Positions 1 through 30,119 of a stretch of 30,119 nt of DNA are shown here, in pieces. Under the pieces are notes generated by a model, which searched no databases, was not told the origin of the DNA, and worked only from the letters and a program-made list of their open reading frames with translations. Made by a program: the position numbers and the translations under genes. This DNA comes from a virus, in IMG/VR virus record IMGVR_UViG_3300029319_000316, positions 1 to 30,119 of that record; one strand, given 5' to 3'. Numbering within the stretch: the first letter of the stretch is position 1; every line of letters starts with the position of its first letter.

Positions 1-1422
1 TTGGAAACCGGCTGCCTGTGTAAGGGCAATCTTCTCGAATCTGCCCAATTGTTCAAAACTTCGACCGGTCGCATCAAACTGCGCCTTGATCATGTTCAAG
101 CGATCCTCATCAGATGCCATCAACAATTCAGTGGTACTCAGTTGCATGCCCATCAATGCATTTAACTGACCAGCAACGTCTGCTGCTCCAGTAAAAGTGT
201 CCATCTTCTGGGACATAGTAAGCAGAGTGTTCATAGAGATCCTTGTCTCTTCAGCAATTGCCTTCATTCCTAGGAACACATCTTCGGCACCAGTTCCAAA
301 CTTTCTTAAATCCGGAAGTGCTTGATTTAATTCTCTGATTCCTGCGGCCATTCCGCCCATTGTGTTTCTGGATGCCAAGCCAACACGAGATATCATACTT
401 TGCGAATCAACCAAGCCTTGCTCTAATCCTCCGGCAGCACTCGATAAAGAATTTACAATGTTTGCTGTGTCTGCTGTGTTAACTCCAATCAATTCCATGG
501 AACCTGCAAACGCCGCTGCTTCGGCTTGGGCTTGGGGATTTAAACGAACAAAGCCAAAAACCTGATTATTTAAATCCGTCAGCGCTTTCGCTGCTTCAGC
601 AGTCCCCATGCCATATCGCATCAATTCATCGCGTGCGCCAACGAGTGCTTCAGTTTGTCTCTCAACACCACCTGAATTTTGTGCGACTTCATATGTTGCT
701 TTTCTCACATCATTTGATATCTTTAAAAACACCGCTCCCAAAGCCAATGTCGCCTCAACGGCCATTTGGGCTAAGGCTACATAACCGGCTGGACCCAAAA
801 ATGCCCTTGACGCGACAGCGGAGAAGCCCTTCATTGATGTACTGGAACCACCCAATCCTTTAATGATCTTTCCAAATGTGGAGCCACTCATCTTACCGGT
901 CAAACCAATGCTGTTGGCAAGTGACTCAAAAAGTTTATCGGAGGCTTGCAACTCTGTTGCTTGCTGTCTAGATGACCGAGAGGCGGCCTGCTGTGCTTTT
1001 TTTAGTTCGCGAAGTTCGTCGATCTGCGCATCAATTGCATCTGTGCTGCCCTCAGTGGCTTCTTGTTGTCTTAAAAGTGCCGCTTCTTGAATTTCTAATT
1101 GCTTGACCAGAGCATCGCTAGCATCTGCTGCACTATTTAAGGCTTTTATCTCATCCTCAATTTCTAAAAAATTGTTTTTTAATGAGTCGGTTGCGTCATC
1201 TAGGGAACGGCTCATTTTATTAGTTACATCAGTGATTTTCGCCTGACTGATTCCTAGTGCCTCTAATTTTTTTGTCAGACCAGTGGTTTTGTCCCCGATC
1301 GCATTAAGAGAACTTGTTACCGACTTAAGTCGATCCTCAAGACCAGTAAAACGCCGGTCAGCATCTTTAATCGCCTGCTCTAAGGCTGCTTTCCGTTTTT
1401 GGAGTTCTTCTTCTGTAGCCAT
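1..1422 (-). CDS. Tail tape-measure protein, N-terminal part (truncated by window edge)
   Basis: The frame is open for 474 codons from an ATG at 1420-1422 to base 1 with no stop, so only the N-terminal part is present. An AGGAG ribosome site lies 7-8 bases upstream of the ATG. The first ~170 residues are charged, helical and coiled-coil-like (opening MATEEELQKRKAALEQ, with heptad-like E/K/L patterns). A hydrophobic stretch rich in A, G and V follows at about residues 205-230 (GPAGYVALAQMAVEATLALG), then long helical sequence rich in A, G, M and Q. This architecture is typical of tape-measure proteins, which set tail length and occupy the tube lumen. Position agrees: it follows tube, gp26-like and small chaperone-like genes, and the 109-aa gene ends 10 bases upstream. 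The family call rests on architecture and position, not on a catalytic motif. Confidence 0.7.
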   Translation of the reverse strand, partial: MATEEELQKRKAALEQAIKDADRRFTGLEDRLKSVTSSLNAIGDKTTGLTKKLEALGISQAKITDVTNKMSRSLDDATDSLKNNFLEIEDEIKALNSAADASDALVKQLEIQEAALLRQQEATEGSTDAIDAQIDELRELKKAQQAASRSSRQQATELQASDKLFESLANSIGLTGKMSGSTFGKIIKGLGGSSTSMKGFSAVASRAFLGPAGYVALAQMAVEATLALGAVFLKISNDVRKATYEVAQNSGGVERQTEALVGARDELMRYGMGTAEAAKALTDLNNQVFGFVRLNPQAQAEAAAFAGSMELIGVNTADTANIVNSLSSAAGGLEQGLVDSQSMISRVGLASRNTMGGMAAGIRELNQALPDLRKFGTGAEDVFLGMKAIAEETRISMNTLLTMSQKMDTFTGAADVAGQLNALMGMQLSTTELLMASDEDRLNMIKAQFDATGRSFEQLGRFEKIALTQAAGFQ

Positions 1423-1432
1423 AAATTATCTC

Positions 1433-1762
1433 CTAATGGTCGAATGGCCACTTGACACCAGTCGTTCTCTCAAAGTTAGAGACAGCATTTTTAAGATTTG
1501 ATCTAGATTTAAATGTTTTTGGATCGTTCAGACCAAAGTTTCTATATGCCTCAACATAGGACTTTTCACGCTTCATTGCACCAACAAATGATCTGACCTC
1601 GGCAGGGGTTCCAGTTATTTTGACGGGAACTGCAAAGGAATCGCCCAGCAGCATACCCAAAATTCTCTTGACCCATGTCTGAAGGAAGAGGCCAAGTGCC
1701 TCATCCATCTTACGCATCTTATTAAAATTAATTTCAATTGGAACCAAATCTTTATCTTGCAT
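1433..1762 (-). CDS. Small conserved-looking tail-region protein, unknown function
   Basis: A 109-aa protein (MQDKDLVPIEINFNKMRKMD...) starting at ATG 1760-1762, with an AGAGG site about 9 bases upstream. It is basic near the middle and has a short hydrophobic helix around residues 20-45 (ALGLFLQTWVKRILGMLLG). No recognised domain. It is the first gene after a terminator hairpin at 1804-1826 and a CTATTTAT octamer at 1779-1786, and sits immediately before the tape-measure gene, so the two probably form one transcription unit. Position between a gp26-like gene and the tape measure suggests a role in tail or baseplate-hub assembly, but nothing in the sequence proves it. Confidence 0.75.
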   Translation of the reverse strand: MQDKDLVPIEINFNKMRKMDEALGLFLQTWVKRILGMLLGDSFAVPVKITGTPAEVRSFVGAMKREKSYVEAYRNFGLNDPKTFKSRSNLKNAVSNFERTTGVKWPFDH

Positions 1763-1778
1763 GAAAATGTACCTCTGA

Positions 1779-1786
1779 ATAAATAG
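1779..1786 (-). promoter_or_regulatory. Candidate late-promoter octamer CTATTTAT before the tape-measure unit
   Basis: The coding strand reads CTATTTAT between the terminator at 1804-1826 and the start of the 109-aa gene. Only 16 bases separate the octamer from the ATG, so a start site 6-7 bases downstream would fall at the edge of the AGAGG ribosome site; this is the weakest geometry of the set. It is included because the same octamer recurs in most gaps of the late region. Confidence 0.35.
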
Positions 1787-1803
1787 TATTTTGATTAGAA
1801 AAG

Positions 1804-1826
1804 AAAAAAGCCGGCATCAGCCGGCT
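1804..1826 (-). terminator. Intrinsic terminator after the small chaperone-like gene
   Basis: On the minus strand AGCCGG, a 6-base loop and CCGGCT form a perfect 6-bp GC-rich stem, followed directly by a run of six T. It lies just after the stop of the 65-aa gene and before the 109-aa gene, closing the sheath/tube/gp26 unit. Confidence 0.8.
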
Positions 1827-1830
1827 GCAA

Positions 1831-2028
1831 TTACTTCTTTCTGGCCTTTCTAATCTCTCTTGCCTCGTCCTCAATTTGCTTTGCCAGACGTTTGACAAAC
1901 CAGTTTCTTAAGTTAATCGGCAGATTGTAAGACTCGAAAACGCTCCATCCACCATGATATTTCAATAAGAAGAACTGTTCGTAGATCGCCTCTTGATATT
2001 CATCGGTCAGGCCAAAAAAATTCCGCAT
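1831..2028 (-). CDS. Small tail-assembly protein following gp26 (chaperone-like)
   Basis: A 65-aa protein (MRNFFGLTDEYQEAIYEQFF...) with a Y-x-x-x-IYEQFFLLKYHGGWS segment and a basic tail (LRNWFVKRLAKQIEDE, then several K/R). Small proteins with a W-F-hydrophobic-R-L-hydrophobic-x-Q pattern next to gp26-type baseplate genes and the tape measure occur in many contractile-tail clusters and are thought to assist tail assembly; that role is inference here. The ORF overlaps the 3' end of the gp26-like gene by 29 bases in the +1 frame. A GGAG site lies about 9 bases before its ATG, so independent initiation is plausible, but a seven-T run inside the overlap also permits frameshifting. Confidence 0.7.
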   Translation of the reverse strand: MRNFFGLTDEYQEAIYEQFFLLKYHGGWSVFESYNLPINLRNWFVKRLAKQIEDEAREIRKARKK

Positions 2029-2842
2029 TCAGCGGCACTCCGATCGTGCCTTCATAGTCACACGCGGAACATTCAAAGTTCTGACTTAAATCGATGTCTG
2101 GTGTAACCTGCTTAAGAGCGTTACGGATATAACTGGAATCTCTGGCTGGTGCCTTTTCGGCAAAGGAGCGAAGATATTGTGGATCGGTCTCGCCATTGAC
2201 AGACACGACAACCTTCATCAATTGCTGCGTGATGATTCCGGTAGCACTTCTCCTTCTTTTGGCGTCGGCAAGAAGGACTGAAAAGTGTTTCTCGTCGGCA
2301 CCAGACATTGGCCTAAACTCTACTTCCGCGCCGCAGAGCGGTGCTTTAACCATGAATGTGCCATTGTCTGTTGGGCGAATTTCAGAATTATCGTAATCAT
2401 CGCCATTATACACAGTGTGATTAGACAGGCTAAAATCAAATCGGCTAGCCTCTCCGCATTTTGGACAATTAACAGTGGTGTTGTATCGATCCCCATAGCC
2501 GGAAACTCGCGCGGCGATGATGATTGCATTCTTGTCACCAACCAGCATGCTGTCTGGTTTGATATTCTTATTCACTAAGACGCTTTCTAGAAATTTCTCA
2601 ATGACCACATTCTTTTTAATATAGTTCTCGTTGAGGAGAATATCCTCTTCTTTTGCGGTCATAAAGCGAATCTCAACACTTTCCGATCCGTAGAGTGGAT
2701 GACCTTGGGGGTATAATGCCCCTCTTGACGGTAAATCGACCATTTCTGTTGGTGCGATAAAGGAGAACTCGTTTGTGGGTGGGGTACCTGTATCTTTATT
2801 ACCCTGGTTTACGCCCAAGCGTTGCGAATTATTTCTTGACAA
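2000..2842 (-). CDS. 26: T4 gp26-like baseplate protein with zinc-ribbon cysteines
   Basis: A 280-aa protein resembling the T4 baseplate gp26 family (T4 gp26 is about 208 aa). A low-complexity N-terminus precedes the conserved PTEMVDLPSRGALYP segment typical of the family. Two CxxC pairs (CPKCGE near residue 126, CSACDYEG near residue 260) could bind one zinc ion. The start is TTG at 2840-2842, with GAGGTGAT about 6 bases upstream; no better ATG exists before the conserved region. In T4-like phages the protein acts in baseplate-hub assembly. It follows the tube genes closely (9-base gap) and overlaps the next small gene. Confidence 0.8.
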   Translation of the reverse strand: MSRNNSQRLGVNQGNKDTGTPPTNEFSFIAPTEMVDLPSRGALYPQGHPLYGSESVEIRFMTAKEEDILLNENYIKKNVVIEKFLESVLVNKNIKPDSMLVGDKNAIIIAARVSGYGDRYNTTVNCPKCGEASRFDFSLSNHTVYNGDDYDNSEIRPTDNGTFMVKAPLCGAEVEFRPMSGADEKHFSVLLADAKRRRSATGIITQQLMKVVVSVNGETDPQYLRSFAEKAPARDSSYIRNALKQVTPDIDLSQNFECSACDYEGTIGVPLNAEFFWPDR

Positions 2843-2851
2843 AAATCACCT

Positions 2852-3427
2852 CTATATGGAAAAAGTTTTAAATGTAATGTGTGAATACTCAAATGTCACA
2901 TCAAAAGTGTGGATGTTATCAGTGTCATAATTGACACCAGAAACTCTAACAGCAGACAGTACAGGATCGACCAATTCGTATTCTGATGTTGGGTTTCCGC
3001 TAGGAGCAAGTGTTTGGATCGTAACCCCACCAATCTTGCGACTAACGGACTGATTATTAATCATAATCGACTCAATATTATCACTAGTTGGCGTGCCGGA
3101 GGACTCATCCGCACTTTGTGGGTTGTACCCAGAATCATACAATACTTGAATGAATTTAAAGAGTGTTGATTGCTCTGGATTCTTCTCATTGGCATCGTTA
3201 ACAAAGGATATTGTTACAGGATCCCATCTAACTCTGGCTTGCTTTTTGACAGGATCATAACCAGTACCATCTTGATTTAAGTCTCCGCCGATGTTTTCCG
3301 TGCTATAACTGGGCAACGGATCGACAGAGTTAACGAGGAATTGTGCTCCTCCCTCCAAATTCTCGATCGTAACCAAGAACTTGCTCCCAATATTGGGATA
3401 GAAATTTGCACTTGTCCAAAAAGACAT
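2852..3427 (-). CDS. Second tail-tube-like protein (gp19 paralogue)
   Basis: A 191-aa protein opening MSFWTSANFYPNIGSKFLVT, clearly related to its upstream neighbour (MAFWTTATEPKRNYRFKV...). Shared features are the start, a strand ending in a V-hydrophobic-x-V-D/N block, an internal LFKFIQVLYDSGY segment matching LFRILRNAGY, a GxVTIQxLxxSGN motif, and a C-terminal D-D/N-x-F-x-V-x-F/Y-x-Y/W tube strand. Tube proteins stack as hexameric rings around the DNA channel. A second copy could be a minor tube protein, a tube-initiating ring (the role of T4 gp54/gp48) or a chamber protein. ATG 3425-3427 has GAGGA 5-6 bases upstream; the gap to the first tube gene is 17 bases. Confidence 0.75.
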   Translation of the reverse strand: MSFWTSANFYPNIGSKFLVTIENLEGGAQFLVNSVDPLPSYSTENIGGDLNQDGTGYDPVKKQARVRWDPVTISFVNDANEKNPEQSTLFKFIQVLYDSGYNPQSADESSGTPTSDNIESIMINNQSVSRKIGGVTIQTLAPSGNPTSEYELVDPVLSAVRVSGVNYDTDNIHTFDVTFEYSHITFKTFSI

Positions 3428-3444
3428 TATTTCCTCGAATTATA

Positions 3445-4017
3445 TTAACTTGGTTCTGATGTTGATGGTGAGAAGTATGTGTTTGCGGCCGCGCCAAGAC
3501 CCGTTGTGATCTCAGCCCAATCATAAGCAAACTCGACAGTAATGTTTGTCAATTCTTCATCATCATATGACAAGTCACTAAAACTAACATTTGCAATCAT
3601 AGGATTGTTAAGGGTGTATGTTTCCAAAACGTTTCCAGATGAATCCAACTGTTGAATCGTAACAGTGCCAATTGCAGCGGCCATCTTATCTTTTCCCAAA
3701 GTTTCGAAAAACTCAGGACCAGCGCCACTTCCCGGCCTTTGGGGAAGTTTGTAGCCTGCGTTTCGAAGAATTCTGAAAAGAACGTTCGCGGCATCAGGCT
3801 CAACTGGGTCCACAAGGGTAACAGAAACATTACTCCATGTGATTGAACCCGGAAAGTGGAAAGTGTGCCCAAGATATTTATGCGTACCCTCGTTCACTGT
3901 GAATCCGGGTTTGCCAGCCGATTTTGCGTACCAGATCGCACCATCATCAAATTCGCCCAGAATGACCTTAAATCGATAGTTTCGTTTAGGTTCGGTTGCG
4001 GTAGTCCAAAAAGCCAT
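3445..4017 (-). CDS. 19: Tail tube protein (T4 gp19-like)
   Basis: A 190-aa protein. The N-terminus MAFWTTATEPKRNYRFKV and the C-terminal segment LTNITVEFAYDWAEI are characteristic of gp19-type tube proteins of T4-like myoviruses (T4 gp19 is 163 aa). It builds the inner tube through which DNA passes. It lies directly downstream of the sheath gene, the order gp18-gp19 known from T4. ATG 4015-4017 is preceded by AGGAG at good spacing. It is probably the main tube protein because it is the copy next to the sheath and keeps the EPKR...F-K-V start, but which paralogue dominates the virion is inference. Confidence 0.85.
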   Translation of the reverse strand: MAFWTTATEPKRNYRFKVILGEFDDGAIWYAKSAGKPGFTVNEGTHKYLGHTFHFPGSITWSNVSVTLVDPVEPDAANVLFRILRNAGYKLPQRPGSGAGPEFFETLGKDKMAAAIGTVTIQQLDSSGNVLETYTLNNPMIANVSFSDLSYDDEELTNITVEFAYDWAEITTGLGAAANTYFSPSTSEPS

Positions 4018-4049
4018 TTATTGTAATCTCCTGTTTCTAAGTATATAGT

Positions 4050-6932
4050 TTAGTCTTCGAAAGCAGCACCGGTACGGGTGATTACGAAGTCAATAGCAAT
4101 GAACTCAATCGAGCGCGCCGGCTTCAAGAAAATCTTGGCATAGACGGCATTTCGGTCAATGAGATCGGGTGTTGTAGTAGTTTGATCGAGGATGACCTTG
4201 TACTCTGATAATCCAAGTCCAGACTTAACCTCGCTCAAGAAAGTGTTTGCACGGTTCCTGAAGCGTGACCATGTGACCTCAACATTCTGATCAAACAGGA
4301 TTGTGGAAGCAATCCGGCTGATTTCCTTCTTGACGAAGATGAGCAAGCGACGAACGTTGATGCGGTCAAGGGCGGATGGAGTCACTTGAAGTGTCTTCTG
4401 ACCAAAGACCACGATGCCTTCGCTTGGGAATGTTGCAATCGGGTTAATGTTAGCGGCATACAACTTATCGCGATCCTTAGAGTTCAATCTCTGCTTGACA
4501 CCAACAACTGGGATTCCACCAGCGCCAGTGCTCAAGCCACCACGATTGAAGCCGGCAGGAGCGAACCAAAGTTTGCTTGCTGCCTGAGAAGAGCCGAAAG
4601 TTCCAAGAGCCACAACCGATGGAGGACAATCGATGATTGCACCATTGATGTTGTCGCGAATCTGGACGTATGGGAAGAAGCAGCAACCATAACTTGAGTT
4701 AAGACCTCTGGCCTTAAGATTAGACAATGTGGTCGTGATGTTTGGTGCGCGATTAACATTTGTGTCTGTGTTTTCGCTAGCCAAGAGATAGTCACCCTTA
4801 AGGTCGATGATAGCAAGAGCATCACCGCGATCTTCACATGTTGAAATCAATTTTGCCGTCAATGTCTCATTTTGTACATTTGGCATCGTTGCAAGATTGA
4901 ATTCAAACTCTTCGGCATCCGAAATCATATCGATTGCACGAGTGATTGTATGGAATGCATAGTTATCATCCTCACCAGCATCATCAAGTTTGCTGTTCCG
5001 GAAAGGCTCGACCTCAGTGATGTCAAGTCCATCAAATCCACCGAACAATGGAAGAGTAAAGCGATCCACTTCTTTCGTCTCAAGAAGATTATCTGCTCCA
5101 CTAACCGCTGTCCAAGAAGTTCCAGCAACGCGAGAACCAGAAACATAGTATCCAATGTTCTCGTTTCCACCTGAACCGGTCATGACAATATCATCAAGAG
5201 TAAAGATGTAAGAGTATTCTTCACCATTTGAGAAGGTAGGCGTGAAGTTGTCGATTGAGCCACCCGGAGAAGCGCCCAGTGCGCGCACATAATCAACGTA
5301 GTCCTCATCAAATCGAGTACTTGTTGCAGTGCGAGTAGGCTGTGGTCCGAAATATGCATTCGACAAATCAGTCATGCCACCATCAGAGGCCGAAACGCGC
5401 AGAGCAAGACCTGGGAACTGATAAGAACCAGTAAATTTAGCATCGCCAACATTAACAAAGATTCCCGGGACGGTTGCCGTTCCCCTGTGGGGACCGACGT
5501 TGCCAACAAATGTTGACCCGGTGCCATCGGTGTGTGGGTTGCTTGACTGGAATGGGGCCACAACTGCGGATCCAGAGAACAAGGTAAATCCATTGTATCG
5601 AACAGGACCGTATGCACCGAATGGCAAGCATCTTGCATCAACAGTACCAGCCTCAACAGCGGAGTCAACCTCAACACGAATGTATCTAGAAACGTTATCA
5701 AAGTCTCCGTAGTATCGGAAACGCTTTTCAGTGCTGCTCCAAGAGAGGTATTTAGTACCAATTCGACGGCCGATATAATCAAGTGAGTTAGGGTTCAAAT
5801 TGAGTCCGGTAAAGCGCTCAATAACCTGAACATTCTGATCGGTGTCGGAAGCCAATCTGATCTCGATATCAAATGTTCCATATGGATCGATCGAGTCAGC
5901 AACTTGCGATGGACGGATGTTTGAAATCGCAACTTTAAATCTGCGACTCAATTCCTGGCCAGTATCGCGGGCGCAGAATCGGAAAAGTTGCTGCTGACTG
6001 GTTGGTTCATAATCTGCAAAATCTGTTGAAAGATCTTGTGAGAAGACATAACCAGTTTTTGCCTCCATGTAGGCACCACGGAAGTCGGAAGCATTAACGC
6101 TACCAGACTGGAGCGGCATAATGACACCGATGGTATCACCAGCGGCAGTACCCAAGGACAATAGATCCTCAACGTGTCTCTCGAAAGTTGGACCAAGCCA
6201 ATAGTTCTTCGTAACAGAGTTATAGTTGCTGTTAACGAGTTGTGGGTTGGTATTGAAAACTTTACGAATGTAATTGCTGCTGTCGCGATCGAAATTGAAC
6301 AATGTCTCATAAATCTTTGCATCAGAAGAATTGCGAATAACAGCCCGGAACTCCCTACTTGGACCGGTCGATTGAATCAACGTATTGATGCTGGCTGTGT
6401 AGTTTGAGGTACCGCGAATTGCACCAGTCAGGGCGATTGAGCCTGCGTCCACATACCAAACTGCCGCCAAAGCACCGGTAACACCAGTATCGATCGATGC
6501 GGAGTCAGTTAAGAAAAGTCCCCATGCACCACCATTTGAACTAACAGCATTGTCTGGCGTGTTTGTGGTTTGCCAACCTGCTTTGCCAGTGGTGGAGGCA
6601 TCAGGACTCTGCGCGCCAAGAAGACGGACAACTGTTACTGGTGCTTCCCCAGCGGAAAGCCAAGCCTGAGCGGCATAGGATGCATAAGTTGGACCCTGAC
6701 GGTTTCCGTCACGCCAAACATCATTTCCTGGCTCGATGGCGATTGGTGCGCCAAACACATCGACAAACTCTTCAAAAGAAGAAACTTTGGTCGGCACAAG
6801 CGCCGGACCTCTTTCAGTACGACCGATAATTACCGGACCCATTGCATCCGGGGCTGCCGGAACTTGAGAATTGTCGATCTCGTTGACAAAGATGCCAGGA
6901 GAGACAAACTTAAATTTAGAAACTGAAGACAT
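4050..6932 (-). CDS. 18: Tail sheath protein (T4 gp18-like), 960 aa
   Basis: The N-terminus (SPGIFVNEIDNSQVP) and the C-terminus (FLKPARSIEFIAIDFVITRTG) are the hallmarks of T4-like sheath proteins; the C-terminal half contains GEDDNYAFHTI and VTPSALDRINVRRLLIFVKKEI, the conserved sheath core. Sheath subunits surround the tube and contract to drive infection. At 960 aa it is much longer than T4 gp18 (659 aa); the extra length lies in the middle, where exposed domains are tolerated. I chose ATG 6930-6932: AAGGAG lies 12 bases upstream. A TTG four codons earlier directly abuts that AAGGAG and is an unlikely start. It is preceded by a CTATTTAT octamer and a short leader. Confidence 0.95.
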   Translation of the reverse strand: MSSVSKFKFVSPGIFVNEIDNSQVPAAPDAMGPVIIGRTERGPALVPTKVSSFEEFVDVFGAPIAIEPGNDVWRDGNRQGPTYASYAAQAWLSAGEAPVTVVRLLGAQSPDASTTGKAGWQTTNTPDNAVSSNGGAWGLFLTDSASIDTGVTGALAAVWYVDAGSIALTGAIRGTSNYTASINTLIQSTGPSREFRAVIRNSSDAKIYETLFNFDRDSSNYIRKVFNTNPQLVNSNYNSVTKNYWLGPTFERHVEDLLSLGTAAGDTIGVIMPLQSGSVNASDFRGAYMEAKTGYVFSQDLSTDFADYEPTSQQQLFRFCARDTGQELSRRFKVAISNIRPSQVADSIDPYGTFDIEIRLASDTDQNVQVIERFTGLNLNPNSLDYIGRRIGTKYLSWSSTEKRFRYYGDFDNVSRYIRVEVDSAVEAGTVDARCLPFGAYGPVRYNGFTLFSGSAVVAPFQSSNPHTDGTGSTFVGNVGPHRGTATVPGIFVNVGDAKFTGSYQFPGLALRVSASDGGMTDLSNAYFGPQPTRTATSTRFDEDYVDYVRALGASPGGSIDNFTPTFSNGEEYSYIFTLDDIVMTGSGGNENIGYYVSGSRVAGTSWTAVSGADNLLETKEVDRFTLPLFGGFDGLDITEVEPFRNSKLDDAGEDDNYAFHTITRAIDMISDAEEFEFNLATMPNVQNETLTAKLISTCEDRGDALAIIDLKGDYLLASENTDTNVNRAPNITTTLSNLKARGLNSSYGCCFFPYVQIRDNINGAIIDCPPSVVALGTFGSSQAASKLWFAPAGFNRGGLSTGAGGIPVVGVKQRLNSKDRDKLYAANINPIATFPSEGIVVFGQKTLQVTPSALDRINVRRLLIFVKKEISRIASTILFDQNVEVTWSRFRNRANTFLSEVKSGLGLSEYKVILDQTTTTPDLIDRNAVYAKIFLKPARSIEFIAIDFVITRTGAAFED

Positions 6933-6956
6933 TGGAAAAAACAACTCCTTAACATT

Positions 6957-6967
6957 GCGAATTTCGC
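6957..6967 (-). other. Short palindrome in the sheath leader
   Basis: GCGAA-A-TTCGC on the coding strand lies about 12 bases downstream of the octamer at 6980-6987 and upstream of the AAGGAG site. It could form a small hairpin at the 5' end of the sheath mRNA. The stem is only 4-5 bp, so stability is uncertain. Confidence 0.35.
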
Positions 6968-6979
6968 GTTTTAACTAAA

Positions 6980-6987
6980 ATAAATAG
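6980..6987 (-). promoter_or_regulatory. Candidate late-promoter octamer CTATTTAT before the sheath gene
   Basis: CTATTTAT on the coding strand, 47 bases before the sheath ATG and 29 bases before its AAGGAG site, giving normal promoter-to-start spacing. It overlaps the 3' arm of a hairpin (6985-6999). Confidence 0.5.
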
Positions 6988-6999
6988 TTGAAGCAACTA
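6985..6999 (-). terminator. Weak terminator-like hairpin after the gp15-like gene
   Basis: On the coding strand TAGTTG-CTT-CAACTA forms a 6-bp stem followed by TTTATTTT, 15 bases after the stop of the gp15-like gene. The stem is AT-rich, so termination would be weak. It overlaps the candidate promoter octamer. Confidence 0.4.
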
Positions 7000-7014
7000 C
7001 TAAAATCCTATGGG

Positions 7015-7902
7015 CTATTCTTTGATATAATCCTTATCATATTTAACCCATGGACGTTCATCACCAAATATTACTCGTTCTCGTGGAATTTTAACAACAA
7101 CCGCATTTTCGCGAGCAACAATTGTTGGACGAATATCATTCGTCCCATCACCTATTAAGTATCCCAAAACTCTTATATTAATCGTTACCTGAAAATATTT
7201 TTCATTCTCCCCAAGCGTTGGGGCGTTAAAATCTTGTGCAAAATCTTGTTCGATAAATGCTTCGTATTTATGACCGTCCCTCTCCATAAAAAAAGAATTA
7301 ATTTGACCGGTGCGTGTAACGAACGGCTGAACCATTTCATTAATCTGTTGTTGATATTCGGACTTTAAAGTTAGTTGGTAATTTAATTTAACATATGTCG
7401 GCAATGGTATATACATTGTCTCGATCACAGTTTTATTACTGGATTTTGGATAATTGTACTGATCAAATTTTCTTCGAGCATCTGCATTTTTGAAGTTTTG
7501 AGTCTTGCGCTGGACGATTCTTTTAGCAACTGGAATTACGCCACCTTTTGGGTCGTTTTTGTACAGTTGTGTAGGCGGCAAATGTGCGTATGCGGTGCCT
7601 TTGAAATTAGGTTCCTTTGACATTGACGTTCTATGCACCGACATCAGAGGATATTTAAAATACTCGTAATCATCGCGCAGATCTTTATTATTTTTAATTT
7701 GATATGCTCGCTCTGCTGTTGTCCAAATGATTGGGACTTTTTTAAATCCCTTATTTGTACTAGCATGAATATCAAACTTTTCATTAATATAATCGTACAA
7801 AGCATAATCGATTGTCTCAATCGTACTCGCTAAGAATGTTACCTCTTTTAGATCTTCAGGCTTGGCTGTTTTTAGCCTCGGATCACTGGATTCAATTGGC
7901 AT
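7015..7902 (-). CDS. 15: Tail terminator / sheath stabiliser (T4 gp15-like)
   Basis: A 295-aa protein (T4 gp15 is 272 aa) lying between the gp14-like and sheath genes, as in T4. Family-like parts include VPIIWTTAERAYQIKNNKDLRD near residues 56-78, IETMYIPLPTYVKLNYQLTLKSEY around 160-183, and the C-terminal F-x-V-x-I-N-I-R-V-L-G-Y-L-I segment. gp15 forms the ring that caps the finished tail and locks the last sheath/tube ring before head joining. ATG 7900-7902 lies inside the end of the preceding gene (11-base overlap) with a GGGAGGG site, indicating coupled translation. A candidate hairpin and promoter follow it. Confidence 0.85.
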   Translation of the reverse strand: MPIESSDPRLKTAKPEDLKEVTFLASTIETIDYALYDYINEKFDIHASTNKGFKKVPIIWTTAERAYQIKNNKDLRDDYEYFKYPLMSVHRTSMSKEPNFKGTAYAHLPPTQLYKNDPKGGVIPVAKRIVQRKTQNFKNADARRKFDQYNYPKSSNKTVIETMYIPLPTYVKLNYQLTLKSEYQQQINEMVQPFVTRTGQINSFFMERDGHKYEAFIEQDFAQDFNAPTLGENEKYFQVTINIRVLGYLIGDGTNDIRPTIVARENAVVVKIPRERVIFGDERPWVKYDKDYIKE

Positions 7903-8380
7903 CGAACAAACCCTCCCGTGCTCTCACACATTCAGCCTGAATTTGAAAATAATGTTCATCTTGGCCAAAGAGGAAACGATTCCATTTTAAGGCGACAATT
8001 TCATAATACTGTCCGGCGTAGAGCACAAAATCGCCCTCACGAACGTACAGATCTTGGTCTTCTGTTAATCGCCTATTGTGAAAGTTAACTGTGATTGTTG
8101 ACATCGATTCAACACCAAAATTGTCATGGTGTTGCGTTTCCCTACCGCCCCACTCAACCAGCGCATAAACACGCAGTGGTGGCAAGAATGTCTTCTCAAT
8201 CGCCTCTCCATAAAGAGGGTGAAAATTAGATCGATCAATGTCTATAGAATAATAAAGAATCTGCTGACCAACCACTCGCTCAATGAGTTCATCATTGACC
8301 TGCTTTACTAAGTTGCGCTCTTTCTCCCCCAAAAACATTGGAGGTGGCGGATTTTCTGGCTGTTTCCATTCATCTGCCAT
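7892..8380 (-). CDS. 14: Neck protein (T4 gp14-like)
   Basis: A 162-aa protein, shorter than T4 gp14 (256 aa). Recognisable blocks are QILYYSIDID...HPLYGEAIEKTF (T4: Y-Y-I-P-R...LIFGEDLKNKF), a middle E-S-M-S-T-I-T-V-N-F strand, EGDFVLYAGQYYEIVALKW, and F-L-F-G-Q-D-E-H-Y-F-Q-I. gp13 and gp14 form the neck that joins the packaged head to the tail. Order gp13-gp14-gp15 matches T4. It starts at ATG 8378-8380, four bases after the stop of the preceding gene, with GGGG supplied by that gene's end. Confidence 0.75.
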   Translation of the reverse strand: MADEWKQPENPPPPMFLGEKERNLVKQVNDELIERVVGQQILYYSIDIDRSNFHPLYGEAIEKTFLPPLRVYALVEWGGRETQHHDNFGVESMSTITVNFHNRRLTEDQDLYVREGDFVLYAGQYYEIVALKWNRFLFGQDEHYFQIQAECVRAREGLFDAN

Positions 8381-8384
8381 TTAG

Positions 8385-9656
8385 TTACCCCACAAAAATT
8401 AAGTTTGGAATGCTCTTTTGCGCCTCGTTAGCGTTTGTCATAATATTAGATTCTTGCTCAGAAAGAGCCTTGTAAGTAAGTTCATCAAGCACAGTCTTCA
8501 ATTCTTCCCTCAATGCACTCTGCTCTTCTCTTCCCTCAGAAATTAGAGCAGGGCCATTAAGAGTAATTGATTCTCCCGGAATTGGAACAGAAGCAAATTT
8601 TGAACGTACCTGACCTAAAATTTCTTTTGTTAGTGCTAGAGCAAATCTGCGAATCCACTGCTTACCAATTGAATTAATGCTCTCGTATGGAATATTCGCC
8701 AACGGCATCGTATTCATGTTATTGACACCATCGATCCCAATATCTGTCGATGTTGACGTTTCCCAAGCATCTTCAGCAACGGAAAATTCAACCCAAAGTT
8801 TTCCTGGCCTATCGTCAGTAGGGATAGGATACAAACGTATTTTATTGTTTCGAATTTCATATGAATAGTGAGAGGTTCTCGTATACAAATGATCTTCATA
8901 GGCCATGGCCTGCAATTTGTTTTGCCATGTTGGAATCACTTCAAATGTGGAATCGTCAGCGTATTGACCATAATTGTGAAAATTTCCAACAACGTTTAAT
9001 CCACCATAATATCCATAAAATCTCCATATTGATTCTGGTGATTTATAGAAAACTTTATTAATTAAAATTTTCTTATTACCAACTTTACCATAATAAGGCA
9101 ACGATGCAGTAAGTGCCGATGATGCTGATATCAGCGACTGTAAATCGTAATCTTGCTGATCTTGTGTGGTGTCGATCGAAGCAGAATAAATCTTTGTTGT
9201 TCCTCCGATCGAGGCGTGATATGCGGTCCCTTCGGATACTCGACGTGCATAGCCTATATCAAACTTGGGATATTTTAATGAAATATGTGCGCCAGACAAA
9301 CTGGATGAAAGTTCCCCGGCCATCATTTCCCCTTTATAATCAAAAGAACTGGTTGTGTTGCCCAGAACATTTGATAGGGAGTTTTTAGCCTGATGGATAT
9401 TAACTAAATATGAATATTCTAAAACTGCTTCTTCGTATGCGGCATATACATTCTTTTCAGTAAGTTCAATGTCAAGAACATCTCCACCTAATTTACGATA
9501 TGTATATGTAACTTGTTGGGCTGCGCCGGATAGAAACTCATCCGAACCGGTATACATGGCATATGGCAATGCTGCCGATACATCTGATTCGCTCCCCGTT
9601 GACGCAAGGACGATAACGCTTGTTTGTTGTTTTGGTGATAAAGTGGGTACGGACAT
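8385..9656 (-). CDS. 13: Neck protein (T4 gp13-like)
   Basis: A 423-aa protein (T4 gp13 is 309 aa). The C-terminal part is the most telling: WIRRFALALTKEILGQVRSK, then FASVPIPGESITLNGPALISE and a helical ending EELKTVLDELTYKALSEQ, as in gp13-type head-completion proteins. The N-terminal third carries Tyr- and Ser-rich sequence without a clear match and may account for the extra length. It probably binds the portal/head vertex and, with the gp14-like protein, makes the neck. ATG 9654-9656 follows GAGGAG by about 8 bases. Confidence 0.8.
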   Translation of the reverse strand: MSVPTLSPKQQTSVIVLASTGSESDVSAALPYAMYTGSDEFLSGAAQQVTYTYRKLGGDVLDIELTEKNVYAAYEEAVLEYSYLVNIHQAKNSLSNVLGNTTSSFDYKGEMMAGELSSSLSGAHISLKYPKFDIGYARRVSEGTAYHASIGGTTKIYSASIDTTQDQQDYDLQSLISASSALTASLPYYGKVGNKKILINKVFYKSPESIWRFYGYYGGLNVVGNFHNYGQYADDSTFEVIPTWQNKLQAMAYEDHLYTRTSHYSYEIRNNKIRLYPIPTDDRPGKLWVEFSVAEDAWETSTSTDIGIDGVNNMNTMPLANIPYESINSIGKQWIRRFALALTKEILGQVRSKFASVPIPGESITLNGPALISEGREEQSALREELKTVLDELTYKALSEQESNIMTNANEAQKSIPNLIFVG

Positions 9657-9673
9657 GTAGGTGTCTCCTCTTA

Positions 9674-9681
9674 CTAAATAG
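9674..9681 (-). promoter_or_regulatory. Candidate late-promoter octamer CTATTTAG before the neck genes
   Basis: CTATTTAG on the coding strand, one base different from CTATTTAT, 17 bases before the gp13-like ATG and just upstream of GAGGAG. Spacing is tight, as at 1779-1786. Confidence 0.35.
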
Positions 9682-9734
9682 TTGATCTATTTTTAAAAAA
9701 GAAACCCTCGGCCAAATGTAGGAATGTGTCCGAC

Positions 9735-9974
9735 TTATTTTTCAGAATCAGTGTCAAATTCGTGATCAACATCGAATTTTTCTACAAAAGTACTCATCAC
9801 TTCGTTAAGATAATCCAACATATGCTTTTGCAACATAAAAAGTTCCTGTATTTTCTGCTCTACTGACTCCATCCTCTCTTCTATGGTTCTAGACTTCAAA
9901 GGTTCATCTTCTAAGGGATTGTAATCGTCTTTTCTGCCCTTTAGCGATTCTGGATCGATAAATATATTTTTCAC
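9735..9974 (-). CDS. Small acidic coiled-coil protein, unknown function
   Basis: A 79-aa protein. I choose GTG 9972-9974 (KNIFIDPESLKGRKDD follows) because GAGAGGA lies 5 bases upstream; an ATG 12 codons earlier has no ribosome site. Residues ~35-65 form a heptad-like coiled coil (ERMESVEQKIQELFMLQKHM), and the tail is acidic (DVDHEFDTDSEK). It differs from its neighbours in having a terminator directly upstream (10029-10062) and a good TTGACA/TATTTT promoter, so it may be expressed apart from the late genes. It sits between virion-protein and neck genes. Function unknown; it could be a small assembly factor or a host-directed protein. Confidence 0.7.
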   Translation of the reverse strand: MKNIFIDPESLKGRKDDYNPLEDEPLKSRTIEERMESVEQKIQELFMLQKHMLDYLNEVMSTFVEKFDVDHEFDTDSEK

Positions 9975-9998
9975 TTTTTCCTCTCTTTTTGATAATCT

Positions 9999-10027
9999 AA
10001 AATAACACACTCAATTGAAATTGTCAA
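9999..10027 (-). promoter_or_regulatory. Sigma70-like promoter for the small coiled-coil gene
   Basis: On the coding strand a perfect TTGACA (10022-10027) is followed after 17 bases by TATTTT (9999-10004). Predicted transcription would start near 9992, giving a short leader with GAGAGGA before the GTG. This is the classic host-type spacing and is unlike the octamers before other genes here. Confidence 0.55.
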
Positions 10028-10028
10028 C

Positions 10029-10062
10029 AAAAAAATGCCCCATTTAATAATAAATAGGGCAT
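10029..10062 (-). terminator. Intrinsic terminator after the 204-aa virion protein gene
   Basis: On the coding strand ATGCCC (10057-10062) pairs with GGGCAT (10035-10040) across a 16-base AT-rich loop, followed by a seven-T run. It lies 33 bases after the stop of the upstream gene. The loop and 5' arm contain a CTATTTAT octamer at 10050-10057. Confidence 0.75.
10050..10057 (-). promoter_or_regulatory. CTATTTAT octamer within the terminator
   Basis: An exact CTATTTAT lies in the 5' arm and loop of the terminator at 10029-10062. A transcript started here would lack the 5' arm and so escape the terminator. It may be a second promoter for the 79-aa gene or a chance match in an AT-rich loop. Confidence 0.3.
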
Positions 10063-10094
10063 AGATTTAAACAGTTTTTCGAATCAATTAAATA

Positions 10095-10709
10095 TCAAGA
10101 CCAGCCAGTTGCAACAACTGCATTACCGTCAAGCGCTGGGGTTGCAGCAGATGTGATTCCGTAAACCTGGGCATGAATCTTGTCTGCCTCTTGGTAATAG
10201 AATCTGGCGTATGTGCCCTCTTTCCCACCGGCGTGATCGGCAGCGTTGGAATCGAAGTGAATTGCCTTCGTGTTGTTTGTTGTACCGTGAATTGGAATAG
10301 CATCCATCTTGGCACCGGTGCTGGCGAGGTGGACACTACCAAATATTGTAGTAGATCCAGCATTCGCAACAGCCATGATTGCAGTGCCGTCCGTGTCGCA
10401 GTCGGAAGACAGAAAAATCTCAATGCACATACCGGCGTTATTAGCAGTTGCCAATGGAAGTTTGATTGTCGAAGACCAAACTCCAGTCATAAACACTCTG
10501 ACATCTGCTGCCGCAGATGTCAGATCGACAGCGGCAGATGTTGCACTCGATGCAAGAACATTGCTATTCAATATTCCGCCCGAAAATGTCGCAATTGCAC
10601 TTGTCGTAATTGTCGGATTAGTTAAAGTTGCGTTAACTAAATTTATATCTCTCTTTAAGTTTTCTAATAATGCCTCTACTCTAGCGAGGCCCACTCTCTT
10701 TGTACCCAT
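10095..10709 (-). CDS. Beta-rich virion protein (head fibre or decoration candidate)
   Basis: A 204-aa protein. ATG 10707-10709 has AAGGAGGG upstream at good spacing; nine earlier codons lack a ribosome site. It opens MGTKRVGLARVEALLENLKR, a basic amphipathic helix, then continues as Ala/Thr/Ser-rich beta sequence with VFMTGVWSSTIKLPLATANNAGMCIEI, which resembles the LP...G...I-x-I strand pair in the C-terminal domains of the fibre-like proteins upstream. It ends with a Tyr-rich segment (YARFYYQEADKIHAQVYGI). It follows the capsid gene and another similar protein, so a capsid-surface or vertex role is likely but unproven. A structured leader of about 100 bases precedes it. Confidence 0.7.
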   Translation of the reverse strand: MGTKRVGLARVEALLENLKRDINLVNATLTNPTITTSAIATFSGGILNSNVLASSATSAAVDLTSAAADVRVFMTGVWSSTIKLPLATANNAGMCIEIFLSSDCDTDGTAIMAVANAGSTTIFGSVHLASTGAKMDAIPIHGTTNNTKAIHFDSNAADHAGGKEGTYARFYYQEADKIHAQVYGITSAATPALDGNAVVATGWS

Positions 10710-10769
10710 AGTTAAGAACCCTCCTTTTATAATCATGTCCCTGCACCGGTTTATTTCAGCGATACTAGG

Positions 10770-10846
10770 GGGCAGTTCAGTGTCTGCCCAATAACTTAGG
10801 ATGAACTTTATCGTTCACCTATAAGTAGAATCCAACTTGTCCTAAG
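10770..10846 (-). other. Structured leader with nested inverted repeats
   Basis: The 166-base gap before the 204-aa gene contains three inverted repeats on the coding strand: CTTAGG at 10841-10846 with CCTAAG at 10795-10800; inside it GTGAAC (10813-10818) with GTTCAT (10801-10806); and GGGCAG (10784-10789) with CTGCCC (10770-10775) around an 8-base loop. None is followed by a T run, so they are not obvious terminators. If transcription starts just after the octamer at 10821-10828, the GTGAAC hairpin would sit at the 5' end of the mRNA. Confidence 0.5.
10821..10828 (-). promoter_or_regulatory. Candidate late-promoter octamer CTACTTAT before the 204-aa gene
   Basis: CTACTTAT on the coding strand, 111 bases upstream of the ATG, giving an unusually long leader of roughly 100 bases. 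Confidence 0.45.
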
Positions 10847-10875
10847 AGCGTGGCCTTCTTGAAAATAGATAAGTA

Positions 10876-11376
10876 TCAACTAAAAGATGTGATTAACGCA
10901 ACCCTGCTGACCGCTCTTAACATGAACCAATGGTTTCCAACATAGACCAATTCGATGATCGCGCCGCGCTTCTCAGCATCAGCAAACCCAACCGTTTGGG
11001 AATTTATATCGACAAACGTCGCATTTCCAACTCCAGTGCTAATTCCTCGAATATTCGTACCAGAGCCAGCATCAATTAACACCTCTGCGGCTGCGTTGCT
11101 ATTCGCAGTCAACAGAAAAGTAAAGTTCTCTCCGTGAACACAATCAGTGGGAAGAGTCATGGTGAGATTTCCCGATGCTGATGCGTTAATCATCACAATT
11201 CTTCCTGACTGTTCTTTAGAGAATTCAGTATCTGCCGTAACGGTTGAACCCAGTGAAACGTCTTGATCCGGGTGCAGCAACTTCCTTTTAATCGCAAATT
11301 CCGATGGTGGCGCCATCCGCTCCAAATTGTTATTAACAATCTGTTGTAATCTGCCTTGACTTAATCTTCTTCCCAT
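10876..11376 (-). CDS. Beta-rich virion protein following the capsid gene
   Basis: A 166-aa protein opening MGRRLSQGRLQQIVNNNLERM, an amphipathic basic helix like the MK..K..LKQII leaders elsewhere in the window. The rest is beta-rich: RIVMINASASGNLTMTLP, then GENFTFLLTANSNAAAEVLID, and near the end IIELVYVGNHWFMLRAVS. The layout (strand-LP-strand ... YxGNxWxxL) matches the C-terminal domain of the four fibre-like proteins at 14.4-19.3 kb. It probably binds the capsid surface or a vertex; the position just after the gp23-like gene suits a decoration or head-fibre protein. ATG 11374-11376 follows GGAGGG. Terminator and octamer lie upstream. Confidence 0.7.
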   Translation of the reverse strand: MGRRLSQGRLQQIVNNNLERMAPPSEFAIKRKLLHPDQDVSLGSTVTADTEFSKEQSGRIVMINASASGNLTMTLPTDCVHGENFTFLLTANSNAAAEVLIDAGSGTNIRGISTGVGNATFVDINSQTVGFADAEKRGAIIELVYVGNHWFMLRAVSRVALITSFS

Positions 11377-11406
11377 AGTTTATCCCTCCAATGGACTTGG
11401 TTTACA

Positions 11407-11414
11407 ATAAGTAG
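11407..11414 (-). promoter_or_regulatory. Candidate late-promoter octamer CTACTTAT before the 166-aa gene
   Basis: CTACTTAT on the coding strand, 30 bases before the ATG and about 27 bases after the capsid terminator hairpin. The spacing suits a promoter with a leader of about 24 bases. Confidence 0.5.
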
Positions 11415-11440
11415 TATTTTTGATCTCGTAAAAGGAACAA

Positions 11441-11470
11441 AGCCCCCCCGAAATAAATCGGGAGGGCTGT
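11441..11470 (-). terminator. Strong terminator hairpin after the major capsid gene
   Basis: AGCCCTCCCG and CGGGGGGGCT form a ~10-bp GC-rich stem (one G-T pair) with an AT loop, 26 bases after the capsid stop. On the coding strand it is followed by CTTTGTT and preceded by a run of seven A. The mirror-image T run on the plus strand would make it bidirectional. Confidence 0.8.
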
Positions 11471-11495
11471 TTTTTTATCTATCGATGCTCAGGAA

Positions 11496-13214
11496 CTACG
11501 CAGTAGCGCCGGCCTCACCGAGAAGTCCTCGACAAATCACAAGACCGTACATGTCCGGGCGAACCATTTTCTTGGCGTACCGGGTCATGACACCCTTGCG
11601 AGGCACGAAGTCCTCAACACCAAAGATGGTAGGAGTCACCTGAAGTGGAACGTATGGAGCATAAACGTAGCCAGACTCAAGGAATCCAGAACCCTTACGA
11701 CCAACGAGGACCACATTACGGATGAAGTAAGGATCAACGTACACGTCGAACTTACGGCTCAAGGAGCCGACCTTAACAGCACCGATCTGGCCACGATCAT
11801 CGTCAGCGGTGACGGATGCGCGGAAACCAGCAGTGAACTCAAGGATGTTTGCAACTTCAGGGCCACAGACCACGAAGTTTGCACCGCCACGGAGCGTCTT
11901 GCGGTGAATCTGAGCGGACACATCATTGATGGTCTCAATCAGAGTCTCATACCACTCAGACACAGTACCGGTGAAATCAGGAGCAGCAGAAGATGCGCCG
12001 ATTTCAGCACCAGTGGTGCGCGCAAGGAACATACCAGGGCTGCGAGACCAGTAGAAAGTACCAGCGGTTGCACCCTTGACAAGATCTTCCATGATTTCAC
12101 GATCGATTTCGAGAGCGATCTGCTCGGAAAGAATTCCGGTCAACTCAACCTCGGCGTCGATGTTGTGATAAGCACTCAAGTCTTGGCCAAGTTCTGGCGT
12201 CCACTTTGCTTTCAACTTCTTGGTCATCGCCGTAACTGCCACAGAGTCAACCTTGATGTTGATCTCAGGAATCAGTTCGCTGTTCTCAAGACCCCAAGTA
12301 GTGGTTCCGCGAACGGCACCAGTTGCACCACCAGCCTCAAAGTTGTCCTTGATGGCCATGGAGGCTTCGGCGATACGATCGACAGACTCACTCAAACGAG
12401 CAGCCGTTTCCGTACCAGAAGCGTTAACAATGATAAGGAACTTAGTGCTATCCGTAGGATCGATTCGCGTAAGGCGACGAACCTGACGACCAGCATCAAC
12501 AGTCGTTGCCGTAATCGTGATGAAATCATCCTCATTGAACTGACCAGCAGTAGCGCCAGAAAGTTCGACACTACCAACAGCGTACATAGAACCAGAAGAA
12601 AGATCTGGATCGAACTGAAGCAGACGTGGGAGGTTGTAACCGGTAACGTTCGCATCAAAGGTAGGAACACCACCTTCCTGAACCTCACCCTGTGCAACAA
12701 CGGTCGTCACAACAGTGAAAGAACCGGTTGGGGAAGCATAGCCATTGTTGAGGGCGTAGAAACTGTCTTCTGCGCTATCACCACTGAGGCTAACACCACC
12801 AGTCAACTGGCTAGCCAGCACTCCGCCACCGTAAAGTGACTCACCGGCTTCAGCACCTAAACGAGCACTCTCATAAGAGAAGTCCAAGAAGAAGATGAGT
12901 CCACTTGGAAGGCTCATTGGCTGAACGCTAACAAGATCGTTAGCGATAAGTCCGCCGAAAACACGACGAACGATTGGGAATGCGACGGCAGCAAAGCCTT
13001 CAACATCACCAGGGGCTGTGCCACCCATTGTGGATGCTTCCTTAAGAAGTTGGGCAGCCTGATTTTCAAGTAAGCGAGCCATGTTGTGCTGGGCGCGCTC
13101 ATTATCGATACCCTCAAGAAGTCCGGTGGACTGCCACTTGTTCAAAAGTGCGGCTCCCTCTTTCTCAAGGTCACGACTTACAATGCCTTCTGTGAGGCGT
13201 TCTAAAACTGACAT
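11496..13214 (-). CDS. 23: Major capsid protein (T4 gp23-like), 572 aa
   Basis: Similar in length and layout to T4 gp23 (521 aa). The N-terminal ~60 residues are helical and removable: the segment LLEN...QLLKEAST contains L-K-E59|A60, matching the (L/I)-x-E cut rule of the gp21 protease, at nearly the same place as T4 gp23 (after residue 65). The mature start is followed by FAAVAFPIVRRVFGGLIANDLVSVQPM, the best conserved gp23 block, and FFLDFSYESARLG. Late features include IHRKTLRGGANFVVCGPEVANIL and DMYGLVICRGLLGE at the C-terminus. It forms the icosahedral shell around the scaffold. ATG 13212-13214 follows GGGAGA; scaffold lies 25 bases upstream, strong terminator downstream. Confidence 0.95.
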   Translation of the reverse strand: MSVLERLTEGIVSRDLEKEGAALLNKWQSTGLLEGIDNERAQHNMARLLENQAAQLLKEASTMGGTAPGDVEGFAAVAFPIVRRVFGGLIANDLVSVQPMSLPSGLIFFLDFSYESARLGAEAGESLYGGGVLASQLTGGVSLSGDSAEDSFYALNNGYASPTGSFTVVTTVVAQGEVQEGGVPTFDANVTGYNLPRLLQFDPDLSSGSMYAVGSVELSGATAGQFNEDDFITITATTVDAGRQVRRLTRIDPTDSTKFLIIVNASGTETAARLSESVDRIAEASMAIKDNFEAGGATGAVRGTTTWGLENSELIPEINIKVDSVAVTAMTKKLKAKWTPELGQDLSAYHNIDAEVELTGILSEQIALEIDREIMEDLVKGATAGTFYWSRSPGMFLARTTGAEIGASSAAPDFTGTVSEWYETLIETINDVSAQIHRKTLRGGANFVVCGPEVANILEFTAGFRASVTADDDRGQIGAVKVGSLSRKFDVYVDPYFIRNVVLVGRKGSGFLESGYVYAPYVPLQVTPTIFGVEDFVPRKGVMTRYAKKMVRPDMYGLVICRGLLGEAGATA

Positions 13215-13239
13215 AATAATTGTCTCCCTTTATAAGTTT

Positions 13240-14346
13240 TTATTTTTTATTATCAATACCGGCCAATGTTCTCATTCGCTCGGCAAATGAAAGTTCTCTC
13301 TTTTGAGATCCCCTTCGAGTTGGAATAATCGTTGAAGATCTAGAGTTTCTGCTGATCGTTTCGCGAAGTGATTTTGGCGTAGTAGAACTGTCTTTTCCAC
13401 TCACTGCGCTTTGAAGCGTTTCATAGATGACTTTAGCCTCATCGATTGAACCGCATTTCGAAAGGGCTTCGACAACTTTATTTTTTTGTCGCTCATTCAG
13501 GGAGCCGTCCTTTAGGATGCGATTTGCATAGAGAAGACGACTGTTGATAACAGCCATCTCATCAAATTTCTCTTTCAATACATTAACAGTCTCCGTGAGT
13601 TTCTTAATGTCACCCTTTAGAGTTGTGTTATGGGCCTCGGTTTGAGATTTGCTCTCTTGGAGTCCCTTCAGTGTATCATTGAGTTTGTTAAATTCTTCTT
13701 GTCTTTCTGTGTCTTGAAGAGCGAGAAGTCTCAACTTCTCAAGTTCTTCCTTTTCTTTGACTGGGCGTTCGAGATGGCCAGACTTAAGACCATTAGAGTC
13801 AACATCGACCACCACTTTTTCTAAAATAGCGTCAATCATTTCTTCGGAAATTTCAACGCCCTCTTCAATAGATTGTTCTTCATCAAGGTTTTCGTTTTGT
13901 GGGGCCTCTGCTGCTAATTCAGCAGCCTCTGATGCTTGATCCATAGAATCGACACCGACGCCATCACTTTTAACGTCTTCAGCAATTGGCTCAATGCCCA
14001 AGGCCCTTTCGCCCTCCATGACAGCGGCACGAAGTTCATCAAAATCAATCATGATCTCTTGCTCGTCTTCGGGACACGGACACAGGCGTTGGCCATCTGT
14101 TGCAGCCGGAGGGATATAAGGCTCCTGTTCTTCTTCAGCATCGAGTGGCATTTCGTCACCCATCATCTCCGGAGGAAAGTCGCCCTCATCATCTTCCATG
14201 TCTGCCTCATCTTGCTCCAAGAGATTCTGGACAGCCTGCTTAATTTCGGGAGCATACTTCTCAATAATTGCTTGTTCTGCGTTCTTGAGAGCGGACTCTC
14301 TAAGCGCTTTGGCGTCTACAATAGCCTGTTCTAACAATGAAGACAT
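13240..14346 (-). CDS. 22: Prohead core scaffold (T4 gp22-like)
   Basis: A 368-aa protein (T4 gp22 is 269 aa) directly before the capsid gene, as in T4. Three parts are visible: an N-terminal helix (LLEQAIVDAKALRESALKNA), a very acidic middle (about residues 50-190), and a long coiled coil at about 195-285 (KEELEKLRLLALQDTERQEE and on). The C-terminus is basic and ends in FAERMRTLAGIDNKK, typical of gp22-type scaffolds that contact capsid subunits. The protein forms the temporary prohead core and would be degraded by the gp21-like protease. One odd detail is a CPCP motif near residue 90 in the acidic part. Start ATG 14344-14346 with GAGG upstream and an octamer 31 bases before it. Confidence 0.85.
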   Translation of the reverse strand: MSSLLEQAIVDAKALRESALKNAEQAIIEKYAPEIKQAVQNLLEQDEADMEDDEGDFPPEMMGDEMPLDAEEEQEPYIPPAATDGQRLCPCPEDEQEIMIDFDELRAAVMEGERALGIEPIAEDVKSDGVGVDSMDQASEAAELAAEAPQNENLDEEQSIEEGVEISEEMIDAILEKVVVDVDSNGLKSGHLERPVKEKEELEKLRLLALQDTERQEEFNKLNDTLKGLQESKSQTEAHNTTLKGDIKKLTETVNVLKEKFDEMAVINSRLLYANRILKDGSLNERQKNKVVEALSKCGSIDEAKVIYETLQSAVSGKDSSTTPKSLRETISRNSRSSTIIPTRRGSQKRELSFAERMRTLAGIDNKK

Positions 14347-14377
14347 AAAATAAAACCTCGAATAAAATTCTTCAAAA

Positions 14378-14385
14378 ATAAATAG
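14378..14385 (-). promoter_or_regulatory. Candidate late-promoter octamer CTATTTAT before the scaffold-capsid unit
   Basis: CTATTTAT on the coding strand, 31 bases upstream of the scaffold ATG with GAGG between. This would drive scaffold and capsid together. A degenerate relative (AAACTTAT, about 13231-13238) lies before the capsid gene itself. Confidence 0.5.
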
Positions 14386-14421
14386 TATTATCTTAAGGAA
14401 AAGGAAAAAGAACAGTTTTTG

Positions 14422-15531
14422 CTAGATTATCCACCAGTCGATACCATTTGATTGCACTCGGCAAACTTCACCATGGTTTCCAAGCAAATAAGTGGACAAT
14501 GATTCAATTTTGCCACCTGAGCATGAAATATTGACAGAATTTAGTTCTGAAATCTTCTTGATTACGACAATTCTTCCGATATTCTCGGAAACATTTGGAA
14601 GAACAACTTTCACATCACCAGCAGAACAATCAACAAATATTGTATAATCAGTTGACAAAATGGTATAATCCTCGGCAACAGTCTTGCATGATGCAAGAAC
14701 AGCGCCATGGTTTAAATTATCACAAATGATATTTCTACTATTTGTAGTCCCTTCCACCTGAAGAGTATTATTAATTGGATTGAAGGAGAAAGTTGAGGAT
14801 GCTCTAAATCCATTCCTACCACAGTACTGAACTTCGTTCGGAGAACCGTCCGCTTGTGGCATATTCATTCCAATGTATGAATGGTACAAATTGCGCAATG
14901 TCGTTTTACGAACCTGCTGCTCAGAATGATCGTATACAATTAGAGTATCATCATCTGCCAAGGTCTGACCTCTGTTGGAAATATCAATAGGACTAGATGG
15001 GTCAACAAACAGTTTTCCGGAATCAATTGGATCCGTCATGATTCCCAAACCAGCATTATTCTTTATTTTGACCGATAATCCATCAGAATTCACACGAATG
15101 CCAACTCCAGTATGAATGGTCAATTTATCGTCTTTCCCTAATAAACCATTACCATATTCTATATTATTAGGGTGTACTCTGCCTGTTATGGACATTGCCG
15201 GGAGCGAATGTAGCATTTCTGCCGATCCGCTAAAAATAATGCTCTCGCCTCCAAGTTTTCCATCGATCAGAAGCAGGTTCGGATCGGTTGTCGCAACTGA
15301 GTTGCCCTTAGAAACGAGAACGCGGTTTTCACCATCGCTTGCAATGGTTTTGATGGGGGGAACTGTGACCTCTTCACCATCTGGCGTGTAATAATTAGCG
15401 GCTGTGATACCGTCCTCAAATTTTTTATGACCATATACTTTTTGGTTTGAATGATTGTCTACTGCCCTATCTAAACCTTTTAAAAGGTGGTCCTGGGTTT
15501 CAGTATCTTTGTTTCTGTTAACGTAAGCCAT
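14422..15531 (-). CDS. Fibre-like virion protein with shared C-terminal domain
   Basis: A 369-aa protein (MAYVNRNKDTETQDHLLKGL...). The middle is beta-rich with short repeats and a T-L-R-N-L-Y-H-S-Y segment. The C-terminal ~75 residues (DYTIFVDCSAGDVKVVLPNV ... IVVIKKI ... ISCSGGKIES ... VCRVQSNGIDWWII) match the layout of the C-terminal domains of the next three upstream proteins: strand-LP, I/V-K-K/D, glycine turn, and a closing aromatic after NG. This is common in phage fibre or head-fibre tips. It is transcribed from its own octamer (15558-15565) after a terminator. Whether it sits on head or tail cannot be read from the sequence; location in the head module favours the head. Confidence 0.7.
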   Translation of the reverse strand: MAYVNRNKDTETQDHLLKGLDRAVDNHSNQKVYGHKKFEDGITAANYYTPDGEEVTVPPIKTIASDGENRVLVSKGNSVATTDPNLLLIDGKLGGESIIFSGSAEMLHSLPAMSITGRVHPNNIEYGNGLLGKDDKLTIHTGVGIRVNSDGLSVKIKNNAGLGIMTDPIDSGKLFVDPSSPIDISNRGQTLADDDTLIVYDHSEQQVRKTTLRNLYHSYIGMNMPQADGSPNEVQYCGRNGFRASSTFSFNPINNTLQVEGTTNSRNIICDNLNHGAVLASCKTVAEDYTILSTDYTIFVDCSAGDVKVVLPNVSENIGRIVVIKKISELNSVNISCSGGKIESLSTYLLGNHGEVCRVQSNGIDWWII

Positions 15532-15557
15532 TTTTATCCTCGAATAGCAAATTTATT

Positions 15558-15565
15558 ATAAATAG
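15558..15565 (-). promoter_or_regulatory. Candidate late-promoter octamer CTATTTAT right after a terminator
   Basis: The coding strand reads a T run, GA, then CTATTTATA, so the octamer begins three bases after the terminator T run and lies 26 bases before the ATG of the 369-aa gene. On the opposite strand it reads TATAAATA, the exact T4 late consensus, but there is no plus-strand gene to drive. Confidence 0.5.
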
Positions 15566-15567
15566 TC

Positions 15568-15602
15568 AAAAAAACGGGGCATCCCCCCGAAGAAGGATGC
15601 CC
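15568..15602 (-). terminator. Intrinsic terminator after the 705-aa fibre gene
   Basis: On the coding strand GGGCATCC and GGATGCCC form a perfect 8-bp stem with a 10-base loop, followed by CG and seven T. It lies 43 bases after the stop of the repeat-rich fibre gene. Confidence 0.85.
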
Positions 15603-15645
15603 ACTTTAAAACGTCTAATCTACAGCCATCTAGACTGAATTTAGA

Positions 15646-17763
15646 TTAGAAGACAACCCAAGTGTTGTTTGCAGCATAAACGAGACTAACAGCGGCGTAT
15701 GGTGATTCAAGAACAATTGAGGTAGAACCGTCAACTGTTTGAGAACCGGCACGGGCGATAGTGATCGTAAGAGAAGCACTGGTATTGCCTGGAGCCTTGA
15801 CATGAACAACATCACCAACAGCAGGAGATGTTGGAAGCGTCCAGATGCGAGCAGCAGAAAGGCTAGCGGTACCAACGTTGTAACCCTGAGCCAAGGTCGC
15901 AGCAGCATCACCGATGGTAGCAACAGTTGCCTGAACCACACCGACAAGGTCGCCGTAGAACTTAGCAGCCTGAATATCAACCATTCCAGCAGAGCCAGAA
16001 GCAACCCAGATATCACCAGAGGAAGCAGCATCACCTTCACCATTTTGCTTGTACATCCAGTTAATGGATGCACCATCAACAAAGAGTCCAGCGCCAGCGG
16101 CTGCGCCAGCATTAGCGGAACCAGAAGCGATCTTGATGAGTTTGTCCTCAACATCAAGATTGGTGGTGCTGATTGTAGTGGTAGTACCATTAACAGTCAA
16201 GTCACCAGAAATCGTAACGTTACTGGAGAACGTGCGAGCACCAGCGATGGTGTTCTTAAGTTCAAGTTGACCACCGGAGAACTGAAGAGCGTTGGTAGAA
16301 GCAAGGTCAACAGCGAGAGCATGGCTGCTCAAAGCAAGACCGTCACCAGCAACAGTAGACTTCAACTGAATCTCATCGGAAGCAATCTGAAGAGAAGTGC
16401 TGTTGACTTGAACCGCAAGCACACCGCTAGAAGCAGCGAGAGCGGAACCAGCAGCAGCAGTCATAAGGTCGGCGATGCTTTCCTTGCGAGAGCCATTGGT
16501 GTCATCAGCGTCAATGATAGCAATGCTATCAGCAGCAACATCAACCGCAGCAGCGGCGAGGCCATTCAAATCAGCGGTAAGACCGAGAGGTGAATTGCTA
16601 AGACCAGCGTTGGAAGCGATCTGGACAGAAAGTTCCTTAATGTGAGCCTCAGGGCCTGAGTAGGTAAGACCGTTACCAGCGATAGAGCCAGAAAGACCAA
16701 CCTTATCGGAATCAAGGTGAATAGCACCAGAAACCTGAACAGCGAGAACCTGAGAAGCAAGTGCGAGACCGTTACCAGCAACTGCGGACTTCAAACGAAG
16801 ACCAGTGCTGTCCTCAAGAGCGGAAGTTCCAGCCAACTGAACAGCGGAACCAGCAACCTTGTCACCAGTGGTGATTTGGTTAAGTTTGCCATCAGCGATA
16901 GAACCAGCAAGCATGGCATTAGTAACACCAGCAGCCTTGATGCGAAGAGCATCAGAGTCTAACTCGATAGAACTATCGTCAACGCCAACGGCAAGAACAC
17001 CGCTAGAAGCAGCAAGACCGTTACCGGCGACAGCAGTCATAAGGTCAGCAATGCTTTCCTTACGAGTCATGCCGTTACCAGCATCGACGAAACCAAAGAA
17101 GTCAGCAGCAACATCAACAGCAACATCAGACAAGTCATTCATGTCTAAGACAAGTTGACCACTGGCAGCACCAAGACCACCGTTGGTGTATCCAGCAAAA
17201 CCGGACACAAGGTCAGCAATGCTTTCTTTCTTAGTGCCATTACTGTCATCAGCATCAATGATAGCAATGCTATCAGCAGCAACATCAACAGTAGCAGCCG
17301 TGAACTCGTTCATGTCAACAGCCATGGAAATGGTCGCGCCAAGGGCAACATTACCACCACCAGAGAGACCGTCACCAGCAGTCACAGTCACAGAGTTGTT
17401 GCTCAACTTAGAGTTGGCAATTGAACCAGCGAGCATAGCGTTGGTAACACCAGCAGCCTTGATGCGAAGAGCATCAGAGTTCAACTCGATAGAACTATCA
17501 TCAACACCAACAGCAAGAACACCACTGGAAGCGGCAAGACCGTTACCAGCAACAGCAGTCATGATGTCTGCCATCGTGTCGCGCTTCATTGTACCATCAG
17601 CATCACGGAAGTAAAGCGAATCAGACGCCACATCCAAAGCAGTATCACCAGCACCAGTCATGGTGATATCACCAGTGAGAGTAGTACCTTCAGCACTAAT
17701 ATCACCTTCCTGAACCACGGAGCCACTCAATCGAGCATCTCCTAATTGAAATTTATAAGCCAT
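15646..17763 (-). CDS. Large repeat-built fibre protein, 705 aa
   Basis: The protein is built from recurring units. The block VDVAADSIAIIDADDSNG + KKESIADL appears in four related copies; VAGNGLAASSGVLAV appears several times; and SSIELNSDALRIKAAGVTNA + MLAGSIA appears twice almost unchanged. At about residues 520-545 it has the widespread fibre motif GDLTVNGTTTTISTTNLDVE. The last ~75 residues (IWTLPTSPAVGDVVHVKAPG ... TVDGSTSI ... NNTWVVF) are the shared C-terminal domain. Composition is rich in A, S, G, V and D with almost no aromatics before the C-terminus, as in fibrous trimers. It is probably a virion fibre; attachment point unknown. ATG 17761-17763 follows GGAGGG. Confidence 0.8.
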   Translation of the reverse strand: MAYKFQLGDARLSGSVVQEGDISAEGTTLTGDITMTGAGDTALDVASDSLYFRDADGTMKRDTMADIMTAVAGNGLAASSGVLAVGVDDSSIELNSDALRIKAAGVTNAMLAGSIANSKLSNNSVTVTAGDGLSGGGNVALGATISMAVDMNEFTAATVDVAADSIAIIDADDSNGTKKESIADLVSGFAGYTNGGLGAASGQLVLDMNDLSDVAVDVAADFFGFVDAGNGMTRKESIADLMTAVAGNGLAASSGVLAVGVDDSSIELDSDALRIKAAGVTNAMLAGSIADGKLNQITTGDKVAGSAVQLAGTSALEDSTGLRLKSAVAGNGLALASQVLAVQVSGAIHLDSDKVGLSGSIAGNGLTYSGPEAHIKELSVQIASNAGLSNSPLGLTADLNGLAAAAVDVAADSIAIIDADDTNGSRKESIADLMTAAAGSALAASSGVLAVQVNSTSLQIASDEIQLKSTVAGDGLALSSHALAVDLASTNALQFSGGQLELKNTIAGARTFSSNVTISGDLTVNGTTTTISTTNLDVEDKLIKIASGSANAGAAAGAGLFVDGASINWMYKQNGEGDAASSGDIWVASGSAGMVDIQAAKFYGDLVGVVQATVATIGDAAATLAQGYNVGTASLSAARIWTLPTSPAVGDVVHVKAPGNTSASLTITIARAGSQTVDGSTSIVLESPYAAVSLVYAANNTWVVF
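16901..17040. repeat. 140-bp direct repeat, copy A (within the 705-aa fibre gene)
   Basis: This stretch matches 17423-17562 over the same 140-base length with only scattered, mostly third-position differences. Both encode an LAGSIA...AAGVTNAMLAG-type unit followed by VAGNGLAASSG. Confidence 0.85.
17423..17562. repeat. 140-bp direct repeat, copy B (within the 705-aa fibre gene)
   Basis: Partner of 16901-17040, same orientation. Recombination between the copies would remove 522 bases (174 codons) in frame, so fibre length could vary without breaking the gene. Confidence 0.85.
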
Positions 17764-17779
17764 TTAAAAACCCTCCATA

Positions 17780-17803
17780 GGCAACTCGGGCTATACGAGT
17801 GCC
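17780..17803 (-). other. Leader hairpin of the 705-aa fibre gene
   Basis: GGCA-CTCG pairs with CGAG-T-TGCC (8 bp with one bulged T, 7-base loop) on the coding strand. It lies 7 bases after the octamer at 17811-17818 and just before GGAGGG, so it would be at the very 5' end of the mRNA if that octamer is the promoter. No T run follows, so it is not a terminator. Confidence 0.5.
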
Positions 17804-17810
17804 TTCACCA

Positions 17811-17818
17811 ATAAGTAG
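17811..17818 (-). promoter_or_regulatory. Candidate late-promoter octamer CTACTTAT before the 705-aa fibre gene
   Basis: CTACTTAT on the coding strand, 47 bases before the ATG and 24 bases after the stop of the upstream fibre gene. Confidence 0.45.
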
Positions 17819-17842
17819 AGGAAGATCCCAGTCAAAGGAAGA

Positions 17843-18589
17843 CTAATAAATGAAAAACTTTGAGGCACCGTCGCAATATATTGAAATTGCTGAAAAAGGC
17901 GACAGCAACGATGTTTCCGCAGCACCGTCGATGGTGTCGGATCCGCTGGTTTTGACCACGATCCGATAACTATTTGCTGCCCCTCCTTCATCCTTTATAA
18001 CGAACGTTTGGCCATCATTTAGATTATTGGCTAGAGGCAGCCTGACATCGATAATAGCGCTTGGAGTGCTGGTGTTTACCCCAATGTAGTAATCCGCTAT
18101 TGAAGCCGTTGTATGCGAAGTTACTGATCTTCGATTTAGTTTCAAACCTCCATTTAGACTTAAAACTGATGAATTATATTGCACCACAGAGGAGCCGGTC
18201 AAAAGCCCCTGACTATTCCGAAACTGAATCGAGTTGTTTGGTCCCAATGCCGGTATATTTGCAAGGCGACTAGCATCACCTTCATAATAGGAAGATGAAA
18301 TGCCCAAACTAGCACTAATTTCCCCAATAATTTCCAATACGCCGGATGAAGCACCGGCATCAAAAAGCATGTATGGTTCTGCTGTCAGGTTATTCCCACT
18401 ACTTCCAACAGCAGTTAAGACGCGATTATTGGCCGCATTTGAAACACGCGGTATATTCTTAATTCCAGCGCCATTACCGAAAAAAGAACCCGATACAATC
18501 CAATCAATACGCTCATGCCCATTGATTGGGGGCATGGGCCTGATTCCCCTAGTATCGACAACGGAGCCACTAATAGCATTGTAAGCCAT
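17843..18589 (-). CDS. Fibre-like virion protein with shared C-terminal domain
   Basis: A 248-aa protein (MAYNAISGSVVDTRGIRPMP...). Residues ~30-130 are beta-rich with SGSFFGNGAGIKNIP, a pattern seen in fibre repeats (GNGAGI...I). The C-terminal ~75 residues (DYYIGVNTSTPSAIIDVRLP ... FVIKDEGG ... SDTIDGAAET ... SIYCDGASKFFIY) match the C-terminal domain of its neighbours, including the I-K-D-E turn and the closing aromatic. ATG 18587-18589 has AGGAGG 8 bases upstream, and the gene lies 13 bases after the preceding fibre gene with no octamer between, so they are probably one transcript. Confidence 0.7.
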   Translation of the reverse strand: MAYNAISGSVVDTRGIRPMPPINGHERIDWIVSGSFFGNGAGIKNIPRVSNAANNRVLTAVGSSGNNLTAEPYMLFDAGASSGVLEIIGEISASLGISSSYYEGDASRLANIPALGPNNSIQFRNSQGLLTGSSVVQYNSSVLSLNGGLKLNRRSVTSHTTASIADYYIGVNTSTPSAIIDVRLPLANNLNDGQTFVIKDEGGAANSYRIVVKTSGSDTIDGAAETSLLSPFSAISIYCDGASKFFIY

Positions 18590-18602
18590 TCACAGTGCCT
18601 CC

Positions 18603-19268
18603 TTAAAAAACAAACCACCCATCGTGTCCGTTTGAATATAGATTGATCGCTGTCATTGCAGAGCCAGTCATTCTGTAATTGGCCTGCGCATCAATTGTCT
18701 GACCATCGGAGGCTGTTACCTGAATTCCACCTGTTCTACCGGAAATCTCATCTTTGATAATCATTAGCGCGCCAGAACCAGCGGCCTTAGCAGAGTGCAG
18801 CCTGACTAAAGGCTCTGGTGCGTTCGAAGCCGAAATTCCAAGAATTACAATTGATGTAGAACTAGTAAAAATAACAGAAGTGGAAGAAGTGTAGCCCATC
18901 GCCAAGCCTAAAGTTTTGACCTGCTCTAAGGCATTACTAGCACTGAAAATAGTTAAGCCACTTTCCTTTGTGACAGTTAGACTGCCAGTAAATGCATGTG
19001 TATCTAAATCAGTATCACCAAAGTTGGTATTTCCACTTTGATCAATCTCAACTCTGGTCGTTGTTATAACATCATAATTATTGGCGTTGATTGTGCCACT
19101 AACAAACAAAGTTCCTGTAAGATACAAAGAATCAGATCCGGTCAAAAACGTCAGTTTCTGACTTCCGCTGATACTCTGCGTTCCGGTTTTAAACTGGATA
19201 CTGCCAATAGGTCCACCTGAACTACTGACCGCACCACCACCTACATATGCCCATCCAAATTCACCCAT
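18603..19268 (-). CDS. Fibre-like virion protein with shared C-terminal domain
   Basis: A 221-aa protein opening MGEFGWAYVGGGAVSSSGG. It is rich in S, T and G with short beta repeats: SGSQKLTFLTGSDSLYLTGT then LFVSGTINANNYD, a common fibre motif. The last ~75 residues (PLVRLHSAKAAGSGALMIIKDEI ... TIDAQANYRM ... NLYSNGHDGWFVF) define the shared C-terminal domain most clearly. It is the first of four fibre-like genes and lies only 6 bases after the bS21 stop, so it is probably cotranscribed with the protease and bS21. ATG 19266-19268 follows AGAGG. Confidence 0.7.
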   Translation of the reverse strand: MGEFGWAYVGGGAVSSSGGPIGSIQFKTGTQSISGSQKLTFLTGSDSLYLTGTLFVSGTINANNYDVITTTRVEIDQSGNTNFGDTDLDTHAFTGSLTVTKESGLTIFSASNALEQVKTLGLAMGYTSSTSVIFTSSTSIVILGISASNAPEPLVRLHSAKAAGSGALMIIKDEISGRTGGIQVTASDGQTIDAQANYRMTGSAMTAINLYSNGHDGWFVF

Positions 19269-19274
19269 GGTACT

Positions 19275-19493
19275 CTAATTAGACCTCTTTCTCATTTGTT
19301 TTAATCTTCTAGCCTCAGATCTTTTACGTTGTAGCCTCTTTTTTTCTGACGGCTTCATATAAAATCTGCGTTCTCTGACTTCTTCAATGATTTTCAATTT
19401 TTTAATCTTTTTATTGAACTTCCTCAAAGTCTTATCAATATGATCGTTTCTTCTCGGTTTCACAGAAACGTTTGCCTTTGTTCTCGACGACAT
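19275..19493 (-). CDS. rpsU: Phage-encoded ribosomal protein bS21
   Basis: A 72-aa very basic protein. The core VKPRRNDHIDKTLRKFNKKI ... IIEEVRERRFYMKPSEKKR aligns by eye with bacterial bS21 (E. coli: D-x-A-L-R-R-F-K-R ... EVRRREFYEKP). bS21 (about 70 aa in bacteria) sits on the small subunit near the anti-Shine-Dalgarno region and aids initiation. Phage copies are known from aquatic phages and are thought to replace host bS21 in ribosomes. Here the gene is locked into the head operon: its ATG overlaps the stop of the upstream gene (TAATG) with AGGA in that gene's last codons, and a fibre gene follows at once. No truncation is seen. Confidence 0.9.
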   Translation of the reverse strand: MSSRTKANVSVKPRRNDHIDKTLRKFNKKIKKLKIIEEVRERRFYMKPSEKKRLQRKRSEARRLKQMRKRSN

Positions 19494-19924
19494 TAGAACA
19501 ATCCTTTGTAATTTAATCCACCAATTAAAGATGAGATGTCAACACCCGGATCACCCGGATCAATGCCCGATAATGGACTGGCGGTGGCACCGCCTTGCGA
19601 TTGCTGCGGTGCCTTGCGCATTGGCTTGGTCCCCTCAAATAAATTAACACCATTGTAAGCGTCCTTATTAATGGCTCCCAGCATTCTCTTTCTGGCTTCT
19701 GCTAATTTATTCTTACGCTCTTTAAGTCTCAGTTCATCCTGCTGGGGTTGCTGTTTGACTGTCCTGGGTAATCTCTTCTCTTCTCTTTCAACGAGAGGAG
19801 CAGCACCCATTCCTTGAACAACTTCAGAAATAATATTAGAAAGGATGCCCTCTTCGAAGATAACTTCCTTGATGCACTCCTTAATTAACGGTTTTAATAC
19901 TGTTTTCAACTCACTCTTTTTCAT
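19493..19924 (-). CDS. Small protein with leader-type N-terminus, possible prohead core protein
   Basis: A 143-aa protein opening MKKSELKTVLKPLIKECIKE, a basic amphipathic helix related to the LKQIIKE leaders at the right end of the window, with I-K-E sites that fit the gp21-type cut rule. The middle is charged (ELRLKERKNKLAEARKRMLG) and the C-terminus is Gly/Pro/Ser-rich (GIDPGDPGVDISSLIGG). It is coupled to the protease before it (TAATG overlap) and bS21 after it. The position next to the protease is that of small core proteins in T4-like phages (gp67/gp68), so an internal head role is reasonable. Function otherwise unknown. Confidence 0.75.
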   Translation of the reverse strand: MKKSELKTVLKPLIKECIKEVIFEEGILSNIISEVVQGMGAAPLVEREEKRLPRTVKQQPQQDELRLKERKNKLAEARKRMLGAINKDAYNGVNLFEGTKPMRKAPQQSQGGATASPLSGIDPGDPGVDISSLIGGLNYKGLF

Positions 19925-20538
19925 TAATCACCTAAAATACTTTTAATTAAATTATCAACTTTATCATCGGATCGAACAGATTCACGAATTCCGATATTCA
20001 TGTTCTTACTCTGGCCTTGTGGGTATACAAAGGCATTCGGTGTTGATGGTTCTGAGACAATATCAAAACAAATCAATTGGAAATCCTCTTGTACCACCGT
20101 ACCCTGCATCGTTTCCTGAACAGAGCCAAGACCTCTAGAGGAAATGCCAAGTTTGACACCGGCGTTCAATAAATCTTTCAAAATGCGCCCTGACGGAGTG
20201 TCGAGTACCTTGATTTTTCCCATGACATCGTTACCTTCGAACCAAATATCAACCATCATGTGGGACACGTTCTTAAGGTTAACAACGCTGTCATCGGGAT
20301 GATCGAGTTCGCCACAAGCACGATTATCATCGATAACCTTCTTGTAGTTGTCAACTTCTCGATTCAACACCTTCTTCGGATACATTCTGCCGTTTCCATT
20401 TTTAGTATCAGCAGCCTGTATGCGTCCGGTAAGATAAACGGCTCCATTGGTCATCTCTTTCTTTTCCGTTTCGGACAAGAGATCACGACAATAGCCGTCA
20501 GGACATAGAGCAAAATATTCTTGTAATAATTTTTTCAT
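19924..20538 (-). CDS. 21: Prohead core protease (T4 gp21-like)
   Basis: A 204-aa protein, close to T4 gp21 (212 aa). The catalytic blocks are plain: GELDHP around His80 (T4: GELNHP), GISSRGLGS around Ser133/134 (T4: GVSSRGLGS), and the FDIVSEPSTPNAFV segment at about 158-171 (T4: DAVWGPSAPDAWV). Also conserved are NGNGRMYPKKVL and DIWFEGNDVMGKIKV. It is the serine protease, of herpesvirus-assemblin type, that digests the scaffold and trims capsid and internal proteins after (L/I)-x-E. The N-terminal ~30 residues include LLSE and may be self-cut. ATG 20536-20538 has AGGA 7 bases upstream; a terminator-like hairpin lies just before. Confidence 0.93.
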   Translation of the reverse strand: MKKLLQEYFALCPDGYCRDLLSETEKKEMTNGAVYLTGRIQAADTKNGNGRMYPKKVLNREVDNYKKVIDDNRACGELDHPDDSVVNLKNVSHMMVDIWFEGNDVMGKIKVLDTPSGRILKDLLNAGVKLGISSRGLGSVQETMQGTVVQEDFQLICFDIVSEPSTPNAFVYPQGQSKNMNIGIRESVRSDDKVDNLIKSILGD

Positions 20539-20548
20539 TTGAAATCCT

Positions 20549-20568
20549 AAAAAGCGGGCGTTACCCGC
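20549..20568 (-). terminator. Terminator-like hairpin before the protease gene
   Basis: On the coding strand GCGGG-TAACG-CCCGC forms a 5-bp GC stem followed by TTTTT, 11 bases before the protease ATG. The rest of the 100-base gap (20539-20638) shows no octamer, so this hairpin may attenuate or process read-through. Confidence 0.6.
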
Positions 20569-20638
20569 ATGCGTATCTTCCCTTTACAGCAGAGTCTTAC
20601 TGGTTGAAGTCTCCATTTGGTTGTCCAAAAATTACGCA

Positions 20639-20953
20639 TTATTCCTCCGTGTGAATGTTGATTCCATAATCACCAAAAAGCATGCTCAGGACGTAAGAAG
20701 TACCAGAAGAGATACAGCCACAAATAAGAGCATTTATTGGGTGATAATCAAAAGTAAATAGTTCTGTCCAACCATTAATGCTGAACAGGAACAATCCGAC
20801 CCAAAAGCCGAGACACATTGGGCAGTGAAAGACTTCGGCCAGACCTCTAAATCTATACTTTTCTGGTCTCACTCCATCGAAGATCTTTCCGTAGACAAGT
20901 ATTTGGGTGAGACCGAAGGCGCAGAGCACAAAGTAGATAAGATCAACCATCAT
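20639..20953 (-). CDS. DUF1360-like small membrane protein
   Basis: A 104-aa protein with three hydrophobic segments (about residues 3-21, 46-60 and 74-93) and the motif FHCPMCLGFWVGL, the C-x-x-C-x-G-F-W-x-G signature of DUF1360-type membrane proteins found in phages and Bacillus. Function of the family is not established. The start ATG overlaps the preceding stop (ATGA), so it is coupled to the leader-bearing 208-aa gene. A membrane protein amid head-assembly genes is odd; it might anchor prohead assembly at the membrane or act in lysis control, both inference. Confidence 0.75.
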   Translation of the reverse strand: MMVDLIYFVLCAFGLTQILVYGKIFDGVRPEKYRFRGLAEVFHCPMCLGFWVGLFLFSINGWTELFTFDYHPINALICGCISSGTSYVLSMLFGDYGINIHTEE

Positions 20954-21576
20954 CTCTCCGTCTTAATGGATGTAAAACTAGAATCTGCATATGATGAGTT
21001 AGTATTCATCCAATCAACCAAGTGGTCCGTCAAATCAGGGATCTTTGTCTCGGGCGGATTGTTTGCAAAGAATTTCTTTATTTGATCAACAATATCGCTT
21101 TCCTGAAAGTATTCTCTTTGGAATTTGTCGTCAATCATATCTAGAGTCTCAGGATCGACGCAGAATGCAGTCAAAAATTGCCTTGCGGCAGGGGCTTCTG
21201 CGTATTTTTCCTCATTTCTATTTGCGTTCACGAAGATCTTTCCGAACACTTCGCCCGTTTCGGCAGCCAAGTCTTTATACCCAACAGCAGCGCCGGCTGC
21301 TGCGGCTGCGCCGCCTGTTGCCAAGGTAGTTGCTGCTGTAAATCCTAATTTTGCCATTGCTTTTGCAACGGGCATAGCCTTGCGGACATTCTTTTTCCAT
21401 TGTGGCTCTTTCGCTAATTTCTCAATCTTTTCTCTTCTCTTTTCTTCATCATCAATTACCGTCGCAATATCGGTTGCAACTATCATATCGCCAATTGTGA
21501 ATGGAGTATTGCAAGCCTCAAATTGCTCGCTAACAAAGCCTTTCCAGTTTTCCATTATTAGTTTCATATCTGACAT
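20950..21576 (-). CDS. Internal head protein candidate with T4-type capsid-targeting leader
   Basis: A 208-aa protein. The N-terminus MSDMKLIMENWKGFVSEQ nearly repeats that of the metallopeptidase-like protein at 28.9 kb (MKLILENWRGFVNEAEL) and resembles the T4 internal-protein leader MKTYxEFIxE, which targets proteins into the prohead and is cut after Glu by gp21. Downstream are a basic helix (KNVRKAMPVAKAMAKLGF), a Gly/Ala hydrophobic stretch (ATTLATGGAAAAAGAAVG, about residues 81-98) that could insert in a membrane, and a charged C-terminus. It may be packaged and ejected with the DNA. Start at ATG 21574-21576 has GGAA upstream; the ATG three codons later lacks a site. Confidence 0.75.
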   Translation of the reverse strand: MSDMKLIMENWKGFVSEQFEACNTPFTIGDMIVATDIATVIDDEEKRREKIEKLAKEPQWKKNVRKAMPVAKAMAKLGFTAATTLATGGAAAAAGAAVGYKDLAAETGEVFGKIFVNANRNEEKYAEAPAARQFLTAFCVDPETLDMIDDKFQREYFQESDIVDQIKKFFANNPPETKIPDLTDHLVDWMNTNSSYADSSFTSIKTER

Positions 21577-21587
21577 AGTAAAGTTTC

Positions 21588-22127
21588 CTACTCGTAATAG
21601 TAACTATACGGAGAATACATCTTAGCGGGATACTTTGACATACTTCCTTTGGCACTGGCTTGCGGAACTTCGCCCAGTTCAGTTGAGTGCTCTTTATCCG
21701 GCTCCAGCATATCCTCATGTTCAAGGTCTGCAAAATCGGACACAAAATCATATTTTTGCCTGTCTTCATCAATCCATTCTGATATATTCATAAGAATTGT
21801 AGGCACCAAATCATCTGACTTAATTTTTGGCTTTAAAATCGGAGCCTCGAAGGAGGCATATACATTGGCACCAACGACACTTCCAGCATCGATTATGCCT
21901 CTCTTTTGCATGTGTTTATAGAGACTATCATGGGATCCATAACCACAATTATCAATCCTCTCTTTAGTAAAAGAAGTTATCTTATTCTTCTCCGGTGAAT
22001 ATACAATGTCGATCTGTGGATGGCTAGTAATGATATAATCTCCGGCTAATGTTTGCCGCACTTGCAAATTAAATTGAATATCGGTTTTAGCCTCTTCTGG
22101 TTCGCCTATGGTTACTTTAATTGCCAC
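21588..22127 (-). CDS. Unknown protein of the portal-protease interval
   Basis: A 179-aa protein opening MAIKVTIGEPEEAKTDIQFN. The N-terminal half is beta-like (LQVRQTLAGDYIITSHPQID IVYSPEK split over residues 21-50), the C-terminal half acidic (about 130-160) and the tail Tyr/Pro-rich (KMYSPYSYYYE). No known domain. Its ATG meets the stop of the upstream gene at 22127, so the two are probably coupled. By position it may be a minor virion or core protein. Confidence 0.75.
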   Translation of the reverse strand: MAIKVTIGEPEEAKTDIQFNLQVRQTLAGDYIITSHPQIDIVYSPEKNKITSFTKERIDNCGYGSHDSLYKHMQKRGIIDAGSVVGANVYASFEAPILKPKIKSDDLVPTILMNISEWIDEDRQKYDFVSDFADLEHEDMLEPDKEHSTELGEVPQASAKGSMSKYPAKMYSPYSYYYE

Positions 22128-22921
22128 TATTCAAGTTCCTTAATTAATTGCTGACCCTTCAGGATCATCTGCAAATCAGAGTCAGAAAATTGCTTGGTTT
22201 TCAAAACACTAAACTTACTCAATACACCTTTAAGTTCTGGATTTGAGTCTAACTTTTCTGACAAAATTGTCTTAATTCTGCCCACTTCTTCATTCAAGAA
22301 ATACCGAAACTCGACGCCGTTATCATTAAATGACGTGATATATTTCGTAAGTAGAGTCTTTTGTTCGTCCAAGAGTTCATTATCATATTTTTCATTAAAC
22401 TTCTTAACATATGTCTTATAGGTCAAGGCATCCAAATGTTGAAACCTTTCTTCTTGTTTTGCCTCGGATGGAGAGATAAGAGAAGTGACAAGTTTTCTTT
22501 CCAAAATGACCCGAGTCTTGGCATCCGTTTTTTTATTAAAAACGTGCGAGATATTGGCGTAAGTTTTATAATTTGGAGTAAAAACAGAAAAGAAATCTTT
22601 TCCAAGTTCCATATTAATTTTCTTAATCATAGAACTTTGAGTGCTGAAAATTTCTTCTAAGTTCAGTTCATTATAGTCTTTTCTGGATTCGTAAATAAAT
22701 CTTTCAGCCAATGGGATGTCTAGACCGCGAGTTTCCATAATAGAATTGTAAAGATCGACTTCTTTTCGTAAAATTGATCCATCATGAAAATACTCTCTCA
22801 AGATAGCGATGGTCTTTGCTTTACGATCATTATCTTTTTTGACAATACTCTCAGTAAGACATCGAGTAAGTGCCTCATAAACAAAGGCAGAATTACGCTT
22901 CTTATTGTGCTTTAGTTTCAT
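22127..22921 (-). CDS. Helical protein after the portal, possible prohead core protein
   Basis: A 264-aa, highly charged helical protein opening MKLKHNKKRNSAFVYEALTR. I choose ATG 22919-22921, which overlaps the portal end by 20 bases and has GGAG about 10 bases before; a longer reading frame would run far into the portal gene in another frame without a ribosome site. It contains many K/E-rich helices and ends GQQLIKELE. Genes at this place between gp20 and gp21 in T4-like phages encode prohead core proteins, so that role is likely but not shown by any motif. Confidence 0.75.
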   Translation of the reverse strand: MKLKHNKKRNSAFVYEALTRCLTESIVKKDNDRKAKTIAILREYFHDGSILRKEVDLYNSIMETRGLDIPLAERFIYESRKDYNELNLEEIFSTQSSMIKKINMELGKDFFSVFTPNYKTYANISHVFNKKTDAKTRVILERKLVTSLISPSEAKQEERFQHLDALTYKTYVKKFNEKYDNELLDEQKTLLTKYITSFNDNGVEFRYFLNEEVGRIKTILSEKLDSNPELKGVLSKFSVLKTKQFSDSDLQMILKGQQLIKELE

Positions 22922-24863
22922 TTTTCTTAACTCCAGTATTGAGGCTTTCAAGCAAACTATGAACTTCTTGACTAGTTTTAAATAGTTTTCGTTCCTCAGT
23001 AAGATCCATTTTTTGAGCGCCCTCGCCAAGAGCGGCAAGACCTAAGTCCTTGGTAAGTTCACTAGTAGCCATGCCCGGGAAGACATTTCTGGTTCCGGAA
23101 CGTGTCTTTTCACGACTTGCGGCGGCATGCATTTGCTTATTTGTTTTGCGGCCTCGACCATAGGTGGAAGTGCGCTTGTCGCGTTTCACAGGGATGTATT
23201 TTCCACCCTTCTCGTAAGTGCGTACCTCTGGATCCCGACGGTTTCCGGGTGGCTCTGCTAAAAGAACACCAGCGTCGTCTTCACCTGCCGGCTCTTCGGC
23301 GGCTGGCTCGTCAAGACCAAGATCGTCGCCTCCGAGATCCTCATCACCTCCTCCGAGATCCTCATCACCGCCTCCAAGTAGATCATCTCCACCTCCAAGA
23401 TCTCCGCCTTCAGCCTCTTCGCCTTCGGCAGCGGCGGCAAGTCGGGCATCAAGTTTGCGATCAAAATACATCTCGCGCTGGTTTCTAAGAATTTCCTCGT
23501 CAGACATATCAAACATGTGCTTGTATACCCAGCGACGGCTGAAAAAGCCCTCTGTGGCCGAACCTGCTGCATCGAATTTACTTTTCCAATGCTCAAGTTC
23601 TTGCAATTCGGCAATTTTACTCGGATTATTAAGGGTAAGATCAAAAGAGAGCAGATCATCTCCACGAAAGCCGAGAACATAAAGATGAACAATTCCAATC
23701 TTTTCAAGTTCAGACAGGCCGGAGCGCTGAAGACGCTGAATGGTTCTAGCGAAACGAACATCTTTCTGGGCTAATGTTGTCTTGTCCTCGTCAGCACCTT
23801 CGCCTCGGGACAAGTATGATTGTGGCACCTTGATAGCGGCGAACAATTTGTCCTGAAGATACTTCACATCATCAATATCGCCCGTGAAAGCACCACCGGG
23901 AAGGTTCTCGACACGAGAAGACTGTCCTGCTCGAAGAGGAATGAAAATGTCCTCTTCCACGCTCATTGGATTGTAGCGTAGATCAACACGTCCAGTGTCC
24001 TTGTCAATAACTTGGTTGCGCTTCATCTGAGTCACAACCTTTTGCATATACTGCTCAACGTCCTGTGGTGGGATATTCCCAACATCAACATAAAAAACTT
24101 TTCTTTCTGGTGAGCGAACGATACGATAGGCCATCATGGCGTCTTCCATAAGGGTCAATTGACGCCAGATACGCCGAGCAGGTTCCAAAACAGAAGTCCC
24201 GTATGGAGCAAACTTATCATTACCCAGCACACGAAAATGTGCGATTTGCCAATTCTCAAAAGTCATTCCTCCGGAGTTCCACTGAAATTGAAAATAATTT
24301 GGATTTGTTTTATCCTCGCCTTCAAGACGTTCAATTTCATTTGACGGCAATCCAATCGCGGATTGAATTCCCATCTTTTCATCAATATCTAAGTATAAGA
24401 AAAAATCTCCATATTTGCACATCGTCCTAAACCAACCAAAAAGGTTTGAGTCGATATTAAGAATATTGTGATACAGATCATCTAAAATTAATTTGATTTC
24501 TTCATTTGGGCACCTAATTGACAACATTGGACTAATGGGAGAACTAGTTGTCATCTCATCGGCATAAATATCCAAAGCAGATGCGATTTCAGGCATATAT
24601 TCCATTTGTTGAAAATCTACATACCTTTCAGAGCGGTTGTGGTTTGCAATTGCATTCGCCGCCAAAATATCAAATGGATTATATCCAGCCTTTTTAAATT
24701 GTCTACCACTAGCAGACTCAAATGCGCTGGCATATTTATCCAGATGAATTCGCCTTAACTGTCTTTCGTGCTGTGCGCGGCGATTGACAATCGGACCTGA
24801 GAACAATCTTGTAAGCGTTTTATATAATCTAGATTGCGGGTTTCTATTATTTTTTGAAGCCAT
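22902..24863 (-). CDS. 20: Portal protein (T4 gp20-like), 653 aa
   Basis: Portal core features are clear: YMPEIASALDIYADEMT near residue 90, LMEDAMMAYRIVRSPERKVF and YVDVGNIPP around 235-265, LPGGAFTGDIDDVKYLQDKL, and SYLSRGEGADEDKTTLAQKD around 345-365. Portals form the dodecameric gate for DNA entry and the base for head assembly. At 653 aa it exceeds T4 gp20 (524 aa); the extra is C-terminal, where residues ~490-545 are Gly/Asp/Glu repeats followed by a basic tail (KYIPVKRDKRTSTYGRGRKT). ATG 24861-24863 follows AAGGA at the end of the terminase gene, so translation is coupled. Confidence 0.93.
   Translation of the reverse strand: MASKNNRNPQSRLYKTLTRLFSGPIVNRRAQHERQLRRIHLDKYASAFESASGRQFKKAGYNPFDILAANAIANHNRSERYVDFQQMEYMPEIASALDIYADEMTTSSPISPMLSIRCPNEEIKLILDDLYHNILNIDSNLFGWFRTMCKYGDFFLYLDIDEKMGIQSAIGLPSNEIERLEGEDKTNPNYFQFQWNSGGMTFENWQIAHFRVLGNDKFAPYGTSVLEPARRIWRQLTLMEDAMMAYRIVRSPERKVFYVDVGNIPPQDVEQYMQKVVTQMKRNQVIDKDTGRVDLRYNPMSVEEDIFIPLRAGQSSRVENLPGGAFTGDIDDVKYLQDKLFAAIKVPQSYLSRGEGADEDKTTLAQKDVRFARTIQRLQRSGLSELEKIGIVHLYVLGFRGDDLLSFDLTLNNPSKIAELQELEHWKSKFDAAGSATEGFFSRRWVYKHMFDMSDEEILRNQREMYFDRKLDARLAAAAEGEEAEGGDLGGGDDLLGGGDEDLGGGDEDLGGDDLGLDEPAAEEPAGEDDAGVLLAEPPGNRRDPEVRTYEKGGKYIPVKRDKRTSTYGRGRKTNKQMHAAASREKTRSGTRNVFPGMATSELTKDLGLAALGEGAQKMDLTEERKLFKTSQEVHSLLESLNTGVKKNETKAQ
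23331..23393. repeat. 21-bp tandem repeat in the portal C-terminus
   Basis: Two near-perfect 21-base units (23331-23351 and 23352-23372, one difference) and a degenerate third (23373-23393) encode repeated GGGDEDL-type heptapeptides. Copy number could change in frame. Confidence 0.85.
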
Positions 24864-24865
24864 TT

Positions 24866-26443
24866 TTATCCTTTAAGAAGCCAAATAAAATCTTGATAAT
24901 CTTTTTTTGTTTGTTCATCTTCAAATTCTTTTTTATAGCCAGTCATTCCGGGAATTGCTGTGTTCATAAAAGAATCTGTTCTGTAAATTGAACTAATTGA
25001 AGATTTAGCATACTCTACTTGTTTCTTGTCCTCCTCCAAAGCAGTGTCTCTTACCCAACAACAAATAGCCAGTGCCATAACCAAGTCATCATTGTATGAG
25101 CGCATCGCTTGTGGTTTGCCATTTGCCCAGATAAATGTCTTTAATTCGTTGACTAATCGCGTAGAATACACCTTAATTAGTTTATTTCGGATGTACTCTT
25201 CCAATTTTGCTATGATAAGCGGTCGAGTCTTGGAAGTTGTTGAAAAACCGGGCACAGCATTTGGCAAATTCTGCGCCATGTGGTGCTCAACATAGTCGTG
25301 AGTTCCTTTCATAGAGTAGTACAAGTTATTATAACCTAAATCACTCAACTTTTCAAGTACAGAAATGCCAATTCCTACATTTTCTACTACTAAAAGCGCT
25401 TTTCCGTATTCATTCCCAACTTGGTAAAGGAAATTCGCATACATGTCAAGCGTAGGTTTGCCCTGATATTCTGCGACAACTTCCAATGTTTGTAATTTTA
25501 GGACATGAAAGACGGAACTATCAGCACCATCGCCTCTGGCGACATCAGCAACAACTATGTATGTAAATTCATCACTGTAGTTTTCCCAGATCCAGTAATT
25601 CCTATCAAATCCAGTACGATATTCAGGCGATTTACACTCGTTCAACAGTCTTCCCAAGTCTTCTGGGTCTATAACAGTGTCTCCGGACGTATTAAAGTTA
25701 CATTCGTACTCTTGGGCGATCTCTCGCCTCGACATGTTCTTCGTTTCCTTCTCGAACCAAGCCTGATCGCGCTCTGGGTGTACATCCCAGGGCAAAAGTG
25801 TCGGATGAAACTCGTTTGAGCCGTCCTCGGCGCCAACATACGTCTTATGGAACCAGTTTCCGACACCGCTTGGCGAAGAAAGGGCGATACAGCGTCCACC
25901 GGTCGAGATTGTGGGGTAGATTGCCTTCCAAAGTTCGCCCAGAGTCTCAATATGGGCTGCCTCGTCGATAACCAGCAGGGAAAGTGCCTCAGAACGACCA
26001 GCATCGCCGCTCGTTGAGGATGCCTTGATCTGGGAACCGTTGGTCAACTGGAATGAGGTGCGGTTGTCAATCTCAATGTCCGCAATTTGGAGCCACGGAG
26101 GCAGTTTCTTGACAATTGCCTTCACCTTTTTGACCAAGTTGGTCGCTGTGGCGAGTTTTGTTGCCAAAATGAGCACGTTCTTGTCGCGGTGGAACATCAT
26201 CATCCACGCAACATAGCCCGAAACAATCGTCGAGATTCCCAATTGGCGCGCTTTTAGGATAATGTTATAACGATAATCGACAAAGTCGTCTAAAAGGTCG
26301 TCTTGATAATCATAAGTGTTAAAAGCGATCAAACCATGCACGGGATGAGAGATCTTAGCATAGTTTTTTAAAAAGTAAGACGGGCTTTTGCCGCATTTTA
26401 CTATTTCCTTGAGAATGTCTTTCTTGGAAAGTTCATATTTCAA
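24866..26443 (-). CDS. 17: Terminase large subunit (T4 gp17-like)
   Basis: A 525-aa packaging motor. The ATPase shows a deviant Walker A (K64-ARQLGIST; T4 has SRQLGKTT), Walker B LLVIDEAAH with D160/E161, and a coupling motif ALSSPSG at 187-193. The C-terminal RNase H-like nuclease has D300 (VVADVARGDG), E354 (LVVENVGIG) and D452/453 (YNDDLVMAL). It is shorter than T4 gp17 (610 aa) but no core motif is missing. It cuts concatemeric DNA and pumps it through the portal encoded just downstream. Start ATG 26441-26443 overlaps the preceding stop (ATGA). Confidence 0.95.
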   Translation of the reverse strand: MKYELSKKDILKEIVKCGKSPSYFLKNYAKISHPVHGLIAFNTYDYQDDLLDDFVDYRYNIILKARQLGISTIVSGYVAWMMMFHRDKNVLILATKLATATNLVKKVKAIVKKLPPWLQIADIEIDNRTSFQLTNGSQIKASSTSGDAGRSEALSLLVIDEAAHIETLGELWKAIYPTISTGGRCIALSSPSGVGNWFHKTYVGAEDGSNEFHPTLLPWDVHPERDQAWFEKETKNMSRREIAQEYECNFNTSGDTVIDPEDLGRLLNECKSPEYRTGFDRNYWIWENYSDEFTYIVVADVARGDGADSSVFHVLKLQTLEVVAEYQGKPTLDMYANFLYQVGNEYGKALLVVENVGIGISVLEKLSDLGYNNLYYSMKGTHDYVEHHMAQNLPNAVPGFSTTSKTRPLIIAKLEEYIRNKLIKVYSTRLVNELKTFIWANGKPQAMRSYNDDLVMALAICCWVRDTALEEDKKQVEYAKSSISSIYRTDSFMNTAIPGMTGYKKEFEDEQTKKDYQDFIWLLKG

Positions 26444-26994
26444 GTGTCTTTTCTCGTGATGTTCATTGGGTTGGCTGCATCATCGCGGCCCATGGACAAG
26501 AACTTCTTGAATGTGTCTCTGAGTCTTTCTTCAGAATCGGTCATCGCCGTTGAAACTTCCTCAACAACTTCATTCGACAGTGAACCAATCTCATAAACAC
26601 ACTGAGCACAGACACTCGTTCTAACTCTGGAAATATATTGAACCATAACGTCAACATCTCCAATGAGTGTTAATTTTAAATTCTTTCCTGCCACTTTTCT
26701 ATATTCAGATTTTAAGTAATTTGCACATTTCTGAATAATTGCCAACATCTCCTGCTCTAATTTAAGAGCGTACACATCGGACAATTTCTGCTCAACATTA
26801 TATGTGATAATTAAACGATTTCCAGCCATACGGACCTTGAAACCATCAACAATTCGGGAATCGATGATTGGATTGCCCTCATCTCGCTTCAGTCCGATTT
26901 CATGAGCCTCATAATTTTCGTCAGTTGCGCCATCATAAACAATGTTTCGCGCTGCTTGAGCGATATTTCTAATGATTTCAAGATCTTTATTCAT
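26440..26994 (-). CDS. Conserved protein in small-terminase position
   Basis: A 184-aa protein. ATG 26992-26994 with AGGA about 9 bases upstream is preferred over an in-frame start 21 codons earlier that would overlap the previous gene. It opens MNKDLEIIRNIAQAARNIVY and has a beta part (VDGFKVRMAGNRLIITYNVE), a middle helix, a single CAQC and a charged C-terminal helix. It overlaps the terminase start (ATGA). Small terminases usually lie here, but I see no DNA-binding helix-turn-helix and T4 gp16 likeness is not evident, so the function is left open. Confidence 0.75.
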   Translation of the reverse strand: MNKDLEIIRNIAQAARNIVYDGATDENYEAHEIGLKRDEGNPIIDSRIVDGFKVRMAGNRLIITYNVEQKLSDVYALKLEQEMLAIIQKCANYLKSEYRKVAGKNLKLTLIGDVDVMVQYISRVRTSVCAQCVYEIGSLSNEVVEEVSTAMTDSEERLRDTFKKFLSMGRDDAANPMNITRKDT

Positions 26995-27008
26995 TCTGTA
27001 AATTCCTT

Positions 27009-27446
27009 TTAAATTCCGGTATAAGAACCGGACCAGTTCGAGCCATTTGGAGAACAAGCATCGTTATTGATACGAGTTACTGGAATATTTGTTAATCCAG
27101 CGATCACATCCACACCGGTAGCGGAACCGGAAAGCCATAATTCTGTGACCTTAAGATACATTTTACCAGTGCTGTCAATAACGCCCGGGCCACTGGCGCT
27201 AGGCTGCAAGATCATCTTGTGACCTTGGCCCACTCCGTCGCCTACAACTCCATTCTGTGAAAAAGCGACACTAACTTGAGTAGCGCCCCGATTGCGGACC
27301 TCAACCCACGATGTAACATATGGAAACTGAACAACTGTTCCACGAAGGTGCTTAGTCAGGTCAAGGTTACCGGACATATACGGCATCGCACTAACCTGAT
27401 AAGATCCAACGTTATTAAGCCCCACTGTATATTTAAAATCTGCCAT
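27009..27446 (-). CDS. Small beta-rich protein, probable virion component
   Basis: A 145-aa protein opening MADFKYTVGLNNVGSYQVSA. Strand-rich throughout (VVQFPYVTSWVEVRNRGATQ, MYLKVTELWLSGSATG), few charges and a Gly/Ser/Asn-rich C-terminus (PNGSNWSGSYTGI). This composition suits a jelly-roll-like virion protein, e.g. a decoration or fibre-tip protein. Its ATG overlaps the stop of the zinc-ribbon gene (TAATG). No named family recognised. Confidence 0.7.
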   Translation of the reverse strand: MADFKYTVGLNNVGSYQVSAMPYMSGNLDLTKHLRGTVVQFPYVTSWVEVRNRGATQVSVAFSQNGVVGDGVGQGHKMILQPSASGPGVIDSTGKMYLKVTELWLSGSATGVDVIAGLTNIPVTRINNDACSPNGSNWSGSYTGI

Positions 27447-27829
27447 TATTCGTCCTCTTTATTTGGTCGCCACCCGTCTTTCCATCTCTGTTCTCTTCCT
27501 TCTACGTGCTTTACATAGCAAGCATGACAGCACTCGAATTTTTGAACATATACTTCATCACGAAGTGACAAATGATATTTGCGACAAACGCCGCACACAA
27601 TATTATTCTTCTTAATTAGTTTTTTACTGACATAAATGCCATTAACCAATTCTTTCTCGTTGTCCTCTTGATGAGAGAACTCCCTTTCGAAGACTTTTTT
27701 GGCTTGAACCTCGTATTCTTCTTCGCTTTCCTCGGTCCAATTACCCTTCGGATTTTGAATCGCTTCGGTGCCATACTTCTTGGCAATCTCTTTTTCTAGT
27801 CCGGCGACAAAAGTTAAATCTCGTTTCAT
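27446..27829 (-). CDS. Zinc-ribbon-like small protein, unknown function
   Basis: A 127-aa charged protein. Two cysteine pairs, CGVC near residue 79 and CCHAC near residue 100, spaced about 20 apart, fit a zinc ribbon. The N-terminus is helical and acidic. It is tied to both neighbours by 4-base (ATGA) and 2-base-type (TAATG) overlaps. Such proteins can bind nucleic acid or partners; nothing specific can be claimed. Confidence 0.7.
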   Translation of the reverse strand: MKRDLTFVAGLEKEIAKKYGTEAIQNPKGNWTEESEEEYEVQAKKVFEREFSHQEDNEKELVNGIYVSKKLIKKNNIVCGVCRKYHLSLRDEVYVQKFECCHACYVKHVEGREQRWKDGWRPNKEDE

Positions 27830-28953
27830 TTTGCCATCTTTTTCAATCTAAGTTCTAAATTTTTAACTAAATCTCCGGCAAACTCTTTTGGTCTAAGTTT
27901 CTTTAGTGTTTTGATTGCCTTAACGTAGTCCGGCATATTGGAATCTTTTGCAAACTGTTCTAAGTCTTTATCGCTTCGAAACATTAAAGATACCACCTGT
28001 GTTGCCAAAGTATTGAAAGAGGGCATTTTTTTATAAGTCTTGACAACATCTGCCGGCTTCTTCTTCATTATTTTTGCTAATTGAATTATATTTTTCCTTT
28101 TTTGTATATTATCCTGTTCTTGCAATATATTAGGATTTTGCTCCTTATAGTTGATCATACTTAATTGAGCCGGTGAGATTTTTCCAGTGCTCATTAACCA
28201 TCTGACTAAATCATCCAATATGTCACTCATCCACGTTTCATATTCAAAATCATCCCCTAAATATCTTTTCACTCTTTCATCGTCACCAATTCCCTGCTCG
28301 CGGGCTGCCTTTTGAGTAACTTGTCGTAAGCCTGTTTTTTGTTTCCCTGTACCAAAATCTTTTTTAAAGTTAAGATTAATTTGTTGTATTTGTGATGTAT
28401 CTCCATTTGCTTTAAATAAATCTTCACCATATTTCAAAGCATATGTATTTAATCGTTGAGTGAGATGCTGCAATTCATGCCTAATAGTGCTTCTTAATTG
28501 ATCCCAACTTCGATGCTCCCAAGGATTTAGCGCTAAAAATAAGCCTTGTCCTTTGTCGAAAGTGCCCATCCTCCCCATACTATCCATTTCTCTGTCTATT
28601 ACCAAAGTAATTTTCAAAGGTCTCTCTAAGAAGGGCTTTAATATCTCCTCTTTAAGTCCAGATTTAGGATCCCAATTATCTTTCATAAAACGCATGCCGT
28701 TTTGCCATGGCATGCCGGAATCTCCATGGATCATATAAAATAGAGCCGCACCATTTTTAATTTTTATCTTATCACTATAAAATATTTCATGTCCCGGGAC
28801 ATCTAATTCTTTTTTGAGATAATAATCCCTCTTTTCTTTGCCTTCTTCATAAGCATCCGATGCTATATTATAGATTGTATTAAACAGAGTCTCTGAATAT
28901 TTAAGTTCTGCTTCATTGACAAATCCACGCCAATTTTCAAGTATAAGTTTCAT
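27826..28953 (-). CDS. Metallopeptidase-like protein with capsid-targeting leader
   Basis: A 375-aa protein. I place the start at ATG 28951-28953 because it overlaps the preceding TGA (ATGA); an upstream in-frame start would add 25 residues and lie inside that gene. The N-terminus MKLILENWRGFVNEAEL matches the leader of the 208-aa protein and resembles T4 internal-protein leaders (MKTYxEFIxE). Residues 159-163 are H-E-L-Q-H in the helix STIRHELQHLTQRLN, the HExxH zinc-peptidase motif; Glu236 or Glu238 (DDFEYETWMSDILDD) could be the third ligand. The rest is mixed, with a Lys-rich C-terminus. I infer a zinc peptidase packed in the head, trimmed by the gp21-like protease and ejected into the host, or a head-maturation enzyme. 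Confidence 0.75.
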   Translation of the reverse strand: MKLILENWRGFVNEAELKYSETLFNTIYNIASDAYEEGKEKRDYYLKKELDVPGHEIFYSDKIKIKNGAALFYMIHGDSGMPWQNGMRFMKDNWDPKSGLKEEILKPFLERPLKITLVIDREMDSMGRMGTFDKGQGLFLALNPWEHRSWDQLRSTIRHELQHLTQRLNTYALKYGEDLFKANGDTSQIQQINLNFKKDFGTGKQKTGLRQVTQKAAREQGIGDDERVKRYLGDDFEYETWMSDILDDLVRWLMSTGKISPAQLSMINYKEQNPNILQEQDNIQKRKNIIQLAKIMKKKPADVVKTYKKMPSFNTLATQVVSLMFRSDKDLEQFAKDSNMPDYVKAIKTLKKLRPKEFAGDLVKNLELRLKKMAK

Positions 28954-29372
28954 TTTGAAATTTCGGTTGCTGCGTAAAAGATGGCAATAGATGTTGCTAT
29001 CCCAGTAACCATTCCTCCTGCGAACCACAAATTGGTATTTGGTTTTTTTGCTGTGTTCTGTATATAAGTATCTAACTCATCCTGTGTTTCTGTCAAGAGA
29101 AAATTTAATTTTTCTTGCTCTGCCGTCGCTTGAATGTCGGCAAGTCTTATCTGGAGATCGTATTCAGCGCGGATTCTGCTAATTTCAAACTCGGTTCGCA
29201 AATCGCACTCTGTCATCGCAAATTGCTTCTCGACGATCAGTTCAGCGGTTGCGGTTTCGTTAAACAAGTAACCAGCGAACGGTGCTTGTTCGCCGGCTTC
29301 TAGTTGTGTATACTGGGCATCTTGCGCTAGCGCAGAGGATAAGAGCAGTAGTCCAATCACACTTGATGTCAA
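28950..29372 (-). CDS. Signal-peptide/coiled-coil membrane protein (spanin-like?)
   Basis: A 140-aa protein starting at TTG 29370-29372, with AGAGG 6 bases upstream; no in-frame ATG is available before an upstream stop. Residues 2-16 (TSSVIGLLLLSSALAQ) look like a signal peptide with likely cleavage after ALA. Then come QAPFAGYLFNETA, a long charged helix (about 45-100) and a C-terminal transmembrane segment (NLWFAGGMVTGIATSIAIFY). The topology would span the envelope with a periplasmic helix, as in spanins, but no spanin family is recognised and no holin or endolysin lies beside it. Confidence 0.65.
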   Translation of the reverse strand: MTSSVIGLLLLSSALAQDAQYTQLEAGEQAPFAGYLFNETATAELIVEKQFAMTECDLRTEFEISRIRAEYDLQIRLADIQATAEQEKLNFLLTETQDELDTYIQNTAKKPNTNLWFAGGMVTGIATSIAIFYAATEISK

Positions 29373-29393
29373 TTTATACCTCTTTTATTTTCA

Positions 29394-29744
29394 TTATTCG
29401 TTTCTTAAGATTCGAAGAACATATTCTCCTATTCTTGCCTCTTTGCCCGGGCCATACTTTTCATCGAATGGCATAGTTCTGTGTGCTTGAACCAAAGCGT
29501 TGGTTAAAGTTTCACCAACCTCTTCAGCGGTTAGTTCCATGGCGGCACCAAGGGCAGACTCTAATTCCTCTAAGGGAATTGAATAAAAATCTGCTGCGTT
29601 CTTAAGGGCTTCCCTCTTCATCACTTCATCACCACCGCCTCCAAAGGATTCAGGTGGGACGTTTGATGCGGGATCCCACTCTCCCTGAAAGTCCCTGATG
29701 CTTTCCTTAATAATCTGCTTAAGTTTTGTTTTTGTTAGTTTCAT
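29394..29744 (-). CDS. Small protein with LKQIIKE leader
   Basis: A 116-aa protein. ATG 29742-29744 with a perfect AGGAGG 9 bases upstream is chosen over a start 29 codons earlier inside the previous gene. The N-terminus MKLTKTKLKQIIKESI repeats that of its upstream neighbour (MKISKGRLKQIIQEEM) and contains I-K-E, a possible gp21-type cut site. A Gly-rich linker (PPESFGGGGDE) and an acidic helical domain follow. Function unknown; likely an internal or processed virion protein. Confidence 0.75.
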   Translation of the reverse strand: MKLTKTKLKQIIKESIRDFQGEWDPASNVPPESFGGGGDEVMKREALKNAADFYSIPLEELESALGAAMELTAEEVGETLTNALVQAHRTMPFDEKYGPGKEARIGEYVLRILRNE

Positions 29745-29748
29745 GACT

Positions 29749-30099
29749 CTACGCCTCCTGTGCTTCGTCCAACTCTGGACGTTGAGCCATAACTTCGGCA
29801 TCTTTCTGAGCCATAGCCTGAAGTTTGTCATACATTACTTTTCCGAGCAGTGATGCGACTCCAGCAGCAAGAACAGGGTTCGCGAGGATCTTGGCGAGCG
29901 CTTCCATCGCAAGCATCATGTTCTCAGGTGTGACCTGCTCCTGAATGGATCCGTCTTTTGGATCTTTGTCGGCGCCGTCTGGCACACCGTCCAAATCCTT
30001 GTCAAAACCTTTCCTTTCTTTGGAATATGGACCTGGGTTCTCAACATTGTCCATCTCCTCTTGGATGATTTGCTTCAATCTACCTTTTGAAATCTTCAT
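29749..30099 (-). CDS. Small protein with LKQIIQE leader and Asp-rich loop
   Basis: A 116-aa protein, ATG 30097-30099 with AGGAG 7 bases upstream. It opens MKISKGRLKQIIQEEMDNV, then DKDLDGVPDGADKDPKDG (about residues 33-50), a D-x-D-x-D-G pattern like calcium-binding EF-hand or thrombospondin type-3 loops. A hydrophobic helix (NPVLAAGVASLLGKVMYDKL, about 73-92) precedes an acidic tail. Leader and paired gene suggest a packaged protein; the metal loop suggests calcium binding. Both are inference. Confidence 0.75.
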   Translation of the reverse strand: MKISKGRLKQIIQEEMDNVENPGPYSKERKGFDKDLDGVPDGADKDPKDGSIQEQVTPENMMLAMEALAKILANPVLAAGVASLLGKVMYDKLQAMAQKDAEVMAQRPELDEAQEA

Positions 30100-30119
30100 T
30101 TTTATTCTCCTGAACGCGC

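Follow-up and report, generated by a model that had tools for sequence, protein, structure and literature searches.

Phage T4 packs a handful of proteins into its head by means of a short leader and ejects them. Its internal proteins IPI, IPII, and IPIII carry the capsid-targeting sequence (CTS) MKTYQEFIAE|A, the bar marking the cut by the S77 serine protease gp21; IPII and IPIII begin with MKTYQEFIAEA, and the site in the major capsid protein gp23 is FLTE|A. The first 10 residues of IPIII are reported to be enough for packaging, foreign proteins bearing this tag are packaged and delivered, and the CTS has been proposed as a means by which T4-like phages might package a variety of proteins (PMC9026906; PMC3012670). 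The N terminus of gp21 itself holds a site, LIE-9, that fits the cleavage rule, and the ADP-ribosyltransferase Alt is among the proteins that T4 packages (PMC9026906). In the phiKZ-type phage SPN3US, many ejection proteins are likewise packed in the head and several are cut by a prohead protease (PMC7411985, PMC10052503); that phage belongs to another group, whereas the common short leader considered here is one of T4-like phages.

A leader-bearing peptidase-like protein among head genes

The window analyzed here, 30,119 nucleotides in length, is a 30-kb viral fragment of marine T4-like type that encodes on its minus strand (27826-28953) a 375-amino-acid (aa) HExxH peptidase-like protein composed of a leader, a core, and a C-terminal domain. 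Translation confirmed the two features singled out by the initial annotation, the N terminus MKLILENWRGFVNEAEL and an HELQH motif at residues 159 to 163 (28465-28479, minus strand), the latter in a predicted zinc-binding helix. The leader occupies residues 1 to 14 (MKLILENWRGFVNE; 28912-28953, minus strand), with a predicted cut at E14|A. Both ends of the gene form ATGA-type overlaps, the start codon with the end of the gene before it (28950-28953) and the stop codon with the next start (27826-27829), and the gene belongs to a tightly packed run that reaches genes assigned by content and order as gp17, gp20, gp21, and gp23.

The genes named next all lie on the minus strand. Downstream of the peptidase gene come a gp17-like large terminase (24866-26443) and a gp20-like portal (22902-24863), both assigned by content and gene order rather than by profile. 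A second leader-bearing protein (MKLIMENWKGFVSE; 20953-21567) occupies the place that gp67/gp68 have in T4 and is followed directly by a gp21-type S77 prohead protease (19924-20538; PF03420, E = 7.7e-32; phrog_207, E = 6.3e-60), the predicted leader cutter. The major capsid protein (11496-13214) has a putative LLKE|A maturation site by comparison with FLTE|A of T4 gp23. On the other side, a short protein with a signal-like N terminus and a hydrophobic C-terminal stretch (28950-29372, minus strand) ends in overlap with the peptidase gene start; Pfam and PHROG profile searches returned no family match for it.

A shared N-terminal leader and its predicted protease site

We collected leader loci with a degenerate DNA scan of IMG/VR (ATG followed by KLxxE[NS]W), which gave at least about 120 loci among the matches listed, all of them in metagenomic fragments. 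The motif KL[IL]xE[NS]W-R-x-[FY]-[LIV]-x-E is represented by at least 162 distinct leaders, and the remainders of the proteins fall into at least 97 BLAST clusters (about 97 among the matches listed), a figure that overstates the number of true superfamilies and includes some loci from near-identical phages. Among the matches listed, we counted 168 occurrences of the strict motif in about 120 loci; 160 directly follow Met, and the other 8 are also at or adjoining the N terminus or a contig edge. When the pattern was applied without ATG to 23 whole records, chosen for holding the leader and hence informative on position and strand rather than on frequency among phages, it matched in all of them (3 to 10 times in most large records), always on a single strand per record, with no matches for the reversed pattern. 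In four records of 181 to 203 kb, all strict matches but one are N-terminal, the exception being an orphan leader that ends at a stop codon. The leader is an N-terminal module common to about a hundred unrelated protein clusters. We found no cultured representative of these phages, no relevant match to the leader peptide among cultured phages (a weak search with a 20-aa query), and no relevant match in open-access text, although it may have been described elsewhere.

The end of the leader resembles a gp21-type [LI]xE| site. Hydrophobic-x-Glu follows at fixed spacing in 114 of the 162 leaders among the matches listed, compared to about 4 expected from composition, and this part of the leader, after the Trp, lies outside the search pattern. 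In the window the leader ends in VNE|A, with Val rather than Leu or Ile at P3, so that GFVNE|A aligns with EFIAE|A of T4; two homologues (L001 and L327) have LNE|A. The major capsid proteins of leader-bearing phages carry LL[KR]E|[ANST] at the position of FLTE|A in gp23. Each of the seven leader-bearing records larger than 120 kb encodes exactly one S77 protease, and at many loci the leader-bearing gene adjoins the S77 gene, either between portal and protease or just after the protease. No S77 gene was found in the fragments that hold L327, L242, L369, and L370; searches of the L370, L242, and L327 records for S77, terminase, and major capsid protein were all empty, which by itself is uninformative. 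Judged by its residues, the leader end is the predicted site of the phages' own S77 protease. Glu14 is the favored cut in the 375-aa protein; cleavage at Glu6 is also conceivable, as ILE|N agrees with the gp21 rule as well. We set aside an additional cut at LQE279|Q, since L327 does not keep that site.

In overall design the leader matches the T4 CTS: it is short, N-terminal, and terminated by hydrophobic-x-Glu|Ala/Gly, it is shared by otherwise unrelated proteins, and it occurs in S77-encoding phages. It differs in its LxxENW core, in its length (13 to 14 residues rather than 10), and in its presence on about 100 protein clusters, and one of its DNA versions has apparently spread nearly unaltered from gene to gene. 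The N terminus of T4 gp21 (MNEPQLLIETWG; L175:43448-44086) is similar to the leader core KLLIENW/KLLIENWR, a resemblance that might go back to a common ancestral function in core binding. Family profiles run against open reading frames (ORFs) of at least 150 aa, including those of T4 at 60 to 110 kb, gave no T4 match; IPI and IPII fall below that size limit. As a side observation, the leader-bearing HExxH protein L263 (466 aa) has a leader-like sequence, KRLFDNWRNYLKED, near its C terminus as well.

At the DNA level, leader copies inside single genomes are highly identical between the start codon and about position +39, and identity falls to background or close to it on either flank, except in L034, where some similarity persists upstream. 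One 21-nt version, AAACTCCTACTTGAAAATTGG, with unusual Leu codons, accounts for 11 of 25 KLLLENW family/DNA combinations, compared to 0.02 expected from codon use. In a search with this 21-mer alone, ATG, GTG, or TTG preceded 158 of 159 copies, and the proteins behind them formed 62 to 63 clusters. Because a single form recurs across families, it has apparently been copied between genes. The same recurrence could be read as the mark of a different kind of N-terminal device, for example one for starting translation or for sorting proteins to some other assembly, and the existence of short orphan leader ORFs and of an SD-like 4-mer, present upstream of only 68 of the 159 copies, could be taken in the same direction. 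Such a device is an unlikely explanation for the leader: KLIMENW is encoded by 27 synonymous DNA forms, which points to protein-level selection on the peptide, an S77 site stands at fixed spacing in genes that adjoin S77, and the short orphans are consistent with decay. A T4-type capsid-targeting role for the leader, as the initial annotation had proposed for this one protein, is well supported by these sequence comparisons and extends more broadly than was claimed. Orphan leader peptides (e.g., MKLLLENWRGL followed by a stop at L086:3537-3572, and others in L359, L366, L269, L301, and L320) are sometimes followed directly by the start of a new gene and could reflect either decay or a translation device.

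Conserved residues and predicted fold of the HExxH family

A direct search with the 375-aa protein found one relative, L001, at 56% identity, and profile searches added L327, L242, L369, and L370 to give a six-member family. HExxH, Q166, E237, and D244 are kept in all homologues, at 56%, about 40%, and about 25 to 30% identity, and the alignment has 19 invariant columns, including Glu14, H159, E160, H163, Q166, Y231, L232, E237, and D244. It had been asked whether homologues keep both the leader and HExxH: Glu14 and HExxH are present in all six, and residue 15, directly after the leader Glu, is Ala or Gly in each. L242, L369, and L370 are the most distant three; their ENW core has diverged, their N-terminal alignments contain small gaps, and their start positions are less secure. 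The L370 homologue (L370:5629-7284) has a different N terminus (MKKIKLLHILFEGEV) and a long C-terminal extension; it comes from a 123-kb record in which no S77, gp17-like, or gp23-like genes were found.

The residues near which a third zinc ligand was proposed earlier, Glu236/Glu238, are to be renumbered Glu237/Glu239. Within residues 237 to 244 (EYETWMSD; 28222-28245, minus strand), E237 and D244 are kept in 6/6 homologues and E239 is replaced by Lys in L369 and by Thr in L370. Since E239 is not kept, E237 is the better candidate and, on conservation, most likely the third ligand. The C-terminal domain (residues 277 to 375; 27829-28125, minus strand) shows the highest conservation among close homologues and has no match in the families searched. 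The complete protein has no match above cutoff among Pfam, PHROG, and NCBIfam profiles and no match of note in a PDB sequence search, and we found no relatives in annotated phage records or in bacterial or archaeal genomes.

HExxH recurs behind the leader. Six distinct leader-bearing proteins of the first set contain it, compared to 0.62 expected from composition; one of these, L026, is a Nudix protein and probably not a peptidase. Several leader-bearing proteins combine HE[LM]xHxxQ with a downstream ExxA-like motif, E-[IVY]-[DEK]-[AGT]. Profile comparisons of the 375-aa family with the other leader-bearing HExxH proteins, and with a widespread leader-less HELVHH peptidase, were not significant. 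Both the leader and HELQH in the 375-aa protein exceed chance. A leader-less HELVHHAQ protein at L001:6537-7406 is itself a likely metallopeptidase with more than 150 relatives in IMG/VR.

AlphaFold2 (AF2) models were of low confidence, both with two sequences (pLDDT, 52.7) and for the core with six (pLDDT, 54.3; pTM, 0.50); other leader-bearing HExxH proteins were part of the six-sequence alignment. In each model, strands come before a long helix that holds HELQH. Foldseek returned nothing significant for the AF2 models, and VIA-align against the PDB gave 13 weak rows (Z, 2.2 to 3.1), none significant, several of them zincins; those at Z of 2.5 to 3.1 include SprT-like, IrrE, MATCAP, and HtpX zincins and are too weak to count. 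The modeled order of elements and the invariant downstream Glu are as in zincins (gluzincin-like, SprT, IrrE, HtpX), whereas there is no detectable sequence relation to them, the C-terminal domain is unmatched in the families searched, and the zincin fold is unconfirmed. It is conceivable, in view of the missing match to a known peptidase family and the low-confidence models, that HELQH arose by chance or is vestigial and that the packaged protein has a structural or inhibitory role with no peptidase activity. We consider this rather unlikely, given that HExxH, Q166, E237, and D244 are among only 19 columns invariant in six members down to about 25% identity, that an HExxH helix preceded by strands, as predicted here, is in keeping with a zincin, and that other leader proteins carry HExxHxxQ with a downstream ExxA-like motif. 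The earlier assignment as a zinc peptidase is supported by the residues, through invariant HExxH and E237, whereas the fold models are of low confidence (pLDDT, 53 to 54); the 375-aa protein is a putative zinc peptidase.

Putative cargo, occurrence, and proposed role

Pfam domains found behind the leader include Nudix, zeta-toxin/AAA kinase, protein kinase, GNAT, GDSL lipase, M23 peptidase, EF-hand, and HAD. A second set of leader proteins contains ADP-ribosyltransferase (3/62), protein kinase, GNAT, poly(A) polymerase, transglutaminase-like, and other domains. This cargo (ADP-ribosyltransferase, kinase, GNAT, Nudix) resembles sets of delivered effectors. T4 Alt offers a parallel as a head-carried enzyme ejected into the host for early use, and ADP-ribosyltransferase domains also stand behind the present leader; the 375-aa protein is instead peptidase-like.

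The HExxH family is rare, with six contigs across IMG/VR scans and the sequence gathered, and searches of four near-complete genomes encoding other leader proteins and S77 did not find it. This combination makes a general role in head maturation unlikely. The initial annotation had left injection and head maturation as alternatives; of these, general maturation fares poorly on occurrence, and an accessory, delivered role fits better. An extra maturation protease, working inside the prohead beside the serine protease rather than against the host, would suit a gene that precedes the terminase gene within the operon for head and packaging functions, and the strongly conserved C-terminal domain of close homologues could then meet a partner inside the head. 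We nevertheless regard this role as improbable for a family so sparsely distributed, when S77 itself occurs in all leader-bearing records above 120 kb, and when the L001 and L327 copies lie among other leader-bearing enzyme genes: a kinase and HAD in L001, and Nudix-like, polynucleotide-kinase-like (by reading of the sequence), and other genes in L327.

The 375-aa protein is probably an accessory cargo, loaded by its leader, cut after Glu14, and ejected as a zinc peptidase against the host. In this proposal, the 14-residue N terminus would act as a capsid-targeting sequence that binds the scaffolding core during prohead formation, and the gp21-type serine protease would cut after Glu14, leaving the mature protein free inside the head from Ala15. 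The mature protein would be a zinc-dependent peptidase (H159, E160, H163, and most likely E237). Most likely it would leave the head along with the DNA and cleave a host protein soon after infection begins, one member of a group of delivered enzymes with a common leader. We infer packaging, cutting, zinc binding, ejection, and a host target for this protein, with delivery and target argued by analogy to T4 Alt and IPI.

We lean slightly toward a wider interpretation as well, in which uncultured T4-like phages tag many enzyme genes for head packaging through a short mobile DNA cassette (a start codon and about 13 codons). The head would then be an open-ended effector delivery device in which zinc peptidases recur beside kinases and ADP-ribosyltransferases. 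If the leader does what the T4 leader does, it provides a far larger readable list of infection-time proteins in uncultured T4-like phages, including putative peptidases, kinases, and ADP-ribosyltransferases; cargo would be predictable from 14 residues, and a search for the tag would yield candidate host-takeover or counter-defense enzymes. Compared to the known T4 CTS, what stands out here is the unusually broad predicted enzyme cargo, with a predicted zinc-peptidase member.

A second N-terminal tag, MK[IL]TKxxLKQIIKE, occurs on small proteins in the window (29394-29741, minus strand) and in L100, L080, L093, and L161, among others. All 23 distinct matches are at the start codon (22 after Met and 1 after Val, perhaps a GTG start), and the tag may represent another class of leader, with IxE at its end.
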